Shown here piece after piece: positions 1-64,000 of a DNA stretch of 64,000 nt. The stretch is from NCBI GenBank assembly GCA_030248295.1, contig JASANH010001196.1, positions 62,001-126,000 on the forward strand, read 5' to 3'. The stretch comes from Mesodorylaimus sp. YZB2_4. Taxonomy: Eukaryota; Nematoda; Enoplea; Dorylaimida; Dorylaimidae. Numbering within the stretch: position 1 is the first letter of the stretch; each line of letters starts with the position of its first letter. The position numbers were made by a program, and so were the translations under genes. The notes under the pieces were generated by a model that saw only the letters and a program-made list of their open reading frames with translations, did no database searches and was not told the origin of the DNA.

Positions 1-3000
1 CACGATTTCTTTGGCGGACGTACACTGGAACAAAAATCTCCTATAAACACCTTCGCGAATCAGCAATCCAAAGCTCCACCCTGGGGCCCAATCCACAAGC
101 GAAAAATGACTTTCTCGGACAAAATTTTGATTTTGCCCGCTGCCTGATTACTTTCACACTCGCATTGATATAATATCAACTGACCTACAGACTTCCAGCA
201 TGATCAACCAGCGCACACAAAACGCGGGTAATTCTAAATTTGAAACCTCCCAGTTCTGGTTTTGGCTCCGAAATTCTCACTTTCCCATGTTTTCCAGACA
301 CGTCTCGTAATCTCCGCCTTTTTACAGATTTTCCAACCTTGTCTTCAATGAACCTTGCATTTCACTCACAGCCACTAACCCACCCTCCCCAACAGTCCAA
401 CTAACACACCTGAATGCAATGCCTTCCGTGAACGGGTCCATCGTATCCACCAGTTCCAAATCCGCATCTCCGCCCAACGTGATCATTTGATACATTTCCT
501 TCAATCTGGACGAAATAATACTGAATCCATCTAAAAATTCGTTTAATCGCGATTTTCGAATCTCGTCGTAACGATCGCGATAAGTATCGCGCATTTTCGT
601 CACCAAATCCAATTCTCGCAAACATCTTTGATATTTCTCTTCCTGAAAACAACGACAAACCATAAATTTTTTACCCCTCCCTCATTCTTCGACGACTTAC
701 TTTTTTCCTGTATTCGTTTAATACATCCAAATTCGGTGTCATTTTATTCAATTGTTCTTCCAACACCGTCAATTGCATCACTGCACGATTCGTGTCGATA
801 TTTTTCAAATACCCCGCAAGAAATACTTTTAGCTCCATCGATGCATCCTCCTCCATCTTCTCGTCACCGCCATCCGGGCCCTCTTTTTCTTCGTCCTCTC
901 CCGCCTGTTTTTCTCCTTCATCCATGGCCTGATCATCGGCACGTTCATTGCCCTGCTCTGGCTCACCTTCGCCACCTTCTTTCTCTTGTCCCTGTCGTTC
1001 GCCATTCTCACTCGCACCCCCTTCCACCACAGCCGCGGCTGGCGGAGGCACTTCCCCACCTCCGGGGGGCAAAGGTGGCAACCCACACATTTTTCGAATA
1101 TCGTGCAATTGCAATTTTTTGAGCTACAAACAAAAGAAACCAGGTTTAAAAACAAATTACAAAACCAAGACGAAACTGACCTCTTTTTCCCAATATGTTT
1201 TCTTTTGCAAAAATGTCTTCAACGTAGCCTCGGCGTGATCCAATCGTGTCCGGCAATCCATCAACGCCTTCTCCAATTGCTGCTCCCGCTCTTCCAAATT
1301 ACCAACACTTTTTTTGGACTCATTCAATTCAGTTTCAAACGGTTTTAATTCTTCCTAAAACCAATCCATTTTTGGCGAACTATCATCAAGAATTTTTTCA
1401 TTTCCTTACCACTGCTTGATCACGAATCTTTACAATTTCCACGGCTTCGTCTTCTAACTTCCTCAAACGCGCCGTAATCTTTTCTATAGCCGCCTTATTA
1501 CTTTCACAATCCTGTTCAAATCCGGCCAACTTTTCTTCGCTATTCTTGATATTCCTTTGAAAAAATGCCCAATAAATTCAAAAATACTTTTCCCGCCACG
1601 CCATATCTAACCAGTATTCGCCACATACCTCTGAGCGGTCTTCGCAGCCACTTTTGATTTTTGAATTCCTTTATCAGCTTCATCGATTTGACGTCGAACC
1701 GCATCGATTTCTTTACGAACAATACCCACGCATCTCTCCGTGATTTCTTTAATTACTTCATCCACCCTAAATAATACAAACTTATTTTTTCCAAAATCAC
1801 TATTTAAAAAAACACTCACTTTTTCACTTTCTCCTTGATAGAATTCGACGTCTCCGATACTTTGTTAAACTCTGCAAAAACTATTTTAACCACCCCCGCA
1901 ACAACAATTCGCCTCATCTTACCTTTCTCGTACTGTTCAATATGAGAAACCAACTTTTTCCTTTCTTCTTCATCAGGCACCGTTGAAGCGAGAATTTTTT
2001 CCTGCGCTCCGACTTGTCTTTCCACTTCTTTCATTTGTTCTTTGTAGGTCTGAAAAAGTTCAACAAATTCAATACACTTCCAAGCATCCAAAACTGGGGA
2101 GTACCCATGGTAATCCCTGTCCAGATTTGGAATATTGCCAATATTGAAAAAAGGGTCAGACCCCTCTGGACGAGCAAATATTTAGTGCCTTCGACTTTTG
2201 GCGTGGCTCTGTGTAAGTCAAATTCTCGAAATGAAGAAATATGAGCGAACAGAAGAGTCAGCTTCCTGATAGTCAAATATTTGAATTTGCCGCGCGTAGT
2301 GATGCTCAGGTGCAAGAACCTTACGACAGTCGGGAGGGAAGCTTGGCTGAGCGCAGTGAGCGGCTTCCGCGAAAACGACAACTCTCATTGCGCTTCGCTT
2401 TTCCGCCATGCCGATATTCAAGGAACTTATCACATGGGACCGAACTGCAGTGCCATGCCAGCCACACTTAAACTTGTGCCCCTGCTAAAAAACCTGGACA
2501 TATCATTCTCTGGGCCACGTATGAACGTAGCAGAGGTAAAAAATTAACAACGCAGTGGACATTAAACTTGGTTTTTTTCCCCGGGCCCCCCTTTGAGCGC
2601 CCAAAAAATCTCAGCCCCAGGCCAGGGGCTAGGTTTCGGATACTGCCCCTGTCCCTAACTCAGAATACACTTACTTTAATATCCATTTTCCACGAATTCG
2701 AATCAATTTTCTTCTTTTGTATTTCCGGCCCCAACTTTTCCCGTTCCGTCTCCAACTGCAATTTCAGTACCCTCATCTCATTCAATCGTGCTCGCAACGT
2801 GGCCAACTCTTCTTCCATCCTCTTCAACTGTTCAGGCGTCAAGTCGTCATGATTTGGTGTCGCAGCGACCGAATGTCCCATACGACCACGCGACTGCCGA
2901 GTACCACCACCACTCATAGTACCTGGCAATCAAGCACGCATAGCCTCACCCTCGCTCACTCATTCGCACACTGGCCATACCTGAGATATCGATAATGTCG

Positions 3001-6000
3001 CCAGCCAACGTGACCACTCTGTACTTGGCCCTTCCCCCTCCGTGATAGGCCACCCTGGTAGCTTGGTCGAGATCATTGGCCACCAACGTGTCGCGCAGTG
3101 CATAGTAGAAAGCGGGCAAGACTCGCTCATCTTCAACAACGATCAAATCGAAAAGACGAGCAACATTTTCTGGCCTGCAAATCAATAAGATCTTCACAAT
3201 TTCTTCTGGAAAAAACAGCACTGAACTTACGTCACCAATTTTTCCTTCATTTTATGCTCGAAATTCCTCATTTTATCCAAACCAATAAACGTGGCCATAC
3301 CAACATTATTTCGCTTCAAGAAATCCACGCATTTCTGGGCCGTATCGATAGTATCGACCACGATATTGTCCAACGGACCGCAAGCCGTACTGATCGCCAC
3401 GTCGTACTTCTCGTCAATCGCACCCAGATCTCCCTAAAATACCCCCACCTCCTTCAAACCACCCACCTCGTATCCCATACACAGTACACTTACCAATCGA
3501 CCGAGTATTCCTTTCAAATTGCCCTTCCTTTGCTCGCCGAACAAGGCATCGAGGACACGACTTCGATTGTGGCTACTTTGAAGATTCGCGCTCGCGACGC
3601 CGACTTTGCTCGACTTGTCACGGATCTAATGAAGCCAAACACTCACATCTACATTCCACAACGATACAAGAATAAAAAGCCAGCGACACGACTGGTAATA
3701 AAGGGAGTTATCAAAAATACTTGATTAAAATGGTTAGAAAAATTCAAATTTAAAAATGGCGGGAAAATTAAAACTGCTAGGGCTGGGGTATTTTTTCGAA
3801 AGCCCTCACATAATGCTAGCTTAAGATTGAATTTTCAGTTAGCAACAAATCCAGCTAAAGACTCTCTTCTAGAACAGGGTTCGTACAACGAGCGGAAAAT
3901 AATTTTCCCTAATTTTCAGGTTTTCCTGACTAACGTTATTTTCGCTCTTTCTCAAGACTCCAAAACCAGTTTCAACTGATTTAGCGATTTAGAGCGTAAT
4001 TAACAGGCCCTTATAAATGGCGAATGACTCAAAATTTCACACTCCAAATTGCAACTTCTCCTGTTTTTATGATTTCCGCTCCAAAACCACCGTTTCCACA
4101 AGTTTTCCAAAGACTTCTTGGATTCCCCGACTTTTTCATATTTCCCACCCTGTTAAGAGGCCTGCAGAAACTGAACCCAGGATGGCCAGTCAAACAGCAC
4201 TCACCTGTTCAGTGAGATCTCTTTCTTCAGCACCAACTTCTCTGAGACGACGTTCGGTTTTTTGCAATTCTTTTTCCAATTCAGGAATTGATTTATCTGC
4301 ATCCGTTATTTTTCTGAAAACAAATCGAGTTCGGCCTACGCGTTTCCTCTCATTACACCCACGCACTTACATTTGACGATCCTCCAACATCTGGCCAATT
4401 CTCGTCAATGAATTCTTCAATTCATCCAATTTCGCCTGTTCCCGAGTCTGACCACTCATGCACAATTCAAGGTCGCTCTTCGCCAGGTTTAGCTAAACGA
4501 ACGATTCATGCAATTTCAGTTGTTTGAATCATCAACCTCAGCACATACCCTTTTCTGAGCATCGTTGACCACTTGCGCCCTCGTCATCAATTGTTCTTCC
4601 AAGCCTTTTTTCTCCAGTTGACACGCCTAAAACGTCAAATAACAGATTCCTTGCCTCCGAAATTCCCCGCCCTCTCCTGGTCATACCTTCGTCTCGTCCG
4701 CCAATCTGGCTATGCCTTCTTGCAATCGTCCTTCCGCCTCTTCCATTCGCTTATCGAGCTCTTTTCGCTTCTCTTCGAGATCTTTTAATTGCTTTTCACA
4801 TTTTTCGGGTTGAGATCGTAAGTCTTTTAGCTAAAAAAAATTTTCTATTCAATTTTGACTTGATGCATTTCAAATGCAGCAAGCGTGAATTGCATTTGCA
4901 AAAAACTATTTAGGTAACCTTTTTCATTTCAACTTGACGCGAGGCTTCCAAAGTCGTTGTTTTGCCTTTGCAATGTTTCAAATCTTCGCGCAGTTTTGCA
5001 TCTTCTTTTTCACATTCTCGAAAAATTGTCACTTGTTTGTCCACAATTTTCTTCAATTCGTCGTGTTTCCTAAAAATTTACATAAGTTTATCCCGATTTT
5101 TTAAAACAAACATGACTTACTTTTTCAACTGTTCGAACTGTTTCTGTTTTTCTTTAATTTCTTTCTTGACTTCTTCAATGTCGCTAATTTTTTGCTCCAA
5201 CTTTTCTTTCGCTATTTCACGTTCCTTTTCGACTGTATCGCAATTCTCGCCGCTCTCGAGTCTAAAAAATTGCACAAATCAGGTACGACGACCAAAAAAA
5301 ATTTCGAGTCCCTTACACATATCGCTGGTACAGAATATTCTTTTTCCTCGTAATCTTGTTCTCCAATTCCAAAAATGCCACAGCTTCGTTTTTCGGACCT
5401 TCTAATTCAGTTTTTTCATCTTCCACCGTTTTCGCTCGTTGAGTCTAAAAAAATAATAAAAATATCAAGGCTGAAAAAAAAACCAAAAACTTACCTTATC
5501 ATTTTTCATTTCACCCAATTCGTCGATTCGTTTTTGCAACGAATCCAAGACTGGTTTGAAACGCGATGATCCAACGATGTCTTCCAAATATTCCAACATG
5601 CCTTCTTCGCCTTCACTTTGCGCTTTCGGCTTCATCAACGAGATTTGTTCCACTTCGCCCTCAAAAAATGCGATAGTAGCCTTTTGGAACAAATTTACAT
5701 TAAAATCTTACTTGCAAGATCAGAAATCGATTGTGATCAATATCGATTCCGTGCTGCCGAAGCATATGGGCCACGTCTTTAAACTGAACTCGTCGCTTAT
5801 TGATGTAGTAATCGGAAGAATTGTTTCTATAGGCAGTACGCGAAATGATAAAGGCAGAATCCTTGACAACATCGTATTCGTCGTCGGTCTAAAAGAAATT
5901 CCAGGAATTTTTTAAAAATTTGACAATCTATTTGCAAACCAGACTTGCCTTATCAATAACTTTCATAAAATGGACTTCTACATTACAATAATCGACGTGC

Positions 6001-9000
6001 GAATGTAATTCCGAGTTGTGAATTAGAACGCTTATATTTTTGGAGCGAATTTTCTGAGCTCGATAACCAAAAACGAATAAAAGCGAGTCGATCACATTCG
6101 ATTTTCCACTTCCATTCGGCCCAACAATTGATGTGAAATTCTAAAATTAAAACTGGTTGAAAACCGTAAAAACTCTCGCGATTTTTCGTAAAAACATGAG
6201 AAACAGATCAACAAGAACGAGCAGAGCAAGCGAATGTGGGCATACATGCCGACACCCTGTAATAGCCTATAATCATTATAGGCTGACCTTCAAAATTTTT
6301 GAAAATTTTGAAAAAAAGGCGGGGGGGGGGGGGGGGTTGCGCAGGCGCAGCCGAGAAAATTTTTTTTAAAAATTCACCTTCATTCTGCGCATAAGCAAAT
6401 TTTGCGCAGTCTATTCCAGCTTTTGCCTGCTCTGGTGCGTATCATTCGTTGAAGGTGATTTCGCCTCCGCTGCACAATTGGTACTGTATACTGGTAACGC
6501 GTGGTAATCACGTGCTTCCGTAATTACTGTAGTAAAAATGAACCGTACAGGTTCACAAAGAAATTACGAACTTGGGTGTCTGCGCATCGAAGACAGCGAA
6601 ATTTTATGATTTTGAACCAGAAATGGCAAAATTCAGTGATTGCGCATCAAAAACAGCGAAATTTAGTCATTTTGAGTCGAAATTGGCAAAGTTCAGAGAT
6701 TGGGAGCCATCCATAAAGGACGTCTACCCTAGGGGGCAGGGTGGGGGTGAGCGGAAAGTGGACGGAAGTGGATGGGGGAGGAGGTAGGCTGCCGCCAAGT
6801 GGACGTCCACTTTACAAAATCAGCGGGTTTTTGGGAAAATTATCGCAATTATCAGAGTATTAATGCTAGAGATACGAGTCAAATTATTAATATTTAAATC
6901 ATCAATCAAACGACTATAAAAAGGACTCAAGTCGATTATATTCCAGTTTTCCTAAACAGTTTTCATCCTTTTGGCTTCTCTTTTTCTGAGGCGGATAAAA
7001 CGATTTTAGTGGTGCTGCCAGTGGCTTTGTCGCTCAATCTGGTGTCTTGGTAACCAAGACCTGCAGGGGAGGGAGAGGGGGTTTGCTGTAGCGTTCGTTC
7101 GGGATCCCGGTCCCGATCCCGGTCGGGATTGCCCCTCCCGAACCCGATACAAAGTGTTCGGGATTGGGGACTGAATATTGTGGAGATAGAATGTTTTTAT
7201 TGCAACAGGGAATGGGGCTATTGTATGGGAAACGAGCTGTAGGGGTGATAATGGCATGATCGGATGAAACTACCCCCATAAAATGCACAAGTCCTGCTTT
7301 TTCTGATGTACGATTTGCACTTAGTTGGATATATGTAGTTACAGCCCGAATTTGCCAAATTACATGGTGGGCCTGCTGCAGAAGCTGGCGACATTCTGCT
7401 TGACACTGACGCAGATGGTCACGGCCATCAAAATATTTCAGAAGCGGAAATATAGAGACCTTAGCGGATGATCGAATTGATAGAGGGGAAGGAGAGGATT
7501 TGTTTGCTAATTTGTAACTGATTCTTCGCTTGCCTGATTTTGAATGCAATGATAAATACTGCACTAAAAATTATCCAAGGAAAGGGAATCTGTGGCTTTT
7601 AATTTGCTGGCTACTCAGGGTGGCTTGTAGGTCATCTATAGCCAATTAAAAGCGCTCTCTCTACAAAATCCCGATCCTGTCCCGATCCCGATCCCGGTCG
7701 GGATTGCGCGAGTCCCGATCCCGAACGAACGCTAGTTTGCCGGGCAAGTACTCTGAATGTGAGAGAGAGCGACTACATCTGTGGCTAAAACATCAACCAC
7801 GGGCCGACCTCCCCAGCCAGGGCGATGGATTCCAGGCGCTAGGGGGCCATCGGGATGTCAGTGATGTTGCCCAATTATAGCACTGACTGATCCGACCCTC
7901 GACGTGAGTCCCGATCTCGATCTGGGTGATCCGTTCAAGAAATGAGATATTTTTATGGATAAGGTTCCCAGCAGCCTGCCCTATATTTCCTTTCCTCGCT
8001 GTCACTGTTCATCAAATCACTCCAAAAACTCAGGAGCACTACCTTGCACCTAAAGCATGATTCAATTCAGATTTTGGAGGAAAATTGGAGAAGTTTCAAA
8101 TTGGATGTGGCATGACACATTTTCAGAGAGAGAGCGTAAAATTTTAGTTCCCAATTCGGCTGATGCAACAGTCGAATCAAACTGAAGACTGAATGACCCA
8201 TCATTTCGGCGGATCAGTCGATGCTGGGAGCAATGCTGTTTCGAAGAGAATATTTTTCTTGGGGGGGGGGGGGGGTCTGCTCAAGTGGACGTCCATTTTT
8301 AGGGGGGTCCAGGCTAGTGTTCGGCCGAGGATGACTTTTTTCGAGGTCGAGGCTGGCAGTCGAGGTTGGGTCGAGGTCGAGGTCGAGGCTCGAGGTTTTT
8401 GCTAACAGTCCCTAACTTAAATTTGTAATGCTTCCTGCAAGTTTGTGTGAATTTCCATTCTTTTCTGACTGTATCTTCAAGAGACAACTCATCCACTGGC
8501 ATAAAAAGGCAAGGGATATGGACGGAGCAGTCCTACACAGTGATTTAATTAAGCTAGCAGCAAAATCGCGCAAATTTTTGCGTGCGAGGCACAGGCACAC
8601 TTGTGCGTCCAGTCTTCAAACTGGGAAACAGCTTATTGATTGTATCTTGCTTGTGAACCTCGAACCTCGGCCGTTTTTCCTCGAGGTCGAGGTCGAGGTC
8701 GAGGGTGGCCAACCTCGGCCGAGGTCGAGGTCGAGGTCGAATTTTGTCAGGGGGATTGCGCAATTATAGGCTAAAGTTCAGACCGTCGGCATGTATGGTG
8801 GGATTTTTTCTGGTTCCATACCTTGTGAAATGGTCCGAGCGTATGGCGTCCATAATAAGATTTGAAATTCTCATTGACAATGTGCGTGATCAACAATCGG
8901 GGACCTGTCCCATCAAAATTCATTACCGGAGGCGGCGGTGGCGGAATTTCCAAGTTTTGCAAGTCATGCCGATAATCTAAAAAAAAAAGGTTTTAACTCC

Positions 9001-9608
9001 GACACAGAAAGCAACACACTTCGAAAATTTTATTGCGAGAAACTTTCCAGCTCGGAGGAAAGATCCTCTAAGAAAAAACCATGTCAACTTTTATGCAAGA
9101 CAAGGGAGCCATAGTTGAAAAAACGGGCCCCAGTCAGTCCACATACGGCAACCTCGACTCGCAAACAGCCGACAAGTCAGCGCATGATTACAGAAGATTC
9201 CTACTTGACTCACTTTTCTGCTTACTGTATTAAAACCAGGAAATGACGAGCTAAAGCGTCTTACCGGCTTTCATTAGTTATACTGTAGATTGAAAACACT
9301 ACAAATCTAGGCACCAGCCAATCCAAAGGGATAAACTTACTTTCCAAAAACCCATCCTCGCTTTGTCCACCATCAGCCACACTCTCTCGGCCGTCATCTT
9401 CGTTTCTAGATTGCCCCCCATCGGTCTGCCCATTACTTAGCCCACCATTGGTCGCTGCCACTTCTCCACTGATCACATTATTTTCTCCCAAATTCTCATG
9501 CTCCCCATTTATTTCCGTCTCCAACGTTCCAGTCACTCCACGACCACGCTTCGATTGCGCCGGTTTCCCCGTTCGCTGTTGATCGCCCGCAATTCGTTTC
9601 TTAGGCAT
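1..9608 (-). CDS. SMC4: SMC4, condensin core ATPase subunit (3' end cut by window edge)
   Basis: Structural maintenance of chromosomes protein 4, which pairs with SMC2 in condensin to compact mitotic chromosomes. Exons on the minus strand: 9608-9341, 8976-8822, 6140-5949, 5888-5712, 5659-5495, 5444-5317, 5261-5121, 5069-4919, 4830-4687, 4626-4549, 4492-4371, 4313-4205, 3625-3494, 3433-3231, 3174-2981, 2922-2675, 2049-1923, 1871-1820, 1766-1629, 1554-1410, 1354-1181, 1123-701, 642-410, 24-1. These give about 1,307 codons in one frame. Exon 2 holds the family N-terminus (THIVNENFKSYYG, LGPFHK). Exon 3 has Walker A (GPNGSGKSNVIDS). Exons 13-16 are the hinge (LFDLIVVEDERVLPAFYYAL, SGTMSGGG). Exon 23 carries RLNEFLDGF and LGGDADLELVD. 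The signature motif and Walker B lie beyond the left edge. The start is the ATG of MPKKRI. Exon 22 contains a long Pro/Gly/Glu-rich acidic linker. Intron 3 has a GC donor. Identity is very secure; the weakest boundary is the donor at 4918 (GTTACC). Confidence 0.95.
7088..7732. mobile_element. MITE with TAGCGTTCGTTCGGGATC inverted ends and CCCGAT-type subterminal repeats
   Basis: The left end reads TAGCGTTCGTTCGGGATC and the right end GATCCCGAACGAACGCTA, an exact inverted repeat. TA at both outer edges fits a TA target duplication. Inside each end are runs of the near-palindromic unit CCCGATC/GGTCGGGAT (7100-7145 and 7667-7722). The middle has no convincing coding sequence. The design matches the GTGTTCGG elements at 8315 and 15277. 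Confidence 0.6.
7883..7950 (+). repeat. Dispersed repeat tail, copy 1
   Basis: The segment starting ACTGATCCGACCCTC and ending AAATGAGAT recurs at about 16222-16288 with scattered substitutions. It is probably the end of an interspersed element whose full length I cannot define. Confidence 0.4.
8315..8745. mobile_element. MITE with GTGTTCGGCCGAGG end and GAGGTC hexamer arrays, copy 1 (right end truncated)
   Basis: Begins TAGTGTTCGGCCGAGG, then a CGAGGT array, a unique core of about 250 bp, and a second array of GAGGTC units. The core matches the copy at 15277-15689 closely. The expected right terminus CCTCGGCCGAACAC is missing, so the element is truncated or was never completed by repair here. 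Confidence 0.65.
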
Positions 9609-10384
9609 TTTCAATTTTGTAAAAAGAATAAAATCGAATTAAATTACAATATTTGTACAAAAAATTCTTTCCTACATGAAATTTGAAAATGAACGACGAC
9701 AAATTTCGAATTTGACGCTTCGCCGCCAAAATGACGCCTCGCCAAAAATCGAATCCCGCTTTCTGTAAAGTCCCGCACACCTGCGCACATTTTCACCACT
9801 TACAGCGAGCCGCGGGAGAATTCAAATTAAAACAACTTATTTCCCCGCCCAGCTTTTTTTCTACTTCAACAAACAATTCCTGTTTTCTCATCTTTCTTCT
9901 TCACAAACATGCACAGCCACACCCGTTAAACAAACAAACGCTTTTTAACGCATAACTTTCACATTTGCTCCAAACTTCCTATAAAGTTTAAAAAACGGGT
10001 TTATCTATCAACATAGCATTCTACATAACTTTCTAAATATCACACATTCCAGGGCAAATAAGTACAAGTACCACAAACATAACGGCGAATGGCCAGCATA
10101 AAGATAGAAAAGCGCACACGCGCGTTCTCGAATTTTAGAAAGACATAAAAAATGAAATATAATTCTCACAGGAAAACAGAACCGAATAACTCGTCCATAT
10201 GTACAGTATATATTATAAGAATAGCACATTCTAAAACACAATCATTGAACATTATAACCTCCCAAACTGACCTAAACATTCGGGCACCTAACCGGTCTAC
10301 AGCCATCCCACAATTTGCACTTGCAAAACATACATTACACTCCCGAGGACACACAAGAGACTCACCTTTGTTGACTTTGTTTAT
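9609..10384. other. Intergenic, SMC4 5' flank / TAF4 3' flank
   Basis: AT-rich sequence between the SMC4 start and the TAF4 stop, both genes on the minus strand. It must hold the SMC4 promoter region; no TATA box or coding exon was recognised. Confidence 0.5.
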
Positions 10385-13300
10385 TCATTTATAAAACGAA
10401 CGATAAAACGTTTTCGACAGCCTGGCTTCGCGTTCTTGGCTCAGAAGCAGTTGCAAATCCCTGAGATTCACCCGTTTGTACCGGGGTCGATTCACCTGAA
10501 ACACATATCCTCAATGTGGACTCAGAATTCACATTCTCAAATCTGAAATTCTGTTTTCCATCTTGTAAGTCCCACTTATTCAGCACACAGCTGCTTTGTC
10601 CTATCCTTCAACACATGAGCGAGAGATAGCACTGGTGCCCCCCCCCAGCCAGGCACTCGCTCACCTGTGTCCTAAACGATGCTTCACCGGGCACAGTCGA
10701 ATTCGACAAGGGATTCGCACTCGATGCACCCATCGATTCGGTGGCTTGCGATGCACCCAAGGCTGCCGCTGGACGTTTTCGCGATGAAGACAATGCCAAT
10801 TGAGCAGCGGCGTTTGCATCGCGATTGCGCATTTCTTCTTGTTCGGCTTTTTGAAGCTGAAAAAGAAACCGAATTTACAAAAATTAAGAATAAAAAAGAT
10901 TAGACCCGAGCGGGATTCGAACCTGGAATATTTTGGGATTTCAGATCTAGCGTACTAACCATTTAAGCACGGGTTCGATTCCCGCTCAGGGCGTATGTTT
11001 TCTCATTGGTTTTTCTTTTTATTCATCTGCAACAGCCTATGGCCACGTACTTCTTTTGCCCTTTCTTTCATTCTTTGTTGTTCAGTGTCCCCGAGTTTCG
11101 AAGATCGACTTCTGGCCATTTTCAAGACCAGCTCCTTCTCGCGTTCTTCTCGTTTCAAGAAATCTTTTTTCGATAAGTCTTCCAAGAACCTCAGCTGCGA
11201 ACGAACATCCGTCACTGGCTCGTATAACGGATTGTTCTAAAAAGCTTTTTTTTAGAATCTCACTCAAATGTCCACCCCTTCGAATATGCACCCAAAACTT
11301 GAATATTCAATGTGCAATTTGTAAATAAAATCATGCCAAAATTTTTCCCGCCATTATCAAATTAAAAAGTTCTTAAAAATTTCTCCAAATTTAAAAAGGC
11401 TCCCACCCACTTTTTGCAACAGCCTTCAACTCCGTCCTCCTGGGGTGTGTTTCAGATCCATGACCCTCCGTCACCCTTTAAAAACTTAATCCTACATGGA
11501 TTCGCACACTGCTATAGAGTGGCAGCGAGATCAGTCCACCGGGTCTCAAAGCTGCCCTATCCTCCAACACGTGAGCGACAGCAGCGCCACCTAGCGGCCG
11601 AATAGCCAGTGCTTTAGTATGGGCACCGGCAGCCCAGCTGTCGAACAGAAGTCACCCCTATTCGATCGTGTGGTCACTCTTACCCTCAGCGGTTCAGTGC
11701 GATGTTCGGCGATTAAGGCCAATTTTTCGACGAGATCTTTAATCCGTTCCTGCGTGGCGTGTGATATTAGACTAAGCACTTCTGGCCGCGCGTCTTGGAG
11801 ACCGAATCGTTGAGATATGGCTCGAATCTTGGACGTCAACGGGCCCGTGTACAAGAAATCCTCATCTTTCCCACAACTCCGCGTTTCCGTGCTTAGAATT
11901 TCGGCAGTCGACGCCATAATTTTTTGCGATTCCTCGGCCAAATTTACGCCACCCATGGCCGCCACGTCGTTGATATCGTCCTCAGGTTCTCTGAAACAAA
12001 ACATTCAAGTTCCAAATTGTCTTCTACCCAACCCATTATTACTCCTCACCTGTACTTTTCCGGTGTGGCTGATGGTGGGGGATGTCCAGGGGGCAGATTC
12101 TTGGCCGCGCTCGATCCCTTGACCGGAGGTCTGGCCGGACGGTGAGCCGATGAACCAGGAGTCGCGTTGGCCGACGTGGTCAATCCCGCCGGACTTCTGG
12201 CCATATTTGGAGATGGCGTTGGTTGTCTGGCGGCTGTAGCCATTGCTTGCCGTTGCAAGGTGGCACTGGGCGACGGGGCGGCCGAGGGGCTACCGCCGGC
12301 GGCGCCCATCGCGAGTTGTTGCGCAACCGACGGGTACTGGTGCCTGGTCATCACGGATTGTGGCAACTGATGAGAACCAACCGACGGGACCACAGTTCGC
12401 GCAGGACTCGCCACAACATACGGGCCGGCGATCGGAGCCGCCGGCAAGACGCTCGTGCTGCCAACACTGCCCATGCTCGATTGGCCATTGCCAGGCGCCG
12501 AAGCTCTCGCGTTCACCCCGCCCGTCGTCGTCGCCAGTTGATTAACGAAGGAAGGAGCATTTTGAGGACTGGCATAATGTTGCACGCTGACAGGCGCCGC
12601 TTGCCGAACCACCGATGGACCGTTCAAACCCTCGAATGTGAATTCGCCAGCCCGATACGCTTTCTGCACATGCGGTAGCATATTCTGAAATGGACTCAAC
12701 ATCTTCTCGTGCGAACATCAAAAACAATGAGCACTTACCTCGAGGAAAGGCAAAAGATGAGGCTGAGGTTTCGAATTGAGCACGGCTTGTATTTTATCAG
12801 TGAAATTTTGAGGGCTAACGTGGCCAGCCTAAAACCACACGCTCTTAGAGTCTGCCCAGGCCCATGAATCAATTCTGATACTGACCAAGAGACCACTGAC
12901 TAAATTGGTCACTTCCTCCACCAGTCCTTGACCACTGCCTTTGTCCCTGGCCAATCGCATTAGCGTTTTTAAGAAGCTAATGCATTTCTTCTTTTCCGCT
13001 TCACAATTTTGAGGCTGCGATTGCTGTCCGCCGACGCCTGAATGTTGAGTCGACGTCGAAGAGCCAATTTGCTGTTGGTTTGTGGACGGCATCGGCGAAT
13101 TGATCACATTTTGGCCCACAATCGACGTGCTCCCCGAAGTCGTGGTCATCAATTGCACAGGTAAGCTGCTAGTCGCATTCCCCACGCCACTCAGACCCGC
13201 CGTCGACGTCGAGGGTGCCAAAGACTGCTGGTTCGTCAGACCGGGCGAGGCGGCGAATGCGGGCGGTGGAGTCGGATGACGTAAAACGGGCGTCGATGGT

Positions 13301-13930
13301 GGCACCGGATCCGGAGGGACTGCGGTCAATGGCGATACGGATGAAATATTATTAATTATTTGTGGAATCTAAAACAGAAAACTATGAAATCCACAAAAAA
13401 TCTACTCTGAATATAACGTTACTTGAACAGGTACGCCTTGGGCGATCGGAAGCCCTTGAACTCCTGAACCGGGAGCAGTCAACAATAAAATTTGCCCTTG
13501 CGGCGTTCGAATTATGGCCGGACGAGCTGAACCACCTTGCACAACCTAAAAAGGGCAAAGCGATCGAAATTCCGTGATCGATAATTTATTTTTCAATTTT
13601 TTGAAAAAGGTATGGCAGTTTAGCATTTAGAATAACATAATCCGGAAAATTCCCTCGAGAATATATTTTATGTATGGCTTTCCGAAAGAAAAACGAAATT
13701 AGCCTTTCATCGCGCTAAACTTGACAGCTAGCAGAGTTTTCGCTAACAATAAGTTTCAGCGCGGCTACAAAACCATTTATTTAAAAAATTCCATCAAATT
13801 TACGTACCACAGGTCTGTATAATCCGTCCTTATTACTATTCGACTGCGTTGTATTGGACAATGGAACATCCTCATCGTGTCTCGGAGTTAGACTGCCGTT
13901 CATTGGGCTTTGAACACTGCCCGTCCGCAT
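10385..13930 (-). CDS. TAF4: TAF4, TFIID subunit
   Basis: TBP-associated factor 4, a scaffold of the general transcription factor TFIID that pairs with TAF12 through a histone fold. Minus-strand exons: 13930-13808, 13545-13423, 13368-12886, 12828-12739, 12684-12050, 11990-11684, 11236-11051, 10856-10665, 10495-10385, totalling 749 codons plus stop in one frame. After a Pro/Ser/Thr/Gln-rich activator-binding part comes the TAFH (NHR1) domain across exons 3-5 (KKKCISFLKTLMRLA, SKPQPHLLPFLE). After another low-complexity stretch comes the histone-fold region (DDINDVAAMGGVNLAEESQK, LISHATQERIKDLVEKL) and the basic C-terminus with VNLRDLQLLL near the end. The chosen start is MRTGSVQSP; an upstream ATG near 14131 does not join in frame, so a different 5' exon is possible. 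AATAAA overlaps the stop region. Identity is secure; the N-terminus is less so. Confidence 0.93.
10902..10976 (-). repeat. tRNA-like sequence in a TAF4 intron (SINE head or tRNA pseudogene)
   Basis: About 75 nt on the minus strand with a perfect Pol III B box (GGTTCGAATCC) and an A-box-like AAATGGTTAG at suitable spacing, with weakly pairing ends. The anticodon arm does not fold properly. A second outward B-box-like GGGTTCGATTCCC sits on the plus strand at about 10971, making the locus palindromic. Confidence 0.4.
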
Positions 13931-14700
13931 TCCTGAACAAAAGCGACAAAACTCAGTGACAATTTTTGCGCTAAAATCTTAAATCAGGTTCAATTTTTCA
14001 CGCAAAAAATATAATTTCGCTGGAAAACGCGATAAGTTAAACCCAGATTTCCGTCAATCACAAACCGCGCAATAGTTTAGCACACACCTGTATGAAGACT
14101 TTTCTGGCAGGCCCGTAAGATTTGGCCATTTAAAAAAGCATCAATACGCAATCAAAATTTATGCGGAGGCGGCTTGCTTGCGTTGGTTGGAACGTACGTT
14201 TTCGCCAGAGGAATCGTCTTTACGCCAAGAGGCCGAAACCCAGCAATGACGCTTCATGCGCACACTCTCTCACACAATCCATTCCAAGAAGCAGTCCAAA
14301 GTCAGCGGATGCTTATAACAATCTTGACCACATTCAAAATATCACTTCGCCGAAAAATTTTAAAGAAAAATTTAAATTAGACGTATTGACGAGAATTATT
14401 AATGCCAATTCAATTTTATGAAAATTCAGAATCTTGATCTTGCTTTCATTATCCGATATAACACCCAATTCTTCAGTTCAAATGCAAAGTTCCCTCTAGT
14501 TGAAGGACAATCATAAACTAGGAGTTATCGTGGATGTCCCTTGATCTTCACTGCAATTGAACAAGCTGTTGAGCTTTGCTAAAACTTGACTGGTCTATCC
14601 TGACGAGCAGCAGGAAAGATGCGGTTTATTTCGATCCTTTTTTTTTCAATTTATTGTAAGTGGGCCTTGTGCCCCCAGTTCCCCAGGGGACTTCCAACCC
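13931..14700. other. TAF4 upstream flank, no gene seen
   Basis: AT-rich sequence upstream of TAF4. A short ATG-led stretch at 14131-14090 (minus) ends at a possible splice donor but does not join the first TAF4 exon in frame. It may be 5' UTR. Confidence 0.4.
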
Positions 14701-14862
14701 GTTTTGCCTACAGCGGCCAGCAGTCATGACATGATAAGCAAGGCCGTGAGGTGACCAGCTCTCACGGCAGCGTCCCTCTGCGCGTCTCCACTAGGAGCAC
14801 CTCCACGCGAGGGCATCCTGGACAGGATACCGACTTCCTCGAACGATGGCGGGCGGGCTTTA
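14700..14862 (-). repeat. tRNA-related SINE, truncated body copy C
   Basis: The GCGTCTCCACTAGGAGCACC...ATACCGACTTCCTC segment matches the same orientation as the copy at 15765-16130 and is inverted relative to the one ending at 15265. It lacks the tRNA-like head. Confidence 0.55.
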
Positions 14863-14889
14863 AAAAACTGTCGTTGTTCGACAGCCGAG

Positions 14890-15265
14890 ACTATCTAATC
14901 GTTTGGCTGGTGCAGCGGTTCGGCAATCGTCTCTCCGTATTGTTTGGGAGCGAGTGGCTGGACTCGTCCCGGGTTCGATCCCCGGTGATGGAGGTCGGTT
15001 TGAGAACCATAAACCCTCGCTGAGCTTGCACGCCGGGCCGTTACCGTCGAGGTGCTCCGAGAGGAGAGACTGAAGCCAGACTAGGAGATAGTCTCGTCCA
15101 ACACTGACGGGGTTCACCCGCCATCGTCCGAGAAAGTCGGTGTCCAGTCCAGGATGCCCTCGCGTTGGTGCTCCTAGTGGAGACACGCACAAGGACATTG
15201 CTGTGTACTGGTCCCCGCACAGCCCTGCTTAGAAGGTTTGACTGCTGGCCGGCTAGAGGCAAAAC
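14890..15265 (+). repeat. tRNA-related SINE, copy A
   Basis: The tRNA-like head (about 14895-15000) has an A-box-like GGCTGGTGCAGCGG and B box GGTTCGATCCC. A body of about 260 bp follows (CTCGCTGAGCTTGCACGC, GTCTCGTCCAACACTGACGG). It matches copy B at 15765-16130 in reverse complement along head and body. No poly-A tail is obvious. Confidence 0.6.
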
Positions 15266-15276
15266 GGGCTTCGGCC

Positions 15277-15689
15277 TAGTGTTCGGCCGAGGATGACTTT
15301 GTTCGAGGTCGAGGCTCGAGGCTCGAGGTTTTTGCTAACAGTCTCCAACTTAAATTTGTAATGCTTCCTGCAAGTTTGTGTGAATTTCCATTCTTTTCTG
15401 ACTGTATCTTCAAGAGACACTCACCCAATGGCATAAAGAGGCAAGGGATATGGACGAAGCAGTCCTACACAGTGCTTTAATTAAGCTACAGTAGCAGCAA
15501 AATTGCGCAAATTTTTGCGTGCGAGGCACAGGCACACTTGTGCGTTCAGTCTTCAAACTGGGAAACAGCTTACTGATTGCATCTTGCTTGTGAGCCTCGA
15601 ACCTCGGCCGTTTTTCCTCGAAATCGAGGTCGAGGGTGGCCACCCTCGGCCGAGGTCGAGGTCGAGGTCGAGGCCTCGGCCGAACACTA
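15277..15689. mobile_element. MITE with TAGTGTTCGGCCGAGG inverted ends, copy 2 (complete)
   Basis: Exact terminal inverted repeats TAGTGTTCGGCCGAGG and CCTCGGCCGAACACTA, with TA at each outer edge as the probable target duplication. GAGGTC/CGAGGT arrays lie just inside both ends. The core matches copy 1 at 8315-8745. It separates two inverted SINE copies. No coding capacity seen. Confidence 0.7.
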
Positions 15690-15764
15690 CTTTGGCCCAC
15701 AAAAATTTTTAAAAAACCTCGACGGTAGTGGGTGAGCCACCCACGGCCTGGCGTGCAAGCTCAG

Positions 15765-16130
15765 CGTTTTGCCGGCCAGCAGTCAAACCTTCTAAGCAGG
15801 GCTGTGCGGGGACCAGTACACAGCAATGTCCTTGTGCGCGTCTCCACCAGGAGCACCAACGCGAGGGCATGCTGGACTGGATACCGACTTCCTCCGACGA
15901 TGGCGGGTGAACCCCGTCAGTGTTGGACGAGACTATCTCCTAGTCTGGCTTCAGTCTCTCCTCTCGGAGCACCTCGACGGTAACGGCCCAGCGTGCAAGC
16001 TCAGCGAGGGTTTATGGTTCACAAAGCGACCTCCATCGCCGGGGATCGAGCCCTGGACAAGTCCAGCCACTCGCTCCCAAGCAATACAGAGAGACCAATG
16101 CTGCCAACTGCTCCTCCGTGGCCGCGGTTT
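15765..16130 (-). repeat. tRNA-related SINE, copy B
   Basis: Reverse-complement partner of copy A: head near 16130-16030 (the B box appears as GATCGAGCCC on the plus strand), body to about 15765. Copies A and B flank the MITE and would form a large hairpin. Confidence 0.6.
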
Positions 16131-16221
16131 ATTTCGATACTGGTTCAATTATGGACTGGTCCTGGTTCAGCTGCAAAAGCTGGTTTGGTTGAACCTGGCA
16201 GAGAGGAGGTTCGATCCTATC

Positions 16222-16288
16222 AAGTGACTGATCCGACCCTCAGCGTGGATCCCAATCTCGATGTAGCTGATGCTTAAAAAAATGAGAT
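16222..16288 (+). repeat. Dispersed repeat tail, copy 2
   Basis: Matches 7883-7950 (ACTGATCCGACCCTC ... AAATGAGAT). Confidence 0.4.
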
Positions 16289-16289
16289 G

Positions 16290-19200
16290 AGTGGGGGTGA
16301 CGTGTTCGGCTTTACGCCCTCACCAACCTGTCTGCCCTCTGCGCATAAGTTGCAGAGCTGCTGAGCTGAAAAGGCAACTAATGTGGCTGTTGAAAGGCGG
16401 GGGGGGGGGGGGTTTCACACTGTTAAAGCATTTTGTTGCCTGTTTTGCCAGTGCTGTAATGTGCCGATTGTGCCAGCAAAGAACGCGGCCTATGCGGCAA
16501 GGTGGCGGGCGTGTAAATTCCCAAAGAAAACAGGCTATATGTGCCACTTGTATTGCATGGGGGACGCTACACAGCCCTGGATAACTCGGGAGATAGTTAT
16601 TCTTTCAGAAACGCCAAGTTATACAGAATGTGACTTTACAAGTCCAGCTAGGTATTCCTCCTTAGATTGTCGAGATACACCCGTTGACAGCTGTTGACGA
16701 GTTGCAGGTCGAAGTACCTTGATAACCAGTAACCAGGTGAGCGTAGCGGAGTAAGCCCGGGCGGCAACACTACACGCCTTTCAGTCCCAACTAATGCTTG
16801 AAGCTACTTCCATGCCGACGTGTGCTAGTTTTAGTGACGGCCATCTTTCCGCAATGAACTTCCACTCATGCGCATGTAACCAGCGGTCCTGGTGGTCGGG
16901 AGATCGAGACCCCTCCCCTGGTTGGGAGGCGAACCACTCCGGTTAATGCTTCAGCGGCAGGTGCTTACCTTCATCCTGTCGAAGTTATTTGTCCAGAGAC
17001 TTCGGGTTCTCACATCCCCGCCGCCTGGGCGCGCTGGGGCCTTCAAGACTGTCAGCAGCGGAGTGTGGGTGGCGAACGCAAGCAACGAACATTCGAAGGC
17101 GCTTGCCAGCCACGAGATTAATATGATAGGCTGGGCAAGGCAATGGTGTAAATGAGAGTGTAAAGAGGTCATAGGCGGTTACATCACATGGTAGAGGGTG
17201 AATAGAGTACGCGGTCGAATCAAGTGCTCAAGCGCGTCCACATGACGATGAGATGCAGTCACATTGCGCAGGCTTGGCTTGCGGTTTGCGGCTAACTTAT
17301 CGTTAGTTCGGCTGGATCGTTTGCATAGAAGCGCCGTAGCTGCTTTCGAAAGATTTTGTTGGCGGGCTAGTTTCGCATAAACGTTTCCTAAGACACAAGG
17401 CTGCTAGTTTTTGATGGGAAAGAGAAAGCTAGAAAGGGTCAGTCCTGGGGCCGGCGGCCGGCTAGGACCCTTTCTAGCCGATTCTGCTCTGCTGCTGGGC
17501 GAACAGAAGTACATGAGTCATGCACTAGCCAGTGTATACTGTAAATGGGTCATGATGACCCACACAGTATTCGGTATACTCTGACTACCGCGCAAAAGTT
17601 GCATTCAGAGATGACAAATGGGGCAGTGCTCGGACACGGCTGCTCTACACTATGCCTATGATCAGAATAAGCGCGTGCACAGTATGATAGTACAAATCAG
17701 GATGATGCGAATGTTCCCTCCAAACCTCTGTCCTTGTGTCTTCCCTGGACCACTGCTTGAGTTGCGCTATTGGTTTTGCCCCGCGCTTGCAAAGGCTGCT
17801 GCCGACGGAACAACGCATCAATTCTGCTGGTCTAGAACAGCCAAGCAGTCCGTTTTGAGTGACAGTCAAGTGTTACATCTTGCGTTCGTTCCCACGCACT
17901 ACTATCGAGAGTCTACCTTCACTAGCCCCATGTTCATGTTTTCATGTTAGCACATCATCAAACGTTTATGCACACTTTGAGGGTGAAGGGGCATATCATA
18001 CTAATTGCTTCACCAGACCGCGGATCGGACATGCGCCCGTAGCTGCTCACCTGGCCACAAGACCTGGATCAAGGCATCTTCTTTCTAGGAAATGGAAGGC
18101 TGGTCACTGGCCAATTGGTTAAAACCCTGATCCAACCAAGCTCCCTCCTCCCACCTTCCTCTACAAATGCACGATTAACGCCACCAAAGTTCCCGAGTAG
18201 ATACCAAATCATCCCAATCCCTTCTTTCCATCAAATAACACCACTTTCAAGCGAGAGTTCATTCATTCATCCTTCACTCATGATCATTTACATGAAAGCA
18301 CATTCAAGGATCATGAAACATGTTAAAATCACTACTACACACGCACAAAGGAAACATGCCATGTCATTGACGAAATTGAGATTCGTCACACCAGGATCTG
18401 AACTAGTTAAGTGCCCCAATCAACATCCTATGGTACAGTATTGCCACAGCAATTGCCAAAAAAAAAAACATTCAAGGTGCAGGTAAATTCTCGCTGGAAC
18501 TCAATCAGTTGCACAGCAATGCCGAGGCCAGTACAATAGCGGGCGCAATGCTATCGATTATAGGCACATCAAGTCCATTCTTTCCATGGGGGGGCTGTTC
18601 CTCTTGAGGCGGCGGATTTCACAGAGAAGGAAGTTTTCTTTGACAGTACACTCAAAAAGATCGTCAAGGTCGGCATCAGGAACACGAGACGCTGGTCAAA
18701 GTTCCTGGAACATTGTTCATTCAGCGCATTCGCCTTCTTACTAGCCCACAACAAAGGACGATCGATTTGATCAAGAAGAATAGGAACTTTCCGATGTTTA
18801 GGTGACAGATGTAGAAGTAGTATATGCAGACATGCAGATGTAGTTTGAACAAAAACATTGCTGGCGACTCAGCCTTCGCGAAGGACGTTTTTACGTATTC
18901 ACTTTTCACTTTTCGCTTTCCCAATCATTTTCCGAGTTGAGAGCGGAGAGAGAGAACGGACCGTTTGTCGACAGCTGTATTTAAATACTTTCATGTCTTA
19001 TACGGCATGTTCTTCTGGGGAATATGAGCTATGTAGTAAGGACGTTGAGATCCATGGGCTCCGTCCAAAGCATCGCACATTTTTTTGCGGTGTGAGGGGC
19101 GTCAAAACTTCATTGATCGTGGCACTTAATCAATAACAGGGTTCATCCGCAGAAGGGGTAGCAGCGACCAGCTGTGATAAGTTGCACTCTTCCAACCAAC

Positions 19201-19342
19201 TATTGGCCAGCTTTAATAGCCAGACTCGCTTCATGCTGGATGGGTGAGGTTTTGGACGGCTCAAGAAGCGACGCAGAGAGGTGGCGTGATCGGATATATA
19301 AACCACCATAGGGGAAAACAGAGAGTGCGCACTGATGGATGG
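16290..19342. other. 3 kb with no recognisable gene
   Basis: Contains a poly-G run near 16398, a degenerate tRNA-like segment around 16880-16945, and a strong hairpin at 17428-17478. Open frames here are short, lack splice context and match no family I recognise. Confidence 0.5.
17428..17478. repeat. GC-rich perfect hairpin
   Basis: GCTAGAAAGGGTC at 17428-17440 pairs exactly with GACCCTTTCTAGC at 17466-17478. The intervening sequence is itself rich in GGCCGG/CCGGCC and can extend the stem. Purpose unknown. Confidence 0.6.
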
Positions 19343-19494
19343 AGGCGACCTCACAGACAGGCCAGCAAGATTAAAAAGCTCTAGGGATCATACATACTCA
19401 TCACAAGAAACAAAGTGACTGAACAATTCAAGTAACTACTTAAAAATACTCGAAAACAAAGCAGCACAGAAGCCTGAGCTATAAATATTTTATG

Positions 19495-19695
19495 TCAACC
19501 ACGCTTGCATCCACCACCCATGCTGCCATGCCCGCCCATATCACCACCCATTCCACCGCATCGTTTGGCCATCCTCTTTCCAGCACTGCGTCCTTGAGAG
19601 CAGCGTTGTTGACGGCGGACTTCGGCGTCGCGTTGGAAGAACAGTTGTTTCTTGGCGATTTGAGCCATGCGCTGAGCCAAGGCGCGCTTGCCGCA

Positions 19696-19764
<69 letters not shown>

Positions 19765-20174
19765 ACAACAACAACAGCAACAACAACAGCAACAGCAGCA
19801 ACAACAGCAACAGCATCCACGCTTGGTGCGAGACATGCGCTTGTCAGCCCTTGGCTCAAAATCGGCGCTGTCGGCTCGGCCAACCAACTGCAGCTCTCGT
19901 TTTTGTGCCGAGCAGCGTTTGTTGCGCTGAGAAGATTCTACTCCACGCTGGTTATGGCCACCACAGCTGCATCGTTTATTAAGCGGGGCTTCCTTGGTCA
20001 ATATGAGCTTGGCCTCATCTGGAAAAGACATTCTTGTATGCCCTCAAAGGGTAACATTTCAAGAAACTTACCTTTATTGTCCGCAATAATTTGTATATTC
20101 GTTGCTGTGGGAACTGCCGCAACTGAAGCAATAATCAAGCACAAGAGTGCAATTAGAATCTTGCAAGAGGCCAT
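19495..20174 (-). CDS. Secreted poly-cysteine precursor, copy 1 (41 consecutive Cys)
   Basis: No known family recognised. Exon 1 is 20174-20072 and exon 2 is 20018-19495, joined by a 53 bp GT-AG intron, giving 208 aa. Exon 1 encodes a clear signal peptide (MASCKILIALLCLIIASVAA, then VP). The rest is rich in Lys-Arg sites: LNKR, RNKR, QKR, ADKR, TKR, GKR, AGKR, AKR and CKR. Residues between TKR and GKR are Gly followed by 41 uninterrupted Cys (bases 19693-19815, codons mixed TGC and TGT). The C-terminus is Gly/Met-rich with single Cys. Convertase cleavage would free a Gly-Cys(n) peptide whose last Gly before KR could donate an amide. The opposite strand reads as poly-Gln and other frames as poly-Ala or poly-Leu, but only this frame has start, signal peptide, intron and stop conserved in both copies. 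Function is inferred only: secreted, processed, possibly disulfide-linked or metal-binding. Confidence 0.8.
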
Positions 20175-20258
20175 TGCAAATAAGACAAGGTGGCGCGCTT
20201 GAAGCAGTGAAGTGTGAGCTGACTGGAATGGAATGATGTTGACAGCAATTAATGGCCC

Positions 20259-20268
20259 ATATATATAC
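20259..20268 (-). promoter_or_regulatory. TATA box of poly-Cys copy 1
   Basis: TATATATA about 85 bp upstream of the ATG, identical in position to the one in copy 2. The 5' flank between TATA and ATG differs from copy 2 by about one base. Confidence 0.6.
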
Positions 20269-20384
20269 AGAATTTTGGTACGAGATGGTCATGCTCAGAA
20301 AACAGACGGTTTTTGTGCAAACAAAATCTCATGTCCGATTTTTTCCCATTCCCAATGACGCACCCCACATATTTGACATCATAC

Positions 20385-20727
20385 ATTTAGGTAATAAACA
20401 CAATTTCATGAAAAAGGTATGTTAAAAAAATGGCTATGGCTTCTGAAAAGGTATGTAAAAAAGCTGATAATCCTTTATTGCAGAAAAGCTATGGCGCTTT
20501 GCTCCTGAGAAATCGCGGTCTCTGCTCAACTCATTCGTCATATACAATACGCTGACTGCTACTATTAAAAGCCTGCGCAGTAACTTCGATTAGAAATCAA
20601 ATTGAGTAAAATAGTCTTCTCAGCCATCATGTCTGGTCAGTATATATACACAGTATGTATGGGATCTAATCGACTCAAAAGGATGCGGCACAAATACTGT
20701 ATGTTTTTTGTTGATTAGCTAAGTCTG
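20385..20727. other. Spacer between the two divergent poly-Cys genes
   Basis: Unique sequence between the inverted arms. It contains a short direct repeat (GAAAAAGGTATGT and GAAAAGGTATGT, about 20410-20460). Shared regulatory elements for both genes could sit here or in the inner arms. Confidence 0.5.
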
Positions 20728-20841
20728 TGATTTCAAATATGTGGGGTGCGTCATTGGGAATGGGAAAAAATCGGACATGAGATTTTGTTTGCACAAAAAC
20801 CGTCTGTTTTCTGAGCATGACCATCTCGTACCAAAATTCTG

Positions 20842-20850
20842 TATATATAT
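20842..20850 (+). promoter_or_regulatory. TATA box of poly-Cys copy 2
   Basis: TATATATAT about 85 bp upstream of the ATG at 20935. The matching box of copy 1 lies at 20259-20268. Confidence 0.6.
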
Positions 20851-20934
20851 GGGCCATTAATTGCTGTCAACATCATTCCATTCCAGTCAGCTCACACTTC
20901 ACTGCTTCAAGCGCGCCACCTTGTCTGATTTGCA

Positions 20935-21335
20935 ATGGCCTCTTGCAAGATTCTAATCGCACTCTTGTGCTTGATTATTGCTTCAGTCGCGGCAGTTCCC
21001 ACAACAACGAATATACAAATTATTGCGGACAATAAAGGTAAGTTTCTTGAAATGTTACCCTTTGAGGGCATGCAAGAATGTCTTTTCCAGATGAGGCCAA
21101 GCTCATATTGACCAAGGAAGCCCCGCTTAATAAACGATGCAGCTGTGGTGGCCATAACCAGCGTGGAGTAGAATCTTCTCAGCGCAACAAACGCTGCTCA
21201 ACACAAAAACGAGAGCTGCAGTTGGTTGGCCGAGCCGACAGCGCCGATTTTGAGCCAAGGGCTGACAAGCGCATGTCTCGCACCAAGCGTGGATGCTGTT
21301 GCTGTTGCTGCTGTTGCTGTTGTTGTTGTTGCTGT

Positions 21336-21370
<35 letters not shown>

Positions 21371-21569
21371 CGGCAAGCGCGCCTTGGCTCAGCGCATGGC
21401 TCAAATCGCCAAGAAACAACTGTTCTTCCAACGCGACGCCGAAGTCCGCCGTCAACAACGCTGCTCTCAAGGACGCAGTGCTGGAAAGAGGATGGCCAAA
21501 CGATGCGGTGGAATGGGTGGTGATATGGGCGGGCATGGCAGCATGGGTGGTGGATGCAAGCGTGGTTGA
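20935..21569 (+). CDS. Secreted poly-cysteine precursor, copy 2 (26 consecutive Cys)
   Basis: Second copy, transcribed away from copy 1. Exon 1 is 20935-21037, exon 2 is 21091-21569, giving 193 aa. The signal peptide is identical to copy 1; just after it PTTT replaces PTAT. All nine Lys-Arg sites are kept. The Cys run spans 21294-21371, 26 codons mixed TGC and TGT, between TKR-G and GKR. Outside the run I see one further amino-acid change (CSTQKR against CSAQKR). The length difference of 15 codons keeps the frame, as do all other indels, which argues that the Cys frame is the selected one. Cleavage at every KR would give short peptides including a Cys-containing 15-mer near the N-terminus and a Gly/Met/His-rich C-terminal peptide bounded by Cys. 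Role unknown. Confidence 0.8.
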
Positions 21570-21726
21570 CACAAAATATTTATAGCCCAGGCTTATGTGC
21601 TGTTTTGTTTTCGAGTATTTTCAAGTAGTTTCCTTGAATTGTTCAGTCACTTTATATCTTGTGATGTTAAGAATACCCTGGATTCTTAGAGCTTCATTCT
21701 TGCTGGCCTGTCTGTGAGGTCACCTA

Positions 21727-22665
21727 CTGTATGTCGGTGCGCGCTAGAAAGGCACATCTTGCCTACAGGATGTAGCAGGTACTTGTGCAGTATGAAGAAC
21801 TCACCACGAACAACAGCTAGGAAAGCTACGGAATTCCACTTTGGTCGCTGCAGTGTACTTCAAGTTGCCCTACAGTCAGCGTACAGACATTTTTACGGTA
21901 GATCGAGCATGCACATACCTGTGCAAGTTAAAAGTGATGAGGATCACTGCTGTGTCCTGAGGAGCTCCAGATTGTGACCTAGTAAGAGCAATGCGGATAA
22001 TCTCTGCGCCTCATCTTCGCTGGTTCCAGCTGGATCCGATATCCGATCAAATTGGATATCTGATCCGATCCCATCCGATAGCTCGCAAGACCGTTAGTAT
22101 GATTGGGTCATTGAGGTGAAGGCTGAGGAGGCACGAAAACCCGCGTATGGATTAGTTCATACCTGTATTCGTTCTGTGCAATTATGGGGCAGCAGGCATC
22201 ATCATCATATTTTATTCTTGTGCAAACCCATATGCGCACTAAGAGCACAAGAAACATAAAACACAACACACATGATACTAAGGTGCAAGTGCAAAAAAAC
22301 GACATCAAATCTCCAAATCATCATATTTCGCTCAAAATAGAACACAAAACGTGATACCAAACGCAAAAAATGTCTATAAGGAATTACGCAAATTTAGTCG
22401 TCAAAATCCTGGAGCGATACTGCGCAAATTTAAGAAAGCAATATGATAGGCAAATTATTTCAAAGCGTAATTCCAGAAAACACAGCTCTGTCGACAGGAT
22501 TCAGAAAAAGGCCTTTGCACAATAAGATGATGAGCCTCACATGTCCTTGGCCTGGCACGATTTACAGACCTATGAACATATCGACTCGTCGGAAAATCAT
22601 GCAATCCATGATAATACTTATAGAATAGACATAGCTTCCGACGCTGAGTGACGACCAGCTAGCTC
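21727..22665. other. No gene seen
   Basis: Includes a short dense run of GGATCCGATATCC-type units at 22030-22085, similar in style to the hexamer arrays of the local MITEs. Open frames are short and unconvincing. Confidence 0.4.
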
Positions 22666-22669
22666 TGTT

Positions 22670-23700
22670 TCAAGCAGTCTCATTCGTGCACGTAAAATCA
22701 TTTAGATACAGCTGAAGCGCATAAAACTGCGAGCGTTCCAATTCAGAAATATCAGCTTTTAAAACCGGATCCCAGCCGTATTCCAAACCAGAACGGACAC
22801 AGGCATTATAAACTGATTCTAAAACTGAAGGATGTGCGTGCCTTCCAAGTTTACGTCTAAGCGCACCCATCATGACATTGGACTTCTTAACGATCTCAGC
22901 CACATGCTCAGTGAACTTCAAGTGTGGACTAAAAATAATACCAAGATATTTTACATCGTTGAAAAAAGTGATCTTATGACCGCGAAAATATAAAGATGGT
23001 TCTGATGCAATTTTCCCATGTCCATAACGAAAAGTAATTGCTTGAGTTTTATCCACATTAAAATCCAAGCAGGCACTTTCCACCCAGGCCGCGATAAAAT
23101 CGATCATTGGTTGGATTGCTTCCTTTACGTCTTCTAGACGTCAAACTGGGAAAAACAGGGCGGTATCATCAGCGGAGGCTTGTAACAGAGATGCTGGGAA
23201 TCGACCAGAAAACTGTTGCAATAGTGAGTCGATATAGGCTACAAAAAGTGTTGGTCCCACGACACTGCCCTGAGCCTGCCACTGCCTGCACTGCCCGAAC
23301 ATGCAGGAGTAGTGTCCGAAGAACAGTCTCCGATCACCACTCGTTGAGACCTCCCATGGAGACAAGACGAAAACCAGCGAATGAGTTTCGTCGGAATACG
23401 GCGATTTCCATGAAGTCGCTCTAATAATAATGAGTGCGGTACCTGGTCGAACGCCTTTCTCAAATCCAAGAAAATCCCATCAACAAATTTGTAATTTTTT
23501 GAATTGAGGGAATCATGGATAAATTGCGTGGCATTGATCAGAGCACTGTTCGTTCCCCGACGTTTGCAAAATCCATGCTGATTCGGCGATAATGATAAAA
23601 AGGGCGGATCAGTTGATCAACGTGGCGCTCCAATAGTTTTGATAGTATCGATACAGGGAAATCGGGTGATACGATTTGAGACTGCTTTTATTACCTGGCT
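22670..23700 (-). pseudogene. Non-LTR retrotransposon reverse transcriptase, broken
   Basis: Reading on the minus strand gives, in order, conserved RT blocks: LSKLLERHVDQLI, QHGFCKRRGTNSALI, FLDLRKAFDQVPHSLLLERL, GSVVGPTLFVAYID, the active-site block ASADDTALFF, then a thumb-like part (FNVDKTQAITF, VKYLGIIFSPHLKFTEHV). These blocks lie in different frames (shifts near 23600, 23310 and 23110) and no endonuclease domain is present. The order and motifs fit the jockey/CR1-like non-LTR group. It is a dead 5'-truncated copy. Confidence 0.8.
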
Positions 23701-23933
23701 AGGGAATTGGCGTGCATGCTGGGGCCTAGTTTTGAAAAAACACGTTGAGAGCGCGCACATTTTCATGCGCTAAGACTATATTTGAATGATTTTAGAATTT
23801 CCCATGATGTCGGATTAGGAAAGGCTGGTTGGAGTAGGCTTCATTATCAAATAAAGCGATTGAAATTATGCCAATTTTATAAGTTTTATCAGGGCTTCCA
23901 TGAATTTCCGATCGCCCTTTTTTACATAAATCA

Positions 23934-24420
23934 GATACTGGTGCTCGATTAAGTGACATGAATAAGAGGAATGACAGCCACGTTTTGCAAGAGGCAGGTA
24001 ATACAACACGATGAAGGTCCGAAATGACCCCCTTTCGTTGATCAAATATGGTCGTGCGAGCAATCATTCGAATACCACTCCGGCTGCTGAAAAAATTTTG
24101 TCCGGATTTTTGAAGGTTTTCCAAGCAAAAATTTGATTTGCTCTCGTGATTATTATCACAGACCTAGCACCACTGAATCAACCCGAACTGATTTACAGTC
24201 ACATGTGCAGAAAAAAGCTGGATGACTCAAAATCTACGCAAAGCCTTGAAATGCAACGTTTCAGCTTTCTTTGATTTTATCTCAAGAATTCCTACTTTCT
24301 CTGATTTTCAAGGAACCGCTTTTCGTCTTAAATAGAACCCATGGTGTTGTATTACCTGCCTCTTGCAAAACGTGGCTGTCATTCCTCTCATTCATGTCAC
24401 TTCATCGAGCACCAGTATCT
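23934..24420. repeat. ~77 bp inverted repeat flanking ~330 bp
   Basis: The sequence from AGATACTGGTGCTCGATTAA to GTAATACAACAC at 23934-24010 returns in reverse complement at 24343-24420 with few changes. The centre has no recognised gene. It may be a foldback element or a palindromic insertion next to the RT remnant. Confidence 0.6.
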
Positions 24421-24787
24421 TAAGGGTCACAATTCACAAACGGCCAAAAAGGTCTACAAGCACTGATGGGGGAATCCTATTGCGCAAACGTCCTGCATCT
24501 GCAGACTCTGTCTTCCAATTGCTTGGCTACTGCTTCAATACAGAACCCGTCGGACCTTCACTGAACGCTCACTGATGCCATGACAAGCATTATGCGCAGT
24601 TAAAGGCAGCCCCACCCTTCGCACGCACCAGTCATCATTTACTATATATTCCGTCCAGCTAGTAATTCTCTTCAACTTTGACAATAGGTCGCCTCAAGGC
24701 AAAAAGAGTCATTACAATGTAGTTCGCACAACGCGGCATCCATTATTTTGCTGCAGTTAACGACAACTCAGCTCCGACAGATTCTGA

Positions 24788-27700
24788 TCACAGAATGCCC
24801 AAAGCCTTCTTCAACTCCACAATCAGTTGCCAATCGCTCTTTTGCAAATCGTCTCGGAAATAGGTCTTCATCACATCGATGCTCTCCCGCGAAATCTACA
24901 ATTTAAATTGGTCATTTTTGGTCGTCTTCTACCCTCTACCAAAGCCCTACGGTCTACTGAAGATCACACACCCCATCCATCACCAGGGTTCACGCAAGGA
25001 GTGGACCCAAGTTTCCACACAGTTTCAGGATTCCCTGAAATTTGCAGGCTTTACAGCCTTTTATGAACCCGAATCGCACAGGTTCCATTGCCCACATAAC
25101 CGACCAGTCCCTCTCCCAGGCCTCACCCCGCATACCTTGCTAACTAACATGTCCTGGTAATCGAAGTGCCGACCATACATTTTCGGAGCATCGCCGGTTG
25201 TGTTCTCGATCTTCACGCACACCTCCTGCCCCTTGCGAGCAGTGTCTAACGCCTTGTGATTGGCCTCCAAACTGGAGATGGTGCCGAGCAGAATACCCTT
25301 AAAGACCAAAACCAGTTAGCGAGCCACCTCGACGCCCGCTAATGCCAACATCTTACCTCTTTGCTTGGAACGCATATGGGAGTGCCAATCTTGGCAAGTC
25401 CATCCTCAATCATCACACCCATAACCAACGGATCTCGCGAATTGTAAATATGCGCTGGAAGTACTCGCATTTTGACAGGATACACGGCCAAATGTGCATT
25501 TTCCTGTCGTTTCTTCTCTTTCCATTCCTCTCTAAAAACACGATGTTTCAACTTTGCCTTACGCCTAAATGACTTGAATTTGATCCATCCTTAGCTCTCC
25601 CTGAACTTTAACGTCATACTGTCACCCCTGAAACAGGTCCCATTCCATGGATTTCACCCATCTCACCTGAACTTGAGATATGCATCTTGCAAATGGTAAA
25701 TGATGTCGGCCGTAAATATCTTAATACCCATTTCATCTGCCAGCTGTTGTGCATCACGATCGATTTTCACATCGAATGCCAGGATGACAGCCCACCTGCA
25801 ACACTAATCGTACATTCCCTATCCACCACCCCATCCCACTCATTCTTACTGGCTATCGTGCTCCAACATAGTCGACGTCTTGATAACGTCTCGCTTATGA
25901 ACAGGCCCGATATTTATACCGCAATACTAAAAATCCAAAAGTAAGCCATCATCAGCAACTCCAAACATTCCAAGCACCAACTCACTGGAATCTTCTGATC
26001 ACGCAAGAAAGTCAATAAAGCCTCCAGCGCACCCAATGTCGACGCCTGGACGTACACCCCTCGTTCGCACAACGTGAACGATTTTAAGACCGCTTTCAAC
26101 GACGACTCCACTTCGTCCTTCAAAGGCAAGCAATCTCATCCAGAATTTCCCCTGAGTAAAGCAACCCCACATACCTTCAATATGTCAATCTCGTCATCCT
26201 GCTGAGCCACCATCAACGGCAGACCGGCTAAGGCTTTCTCCAAGTCTTTGGCAGTAATTTTGATACCTTGAGCGCCCTTCACCTGGTCGTAGTTCTTGTA
26301 ATCATTCTGAAATCAACAAAAAACTTGTCCTCCTTCCTCACCCATCATGGCCACACCCATCCCTCACCTTGACACGCATCTCCTTCAACGGTGCTGGCAT
26401 CAGCAGCCCTCGAATCTGCGTCACTATCGGGCCCTCGGTGCCCGGCACTACGACCGTATCTCCAACGTGCAAGGTACCATCCACCAAAATCACATCCAAC
26501 GTTGTACCAAGACCAGTCAGAACTTTCACCTGAAACAGTACCCGCATAGCCCCCTACACTCAAACACATTCAGCCCAGTCTTACCTCCAAAATCGTGCAC
26601 CTCACTTCATCGCAAAAAGCCAAACGATCTTTCAAAAAATTCTGCGAGTGTTGAGCCAAAGCAGCGATCAAATTGCCCATACCATCGCCAGTGATAGCGG
26701 ACGTAGGCACTAATGACACGTACTCGGATGGATCGGGATTCTCCCAGAACAACGCCGCATTCACACCCTGCAAGCCAAATCCACTCCTCACACGTCCGCT
26801 GCCATTCCCTGTGTTGGCATACGTCTGTCTGCACTGAGTGACTACTGCAGTCCTGGTCCGGTGTGTTGGTTTGTTAGGGGGACCGTTAGTTGCCCGTCAT
26901 CGAGAGAAATCGTATTTGTGTGCTCACGTGGGGTCTTTGCACATGCCCAGGTTGAATGTCCCCACACTGCAGCCTGAAGCCCGCGAGGACCCGAGCACAT
27001 CATAGCAAACGTCATTCCATACCTGCTCAGCAAACTTCAACTTGACTTCATTCACGCGTTCGTTAAACTCAATTTGGCAATTTGCCTGCTGCGATTTCAA
27101 CACATTTCGAATATCCTTATGCGGATTCTGTTTCCATTGGTACAAGCGGTCGACCTGGAAACGGAGCAGACATGATTCTCCGAAGACCCGAGTCCAGCCT
27201 CCCTTACCTTATTCAGAGCCACAATAAATGGAGTATTTCGTTTCTTGAGCAAATTCAACGACTCTATCGTTTGCGGCTCCAATGCGTGCATAATATCAAC
27301 CACCAAAATGGCGATATCGCACAACGACGAACCCCTCGACCGCAGATTACTGAAAAGGGGATACAGTATTACACACATTCATACACTTGCACAAGAAATT
27401 TCAAAACCGATTTCCCGCGCAATCATAAGTTTGACTTTCCCGCAAAAAAATCTAAGCCAAACCGAACAGACTTTCAAACAAGGCAGCCCCTCCATTTATA
27501 TCTATTCTGCAATAAATCTACGCAGCACTAACCTAAACGATTCGTGACCAGGTGTATCGATAATCAGGAAACCGGGTAGACGAAGCAATTCTGGTTCGAA
27601 CTGAAATCAATGACCGCATGAGAACCTGGACACACCCGCACACCTTGCCTGACTCACATCTTTCACCATCTTCGCCTGCTCTTTGATGGCATCTGACGGT

Positions 27701-29388
27701 ACCATGGTGGCACCGATCTGTTGCGTGATACCGCCAGCTTCGCCATCTTGTACGTGACTCCTTCGAATCTAAAATACCGATGTTACTCAAAACCATATTC
27801 ATCGAGACATACTGTACCTTATCCAAAATTTTCGTTTTTCCAGTATCCACATGTCCCAGTACGCAAATGACGGGCGATCGAAGGTCATCCTCACTCCGCT
27901 TAGCCATCGCTGTTTGACGCCTTTGCTAAAATAAAAAAGTTATCCCAGAAAAAAACGAACAGATTTCGTTACAGTTACCTTTATCCGACTCAAAATACGT
28001 TCTCGTTTTTCTTCGCTCGTTTCATGCAAATTTTGTTGACTTTGCGATGAGGGAGGTGGCTGCGGCGGTGGTTCTTGAATGACCTGTGGAGCTGGAGTCG
28101 GACCAGGGGCTTCACTGGCCTTTACTTCATCTTTGTCTTCTTCCTCGGACGATTCTTCCTGAAATAGAAAAAGGAATCAGCAAAGAAAAATAAAGTTATC
28201 GCCATGATTTTCGAATTACGTCATCGCTACTCGTTGGTTCTTCTTCGCTTTTCTCTTCGGTATCTTCTATCTGGTCCCAAGATTCCGCGATACCCGCTTC
28301 AGCTGCCTCTTCAGCAGCAGCAGCAGCGTCATCGGGCGATGGCTCATGACTGTCTGCAAAATAAAATTAAGCTGATTACTCATCAAAACAGTTGTACGCA
28401 CTCACCAGCTCCATTTTCGGCTTCTTGTCCTGTTTTGGCTGATTTCTTCTTCTCGCCATATTTCGGTTTCTTCATTGCAGCAGCATCCTTGCTCTCCGGT
28501 CCAACAACGACAGCGCCTGGAACCAAAAAATTGCAAAGATTTTTTATAAAGGGAAGAAATTTTTCAAAAATCCTCCCGCAGAACCAGATTCCATACTTAC
28601 CCTGTTGTTTCAACATCTCCACCATTTCTCGTTGACGTTGTAATTTCTGTTTCTGTTCGGCCGTCATATATTTTCCTTCCTTTTTCAACTGCGCAATTTT
28701 GTCCTTCTTTTTTTGTTTTTCTCGGTCTTTGCGTTCTTTCTCTTTTTGAATCTGCAAAGCGGCTAGTTCGGAAATGTCGACTTGGACCTACATTAAACCG
28801 TAAAAATTTACTTTCTCAAGTCTTAATCTCTCCAATTCAGCCAATCGACGTTCTTCTTCTTCTTCCTGTTTTCGTAAACGCTCCTCTTCTTCTTGCTTTT
28901 TCCGCAGTTGCTCTTTGATCAAATCGGCCTGAAATTTAGACATTACGAATGGCATGATGAGATTTTCACTGAAACTATTAGAGCACAATACGCCCATTTC
29001 AGACAACCAAAAGTTCCAAGCCAGAAATTACCGGAGTTTTCTTTTTCTTGTCGGTTTCTTTCTTCTTCTCATCCTTCGCACCACCCTTCTCCTTATCCTT
29101 GGCCTTGGCTTCTTTTTCTTTTTCTTTTTTTGCTTCTTTTTTTTTCCTATCCTTCTCTTTCTGTTTCTCTTTCTTCAATCGCTCCGCTTCGGTCATTCCT
29201 AGAAAGGTAGGCCTATATTTTGGACAGGGCCTAGTGAACTTAACAAATTGCTTACCGCCAGCATCTGTGCTTTCCGCTAGTGCGGTCGCCTAAAATAAAT
29301 AGCCCTCTTTACGAAATCAATCACATCGCATAGGGTACTGTACGTCTCAAAACGCATCACTTACTCCTTGATTTTCGTCGTTTTCCAT
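24788..29388 (-). CDS. EIF5B: eIF5B, translation initiation GTPase
   Basis: Eukaryotic initiation factor 5B (bacterial IF2 homologue), which catalyses 60S subunit joining using GTP. Minus-strand exons: 29388-29365, 29289-29256, 29198-29032, 28928-28812, 28787-28601, 28516-28406, 28353-28220, 28158-27979, 27925-27818, 27768-27658, 27600-27533, 27349-27208, 27154-27023, 26767-26585, 26529-26368, 26306-26175, 26117-25986, 25926-25850, 25795-25667, 25531-25357, 25297-25136, 24895-24788; 924 codons plus stop in frame. The N-terminal third is Lys/Glu-rich, as in the family. The G domain has G1 GHVDTGKT, then [20 protein letters not shown] switch I, G3 DTPGHESF, and G4 in [12 protein letters not shown]. 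Domain II ([15 protein letters not shown]), domain III ([18 protein letters not shown]) and domain IV ([18 protein letters not shown]) follow. The C-terminus [13 protein letters not shown] is diagnostic. Shorter than human because the acidic N-terminus is reduced. Confidence 0.96.
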
Positions 29389-29629
29389 AGTTTCTTGCTT
29401 GAAAACTTTCGGACCCCAAAAATTCTCTCATTAATTTTTTTAAAAATCTTCACAATAGATTTAGTAATATATTTATAATTTTGTGGAACCGCGTAACATT
29501 TATCGATTAGAAATTTTAAGATAACACTGTTTATGCGTACAAAAAAGAAAATTTACGTTTCACAGATTTCGGGAAATTGTGCAATGGGGAAATGGGAAGC
29601 AGTGTAAAGTCGTGCCGCACACTTCTTGT

Positions 29630-29968
29630 TTAAATCCATTTCGCAAATTTTTTTTCTTGCTGCCTATTGCAAATTTGCAGACATAAGGAGTGTGCGTTGA
29701 GGACCCAAAGGTCAAATATTTTCGTTGCGTTGGTGGCTTGGGAGTTCGCGAATTTTGTTTCGTTTTCTTCGATTTGTTCTTGAACGTATTTCCTGTAAAT
29801 TACAAGTTTTGGCTTAAGTAGATTCTTCTTACAATTGGTCAGTTGTGTTTGGGGGGGGATGCCGCACAGAGTTTGAGTGTGTGGTTTTTCGTATGCAACT
29901 TTTTGTCGTTGCTTGGTTTTCCGAAGAAACAAAGCATGGCGGGGAACTGCGATTGCGAATATAAACAT
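29630..29968 (-). CDS. Possible small ORF, 112 aa, unassigned
   Basis: An open frame of 112 codons on the minus strand between the divergent eIF5B and PIX genes. The second half (KYVQEQIEENETKF, ATKIFDLWVLNAH) has a protein-like composition, and a splice-acceptor-like TTTACAG lies just before it, so it may be the last exon of a small gene. I recognise no family. It could equally be chance sequence in a shared promoter region. Confidence 0.2.
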   Translation of the reverse strand: MFIFAIAVPRHALFLRKTKQRQKVAYEKPHTQTLCGIPPQTQLTNCKKNLLKPKLVIYRKYVQEQIEENETKFANSQATNATKIFDLWVLNAHSLCLQICNRQQEKKFAKWI

Positions 29969-30163
29969 TCAGTTTACGCCTGATTTAAACTTTTGGTCAG
30001 CGATTGTCACTTTAAATGTCTCATTTTCGAATCATTAGTGCTAAAACATTTTTGTTGGAAATATGTTTCATTGTCATATTTCTTCCGCGCTTAGTGCTAT
30101 AGGCCTAGAGCGAAATATTATCATGTAGACGAAACTGTAATTTTTTAGTCCGGACTGGGGGCG

Positions 30164-33100
30164 ATGGCGGACGATAGCAATAATGCGAGTTTGGTTCGAG
30201 CGAAATACACTTTCAAGGGGAAGAATAACGATGAGGTAAGGAACTGAAGTGTTGCCTGCTAAATCTCGCGGCGAATGATTTTTGACTGTTTCACATCGCC
30301 TGCCAAAACGTGCGAAAAAATTTTTCCAAGACGATTTTTGTCGTTTTGTAAGCCCTTTATAATAATTATATTTCCCATTTTAGTTGACCTTCACGAAAGG
30401 CGACACGATAACCATAACTCAGAAATTGGATGGTGGATGGTGGGAAGGAACACTTGACGGAAAAACTGGCTGGTTTCCGTCCAATTATGTCATCGATGTA
30501 AAGCCATCAGGTAATCGATGTTTTCGTCTTTTTTATCGATTAGTAATAACTGAAGTTTTCTAGATAAACCAACGGCTCAAGCGAAAAGTCCAGTCAATGG
30601 TACGACTAAAACAATAGCCGATTCACCCGTGGCTGCTGCTGGCGCTGCGGTGTCTTCAACTCCGTCGGGCCAGGAGGCGCAGAATCGAAATTTGTACAGA
30701 AATATGGTAATTCTAATAACAGAAAAAAAATCGCGTTTTCAATATAATTTCTATTTAGATATTGCGTAATTTGATCGAATCGGAAAGAGAGCATGTGCGG
30801 GAATTAAATAAGTTACTCGATTCGTATTTGAAACCTCTTCGCATAGAAGCCTTGTAAGTTACGATTTTTTATTTCTTTTTCGTCTAAATTATATTTCATG
30901 CTTTCAGATTAGCCGAAAACGATTATTCTAGTTTAGTTGGTAATTTAGAGCAGGTGCTTCAATTTCAAGCGTCCTTTTTGAAAACGTTGGATGAGAATGT
31001 TAGGTGGGATTTATAGTCTGCTTTTTCCGTTTAAGGAAGCAACAGTTTTTTCATTTTAGGAAACCAAATAAGGAGCAACGAATCGGCGGAGAATTTATGA
31101 GATTAGCGGCAACTTTGAAAACGCTTTTAAAGATTTATTGCGAAAATCATCCAGTGGCTGTGGAGGCATTGAATAGGAATAAGTAAAAAACTTTTTGGAT
31201 TTTTTGGTAAATGGTTTTTCGAATTTCGATAATCTTTTTTAGAGATGCGTTGACAAATTTCATGAAGAAATGTGGCAGCGATTTGATGAATTTGATCACT
31301 GGCCTCAGTCGACCGTTTCGTCATTTGGAGAAATATCCATCGATTCTGCAAGAACTCGAAAGAAATATCGAGGTTTGTTTATTTTTTGAGCGATTTCTTT
31401 TGAGTTTGAGTCATTGTATTCTTTTAGGAAAGCCATCCTGATCGTGGTGACACTCAACGAGCCATCGCTGTCTACCGGGATATCGCGGTATGCTATTACG
31501 ATTTTGTGAAAATTATTAAAGCTTGATGGCTGCTTTTTTTAGAAGTTTTGCAGCGATGCCCGGAAACAAAAAGAGATGCAATTGGAATTACTGTCGGGTA
31601 TGATTAGTGGCTGGGAAGGCGAGGTGAGGTGATTATTTACTTATTGTTCTGTGAGGTCAGTGATTTCGTTTTCAGCCGATCACTACGATGGGAGATATTA
31701 CGTATATGGGCACGGTTCAAGTGGCGTCTGAGGACGGCGAGAAGGAGGATTGCTGTCTGGTACTGTTCACAGACGTCCTATTAGTGCTGCATATTTCGTT
31801 CCAGCTGAATACGTACTTGTTCAGGGTAAGTGCGTCGGGGTTGTGCTGTCTTGTGTTCAGGCAGATTCACATTGAATTGATCGATTATGGATTGGACGTA
31901 ATAATCGATCGATTATCGACTGTGATTTAGGATAATATTATCACAGACCGCGCGTAATCGATGAATGGTGATCGATCGCATGACCACGGACAGTTGATCG
32001 GGGATCGCAAAATGTTCTGATATCACCATGATCGAAAGTGGTCAGTGTGCCCATGACTTTGATTGCTAACGACAAAACTGTACTTCTGCTGTCATGAAGG
32101 CCGACCACCGCTTCAAAACTGACGATTAGGGGGAATTTTGTAAACATGCTCCTCGGCCGAACGATGTAAGCGCTTAGGTTAAGACTTGTGAACTCACTTT
32201 CTCAATGTGAGTCTTGGGAGAATTCACTCGATACCCAGTGTCAAGCAGGCCTGATCGATTGCCCTAAATCGTAAGCGATCGCAAGTGATCGATGATCGAT
32301 CTGATCAAGTCTAACCGCTGTCTATGAATCCGCCTAAAGGAGATTCTTGTTTGCATTTGATCAATTGCAGAGGAAGATCCAATTGGATGGCGCATGTATC
32401 AGAAAAATTTCCGACATGGCTTTGGCGAATGGGACTGTATTCACGCACGTTTTGGAATTGACGCCAAAATCGACGTCGAGTCAGCAACAGAGCACGAAGT
32501 CGGTGGTGATGATGTATTTGAATGCGGAGGAGTTGAATCGATGGATGGAATTGTTGCAGTCGGTGGATGGTGTAGTTCTGGACGATAGCTGCGTTACGAT
32601 ATCTCCCACGACCCCCTTGCAGTATTCGACTGTGCAAGTAAGAGTGGAGTTTGTTAACGAGATTGGCAGTCTGGGACGACTCGATTGCTTGTTTCAGAGC
32701 AGCACATCGCCTTTGTTGAAACCACAAGTCTCAACCTTGCCTGCTCCTGGTCACGCGGAATTTTTTAAGAATAAGAATTCGAGCCTATTGGCGACATCGT
32801 GGCGGAATGGGGACGATGATGGCGGGCAGTCGATTTCGTTCGCCAATGACGGTGCTATGCAGCAGATTCGGAAAGGATGCTTCCGACCGTTGCCTCCTCA
32901 ACGAGTCAATAATCTAGCCGGAACGGGCTCAGGCAAGTCGAATGTGAAGTTGAGGAAGAAAGGTAAGTCGATTATACGTTTTTCGGTGGACTTGGTTGGA
33001 GTGGACGATAGGTTTTCTTTTAGAAATGACAGGTCAAGTATTTGATCAGGAAGAAACGGAGTTGTTGAAGATCGTGGAGTCTTACTGCGCCAGTGAGAAG

Positions 33101-33857
33101 ACAACGAAACCGGCCGTGGTCAGACGTAAGTGGCAGAGTGTTTGAATTTGGTGGGAGCTTGAATTTGAGTAAGGCTTGTTCTAGGTAATTTCGACTCGCC
33201 GCATTTGATTGTTGCCGAGGACGAGAAAATTTTTGTGGAAGAAGTGGTCGGCGATGAGATCGTGGTTCAGGAGAGGTAGGTGGGTGCGGGGAGAAGTTGT
33301 ACCCTGTGGGATTGTCGGCTGAAATGTTGTCGAGGGTCCCGTCATCTGTTTTATTTTCTGGGGTCTCGTGGAAAAGGATGTTAAAACAACCCATAAAAAG
33401 GAGTGAAGAACTGGCGCTAGCAGGTGTCATAATCGCATGTCTGTAGTAAAAAGCCAGGTGTTCTTTTTCCCCAAAAAGGCATATTTTTTCTGCAGCCCTG
33501 CATATATGCTCATAGTCATGGCGTACTTGTTTCAGGACTCTGGTGGACACTGTGTACACGTTGAAGGACCAAGTGTCGACGTTGCGTGAGGTGAGTCCAT
33601 TGTTTTCCATGTTCGACTCTGTCTTTGAACCGTTTCTATTTTAGGAAGTAAAGAATTTGGCCAAATTATTGGAATGTGAACAGAAATCGCGTAAACGCAT
33701 TGAAGAACTAGTTCGAAAGCATATACTTAATCAGAGGAACTCGGGCTCTTCCGCGACACCCGCCTTTTCGAAAGCGACGAATGAAAACGGGTTCAGCGCA
33801 GTTACATGCACGCCTCTGTCTTCGGCCGAGGATGGTGTGGGTAAGAGAAACAGTTGA
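30164..33857 (+). CDS. PIX/Cool-type RhoGEF (ARHGEF6/7-like)
   Basis: Rho-family guanine nucleotide exchange factor of the PIX group, which links PAK kinases and GIT scaffolds to Rac/Cdc42. Exons: 30164-30235, 30384-30510, 30564-30706, 30759-30853, 30908-31003, 31060-31182, 31243-31372, 31428-31487, 31543-31623, 31676-31825, 32371-32637, 32698-32962, 33024-33125, 33185-33275, 33536-33590, 33645-33857; 689 aa in this reading. An SH3 domain comes first ([33 protein letters not shown]), then DH ([31 protein letters not shown]), PH ([29 protein letters not shown]), a Ser/Pro-rich linker and a C-terminal coiled coil ([19 protein letters not shown]). There is no calponin-homology domain, so it is closer to the short PIX form. 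The segment 32638-32697 is bounded by GTAAGA and TTTCAG and is in frame, so it may be an intron or be retained. The gene end is uncertain (see findings). Confidence 0.88.
31826..32370. mobile_element. PIX intron 10, GATCGAT-rich insertion
   Basis: A 545 bp intron with many ATCGATCG/GATCGAT units near both sides (31880-31995 and 32250-32310). AGGCAGATTCA near the left and its approximate inverse TGAATCCGCCT near the right suggest imperfect inverted ends. The layout resembles the hexamer-array MITEs elsewhere in the window. Confidence 0.35.
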
Positions 33858-34607
33858 GTGTGGACTGGCTGGTTATGCAATGGATTGGACTGACTGTGAA
33901 TTGGAATGGTGCTGGTTCGTCTGGGTCTTCCGAAATGTTAATTTTCTTACTTTCTCTTGCATTATGCTGGCTATGCATTCTCGACCAGGCGACGTCTACC
34001 GTTGTGTGTGCCAATATGTTCGGGCGTGGCTTCATTGATGCAGGATTCGGAATTGCAATGAATGGGCGAGCAATAGGGCCATTACGAATGTAATTAATGT
34101 TGGTTGTGTTTGCATAGGCCATGTGCTGGTTGGTATTGGGATTACGAGTGACCAGTGTAAAGTATACATTATTTGGTGGAATAAAGATTTAGGAGGTAGT
34201 GGATTCGTTTTGGCTGGTTTAACCATAGTTCTCTGGTTTTGTAAAATGGTGTTTTTTCAGTGGCACCCTTCGATGGTTTAGGAGAACTGAAGTTTCAAAT
34301 TTAGCGGGATAGATGATGCTCAGGTGAGATTTCTGTTAGAGCGCGGGAAGCTACCGTACGCCGCGCTGAGGATGGCGTGGTGGTTTTCCGTCTGTCCTGT
34401 CCGGGCTGGGATCATGGCTGTACTACATGTGCGCATATAGAGTAGCCATGGCTGGGATGTTAGGTGGTTACGGTGGCAGTACCTAATCGGTTTCGCCTGT
34501 TTACTTATCGTTAGGTTCGCTTTTTTTTAAGCTTTGTACGAGCCTTAAGAACGATTCCAGTCGAGCAATATCGAAGTTTTACCCGAGCGTTTCCTTATCG
34601 AACAATA
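33858..34607. other. PIX 3' region to PREP start
   Basis: May include an alternative last PIX exon at 34261-34305. Otherwise AT-rich flank upstream of prolyl oligopeptidase, no other gene seen. Confidence 0.4.
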
Positions 34608-37600
34608 ATGTCGTGCAATGCAAATCCATCCGACGGTCTGAGGTATCCTGATGCGAGGCGTGACGACACCGTAATTGATGAGTATCATGGGCAAAAGGTA
34701 AGATGGGTGTGAGACTGTATGCTTCGCTCGAGTGGGTCGCAGTATCAGAAACAGGGCGGGCTGGTGGATCGGCGCGAGGGGTCATACTGTACCGAAAACA
34801 CTGTTCCCTCCCGCCAGCCAACCATGGAAACTTTGAGTTAGCCTTGAACTTTGCTCTACGTACGTAAAAGGGCTGAGGCTGAAAACCTGAACACTGATTT
34901 TTATTTTCATCGGTACATGCTAAATTTCTTGCAGCAAGAGTTGTACCTAATTGGTAAAAGCCTAGTCTGTCATTTTTCAGTTTACCCCCTGCCTAAAGAA
35001 AAAGATGTTCAAAGCCTTCTGTTGTTATATTTACACTGATCAACCGTGCACGGCACTGTCTGAATGGTGTCACGGGGCCTGTGTTTATCTTGGTTGCTGT
35101 ATTCGAGCATTGTCTGTTCGTGAGTATTTCATCAAAATATTCGCGGATTCATGGCTAGTTTGTGGTTATATCTCATTGACAACACATCATAGTTCTTGCG
35201 ATACAAAATTAATTCTTTCCTAATTTTCAAATTAAAGTTCATAAAACGCTTAAAATCCCTTTCAAACAGTTCTGTGTTTGACGTTTTTATAATCTGCCAA
35301 AGTGGTCATTAAATTTTTTCGCGTTTGCTTGAAAGATACTGCAAAAATTCGATGCTGACTCATCTTCACGTTTTCTAGATCCCAGACCCGTATCGATATC
35401 TCGAGGATCCTGACAGTGCCGAAACGAAGGCCTTTGTGGACAAGTGCAATGAAATTAGCGCTCCATATTTGCAAAGTGCTTCCTATCGAGAAACAATACG
35501 AGCCAAGTAACACTTGGAGATCAATTTTCTGATTCAAAATTCGAGTCATTGGTTTAGGTTGACAAAGCTATGGGATTACCCGAAGCAAAGTGTGTTTTAC
35601 AAAGAAGGCCCCCGTTATTTTTCTTATTTCAATTCGGGTTTGCAAAATCAAAGGTACGTTTTATTTTGTTCTTAGCACGTTTACAGTTCTTGTCGTTTTT
35701 TAGCGTTCTTTACGTTCAAGACAAATTAGGCGGCGAAAAGAAAGTATTTTTGGACCCGAATACATTGTCGCAAGATGGGACGACGGCCTTGTCGATGGTG
35801 GCTTATAGTCATGACGGAACTTTATTCGCCTATGGCTTGAGCGAAAAAGGATCCGATTGGTGTACAGTTTACGTAAGTAACGTGCCTTTTTTGCTTTTCC
35901 TTTTCTAAAGAATTAATTTTATGTTGTAGTTCAAGAAGATTCCGTCAGGCGAAGTTCTTCCGGACAAATTGGAAGGATTGAGATATTCTTCGTTGGCGTG
36001 GACGCACGATAATAAAGGCGTTTTCTACAATGTACGGCAAATGAACTGTTTGAATTTTTTAAAGTTTGTGGTCATCTTTTTTAGAAATATCCTGAGTCAT
36101 TGACAGCCGTTGGTACGAACACGGCGAAGAATAAGTTTCATGTAAGTGTAAATTAGAATGCTACATTTTTGGGCAGGTTTTATAAATTTTTTTTAGTCTC
36201 TCTACTATCACGTTCTGGGCACTTCTCAAGCCGATGATGTGCTGTGTCACGATTTCCTGGACTATCCTGAATACATGACGTAAGTATCCGATCTTATATT
36301 CTTGCACGTTTAAACATGTTCGATCTATTTTGAGGCACGTGGAAGTGAGCGAGGATGGACGATACCTCGTATGCCACGTTGACAAGGGCTGCGATCCGAC
36401 GAATATGTTGTATTATTACGAGCTGGATCCGAATGAAGGAATCAAGAAGAGATTGGATTTGAAAGTTATTGTTGGCGAATTCGAATCGAGGTTTAACGTA
36501 AGACAACAAGTTTAAGTATTATTGCCCAGGTCTTATCTGCAAGTGCTCGTTTGATTTTAGTTTGTTACAAATAAGGGAACAGTTTTTACGATTTTAACGG
36601 ACAATAAAGCGCCCCTATTCAAGCTCATTCAAATTGATGTGACGAAACCGGCGAAAGTAAGGAATTGAGGGGTTTTTAAAATAAAGTTGTGATTGACCGA
36701 GTTTTGAAGGAAAATTGGAAAGTTTTGATTGAAGAAAATAAAGAAGCGAAATTAGATTGGGCCAGTGTGGTATGCCAGGGTGAGAAACTCGTGCTTTGCT
36801 ATATGAAGGATGTGAAGGTATGGTTATTAATTTAGTCGTAGTTTTAAGCCAAGTTTTGAGGTTATTTTTTAGAATATTTTGCAAGTTCATTCGGCGAAGA
36901 CGGGCGAGCATTTGTACACTTTGCCGATCGATATTGGCACTGTGGCTCAATTTAGCGGAAAAGAGCACTTGGATGAAGTAAACTGGTGTTTTTTGTTGAT
37001 TGAAGAAATGTTGGTTTTTCTTACTTTTTTAGATATTTTACAAATTTCAAAGTTACCTAAGTCCCGGTGTGATTTATCGAGTCGATTTGTCGGAGACTAA
37101 TCCGAAACCGGTGGTAAGATGGATGAGATGGTTTGTGGTTTGTGTGGGCATGTGGGGTCCTTTTTTAGGAGTTGCATCGTATCGAAGTGGATGGAGTTGA
37201 CAGCTCGAAGTTTGAGACGAATCAAGTGTTTTATGCAAGCAAGGATGGCACGAAAGTGCCGATGTACGTGACTCATTTGAAGGTGAGCTATGGTGGGTTT
37301 GATTGGGAGTGTGGTTTGAATTGTGTGGTTTCAGGGAATTCGATTGGACGGGTCGAATCCGTGCATTCTGTATGGATATGGTGGTTTCAATGTTTCCATA
37401 TTGCCGTCGTTCAGTGTCTCGAAGTTGATGTTTGTGAAACATTTTCGTGGGATTTATGCGTCTGCGAATATTCGTGGCGGAAGGTGAGTGTTGAAGTTTT
37501 TCTTCTGGTTTTAGCTTTAGGACTGTTTTTTAGTGAATATGGCGAAAATTGGCATCAAAGCGGAATAAAAGAGAAGAAACAAAATGTTTTCGACGATTTC

Positions 37601-39167
37601 GTGGCGGCTGCTGAATTTTTGACTGAGAAGAAATATACGAGTAGAGATAGGTGAGTTGGGAAGAGGGGTGGGGACACTTGCCAGCTTGGTTTGGGGAGTA
37701 TCTTAGGTCCCATGATGCGAACAGAGCTCGCAGCACACTTTACACGCCGTCAACGATCTGACAGGACTGATTGGAAGACCGTGGACGGCGTGTCGAGTGT
37801 GCTGGCTGCTCTGATTCACTGTGTGGGAGACCAAGAGATAATAGGTATGATTTTCATACCTGTGCGGACCGGGGGAGGGATACGGTGCTATCATTCTTGT
37901 TGCTTGTTTAGGCTGGCGATCGAAGGAGGCTCGAACGGTGGTTTGTTGGTTGCAGCGGTTGCGAATCAACGACCCGATTTGTTCGGTGCGGTGATCAACC
38001 ACGTGGGGTAAGGAGAAGTGGGGCAGTGGTCGGGGCGGAACCTGTAGGCGTCACAAGGTGGGCTGAGGGGGTCGTGCACTACAAGTCGCTTTATGATGCT
38101 CATCCAGCGCCCCCCCCCAATTTCTAAAGGTCGGGGCACTGGTAATTCTTAGCTGGCGTACTAGAAGTTGTGAAGAATGAGAATCTGACGAACTACAGTT
38201 CGACTTTTTGCTTCACACTGCTCACGTAAGTTGCCTCATCAAATTATTAGAAGCCGCTGCTTTACGTTGCACACACTTTTAGTACATATGCCCTTGACGC
38301 GTCGGCCGCATTGCAGGAGCGAGATAGGAATCTAAAGCGTCGTGCTAGTGGGGAGTGAGAATGTGAGCAGTGTCGTGTGGCTTGTGAATGGACAGGGAAG
38401 GGGAGTTTATGCGTGGAGCTTTCATTTCAGCGTGCTCGATATGTTGCGGTTTCAAAATTTCACAATCGGTCATGCGTGGGTACCCGAATTTGGTTGTTCG
38501 TCGGAGCCGAGCGATTTCAAGTCTTTGATCCAGTGAGTGTGTAAATAACTGAATTTTTGGCGTGGATTGTATCGATAGTATTTTAGGTACTCGCCTTTGC
38601 ACAATTTGAAAGTCCCTGATGGCGGATACCCTGCCATGTTATTGCTGACTGGGGATCACGACGATCGCGTTGTACCATTGCATTCGCTCAAGTATATCGC
38701 CCAATTGTACCATTTAATCAATAAGGAGAGTGCGAAACAAAGGAAACCCGTCTTGATTCGGATCGATACGAAAGCGGGCCACGGGGCTGGCAAACCAACT
38801 TCGAAAGTGGTACGTGAGGCTTGGGTGTAGGTGACCTGTCGGGTGTTTGTCGTGTCTTGGATAGCCTTGTCTGTCTTGACCCCGTTGGAAAGGCCTGGCC
38901 TGGCTTGGACAAGTTCGAAACTAGACTCAGCTTTAGCCGTATGGGCTGCTTGCTTGCTTTCGATACACGATGAAGTTCCAGACCAGATGTCTCGGCCTTC
39001 TGCGACGATGTAGATTTGGTTGAAATGTTTTGGGGGCTAACTGCTCCCACTGTATCTTGCCCGTCTGTCCTGCGCAGTGGACTAAAAAAGTTTTATTTCA
39101 GATTGACGAACTGACAGAAGTTTATTCGTTTTTGACACGCGTATTAAATTTGGAATGGGTCGAATAG
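34608..39167 (+). CDS. PREP: Prolyl oligopeptidase (S9A serine peptidase)
   Basis: Cytosolic serine peptidase that cuts after proline in short peptides. Exons: 34608-34697, 35379-35506, 35558-35653, 35704-35872, 35930-36031, 36085-36141, 36197-36279, 36335-36497, 36561-36656, 36710-36817, 36873-36977, 37033-37113, 37169-37282, 37335-37483, 37534-37650, 37912-38007, 38431-38532, 38587-38809, 39102-39167; 714 aa against 710 in human. The first exon ends DEYHGQK and joins [13 protein letters not shown], the family N-terminus, which decides the start. A seven-bladed propeller region follows ([18 protein letters not shown]). The alpha/beta hydrolase domain begins around YGYGGFNVS. Catalytic Ser lies in GGSNGGLL (exon 16), Asp in DHDDRVVP and His in AGHGAGKP (exon 18). 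EYGENWH replaces the usual GEYGETWH context with SEYGE, a mild change. All three catalytic residues are present, so the enzyme should be active. Confidence 0.96.
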
Positions 39168-39550
39168 GAACTGGCGTTTTAGACAAGCATTATTCACTGT
39201 AGGCGGGGTGTTTATTTTATGGGGCGTGTGGGAGTATGCAATGTTGTGGAAAACATTTGTGTGCCGAGTAAAGATCGTGGTCTGGTCTGACTTTTTGTGT
39301 AAGATCGGCTTATCCGCAATTTTGCTTTAACTTGTTAGCTGAAACTGTATTTTACGCAAGTGTGGTTGGTTGTAGCGTATGATCTGCCTTGCCTTTAAGG
39401 CCACGGGGCCCCCTGTTCGGTTCGATATTATTGCGGAAAGAATTTTAGATTTGAAATTTTCTCGATCAAAAGTAGGTTTGAGGTAAATTGAAGAGAAAGT
39501 TATGAGGTTGTGCTTATTTCAGACCAAAAATTGACGACAATCAAGAGACG

Positions 39551-41150
39551 ATGAGTAGTTCGGAAGAAGTGTCTTGGATTTCATGGTTTTGTGGACTTCG
39601 TGGGAATGAATTCTTTTGTGAAGTGAGTAGATGGTGGCCTGGCAGTTAGAAGGAGTAGTCTCTGCGTGAACGGAGGGGTCTGTGTGTTGACACTGTATTG
39701 AGGAGACATTCGATTGGGAGTGATTATCGGCACTCGGGCGGTTTGGGACCATCCAGAAAGGTCGACCGCTGAAATCTCGATTTTTCACCTCTCGATCTTG
39801 GAACTTGCCAAGTCTGTTGGCACTTCTGGTGTCGCTTTTACAGTCAGCTTAGACACACTGAGTCCGTGTCCTGGCTGATTATGAAAGGGGCGCGCCCCCC
39901 CCCCCCTGATCACATGCCGACCACTTCTCGCGAACCCCCTCGAAAATGGTCGACCATTTTAGCCACTTTGATTATGTCCATTTATGATACTGTCAGATCG
40001 AATGGTAGACTATCCTCTGACTGTTTGTGAATGAGTTCTCGTGGAATCTTGAAACTGCGCTCAGCTCAGCTGGGAATGCCATTATTGTAGGTCGATGAGG
40101 ATTACATTCAAGACAAGTTCAATTTGACTGGCTTGAACGAACAAGTGCCGCATTATCGCCAAGCATTGGATATGATCCTCGATTTGGAACCCGGTAAGTC
40201 TGTTGGCACTTGCGGTGTCACTTTTACAGCCAGCTAAGACGCACTAAGTCCGTGTCCTGACTGAGTATGCAACGGGGGGTGCCTGTTTTTTGGGACAGTG
40301 TTGGACTCACAGCCGTTGTTTTTTCACAGATGACGAGCTGGAGGATAATCCGAGTCAATCGGACTTGGTCGAACAAGCGGCGGAGATGTTGTACGGATTA
40401 ATTCACGCTCGATATATTCTGACTAATCGTGGAATCGCTCAGATGATCGAGAAATGGCAGAATGGAGATTTCGGTCATTGTCCGCGCGTCTATTGCGAAA
40501 ACCAACCGATGATTCCTATTGGTGAGTTAGAGGTCCTATTCGAGGCACTGATATCGTTGTATAAGGAAAGTGGGAAAAATGCCAGATTTTGTTTAATTTT
40601 TAAAAAATTGGGTCTTAAATATGCTGGAATTTCATGGAAACACAGTCATAGGCCAAAAAAATTTTGAGCCAGAACGAACTGTATTGAGTCTAGCCAAGAG
40701 AATGATTTCAGGCTTGTCGGATGTCCCTGGCGAGGCGATGGTCAAGTTGTACTGTCCCAAGTGCATGGACGTGTACACCCCTAAATCATCCAAGCACCAT
40801 CATACGGATGGCGCCTACTTCGGCACTGGATTCCCGCATATGTTGTTCATGGTGCATCCTGAACTGCGTCCCAAGCGTCCTGCTAACCAATTCGTTCCGA
40901 GGTAGGGTGTTGAGGTGTGGATGGCCAGACGAGTGTGGATTCATTTCCTCCTGGCTTTGTCAACTTCGTTTGGCACAGTTGGTCTTCCTGGATTAACAGA
41001 GTTTTATCTAGGACTGCTTATTTTAGATTGTACGGCTTCAAGATCCACACGAACGCTTATCAACTCCAATACCAGGCCGCGCAAAGTTTCAAGCAGCCTC
41101 TGAGGGCTTCGAATGCTCCTTATTCGCCCGCTAAGTTGGCTTCGCATTAG
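39551..41150 (+). CDS. CSNK2B: Casein kinase 2 regulatory beta subunit
   Basis: Regulatory subunit of the CK2 holoenzyme; it dimerises through a zinc finger and docks two catalytic subunits. Exons: 39551-39622, 40091-40193, 40330-40521, 40712-40901, 41027-41150; 226 aa. Features in order: N-terminal autophosphorylation site MSSSEEVSW; acidic loop [12 protein letters not shown]; the four zinc-binding cysteines in [10 protein letters not shown] and [10 protein letters not shown]; the interaction segment [20 protein letters not shown]; and a tail ending [10 protein letters not shown] splice acceptor at about 39521 suggests a non-coding 5' exon further left. The protein is nearly canonical in length and motifs. 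Confidence 0.97.
39810..40290 (+). repeat. CSNK2B: Direct repeat pair in CSNK2B introns 1 and 2
   Basis: About 39797-39905 in intron 1 matches about 40176-40290: AAGTCTGTTGGCACTT, TTTTACAG, then GTCCGTGTCCTG. The right copy begins inside the end of exon 2 and crosses its splice donor; the left copy carries a decayed version of that exon end. Confidence 0.6.
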
Positions 41151-41585
41151 AGAAGGGATCTAAACGAGACGGGCATCGGTGGTTTGTGCAGTGTCAACTT
41201 TTCATTACTTTTTGGTGTTCATTGTGCATTGATGGCCTTGCACACGCGTGTGGTGTTTGTCGGACTGTCTTATCCAGTAAGCCTTGTACGTGTTTGATTG
41301 CGCTTGGGGACAAAGGGAGGAGTAAATGACTCGAGAGTGTTCGCAATCTCTCGACCCCTGCACGACCTGAAAGCGGACACTCCAACGCAACCACAGTCAG
41401 CCAACACTCCCTGACGATGGCAAGCGCAGTGGAGAGATCGTCCAGTATGTGTGGTGACTCGGATAGAGGAAATAGTCTAGCCTGGAGACAGTCCATGCCT
41501 ATTACAACGCTACGGGCATACAGCGAGCCCGGTGGGTGACCCTACTTCTCCCCATGCCATACATGACAGGAGGGCATCCTAATGG
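41151..41585. other. Convergent intergenic gap CSNK2B / galactosyltransferase
   Basis: Both genes end here, on opposite strands. No coding exon recognised. Confidence 0.5.
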
Positions 41586-42737
41586 TCACACATCCTGGCA
41601 CACACTTTTCAGCCTCTCTCTTGATTCATTTTCGAAAATATCGATTAATATTCTAGTGAATAAGAGATTCATTTCTGTGGCCACTACTTGGTAAGTCATA
41701 GTGTTGAGTCCATCGTCGTGCCACCGTTCGTGCGCCGTGTCGTACAGTCTGTCATTGCAGGGATTGAGGGGGTTGTGCGTGTCCTGGGGATGCTTGATCA
41801 TCCGGTACCTTGCAATGTGGGCGGGGGGACGTTGGATGTGCAGGCCGTGCAGTCGTAGTCTGACGGCCATGTCGTCGTCTTCGCGATCCCAGCCCCAGTA
41901 GTCGTTGCTGTACCCATTGACCATGTGGAATATGGTGCTGTCCATGGCGACCACCCCTCCGAATAGGTTGACGAAAGGCAGGACATAGTCGAACTTGTCA
42001 ACGGCCACGGACAAGTGACGTGGTTGGGGGGAGCAGAAATACAAATTCAGGTCATTTTCGGGCATCATATCAACATCGTGGAAGATAAGACAAGGTCGAG
42101 GATCGTCTCGTGTGGCTTCCACGAATCCAGCATTCATCAATTTGGCTTTGTTAAATGTTTGATTTTGGATTTGTTCAATTATAAACAGCCTGTAGTCCAC
42201 TTGCTGCTTCTGGAGTAGGCTGTGTATGTTGTGCAGGAATGCGCGCAAATGGGATTGCCTGTCCCGAAATGGCACGATGACAGCCAGTCGGGCGCGGGCC
42301 TTGCACTGGCTCGGTGCCCATCCCCCACCCAGGGTCAGGTTGCTGGGCTGGTACAGGGTCAGTAAGTGGTCATAGGTGGGGTATTCGAGTAATGGTTGGA
42401 TGGGACCCACCAGGAGCTCCATCGAACAGTGTGGTCTGTCCAGAGCAGACAGTGCTGGCCTGTTTTCCATCCCCAACATAGCATCGACGTTCGTCCACGT
42501 TGATTCCTGATTTGGGCTGGACTGGCGTGCGTTTTGTTTTCTGGTGAATTCAATCTGTGATCGATGAGTTTGAAATACACTTCTTTCCGATTCGTTTTCA
42601 CGAGCCTTGATTCGATCTGAACTATAATTCCTGGTGTCCATCGAAAAGATAATGAACGAATAGAAAATGGTCAGAAATAAAATAATTCTAAACAATTGAA
42701 TTTTATTACTTTTATCTATCGATCCAGAATTTTTCAT
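41586..42737 (-). CDS. Beta-1,4-galactosyltransferase-like, GT7 family, intronless
   Basis: Golgi type II membrane enzyme that transfers galactose (or GalNAc) in beta-1,4 linkage to N-acetylglucosamine or another acceptor. Single exon of 383 codons. A short cytosolic tail precedes a membrane anchor at about residues 14-33 (LFRIILFLTIFYSFIIF), then a Ser/Asn-rich stem. Catalytic motifs are intact: RLAVIVPFRDRQSHL (UDP binding), FHDVDMMPEND (metal-binding DVD), VNLFGGVVAM, NGYSNDYWGWDREDDDM (acceptor and catalytic loop) and ARYRMIKH (metal-binding His). WGWDREDDD replaces the common WGWGGEDDD. Lack of introns in a genome where its neighbours have many suggests origin by retroposition or an ancient single-exon gene. 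Precise acceptor specificity cannot be read from the sequence. Confidence 0.92.
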   Translation of the reverse strand: MKNSGSIDKSNKIQLFRIILFLTIFYSFIIFSMDTRNYSSDRIKARENESERSVFQTHRSQIEFTRKQNARQSSPNQESTWTNVDAMLGMENRPALSALDRPHCSMELLVGPIQPLLEYPTYDHLLTLYQPSNLTLGGGWAPSQCKARARLAVIVPFRDRQSHLRAFLHNIHSLLQKQQVDYRLFIIEQIQNQTFNKAKLMNAGFVEATRDDPRPCLIFHDVDMMPENDLNLYFCSPQPRHLSVAVDKFDYVLPFVNLFGGVVAMDSTIFHMVNGYSNDYWGWDREDDDMAVRLRLHGLHIQRPPAHIARYRMIKHPQDTHNPLNPCNDRLYDTAHERWHDDGLNTMTYQVVATEMNLLFTRILIDIFENESRERLKSVCQDV

Positions 42738-43859
42738 ATTTAATTTGACAAGAAAGTGTGGAATTCAGCGGACAAGTGCCTCTGGAATCCGCCAGAAAGC
42801 AGAGCAGGTCGTGGTTATCAAAATAGTGCTGGAATTCGATGTTCCAAACTGCTCTGGCTAATTTCGCCGCTGCTTCACGACTCGCCTGATTGGGGACCCC
42901 AGTGACGAATGACTGCGCCAGTCGAGCGCATGCCGATAGAGACCATAAAACCCCTCAGAGTAAATCATATGCATCGTTGAAAACTGTAGTCGAGGGTGGC
43001 ACAGTCCCGAGTTTGTTGAAGCCTGTCAGTAAGCAGAGCCTGGCTAACATGCACATTATGCGCCCAGTGTCTCTGCTGCCTCCCGTTCATAACCAGTGCA
43101 CTTCGCTGGCACTGCTGCCAATAAGTTGAGCAAAGCAGCACATTGATGTCTTCAGTGCCGATTTCAGAAAATGTTGGAAGCTGCTTAAAAAAATTAGATA
43201 TTTTATATTTTTGTGACCTTATAACTTGTTGGATATGGTTGGATGGCACCCCATACTGTAACCGCTATTGATAAGATATACTGAAAGATGAAGCGCAGCT
43301 GCCATATCTGAAACTATAGTTTACCCCCTCGTCCACGAGATCCATTCTAATGAGCCTAACCTGAGATCGGGTTGACCCCACGGATCTACTGTACCCAAGC
43401 CCTTACAACCTGGACATTTTACTTGCGATTGTGTGCTATACATCTAATGACCAAAGCTTCTGCACCATGCCAACAACCCAGGCCGAGGCAGCCGACCAAG
43501 TCTAGTCCATGGAACTTGGTTGACTAGATGACGCTCCCAGCTCCTCGCAGAGTATCGATCGCCAGTCGAGCCTGCAACTTGCTGGTTTGCATCACCGCCA
43601 ATTCCGAAATTCGGCGACATACGTAGGTCCCTGGATATCACAGCATCGACCCCGCTTTTTTTTCTTCATTAAAGTGCGCATAAACTAGTTTTCATAGTTC
43701 AACGAAGCATGCATGGAAAGAGCTATGCTCGATACATTATGATGAGGCCAAGCGGAGACACACGACGAGTTGAAAGGCCTAGTGGTTTCCTCAACTACAG
43801 AAATATTGTGACCCTACCTATGTTATTGCCAAGAGCACAAAGTTTGGTACTGTTGATGA
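42738..43859. other. No gene seen
   Basis: Upstream flank of the galactosyltransferase, which must hold its promoter. Short open frames only. Confidence 0.45.
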
Positions 43860-44175
43860 GATGTCACTTTGAAAAAAAATTCCCTGAGAGAGAGGTCGCG
43901 AAACCTCGTCCCGGATTCCCGCGGAACCCCGCGGATTCCCGCGGAACCACGTGAACACCTAAGGATTCCCTTTCTAGAAGGTTCTCAAGTGGCAGATGAA
44001 TTGCATAATTGCTGATCAAGCCATCATGTAGCCATGAGATGTCACTTTGAAAAATAATTCCCTGAGAGCGGGGTCGCGAGCCTTGTCCTGGATCCCCGCG
44101 GATTCCCGCGGATTCTCTTTCTAGAAGGTTCTCAAATGGCAGATGAATTGCATAATTGCTGATTGAGCCATCAAT
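43860..44175 (+). repeat. Two-unit tandem repeat with internal GCGGATTCCC repeats
   Basis: Unit 1 (about 43860-44037) and unit 2 (about 44038-44175) both run from GATGTCACTTTGAAAAA to GCATAATTGCTGAT. Each contains a short array of CCCGCGGATT/CCCGCGGAAC. Unit 2 is shorter by loss of array units. Confidence 0.75.
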
Positions 44176-45002
44176 ATGGTGCCACTGATGACCCGTAACT
44201 GGACTGCCATGGAAGAGAGGCGTAGGCGTGAATGGAAACACTCCACATATGTTTATCGTTATCGCTCAAATTTGCAAACATGTATGTTAAGACTCCAGCA
44301 CAGCTTCATCATATGATTGCTGATATGATGGGTTCCGCGGAGAGACCGTTCTTGGGGTTTCAGAGTGTCACATGGTCATCAAGTGTCAAAACCAGAACAA
44401 AGCATGACTTTTTTTCTTCGCGGCTCTCCTAATTGTGCGCCACTGACTTGCTTCATATCGCATCAGAAATCCTATAATCCCAGATTGAGCCACTGCTTTG
44501 TGTGCCTGCCATGGCCAGCGCTGAAATCATGCACTTTTTCTCTCGAGTCCATCCTAATATAGCAGACTCCCCAACACTGTCACTCGTTCACTTTGCCAAA
44601 AATGGTTATTTTTGATTTTGCAATCACGCAATCACGCAATTTTCAAATCTTGCTTGCGTTACACACAACTTAATCAGCGTGTTTCATTTGCCATTAGGTC
44701 GAGCGATTCACAATTGCACTTGCCAAGCCACTAAGTGTACATTTTTCTGCCTTGACTGTGAGCTGACACAGAACATAGTGGACCGTTGTATGTACAATAA
44801 CATGCGCTGTTGCGGTTACAGTATTCCTGTGCATAAAAATACACGCACTGCACGAAGAGCACACACAGTTCATGAATCAGAGAAAGAAGAAGAAAACTAG
44901 GCCTGAAATAATTGAGATTTGCAATGGAACCTCTCCAACAGAGCACATGATATCCTAGTGCATGTACCAGTCTTATGATTGCACATTACCAGAGTCACTT
45001 GC
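44176..45002. other. No gene seen
   Basis: 3' flank of the HES gene (minus strand). Nothing recognised. Confidence 0.45.
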
Positions 45003-47047
45003 TCACCATGGTCGCCACACACTGTCCTTCCCGCCGGTATTCGCATCAGGCATATCGCTCTCATTGGTTGCCTCGGAACTGCTGCAACTGGCCGAATCCT
45101 CGCCTTCGTCCTCCTCCTCGTCGTCCTCGTCTTCGTAACAGGCGGGTGTGCTGGCCAGCATACGAGTGGTTGTGGTCGACGATCTGGATCCTGATCGATC
45201 ATGGCCATCTTCCGATTTGGTCCCTATCATATCTCCGTCAAATGTGCCGCCTTTCTCCAACTCGCGTTTGATCACATCATCCGAGACTGACAATGCCGGT
45301 CGATCATCTATTATCGATTTGGAAATTGGGAAAGGTGGGAGCATGGAGGACAATCCGCCAGGCATGGATTGCTGACTGAGATGATGCATAGGAGGGATCA
45401 TACTAGCCTGCCATCGGTGCGCCGCTGCCGCAGCAGCTGCAGCAGCGGCTGCAAAAGCTGTAGGAGGATATAAAGCTGTGCTGGCTGGAGGCAGTTGCAA
45501 TGCAGGTCGAAGTGCGGGCGATGACGAGCCTAGACCGAATGCAGACGAAGCCGGAAATACGGCTGGTGCTAATCGTTGTCTATTCGCTGGTGCTGGGATG
45601 ACGGAAGGCCCACTGGCCACCAACATCGGATGTGATTGAGGGATGGGCAGTGTGTGCTGCAGTGCTCGCAGCCGCTCGTCCAGATGTCTTTCTAAGGCTT
45701 GTTTCATCGGTGCTGGCATTCCGTCCACAGTATTGGCGTAGTGTCGAACTTGCGCCGCACAGTCCCGCCATCCATCCAAAAAGCGATCTCTGATCGATGG
45801 TTGAATCATGCTGGCTCGCATTAATTGCTCTTGTTGCATGCGACGAAGCAGTTGTACTGTCATCTCCAAAATATCTGCTTTTTCCAATTTCGAGGTTTGA
45901 CTCGGATCCCGTTTCAAATATTCCAAAAGAAGATTTTTCAAATCGCCTAGGCATTTGTTGATTCGAGCACGACGACGTTTTTCCATCAAAGGTTTCTTGG
46001 CCTGGAAAAAATCTTAAGTTGCAGATAGATGCCATATCTATTTCCAGTCTTCAGTAAATGATGGCGAAGGCCTGTACGGTACTGAAGGGGTAGACCCAGC
46101 AGGTCCCCCCCCAAGGGCCAAGCCATGAAAGTGTTCTCTGTTGTGCGTGATACAGTTCATAGGACAGACAAGCCAGCCAAGCTGGGCGAGTGATAGGTTT
46201 TCTGAATGACCTGGAATATTAGCTGGCTGAGGCGTGCAGCGCAACAAATCAACTCCAGAAAATTTAGACGGGTCCTATCACTTATTTGATTCTGCAGACT
46301 GTGAGTGAATATATGTGCGATTCTGGCACAATGTTTCGTAAATCAGCTCAGAGACGGTCGATTAGTGATTTTAGAACGAGAAATTCGGAGAAAATCTGGA
46401 ATTTTGTTGGTTCAACGACACTTGGCTCAAAAAATAACTTTTTGCTTAAATACGCACTGCGCCTTGTCCGACATAATTTGTGCGAGGCAGATGTTTTTGG
46501 ATGATAGAGTCCGAATTTAGAATCATGCATTCTTAAATAATAATTCAAAATGCTATGCTGGACACGGCCGATGCACAAAGCCAGAAAAAGATATACTGAT
46601 CACATAAACATATATCTCAGATTTACAATTACGATAGAAGGTCCTTTCCTTTTCTCTCGGAGAAAAACGCAAGTTTTGTAGCGTCTAAAAATTCAAATTT
46701 CCAACAGGGAGCTGGGCTGGGATCAAGTCTATCTTGTGACTGACTGAGTAACGCGATTGAGATTGACTGCTATGCTGAAACTGCTTTGAAGTTGCTCAAA
46801 GTAGCGATAGCTCGGATCAATCACAAAACTCACAATCAATGTCAAAAATGGTTTTCGTGAAAGAGGACCGCAAATTCAGGGGGGAAATGTTGGAAGGCGT
46901 GTCAGACAGGAATACACAGAGCAGATCACCTCGGAGAAAACCCGCATACAGCAGCTACAGCATATTTGCAATGCAAAGACCAAAGTCGCCTACCTTGCGA
47001 TCCATTCTTTCGGATGTAGTCGAGCTATGACAAGGCATCGTTCGCAT
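45003..47047 (-). CDS. HES/Hairy-type bHLH-Orange repressor
   Basis: Transcriptional repressor of the Hairy/Enhancer-of-split group, typically a Notch target that recruits Groucho. Exon 2 is 46001-45003. Exon 1 is read as 47047-46994 (MRTMPCHSSTTSERMDRK), joined in phase to AKKPLMEKRRRARINKCL, across a 992 bp intron. The basic-HLH part has the family MEKRRRARIN and LEKADILEMTVQLLR. An Orange-like region follows (GWRDCAAQVRHYANTVDGMP, ALERHLDERLRALQ). Later come a poly-Ala run of about 13, Pro/Ser-rich sequence, an acidic stretch and the terminal WRPW tetrapeptide. The basic region here lacks the usual Pro of the Hairy basic domain at its visible start, but KKPLMEKRR keeps the subfamily look. 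Exon 1 is inferred from phase and similarity and is less certain; two CSL-type sites lie upstream. Confidence 0.9.
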
Positions 47048-47570
47048 CCGAGCGTATCCTCCGTCGTCCGAGACCACTACCTCTCGGTTACAGTAGACCA
47101 GAGCAACTGGGAGGTGACCAGTCAACGATGATCGGGCGATACCTGCCGAACAAAATAGGAGGTGTGAGCGATCGGAAGTGGCACCCAGTCGCGGACAGTG
47201 TCGCGCCTGACTGTGACAATGCTCCGAGTTCCACTCGACACCCTTCCCGACCAGCTACGGGTTACGGAAAACTGGCCTAGGGTTCAAGACAGTGAACATA
47301 ATTTTTCACCAACTAGGACCCGGCAACAACGAGACCGTCACCAAACGACAACAATTTGTCTCCGCTACTCAATATTGGCTCTATTACAGTCTCGTTTGAC
47401 AGCCAATGGCCTGCCTCCTCCAATCCGCGCCGGGGTGGTCTCCCCTCCCCTCCCTCCATCCGTCCTCGCTCCCAACGCCTCCATCCAACTCGGCCAATGT
47501 TCAAAAACTGGTCCCGCCCGCGGCGCCCTATGTAACCGAAGCCCGACGTGCCGCCGCGTTGTCGTGCTGG

Positions 47571-47578
47571 TGTGGGAA
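47571..47578 (+). promoter_or_regulatory. CSL/Su(H)-type site, proximal
   Basis: TGTGGGAA matches the YGTGRGAA consensus for the Notch effector CSL. It lies about 525 bp upstream of the proposed HES start. Confidence 0.45.
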
Positions 47579-47766
47579 AATTTTCTAACTCTCGCTCCTC
47601 AAGCCTGAACAAGCGTGTAGACACGGTCTCCTAAGACGGCCGGGGGCAGGCCGTTTTGGCCGAGGTCGTTTGAAAAGGCGGCCGATCGCTTTCTTTTGAC
47701 ACACTCGATTGTGATGGGAGAAGGATAGTTGAAAACGGGATTCGAATTACGACGCTCAACGCAACT

Positions 47767-47774
47767 CGTGGGAA
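47767..47774 (+). promoter_or_regulatory. CSL/Su(H)-type site, distal
   Basis: CGTGGGAA, a perfect high-affinity CSL match in the same orientation, about 720 bp upstream of the HES start. Confidence 0.5.
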
Positions 47775-47779
47775 AATGC

Positions 47780-50700
47780 CTTCGGCCAACAATCGCCTCC
47801 TCAACGCCGCTCACCCACCCTCATCCATAAACACGCCTCTTGGTGAATACACGCACTCCTGGGCGCACATCAATTCTCAAACCAACGCGCCATCATTTTC
47901 ATACCAATCTATCTTTCCAGAAAGGATTCCAAAAAACACACGCCAGATTTCACTGCCTTATTTGCTATTCAGGCATGTTTGCACGTGATGCATTTGATGA
48001 GGTAGAGTGGCCATAGTGCGACTCATACTGCGAACGATAGGCCTGGGAATTTGTAACCGAGTGCAGTCTTCCTTGTGGCTCAGCACGGGTGCATCTTTTG
48101 CAGGCTGTTTACTGAGCACGTGTTTATCACTTGTCTGCTACTCGTGCACTGATGCATTGCAAAGCGATGCAACCTCCACAGGAACCGAGAGCTCATAGGC
48201 GAGGCATCTTACCTCATGCTCAAATGAAATCGAATCTGCCACCTGATCTTTTTCGTGCAGCATCATTGCCTCCTGTTCAGAAAACCTGCAGAACTCTACG
48301 CTCATGCATTTTTGGAATCCATACGGCGTAATTATGTTGTTTATCAAATTCACCCTTCTATCAGTTTTTGTGCAGTTTGCGCACTCCTAATCGCCCACAC
48401 ACGCACACCCTCACCCGCCGCCCACCCGGCTAGTCCATTTCCTGCCCGTCTTATTTCCGATTTCAATAAATGTCGCCATCTGCTTCAATAATTTCACAAC
48501 CGCACCTTATCCGCCACTTTAAGCCGGACCGCTTCGAAATTTCGAACTTCTTTGCTCGCTACACCTCGTCGACGGCGCTGCGAGGGATTCGCAAACATGC
48601 AAGCAAACTTCTCGGGGACATTTTCGCACGCCTTCGCCCTCGGAGAGGCAAAAGGAAGGTCGCGTCTTCCCTTTGCTCCGAATTGAAATATTAGCTTCTT
48701 TTCGTGTTGACTTTCGCACACACGTCGCCACGAGACTCGATGGTCCCACTTTAGATAATCGACACACACAAAGATGCTCGTGTTTGTTTATGTGTGTGAA
48801 AGCACTCCTAAAAGACTCGAGCGCGAGTGGCGGCCTCGGGAAAAGCAGAAGGCGACGAGATGTGGCAGCCGAGTTGAAACAAAGGGAGAGAGAAGTGTAA
48901 AGTCAGCTGCAGACCATTTACACTGCCTAGGAGAGACCACAGCAAATTAGCCCTTGCTGAGAATCGAACCCCAGGCCTCGAAACTCGATCACGCAGGACT
49001 CTCGCCAGTAAAAGACTGAAATTTCAGTTTATCAGTAAGATAAAGGTCAAACTTTTTGAAGGAAATCCAAACCAAACCGAAAAGAAAAAAACTTTGACAA
49101 CGTACAAGAGAAAACAACCACACCTGACCTCACAAACACTCGTCCTCCCTCCCGTCAACTCTCTTTGAAAACCGAAAGTGCTGCCCTTCGCCTTTGTAAT
49201 GTGAGCCGCTACCATTTTCCCACAATTTTCTTGTACTTTACACGAAAAACCCTGAACTTTTTCCACATAACCGCATGATTATTATTGAGAAGTGTGTTTG
49301 TTCATTTCAAAAGTCTCCAATTTCGATGCGGGCCCACCTTGAAAGGAGACGCGACCAAGCGATCATTGACGCTCAATTTTCCAGCCGAGGTGCGCGTCTG
49401 TTGGAGTTGACTGCGAGAAAACGGGTCACAATTCATGCTCCATTGATGGAACATTGCCAGTCCATGCCCGTGATTAGGTCCATACATGGGCGGAGGGAGT
49501 GCCGGCAATATTTTAGAATGACCGTCTAAGCACGCGCAATTTGAGTCGCCCTTTTTGAAAAGGCGTAACACGCAGTGACCGTGGGAAAGAAAAGACCAAG
49601 GAGCGGCCACAGGCGGCTACTGTAGGGCTGAGGCTACTGTACTGCTCATGCAATCTTCATGGATTCGTCCCTGTTATGAAAATCAGGAGAAGTTAGACTC
49701 CTTTGGTCATACAGTGCCCAGATGGCACTCGACTTGTCATCACACCCAGTACTTGCGGCCTGCACACAACAGGCTGCGGTGTGCGGAAAAGACATCCAAC
49801 TGGCAGACTGGCTAGTACCTGGGACCACACACGAAGCAGACGCAGTAAACTGCCTGGCAGCACGATGGACCCAATCTCAATGATAGAGCCAGACGTACGA
49901 AGAGGCAGGACACCCTCACACCCCAAACATCCAGCTCACATCATCCCATCCCTTCAGTCCACACGAACACCCAAAAAATGTCTCGAAATCTATCCTCATC
50001 GAAGTTATTGAATCCAAAGCTTACAGTAGTCCCAAATATCCAAATCCTCCAATATCCCGCCCCATCCTAGGCCACCACTCGAGTCCACCCGCCCGCCCTA
50101 CCCAGGCCAGTCCAGTATACTGTACCCAACTTTCCCACGCCAAGTTTTGCCTTTTATGGCATTCGAGTAGAAGGAATGCTCATTTGTCAAAAATTTAGAC
50201 TCTACTCAAGTCGACACGGCTCGCATTGGCGTCGCATGGCCCGAAGCTGTAAAGTTTCATAAATTAACTAAATACGACTCGGCACTTACTCTCCAAAAGC
50301 ACCTTGACTCGCGTCTCTCAAACAACCTCATTCGTCAAAGCCCTAAATCGTAAATGGCTAGATCGAGTCTGTGAGAATAGTCGCACTTCGCCACACCATT
50401 TCGTCTGCATTGTCATATCGTATACTAACACTATACTACGTTTAATTTTTAGGCGTCCTAGACTTAGGTCACAAGACGATCCGTCAACTCGAGCCATGAG
50501 CAGACCGAAGATTGTCTTCTAATACTCTTGTCGACTTGGCCCAGTCGCGCTCCGAAGGACAATTCTTGATGAAATATGATAGCCGTACAAGGAGGCCCGC
50601 CGAGAGGACGCACGCCCATGAATCACATCATGTGCCATTTTTCTACTGTCGAAAAGGCCTGTAGGCACTTTTTCGTTTTGTCTCTCGTTTTGTTCAAAGT

Positions 50701-53239
50701 GGAAGAAATAAGTTAGTTTTCTCAACTGTCTTTTACAAAGTGCTGGCTCGTTTGTTACACAAAACACTCGCCTATGTCATGTGTTGCTGAAAAAGGTACA
50801 ATGTCTTTATTCGGTTCTTCGCGAGTAGGTCAGGTTTTTTTCGCAAAAGTAAACTTGATACTTCGATAATCAGTCGGTCATCGCCAAAAAAAACATTGGT
50901 GACGGGGCCGAATAATAAAAATTAATGCAAACTGTACACATTGCATGACTGAAAAATGAGTTTTTATGAGTTTGTTTTGCGGAAAAAAAGCGATGCATGG
51001 ACTTTTAACTGCCATTTCTGGCAAAAGTGGTCAATTCTGACAGTACTTTTCAGTTGGCCAATCAATGCTGGTGATACAAGCAATGCCCAATGTAGCCTTG
51101 AACGGGTTAAATTCCCGCCCACGACCAGGTTTTTGTGAATGTTTTCACTCCAAATTTATAAGCATCTTTTCATTCAAACCTTGTGAATTGCGTGCAAGCT
51201 TTCATTTTTCTTATCTTGCATGTTAGTGCACAGAATGCAATGTTGCTCCCAGACTGCTATTATCCTCCATGCGGAAAATCCATAAGCACATAATCCATAG
51301 TGGGTGTAACAAAATTCAGAATTTTCAGTGTCTGAAAAAGTGCTTTGTTAGGCACACTAGTTTTCCATCAACAAAAAACCTCTTCACCTCGGTCGCCCGC
51401 CATCCTTCATCTTTGCCTTACATTCCCACGCACGTCTTTGACAGATCGTCGTCAAGGGCAGCGTGGTCCAGTCAGTCAATCCAAATTGGTCATGTATGGC
51501 ATGATCTCCCAGCGTGCGCGTACGCGTTTAGATTTCCATGTTCAGATAAGACAAACCCAAGAGGGATCGTTAAAATTGAGAAAATTTTTCCCGTGGCCTC
51601 GCGAAACGGAACAAAAATCCCGAGAGACGTATGCTGAATTGTTTACGGTTACTGTAGTCACAAAGGCTGGTGTGAACGACGATAAAACTGTAAAATACAA
51701 AGCAGAAACAACGTGAAAAAGTGAACACATTTTTAGGGTTCCAGTGCCGTTGTTTTCCCTGCCCGTCCTGTGGATTTGCTTTCTGTTATCCGTGAATACA
51801 TGCCTTAACTCATCATTTTTTGACAAGCCCTTTTTGTGACTTAATAGTACCACAAGCTTTATCTCTGTGCTAACAGGCCTTTGGTCTGAGCAAGCAATGC
51901 TAGAGAGATACAATGGATATGGGGTCACGATCATTCAGTCATCTTTACTGTCCTATGCAATATCACAAATTTTACTCCCACGGCTAACAGAAAAACACCC
52001 AAGATCGTTTTCCCTGACGGTACATACTGTAAAACTTGACTGCTTTCCTTCATGTGCCTCAGTTTTTCCACCCAAACCTTTGGTCTCCTATCCCATCCTG
52101 CAGAGATCAACTATTTCAAATTCATCATTCAAAAAATCACTTCTCCTCATATTCAGCAACTCATCAACTCATCATTTCTTCGTGGCCCCTTTTTGTGACG
52201 TCATAGTTCCAGAAGCTTTATCCGCAACCCCTTTTCACTTGTTTTCGTATTTTCTCAAACTCTGTGCATCGAAGGTGTCGATGGTTCATATTCTCAGGTT
52301 ACACCTCAGCTGCCCCTGGCATACATAGCTTAGTTGAGTTTGTAGGAAATTTTCTTCAAAAACCACACTTTTCGCCGGGTCCACGGCCTGTGATGACGTC
52401 TAAAAGGTGCTTCAGTTGACAGGAATTTATCAATTACGCTTTGTCCGTATATCTTTGAACAGGATTTTCTTACATTTTTCTTCCCACACTTTTGATTTAC
52501 GAAACAGCTGACTAGCACAACGAAAGAGCAGTTTGGAAGAATGCTTTGAGACTGGCGTATCAACTGTGAACTACGTACATGCAAAGTTTAGGCGAGGCAC
52601 CTTCGAGAAGTCTTGACTTTTCTTCAAGTCCTAACTTTTCACTAAATTTCCCATTATATGTTTGGCTGGGCTTTTTGCTAGGAATCTAGGTAATTTGGTT
52701 TTATGCCAAGATAACGGAAATTGAAGAAATGCAATTTGTTAGTGGTTTGTGCTGGAATGATTGGACTAAAGGCGTCAAAGTTTCACGATTGTTGGAACGC
52801 ATACGTAGATGCTCTTCTGTCAAGGTCGAAGGCTGTGTGGCGGCTGGGATGTTTAAAGAATGAAATCTTGGCGCCAATCTTTGAATAAAAAAATTTGAAT
52901 CTGTCCCGTCAATCATTCTATTGTTTTTGATGGTAGCTTTGCATTGCTTGGATTTATTGCGCAAATTTGTTTGAAAAACTAAAGTCTTTAAAAGTCTTGA
53001 GAAAATCTCATTTTTGGATTTTATAGGTTGGAAATCGTTTTGCCAAACATTGTGCGTGAAAAATTTGTTTTTGTGGGGTAACTTTGTTCTAATTAAAATG
53101 CATAGTTGCAAATGGGGAACGCGTTTTTAGGCATTTCCTGCTGTGCAAAATCTACAGTATGCATATTTCAATAACTTTTTTAGCCGGGTCCATTACAAAA
53201 TCCTCATTTTAAAGTACTTATCCATTTATCACTCAAAAA
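47780..53239. other. 5.5 kb with no recognisable protein gene
   Basis: Between the HES promoter and the K2P gene. I see a tRNA-like segment at about 48948-49022, a diverged direct repeat (about 51800-51860 and 52155-52225, sharing CCTTTTTGTGAC and AGAAGCTTTATC-like parts) and only short open frames. It may hold long-range regulatory sequence. Confidence 0.45.
48948..49022 (-). repeat. tRNA-like B-box sequence
   Basis: On the minus strand GGGGTTCGATTCTC sits about 40 bp after GGCGAGAGTCCTGCG. It resembles the 3' half of a tRNA but does not fold into a full cloverleaf, so a SINE head or tRNA relic is likely. Confidence 0.3.
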
Positions 53240-56200
53240 ATGAGCGAGTTCTACAAAGTTGAAGCTACTCTTCCCGACCCAGCCTATCAACGATCCGCGC
53301 CACCGCCTGATCGAGGCCAACCAAAATCGACCCACCCCCAAGTTGGTATCCGAGCTAGCAAATCGCAGCCCACCAACTTGATGCCCATCGACGAGACCAC
53401 AGTGGCCAGTGCACCGCCAGCGGAGCAATGGCATCAGCAACCACCAGAACCCACTTGGAACCCGTATGAGCAACCCAAGTCACAGCCATCCCCACCACCA
53501 CCTTACACGGACGATGGAGATAAACACGCAGAAACACAACCGATCCTTCGACCAGCCGAGGTGAATCCGGATCTGCGTGATCGGTGTCAGTCGTGCGAAC
53601 GTATTTTACGTCGACTATTTCCAATCGCCTTGCTCTTTTCTTACACTCTTCTGGGTGGTATCATATTTCATCTAGTCGAGTCCAGAGCACAATCCGAATC
53701 CGAAATTGCCAAAGGGCATCGAGTATTGATCGATCAACCGCCCGCCTTACAACTGGAAAAACGCATGACCGAAATTGTTTTGGATCGAAATTATACTCGA
53801 GATCGACGAACGTACGAAGTCCGAGAAGCCCTTTTATGGTATTTAAGGCAATTAAATGAGGAGGAGAAGGCGAGATGGGATTTTGCATCATCTTTGTTTT
53901 ATTCGATGACACTATACACCACCATCGGTAAGTACCTAACTAGCACTGGGAAAGTAGGTGAACAGAGTTGAATAGAACCCATTTTCCAAATACAGTCTAA
54001 CCAGCGAATACTGGACAAATAATCCCACGAATGGGGGTTCGATTCCCGCCCAGGGGTTAATATTTCGGCACTCCTCGACACTGTACTCGAGGCAGGTCAG
54101 ACTTGGTTTTGAGGGCAAGTGATGAAGGACGTCCCCTTTTACCATCCCCACTCGATGATCTCAGAGCACGCTGGCACGAGCACCGGCGGTTATCGTAATG
54201 GCTGAAAGAACTGTCCTCGCCTTTGATCAAATTGCACCCAAGCATTTATCTCGCACATGCATGCAGGACCCGCCTTTCCTCCAATTTTGAACTGGTCTTT
54301 TTCCAAAATGTCTTGGCAGCCATTTTTCGACCTCCTTTTGCCCAAATGCTCACAGACATGCACTCCTTTCTAAAACTTGAGTGTCCAAACGATAAACCAC
54401 TTGACTGTGGGTTTAGTTTTTTCGCCAAGTTGAAATTGGAAACTCAAGTAGTCAACAAAATTATTTCGGCGCAGGGTGAATTTGTCAAAAACATCAGCTC
54501 GTTAATTCTTGAAAAGGTGAGAATAAACGAAGCAGTCAATTTCTATTTAGTCCTTCGAGAGTTTTTGAAAAATGATCACTGGGACAAAGGGTTGATATTA
54601 AATAGTTTGACTGACGTAAAAATGAGCAAAAAGTTGGAAATATACTAAAATTTTTCTTATTTACTGAACCGCACTTTTTTGATTTTAAGCTAGACTTGAA
54701 TTAAAAAAATTTTGGGTGATTGTGCGTGATCGCAAGGGGTTCAATGACGACAGTCTCACATAGTAGATTTTTCTTTGAAGCTTAGCCGTGGCTTTGCTTT
54801 GTATCCAGTGGTGCCGTTGGCAACAGAAGACTTTCACTCAGCGAAGACCTCATCAGAATCTTTTCTTGTGTGATGTATCCCTTCACCCTCGAGAGCGCGT
54901 AAGTGTTGATTCGGTAAAACAGGAAGAGGAAGGGCCTTAAATATTCCTCCTACGCCGCCGACCCACACACTTTTGGTGTTCAACATTAGTGTTTTTATGA
55001 GAAGTACCAATACACCCATGTGCATTGGAGAAGATACCGCCAGGGACGGATGGTCTCAATATCCTTCCAGGCGGGCCTCCTAGTCATTGTAGTCAGAAAT
55101 ATCAAGGCGACGGGTTTCTGGAGGGTCGAGTGTCCAACGAAGGCCTGCTACGCTGTATGTGGCCGCCAGTCGAGGCAACCAGATTCTACGCAGCCCAAAT
55201 ACACTACCACACCAACCACATACACCTGTAATCTGACCATGAGTACGGATCAAAGCTTCACTCGAAGACTGCTGACATGCTCACAACTTCGCACCATCAA
55301 GTAGCTGCATCATTGACATCCTATTTTAGCCAGCCACCGCAATCATCTCACGCCATTTCGCACCCTAGCTACGCATTCCAAAAATAAGCTTCCGCCTATT
55401 CCTCCTGCAGCACCGCAACCTTAACTCCTTGAAAAAAACTAGACGATCTGAGGATGCAGTTTCCCGTCCCGGATCCGTAGGACGTGTGTGACCTTCACCA
55501 TCGATGATTCGAACACCAACTGGTGCTCTGTACTGAACAACCATTCTTTCAGGTTACGGTGATACCCCTCCCAAAACAACCAGTGGCCGTGTCCTCACCG
55601 TCATCTACTCGATCATAGGCATCCCTCTGTGTCTGGTGGCCCTGATCGAATTGGGCGACCTGGTGGCTCTGTTCTTCTCGAAACTCTGGTCGTTGGTGCG
55701 CCATGGTTGGACAGCGATTCGTGGTCGTCGTCGCCCAACGGCTGAAAAGGGCGGCGATTGGCAAGCTCTAGCCGCTGAGGAAACGCCTCAGGAAAAACGC
55801 GAAATTCAAGCTCAAGAGGACGCCGATTTATTAAGCTTTCCATTATCAGCTCTTTTTCTGTTGACTTTCTTCTGGTTGCTTTTCACAGCCTTATTATTCT
55901 ACGCTTGGGAATATGATCACGATTGGACATATGCTCAATCATTATATTTTACCTTCATTTCAATCTCGACCATAGGATTGGGTGATTTCGTTCCCGAAAG
56001 CACATCAGGAAAATTAGGTGGTGTCATATTTCTTCTGGTCGGCTTAGCTCTGCTCTCAACCACGATCGCCGTTTTCCAAAATCAATTACTCGCTTTACAA
56101 AGCGAAATGCAAAGACAAATCGACAGTGAATATCAATATTCACAAACTGATTCTGGCCATCCGATGGCCACGGACGACCGCGCCGCTGATCAAGGGCTAC

Positions 56201-56535
56201 GAAAAATGGCTTCCGGACTGCCGATTGGTTCACGTCTTCTTTTTAAAATGATGCCCGAAAATAGAAAGGAAACTTTGAAACAATACTATCAACAAAAGGC
56301 AGCTATGGTTTCCAAGAGCATGCAAACTGACGATTATCTTTGGGCCATGACTTCCATGAGTAAATCGTACTTGAGAAGGGCGCTCGAGGAAAGGCAAGGA
56401 AGCGGGGCTGGGGTCAATGTCGAGAGTCGACACAGCGGCAAATCGAAATCTCGAGATGACGTCAACTCGTTGGTGGCATTGTGCGATTATTCGTTGCCCT
56501 ACGAGTTCGATGAACACAAAGACTACGACTTTTGA
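53240..56535 (+). CDS. Two-pore-domain (K2P) potassium channel
   Basis: Leak potassium channel subunit; dimers set resting potential at the plasma membrane. Exon 1 is 53240-53927, exon 2 is 55553-56535; 556 aa. A long Pro/Gln-rich cytosolic N-terminus of about 125 residues precedes M1 (FPIALLFSYTLLGGIIFHLVE). The extracellular cap contains NYT, a possible glycosylation site. The first pore filter is split by the intron: TTIG joins YGDTPPKT. M2 follows (VIYSIIGIPLCLVALIEL), then a basic loop, M3 (FLLTFFWLLFTALLFY), second pore STIGLGDFVPE and M4 (VIFLLVGLALLSTTIAVF). The cytosolic tail is charged. The GYGD/GLGD pair and GIPL are K2P hallmarks. The intron position in the first filter codon (glycine) is the conserved one for many K2P genes. 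Confidence 0.95.
54005..54060 (+). repeat. tRNA-like B-box sequence in K2P intron
   Basis: GGGGGTTCGATTCCCGCCC, like the outward B box at 10971-10990 in the TAF4 intron (GGGTTCGATTCCCGCTCAGGG). Both appear to be ends of the same tRNA-related repeat family. Confidence 0.35.
54223..54648 (+). CDS. 141-codon open frame inside the K2P intron, unassigned
   Basis: Open from ATG to stop with a protein-like composition (LTDMHSFLKLECPNDKPLD, VNFYLVLREFLKNDHWDKG). I recognise no domain. It could be a piece of a decayed element, an unrecognised nested gene, or chance. Confidence 0.2.
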   Translation: MIKLHPSIYLAHACRTRLSSNFELVFFQNVLAAIFRPPFAQMLTDMHSFLKLECPNDKPLDCGFSFFAKLKLETQVVNKIISAQGEFVKNISSLILEKVRINEAVNFYLVLREFLKNDHWDKGLILNSLTDVKMSKKLEIY

Positions 56536-56793
56536 CAATATTAGATTTATTTTTTCTGTCCATCAAAGGGCATTAGGAGGGTTTATTATTTGACGATTCG
56601 ACTAGATCGAGTTTTATTTCTGATATTTTTGCCAAATGACATGTCCAGGGTGAGAATTCGATCTTCTTCAAATCACGTTGTTGATAGTTGCTGTTAGAAC
56701 CCCTTGTGCCAGGCACAGTATATTAGTATTGTGGTAGACAAAGATGCCGCCTGTCAGGATTTCGAAATGACAATCCGTCATATTTACTCAGTA

Positions 56794-57891
56794 CAGTCGA
56801 CCTCGGATAATTGCAACAAGTTCTCATAACCCATTTTTTGTGTCTTATGTTTTTAATGTTTGCCAACCTCGGATAATTGCACCTCAGATATTTGCAGCTT
56901 CGCTTAATTGCAACGCTTTTTTACACCCCAAGGCGCGTTTCACTACGCATAATTGCAATTTTTCTCTTAAAATAGACGGTTAATTAGATTTCGACAACAA
57001 TTAGGGCAGTTGGCATTAGCGATACGCACACATATTTTCCCTGACTGCCTGACAAAACTACCCGCAGTTTGGCCAGGCAGTTAGTTGTCTGCAACATGCT
57101 GCTTTTTATGAAATCGAACATTCACTCGAGTCCACATCACCAGCCCCTGGACGGGAGGAAAATGTGATAATATCCGGGCTGTAACTGAACCGAAGCACTC
57201 AATCGCAAAAACTAAATTTTTTTTGCGTTTTTCTCGCTAAATCATACCATTTTCGTTTATTCCGAACCATTTGAAATATGCAATCTTTTTCCAAACGGTT
57301 TTTTTAAAAGAAGGTTAAATTATGCGAGTCAGTCAAATCAAAGCTAAAACACAAGGTGCCACGCCCCAAAACTTTCGCGTTTTATTGTAAAAATCCTAGT
57401 TTTGATGACTTTGCGCTTGCTTTAGTCTGCCAAAGGTGTAAATATGACACTTTTCTGATCCCAGAAATTTGACAGTAAGCGGACTGGGCCAAATTTAGTG
57501 TCATAATGGCGAACCAATAATAAACACAGAGTATAAGGGAAAATTTGGGACTTTGAAAACCTGTGATAATAACTGGAGTGTGACATTATCCGCTGTGATC
57601 ATCGTCAACCCAACATGGCCAACGTTTTTTGCTGTAAGATTGGTGACAGAGAGATTTTGGTTGCACACGATTAGTCAAAACTGTGTGACTAAGAGATGTT
57701 GTTCCCCTGATAAAAATCTTTTTTGAAAGCATTAATAAAGATTGGTAGTGACTAATGTGCGCAATGCATACAAAACTTCGCGTAATTGCAACTTTTTCAA
57801 AAAATCCATCTGAACTTCGCGTAATTGACATATCGGTTACTTGCAACTTTTTCTGGCGTCCCGAGCGGCTGCCATTATCCGAGGTCGACTG
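56794..57891. mobile_element. pogo/Tigger-like non-autonomous DNA transposon
   Basis: Ends CAGTCGACCTCGGATAAT and the inverse ATTATCCGAGGTCGACTG, flanked on both sides by TA (56792-56793 and 57892-57893), the Tc1/mariner-superfamily target duplication. The CAGTCGACCTCG start is typical of pogo/Tigger ends. Subterminal copies of TAATTGCAAC occur inside both ends. The 1.1 kb body has no transposase frame that I can see. Confidence 0.8.
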
Positions 57892-58229
57892 TACTCTTTG
57901 TATATCTGTTGGTAAAATAGTTTGTTTTAAAACTGATACTGTGATAGCATAAAACACATCAAAATAGATCGATAGTATTGACTCTATCAGCTCGAGAAAA
58001 ATTGACAATACAATCTTACATAAGCAATATGCAAATGTCAGAATAAGCAGCTAGCACTTTTTAGCAGAACTTTTCACCGCCCTGGCAACACGTAAGGGTA
58101 CTGGCCACCCTTCGTTTTGGTATTCACCCCTGCAACTATACACCCTAGCGCTGATTAAGCAGCCATATTTGCAACACTTGAATTTCCATCCCATCTATGC
58201 TAACAGGCCAAAAATTTTAAAACTGTCAA

Positions 58230-59208
58230 TTATGACCTACGTGCAACCTCAACTAAAGATACTGGTACGACCACATCGACTTGATTCGGCCATATTTTTC
58301 TCAGCACCAATGCAGAAAATCCAGTCCTATACTCTGCATTGAGGGCGATCAATGCGCCCAGATCAATTAAACCTTTGATCAGTGTGAACCAACTTGAAAT
58401 AGGAGCATAATAACATTGTTTAAAAAAATCCATATTTTCAATAAGTTTCATAACCATCGTTGTCCCAAAAATTGTCACGAGACATATAATAACAAGGGCA
58501 AATACTGATTTGATAGCTTGCAGTTCGATATCCCTTTTGAACGCTGTCATATTTGTATTAGTCGCCCTTGCAGCCTTCCATCTTTTGGCCAAGATAAGAC
58601 CAATAATGGCATTGATTATAATAATGCTGGCCACTGTGACATATTGATACCACAACAGGAAAATGTAGAAAAAATGTGTAATAGAAGTAATTACTGCGCA
58701 CGTGATTTCTATCCTCGCCCTACTGACACCAACAAATCCCAAGCAAGTGATAACACACGAAATTGCGATGCTAAGAAAAATGAGTACGCTTTGTACCCGC
58801 GTGCTACGGGTAAAATACCAAGTGGGAATTGAAATGGCTAAAAGGCGTTCAATACTTAATGCCAGGACGGTAATGATTCCATACACATTAGAAAAAACAA
58901 TAAGCGATATCCTAGCCACACATTCTAGCTGATTCGTGATTTCATCTTTTTTCAATACGGCGAGGCGAATTCGTTGAGAATAAATTATACCAAAAGCAAT
59001 CGATTTTAGAATATCGCTAATTGCAACGTTGGTGACCAGAAATTGGTGTTTTTCTCTCAATGGTTTCCATAACATGCACAATTACTTGCAGAATCGAGCA
59101 AACCAAATCAGCAATATTTAGTACCAGACTTACACTTAGACCAAGTAATTGAGCCGAGATGCCTCGAGTTGAAAGGGCTTGCAGATCGGAAAAAGATGTT
59201 TTATTCAT
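58230..59208 (-). CDS. Divergent class A GPCR-like receptor with apparent frameshift
   Basis: Seven-helix receptor-like protein. From the ATG at 59208 the frame reads an N-terminus with an NKT glycosylation site and helix 1 (LLGLSVSLVLNIADLVCSILQ). At about 59080-59095 it must shift by one base to continue as MLWKPLREKHQFLVTNVAIS (loop 1, helix 2). The second frame then runs open to a stop at 58230: helix 3 ends SIERLLAISIP in the position of the DRY motif, helix 4 VLIFLSIAISCVITCLGFVG, helix 5 YVTVASIIIINAIIGLILA, helix 6 FALVIICLVTIFGTTMV, helix 7 LIKGLIDLGALIALNAEYR. The usual NPxxY is not present; NAEYR stands in its place. Either a single-base indel inactivates it or there is a sequence error. 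Ligand unknown. Confidence 0.6.
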
Positions 59209-61113
59209 TTTTAATGTGAACCAAAACTAAAACGAGTGAATTGTGGACCTGTGGCCAGCGCAGAGTTGTTTTTTTCTGGAGTTTTAAAGCAGTAGGAAAT
59301 CCTTCGGAGGCAAGATTTCGTGCATGCACTTTAGAATACTCGTATACACTGAAGGCGTTTCCAAAGTAGAAGAAAAACAACATTGGCACAGCAGCGGTAT
59401 GCCAGTTTGCAATGATGCCGCTAGCTACGAGTAGGTTCCATGTCGGAAAAGCATGATCGGCGTCTCTGGTGAGAGTCGAATGAATAAGTTAAAACAAGAC
59501 TATTGATTAGCCCGCGGACCGAAATTGACAACAAATGCACTTTTTCGCTCGAATAGAAAATTAGTATGCGCAAGGACTGAATGATTCAGTGGCACATGCC
59601 TAATTATTTGTCGCTATTATATCCCACCTTTCCAGGAGGAATATTATAGCGATAATACGTACAGTACCCTTCCTTTCCAGGCTAGGCAAGGTACCCAGGT
59701 GAGTTGGTTCCCCTGTGCCAGCCACTGGCGCAAAGGCCAGCGCTTGCACTAACTAATGATTGGCATTGGAGAGGAGAGACGGCTTATGAGCCAACGACAT
59801 CTTTTGGTTTGTTTCAACATTAAAGCGGGTTCAACAATGGCGCTCGAATTCAAATAAATCGCTTGAATTTTGTAGTGGCCTATATTCACTCACGCGAGTG
59901 ATGGAGGTCGTATAAACCACCTAGAATGTGCGGACTGACCTGATGAAAGGTGCTTTCGTTGACACTATGCCTAGAATCGTTCCACCTGCCTGATATGAGT
60001 ACGGCCTAAGCACCAAGTTCAAATGCTGGAGGAAAAAATCAATAAAAGCATGATTACCTTTTACTCCTGTTTTTCGCTAGGTATCTGTGCTGACAATGAT
60101 GTTTCGTGATCTGTGGATGATTGTGTGATAAAAACCTTTTTTGCTGGATTTAGTTCCTGGATATACGCACGTAGCAGTTTAACCCGCAGCAGGCACTACA
60201 GAAAATAGCCTTAGGTTATACTGTACTGGGCAGTACGGTTGCCAATTCAAGAACTGTGAGCCTGTGTCTGCACTCTATGTAACTCTCCCCTTGAGAGGGG
60301 CCTCGACTACAAGACATCACCACCAACCAAGAGCGGCAGCTCTTTGTAGCACATCTACAGGACAGCATGCATGCACAGCCACAGATTTTCTATTCAATGG
60401 CGGGTGAGCTCTGATCGTGAGCCCAGCCTGCCTTCGACAGCTGTCTATACCCGTTTCGCTTTGAACACGCCTGCCATGCCTTGTTGCGTCCTGCCACATT
60501 AGCTACACTGTTTACGGTCTGGCAGAAAACAATTACCGTGTCAGGACTTTATCTCTGGCTTACTGCCATGAAATGCTGCTCGCCCACCAGCCGTCTTGAT
60601 GATCTGCTGCTCACAAGCAGCTCGTAGGAAACACGGCATGCTACTGCAAGGCTTGGCAAGGTTGGCCATACCAACAGTTTTGCATCCTCTCTAGACCCTA
60701 AAATTATGAAATACATGTGATGTAGTGAGTCAGTCGGTGCCTCAGTTAGGCGCGTCACACGTGCTCGTGCGCAACGTCAACAAAGGTTTCTAATTTTCAC
60801 AAGTCCTGCTGAGGTACCCACCTCCTGCAGGACTCGTAGTATCTCCAAAAAGACCTTCGTAACTAAGGATTGAACCCACTAGATCGAATCCCCGCTAGAA
60901 AGCAGTGGAGGCAGACGAACGCTGAACCACATTGTAGCAAACTAGGCCTTCAATTTGCCAACTTTCTGAACATCTGACTCAGACCTTGGGGTATTTCACA
61001 GTCTGCAGCATTGCCAGCTGGTGCTGGCAGTTTACTGTGCAACGCGATAAAACTTTTATTCAACATATCATCCTCTGATACATCAACCTTCTCTCACAAT
61101 TCGTAAGATCGGC
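59209..61113. other. No gene seen
   Basis: Between the GPCR and the expansin-like gene. A tRNA-like segment is at about 60855-60935; the rest shows only short frames. Confidence 0.45.
60855..60935 (-). repeat. tRNA-like sequence
   Basis: On the minus strand an A-box-like TGTGGTTCAGCGT and a B box GGGTTCAATCC are about 50 bp apart, close to tRNA spacing. The middle does not form a clean anticodon arm. Probably a SINE head or tRNA pseudogene. Confidence 0.4.
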
Positions 61114-62057
61114 TTATCGCCAAATGTTTACTCCAGTTGACTTCTTGCAGTCCTTCAACTTGAATGAAGCTTTAGAACCATCTTCGTAGGTGAATGTCAC
61201 CGATGCGCTGTCAATGAATTTTGGCTGCCCCTGTCCATCGAAATCGAAATATCCGCTACCCGATTGAAACCTGCCATTTACGCCAGCCGCCACTGCACTT
61301 TTGACTATTTTTCCGCCCGTGTTGAACACACCCAAACTAGTGAAATAAGCTTGGGGGCTACTGAATGGACGAGTGTAACAAACTGGGCCAGCAGCATTGA
61401 AGGGGTTGGTTTTTGACAATTCAACAGAACATTGAGCAATACCCGGCGGTTTGTTGCCAGTAGCCAAGTTCCAGGTTTTCCTGATCAAATCCACGCCGCA
61501 ACTGCCTGAACCTAGATTGCACGTACTGGCGACTACTGCCTCCACTGATGAACCACCACAGTTCACCCGTAACACCTGTCCGCAAAGACCATTTCGCCAG
61601 GCCAGATTGCCCAGATCAGGCGACTGACCTAGGGCCAAAGCGTGCTGAATCTTGTATCTACCTTGGGGCATTTGACAGCCTCCAGAATCGGTAGAGTCGG
61701 CCCACATAGTACCTTTGGCAGTCGCTGTTGCACCTACAAAACTCTTCTTGTAGTTATGCTATTTTGAGATGATATGTTTCCTGTTAGCCGTGCGTTTCAC
61801 ATGCATCAGTTTTCTCTGACAGTTCTTTACGGTTTGAAAGCTCAAAATCCGAGTGTCCAGGTATCTGAGCGATATGGGCTTTCAACTTTGACCGCCGCCA
61901 TTCTATCTCCCAACAGAAAAAGAGCTGCACGGCTAACAGAAACATACTAGTCCACTAGAAACACACAACGCATGCCACAAAAACCTTTCTTACCTGAGGG
62001 CAACCTTGCAACGAATACCGCCAAAGATACAAGGACAGCGGCAAAACCTTGATGCAT
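61114..62057 (-). CDS. Secreted expansin-like double-psi beta-barrel protein
   Basis: Exon 1 is 62057-61994, exon 2 is 61733-61114; 227 aa. Exon 1 encodes a signal peptide (MHQGFAAVLVSLAVFVARLP). The mature part starts GATATAKGTMWADSTDSGGC and continues with a barwin/RlpA-like barrel: LAWRNGLCGQVLRVNC, VEAVVASTCNLGSGSCGVDL, then PPGIAQCSVELSKTNP. The Asp in GVDL and the Cys pairs are those expected in expansins and related barrels. The C-terminal 90 residues (GRFQSGSGYFDFDGQGQPKF, VTFTYEDGSKASFKLKDC) look like a beta domain that may replace the usual expansin binding domain. Expansins loosen cellulose-type walls without hydrolysis. A TATA-like ATATAAG lies at about 62134-62140. Assignment to the superfamily is fairly safe; substrate is unknown. 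Confidence 0.7.
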
Positions 62058-62133
62058 CGTCAAAACTTGTTCAGCGGGAGAATCGTTTAAACTTTAGTCG
62101 ATGGAATAGGGCACCGTAGTTTTCGCCGTCCTT

Positions 62134-62140
62134 ATATGGG
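62134..62140 (-). promoter_or_regulatory. TATA-like box of the expansin-like gene
   Basis: ATATAAG on the minus strand, about 80 bp upstream of the start codon, similar spacing to the TATA boxes of the poly-Cys genes. Confidence 0.5.
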
Positions 62141-62497
62141 AGCGTGCGTGTAGCATGCAATGTAGATTCAGCGAGTAAAATGAAAAGGATGAGTCAATAA
62201 GTTAAAATGTGCTTTCAGTGCAGACTCGATGAATAGCAATGGGTCGGCTCCTCTTTGAGTCGGCGTTCCTGTTAGACACTTTCAGTTAGAATAAAGAATT
62301 GCAATGACGAACAATCGCTGCAGCTGGGCATTTATTAGGAAGCACTCAGTGCAGGGATTGCAGACTTTTGTGGAAAGCAGGTTGCCATTGGTGCACTATA
62401 AGTTTCAAAGCTGCAACCATGCTGCGGGCGTGTGGGAAAATGCGACCGAGTAAAATCGGAGGGACCAAAGCGAGGCAAGACTTGTGACTCTATGTAC

Positions 62498-62852
62498 GGA
62501 GGGAGTTCAAAAAGTTCGTAGCCTGAGTACCTTCCGCATGAGCTGCGGCAGTGAAATTTGTATTTTACACTGCCACATATCTTACCAGAATCCCTGCCAA
62601 ACCTGCCCTGCCTTACCAAAAGTTTATGAGGGGACAGATTTTCGAGTGAAAAGTAAGTGAAACCAGCGACTGAAGCGTTTTTTTGAGGGGTGAGTAATAT
62701 TTCTTTTTTACGGGTATGCACGCGGTACACCAAAGTTTAACCCTCTAACGCATTGGTCTCAGAAGATGTTATGTCGACAATAGATAAGCATGGCATTGAA
62801 CAGTTTCAATTAAAATGTGGTCAGGCTACGAACTTTTTGAACTCCCCTCGTA
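62498..62852. mobile_element. MITE-like element with 25-27 bp inverted ends
   Basis: GGAGTTCAAAAAGTTCGTAG at the left end returns as CTACGAACTTTTTGAACTCC at the right, extending to TCAGGCTACG. The interior of about 300 bp has no gene. No clear target duplication was identified. Confidence 0.6.
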
Positions 62853-64000
62853 TCAATCTGGGATTGACGTCGCCTTGGGGGGGGGGGGGGCGATAATCCT
62901 CTCCCACTCGCCACAACGCTATAAGTGTACTGTAAGTCGTCAGGCGAATGTACACGCAAGAGATCGCAAACAGCGGCCAACCAGGTAGATACAGTAAACA
63001 AAGCATTTTGAGGATTTAGCAGGCCATTTTTTGCGGCTGTTGTAGTTATTGCATAAAATGCTTGCGCTGGTGCACAAACTAACGATAAGACTAGCCTGAC
63101 ACTGGCACTAGCATCGGCTTGGAAACTACGTAGGCTAAAACTTGCGCAGAAGCCGGAGCTAAAAGTGGCACTAGCACGGAACAAGCAGTAGCATCGACAA
63201 TGGCATTTGCGAAGGAAACGAAATCTGAAACTTGCACTGGCACTGGAACAGAAACTGCTACTGGTATTATCTGCATATAAGCAACTCCATTGCAAACGCA
63301 AGGTTTTATGTTCAAATGTCTGGAAAGAAAAGAGCATCGCTATAGCAGTAGATTGCCAGCAGAATTATCATTTGAATCAGAGCATATAACCATCACAGGA
63401 GAAAGATTATTCCCTGCAGATTTATAGGATCATCATTATTTCATCACAAAATCATGGTTTTGCGCCGTTTTCAGATTTTCTGTCAAGCTGATGCATCAGA
63501 CAGCGATGCCAGAAGCAGCGCTCGAGAACCCACTTCCAAATCACCCAGTCCTCTTCATATTCCATCCTATCGCAATTTCGCATGTACCCTCCCATCTGAT
63601 GGCCCAGTCGACCTTGCTATCCATCATAATCCCCCCACACACTGTAAACACTTTGCCTCTGCTTGCTGTTCTGAGACTCTCCCCGTCTCCTTATTGACTG
63701 CTCCATGAGTGCTGCTGACGTTTGCTGGCAGTTTATCGCAAAGTAGCGTTTCCAATACAGCGTCAAACGCTTTTAAACCCCTTTTACCTGGCTGACGATG
63801 AGCTTTTTAGCTTGAGTGCCCTGGGAGAAGATAGGTGAAGGTGGATGTAGATGTCGTGCAATGAATGAACATAGGGTTGGCTTCGCGAGAAAACATTACT
63901 GTGCTTATTTTCATGGAATTATAAAAGCTGTTTCAGTCTCTCGCAGCCACTTCAATATTTTAGCGGCGGGCTAGCGACTTGAAAGGCAAACAATTTTCCA
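62853..64000. other. Low-complexity and unassigned sequence to window end
   Basis: A poly-G run near 62876, then at 63090-63260 a loose repeat of ACTGGCACTAGC-type units that produces artificial Ser/Ala-rich frames. No gene recognised to the right edge. Confidence 0.45.

Follow-up and report, generated by a model that had tools for sequence, protein, structure and literature searches.

A divergent gene pair with long cysteine tracts

Two runs of consecutive TGY codons raise the question of whether a nematode gene can encode a secreted cysteine homopolymer and, if so, what the product might be used for. Cysteine is reported to be heavily under-represented in the low-complexity regions of prokaryotes (PMC6821194). 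In the stretch of Mesodorylaimus sp. YZB2_4 DNA analysed here (64,000 nt, hereafter the window), spliced models built from the sequence place a head-to-head gene pair within positions 19495-21569, one member lying on the minus strand (20174-19495) and the other on the plus strand (20935-21569). The start codons are 760 bases apart and transcription is predicted to be divergent. Each model includes a hydrophobic leader exon, a 53-bp GT..AG intron in phase 1, nine KR dipeptides, and the arrangement RTKR-G-Cys(n)-G-KR. These models confirm the preliminary description of the locus, which had reported two genes with a leader exon, a 53 bp intron, nine KR sites, and 41 or 26 cysteines set between TKR-Gly and Gly-KR.

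The minus-strand copy is predicted to encode a protein of 208 aa. Exon 1 (20072..20174) would specify a signal peptide (leader MASCKILIALLCLIIASVAA, judged from sequence) and the start of the propeptide; the predicted intron occupies 20019..20071, and exon 2 (19495..20018) carries the propeptide with its KR sites and the Cys tract, up to the stop codon. The tract (19693..19815) consists of 41 consecutive Cys codons, 24 TGC and 17 TGT. In the plus-strand copy (predicted protein of 193 aa), the signal peptide exon lies at 20935..21037, the intron at 21038..21090 and the second exon, organized in the same way, at 21091..21569; here the tract (21294..21371) has 26 consecutive Cys codons (15 TGC and 11 TGT). 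The tract ends given by the gene models agree with those given by Tandem Repeats Finder. From the plus copy, processing is predicted to release CGGMGGDMGGHGSMGGGC, a peptide rich in Gly and Met that has a Cys at each end (computed coordinates 21504..21557).

The two genes form the arms of an inverted repeat comprising 669 nt at 96% identity plus 342 nt at 94%. The main block of the first arm spans 19735..20403, and its 96% complementary counterpart spans 20706..21374. Outside the tract, five base differences separate the two genes' coding regions, and two of these change an amino acid. An assembly artefact was judged unlikely, since the copies differ both in sequence and in tract, and since contig C109 holds the same divergent pair with tracts of 36 cysteines.

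A gene family in the same genome

Searches with family proteins of the genome to which the window belongs (G000; 145 Mb, 1067 contigs) found at least 26 loci with a Cys tract on 16 contigs. Contig C247 holds five of these loci and C46 three, while C174, C109, C41 and C49 hold two each; C2, C9, C40, C53, C58, C59, C118, C157, C164 and C196 each have one. Counts from these genome searches are lower bounds and, as the queries contained the tract, members lacking it could have been missed. Two further matches are omitted from the 26: L065 on contig C93, a Cys run with unrelated flanks whose match contains stops, and L064 on contig C17, a different gene with Cys4-Asp repeats. The preliminary description had held that its idea would fall if no homologue kept the Cys frame; the idea survived, with 24 further tract loci in this genome, one of them (L033, G000:C49:426652-427188) having an in-frame TGA in exon 2 upstream of an intact tract. 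The gene family is almost certainly real at the level of sequence.

Proteins could be modelled for 23 loci. In 22 of them a leader exon is followed by a phase-1 intron of 50-257 bp, while L042 is a single open frame with no intron; for L021, L022, L028 and L034, the splice model adopted was either tied with another or ranked second. The loci outside this set are L023 (a leader is seen, but its splicing was left unmodelled), L033 (because of the TGA) and L060 (leader not found). All 23 modelled proteins have a hydrophobic leader, as judged from sequence, although the models were selected for having one. The number of KR dipeptides per protein ranges from 6 to 10 in the 22 two-exon models. Basic pairs bound the tract in each of the 23 modelled sequences, 19 of which have RxKR ahead of it. 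Gly-rich segments that start and end with Cys occur in 22 of the 23, L042 being the exception. In addition, a Cys directly follows xR, with at most one intervening Gly, at 3-5 places per protein, the start of the tract included. The earlier proposal of a precursor that is secreted, rich in dibasic sites and carries a Cys homopolymer flanked by likely cleavage sites is supported at the level of prediction, as is the placing of Gly as a possible amide donor; Gly is present on both sides of the tract in 23/23 modelled proteins.

In a tree built without the tract, very long branches lead to L040, L042, L045 and L046-L048, the placement of these long rows being unsure; such branch lengths argue that the tract has persisted while its flanks diverged strongly. 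L060 is more distant, with the arrangement KR-CGGG-C31-GKK. Its only significant relatives in the genome search are members of the Cys-tract family, the matches falling mostly in the tract region, and a search for its leader exon found none. In L046-L048 (G000:C46:117319-136075), repeated CGGGGGGCHRAARDAEYSRNAR units precede the Cys tract, their number varying between copies.

Forms of the tract

Besides the uninterrupted tracts of the window (C41 and C26, where the number gives the cysteines in a run), three genes have a plain C36 tract. The commonest interrupted form, C5-K-C24-K-C5, is found in six modelled genes, and also in L023 and L033. Other Lys-split tracts are C5-K-C22-K-C5, C6-K-C25-K-C5, C5-K-C26-K-C5 and C5-K-C27 (two genes); those with a shorter core are C5-K-C17-K-C5-K-C5, C5-K-C18-K-C5 and C6-K-C11-K-C5, and three genes have C4-K-C31/32-K-C4. 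The tract of L042 reads (CCDCCK)14-CCDCC, with 60 Cys in 89 residues. Overall, Lys stands among the Cys in 18 of the 23 tracts and is absent from five, including both tracts in the window.

Across the 23 modelled proteins and L060, the number of Cys is even in 12 of the 15 distinct tract forms (binomial 0.018, calculated post hoc), which would let every thiol pair; the odd ones are C41 in the window, C39 in L048 and C31 in L060. In L064 (G000:C17:610300-613300, minus strand), which belongs to a different gene, the Cys4-Asp repeats, KRCCCCDCCCCDCCCCDCCCCGCGCGGG, immediately follow KR or RR and occur in two adjacent open frames. This region has a relative on contig C111 and is possibly a second route to secreted proteins with Cys runs.

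Promoter elements

The upstream regions of 24 genes (L023 among them) were inspected. The sequence TATAWR was present between -115 and -58 in 23 of them (mean 2.1, maximum 6, in 300 shuffles); further upstream, from -286 to -115, it was absent from all 24. In L045, the one gene not counted, a TATAWR at -63 is clipped by the boundary of the interval. In the window, the TATA element lies 93 bases before the ATG in both the plus (20842..20849) and the minus copy (20260..20267). Both copies also have the upstream element GAGCATGACC (20813..20822 in the plus copy and 20287..20296 in the minus copy); in the plus copy, its CATGAC starts 26 bases before the TATA element. In 13 of the 24 genes, the distant L042 among them, the start of CATGAY precedes the TATA element by 25-27 bases, although these genes are related and so are not independent. 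Similarly, GAGCATGA occurs in the last 200 upstream bases of 8 of the 24 genes, always on the strand of the gene (mean 0.1, maximum 1, in 200 shuffles; again non-independent). The placement of the TATA and upstream elements points to transcription of the strand that would encode Cys and suggests shared regulation.

A TATA form resembling STATAWAARS was seen in nine of the 24 upstream regions; this count covers the family's upstream regions and is a lead only. The STATAWAARS motif has been reported for the effector-producing tissues of Bursaphelenchus xylophilus (PMC6062891).

The reading frame of the tract

Shifted by one frame, a TGY tract reads as poly-Leu (CTG/TTG), while its complementary strand reads as poly-Gln (CAG/CAA); both of these frames are open through the tract. 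The assignment of the Cys frame therefore needed an independent test, since a single DNA repeat underlies TGY, YTG and CAR runs and the tract might be a CAG/CAA or CTG/TTG microsatellite misread in the wrong frame. The flanks were compared for 11 of the 23 proteins (55 non-independent pairs; the set omits, among others, the distant L040, L042, L045 and L046-L048), and in these pN/pS was lowest in the Cys frame (0.20), followed by the poly-Gln frame (0.32), and ranged from 1.45 to 2.28 in the other four frames, the poly-Leu frame showing the highest value (2.28). Because the poly-Gln frame also gave a low ratio, its codons sharing wobble positions with those of the Cys frame, the two were separated directly: among isolated flank differences in the same pairs, 224 left only the Cys-frame translation unchanged and 55 only the Gln-frame translation, while 1182 were silent in both and 177 in neither. 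Stop codons interrupt the poly-Leu frame in all 23 modelled genes and the poly-Gln frame in 21; the exceptions, L021 and L022, have no stop in the latter over the stretch tested. The Cys frame has none, by construction of the models.

Within the tract, a comparison of equal-length tracts from six genes (540 codon comparisons in 15 non-independent pairs) found 96 third-base differences and none at first or second bases. Neutral evolution of a repeat should alter every codon position. By itself, the tract does not distinguish Cys from Leu or Gln coding; it is the flanks, the Lys and Asp codons that interrupt the tract in frame, the leader and the promoter that single out the Cys frame. The leader exons, the intron phase and the position of the TATA element agree among paralogues, and the latter fits the Cys strand, as does the leader exon. 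Selection on the Cys frame was seen, contrary to what would be expected of a CAG/CTG microsatellite without Cys coding. A misread poly-Gln or poly-Leu repeat was accordingly rejected on the frame tests, the tract interruptions and the promoter position, and we consider that reading extremely improbable.

Comparison with known systems

A Pfam search gave no match for the window protein (E 0.001), nor for L042, L046 or two frames of L060 (E 1), and a sequence search of the PDB gave none for L042. A search of a protein database, in which scoring was confined to the 7992 candidates with the largest numbers of shared words, returned one hit (P0001, E 0.0078) that was taken as chance, its Cys runs being scattered and its flanks unmatched. 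As Cys words may have crowded the candidate list, a second search was limited to residues 1-109 of L027; it yielded three candidates, none at E 0.1. The protein database thus offered no convincing counterpart, but the proteins of this very genome were not returned either, so that absence elsewhere does not follow. In searches of the open-licence literature on cysteine runs, no such family appeared in the listed titles or in the opening parts of abstracts. The rarity claimed in the preliminary description, which knew of no secreted family built in this way, stands as far as Pfam, the PDB, the protein database and this literature were searched, and holds no further than that.

Nematode neuropeptide-like precursors consist of a leader and several short peptides bounded by dibasic sites, some with a Gly before KR. 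The present family would share this architecture, but its main product is predicted to be a Cys homopolymer of varying length, and the word cysteine is absent from the main text of PMC8764417. Predicted peptides bounded by dibasic sites, as in NLP and FLP precursors, are evident from the sequence, whereas the Pfam searches above gave no neuropeptide domain or family motif. The glycine-rich secreted peptides (GRSP) of nematodes are likewise short, Gly-rich, secreted and encoded by gene sets. They are described as linear and are not defined by Cys, and the account of them in PMC10506718 offers no counterpart to the Cys tract; the Gly-rich pieces of the present family are, in contrast, Cys-ended in all modelled proteins but L042.

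Among Cys-rich proteins of nematodes, Ts-PCHTP has its leader in exon 1, is found in cuticle and tissues, and is reported with metal bound (PMC2954182). It differs in being a protein of 424 aa with 'poly-cysteine' domains of spaced Cys (CxCCC...), reported not to be excreted, and the description in PMC2954182 includes neither a Cys homopolymer nor a dibasic precursor. Membership of this trichinelloid group was rejected: PCHTP combines CxCCC with a C-terminal His tail (PMC2954182), while none of the 23 modelled proteins has a His tail and their tracts are homopolymers or repeats. Short man-made Cys runs are also known, either as engineered 5xCys tags for disulfide assembly (PMC8250426) or as synthetic polycysteine peptides used for their thiol chemistry (PMC7977147), neither corresponding to a natural gene family.

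The family can also be set beside the metallothioneins. These combine a high density of Cys, Lys beside Cys, and CxC/CxxC spacing. The high density of Cys and the neighbouring Lys are shared by the present family; it differs in being predicted to be secreted, in having Cys runs rather than CxC/CxxC, and in showing no metallothionein domain in the Pfam searches above or in the PDB search with L042.

The possible product and its alternatives

A reading that we favour tentatively is that the freed Gly-Cys(n)-Gly peptide acts as a polythiol hub which, through disulfides with co-released Cys-ended peptides, forms a tough extracellular material. The leader would direct export of the precursor, and furin-type proteases would cut it at RxKR and KR; a carboxypeptidase, perhaps followed by amidation at Gly, would then trim the peptide ends. 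The expected products are the Gly-Cys(n)-Gly polythiol and several peptides beginning with Cys. Oxidation of the tract would lead to cross-linking by disulfides, and the Gly/Met-rich peptides, having Cys as first and last residue after cutting, could link the hubs. The processing enzymes are plausible, as the genome contains seven matches to the convertase P domain (PF01483) and 25 to the Cu2 monooxygenase domain of amidating monooxygenases (PF01082). Given the 26 loci and their TATA promoters, bulk secretion of a disulfide-set material would be the simplest reading; the high copy number and these promoters would fit secretion by one cell type, with cuticle, eggshell, matrix or glue as candidate structures. 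The predicted gene structure, the number of genes, selection on the Cys frame, the Gly on both sides of the tract, the flanking basic sites and the TATA elements at a nearly constant distance upstream are all consistent with this proposal. Tract lengths of 26 and 41 in near-identical copies, which argue against a receptor that reads the exact tract sequence, fit loosely constrained repeat slippage as well. Other points against the cross-linked material are the lack of a Gly-rich Cys-ended segment in L042 and of a detectable leader exon in L060. Further, mammalian cells are reported to lose viability when they express long Cys homopolymers (PMC6821194, citing Oma et al.), and cells of the worm would accordingly have to handle the product in some special way.

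In the main rival of cross-linking, the tract, once freed, would serve as a secreted peptide that holds metal through its thiolates, an analogue of metallothionein very dense in Cys, binding or sequestering zinc, copper or cadmium. The Lys residues among the Cys of most tracts and the regular CCDCCK repeat of L042 would suit such a role, and a nematode protein whose domains are rich in Cys, Ts-PCHTP, reportedly carries Zn and Fe (PMC2954182). The metal-binding reading is weakened by the five tracts that lack Lys, both window tracts among them, by the negative Pfam and PDB searches described above, and by the oxidation expected along the secretory route; on balance, metal binding appears possible but rather unlikely. 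If instead the tract were a pro-region or spacer that shapes folding or storage, the active products would be the Gly-rich or ALAQR...QRC peptides, with antimicrobial or signalling functions. The leader, the many dibasic sites and the Gly-rich pieces recall neuropeptide-like precursors, and the family also resembles the glycine-rich secreted peptides (PMC10506718), but the Cys tract is kept in each distant member seen (L040, L042, L045, L046-L048 and L060), all found with tract-containing queries, while the neighbouring peptides diverge; a spacer role appears unlikely. A redox-active secretion, in which the freed polythiol would act outside the worm by reducing or trapping oxidants or electrophiles, would agree with the thiol density and the multigene family, and small synthetic polycysteine peptides are reported to be radio-protective (PMC7977147); we regard it as improbable.

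Should the cross-linked polythiol material be the correct reading, this might be the first natural secreted Cys homopolymer, its precursor being cut into a polythiol and its own Cys-ended glycine linkers, a 1:1 kit of hub and linker whose tract has diversified into the forms C(n), C5-K-C(n)-K-C5 and (CCDCCK)n; we propose this with reserve. The genes form a family under purifying selection in which Cys runs, for the most part 20-40 long, are kept between predicted cleavage sites. Such a family raises the questions of how the cell folds and stores such a product, what chemistry the product performs, and whether nematodes make a disulfide-set material or a new metal peptide. The family would also offer a natural template for polythiol materials.

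Genomic context

The genome contains 133 matches to the N-terminal domain of nematode cuticle collagens (Col_cuticle_N), which together with the Srsx-type receptor of the window mark it as that of a nematode; a single GH5 match has no bearing on its placement, and neither does the absence of SL1 matches among the 50 of 31302 candidates scored. In the window, the predicted genes with Pfam matches are ordinary animal genes: they encode TAF4 (11591-12004, minus strand), a galactosyltransferase of family 7 (41586-42764, minus), an HLH/Hairy-type factor (45003-46013, minus), an ion channel with two pore-type stretches (55537-56535, plus) and an Srsx-type receptor (58230-59081, minus). An open frame at 61114-61758 (minus) resembles an expansin-like protein, although it has no Pfam match at E 1. 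Broken open frames resembling reverse transcriptase lie beside the gene pair (22670-23616, minus) and were judged by eye to be a retroelement remnant. Another inverted repeat, with arms of 261 nt at 96% identity that lie 503 nt apart, occupies 15000-15260 and 15764-16024, and it may extend below position 15000, where the searched stretch begins.
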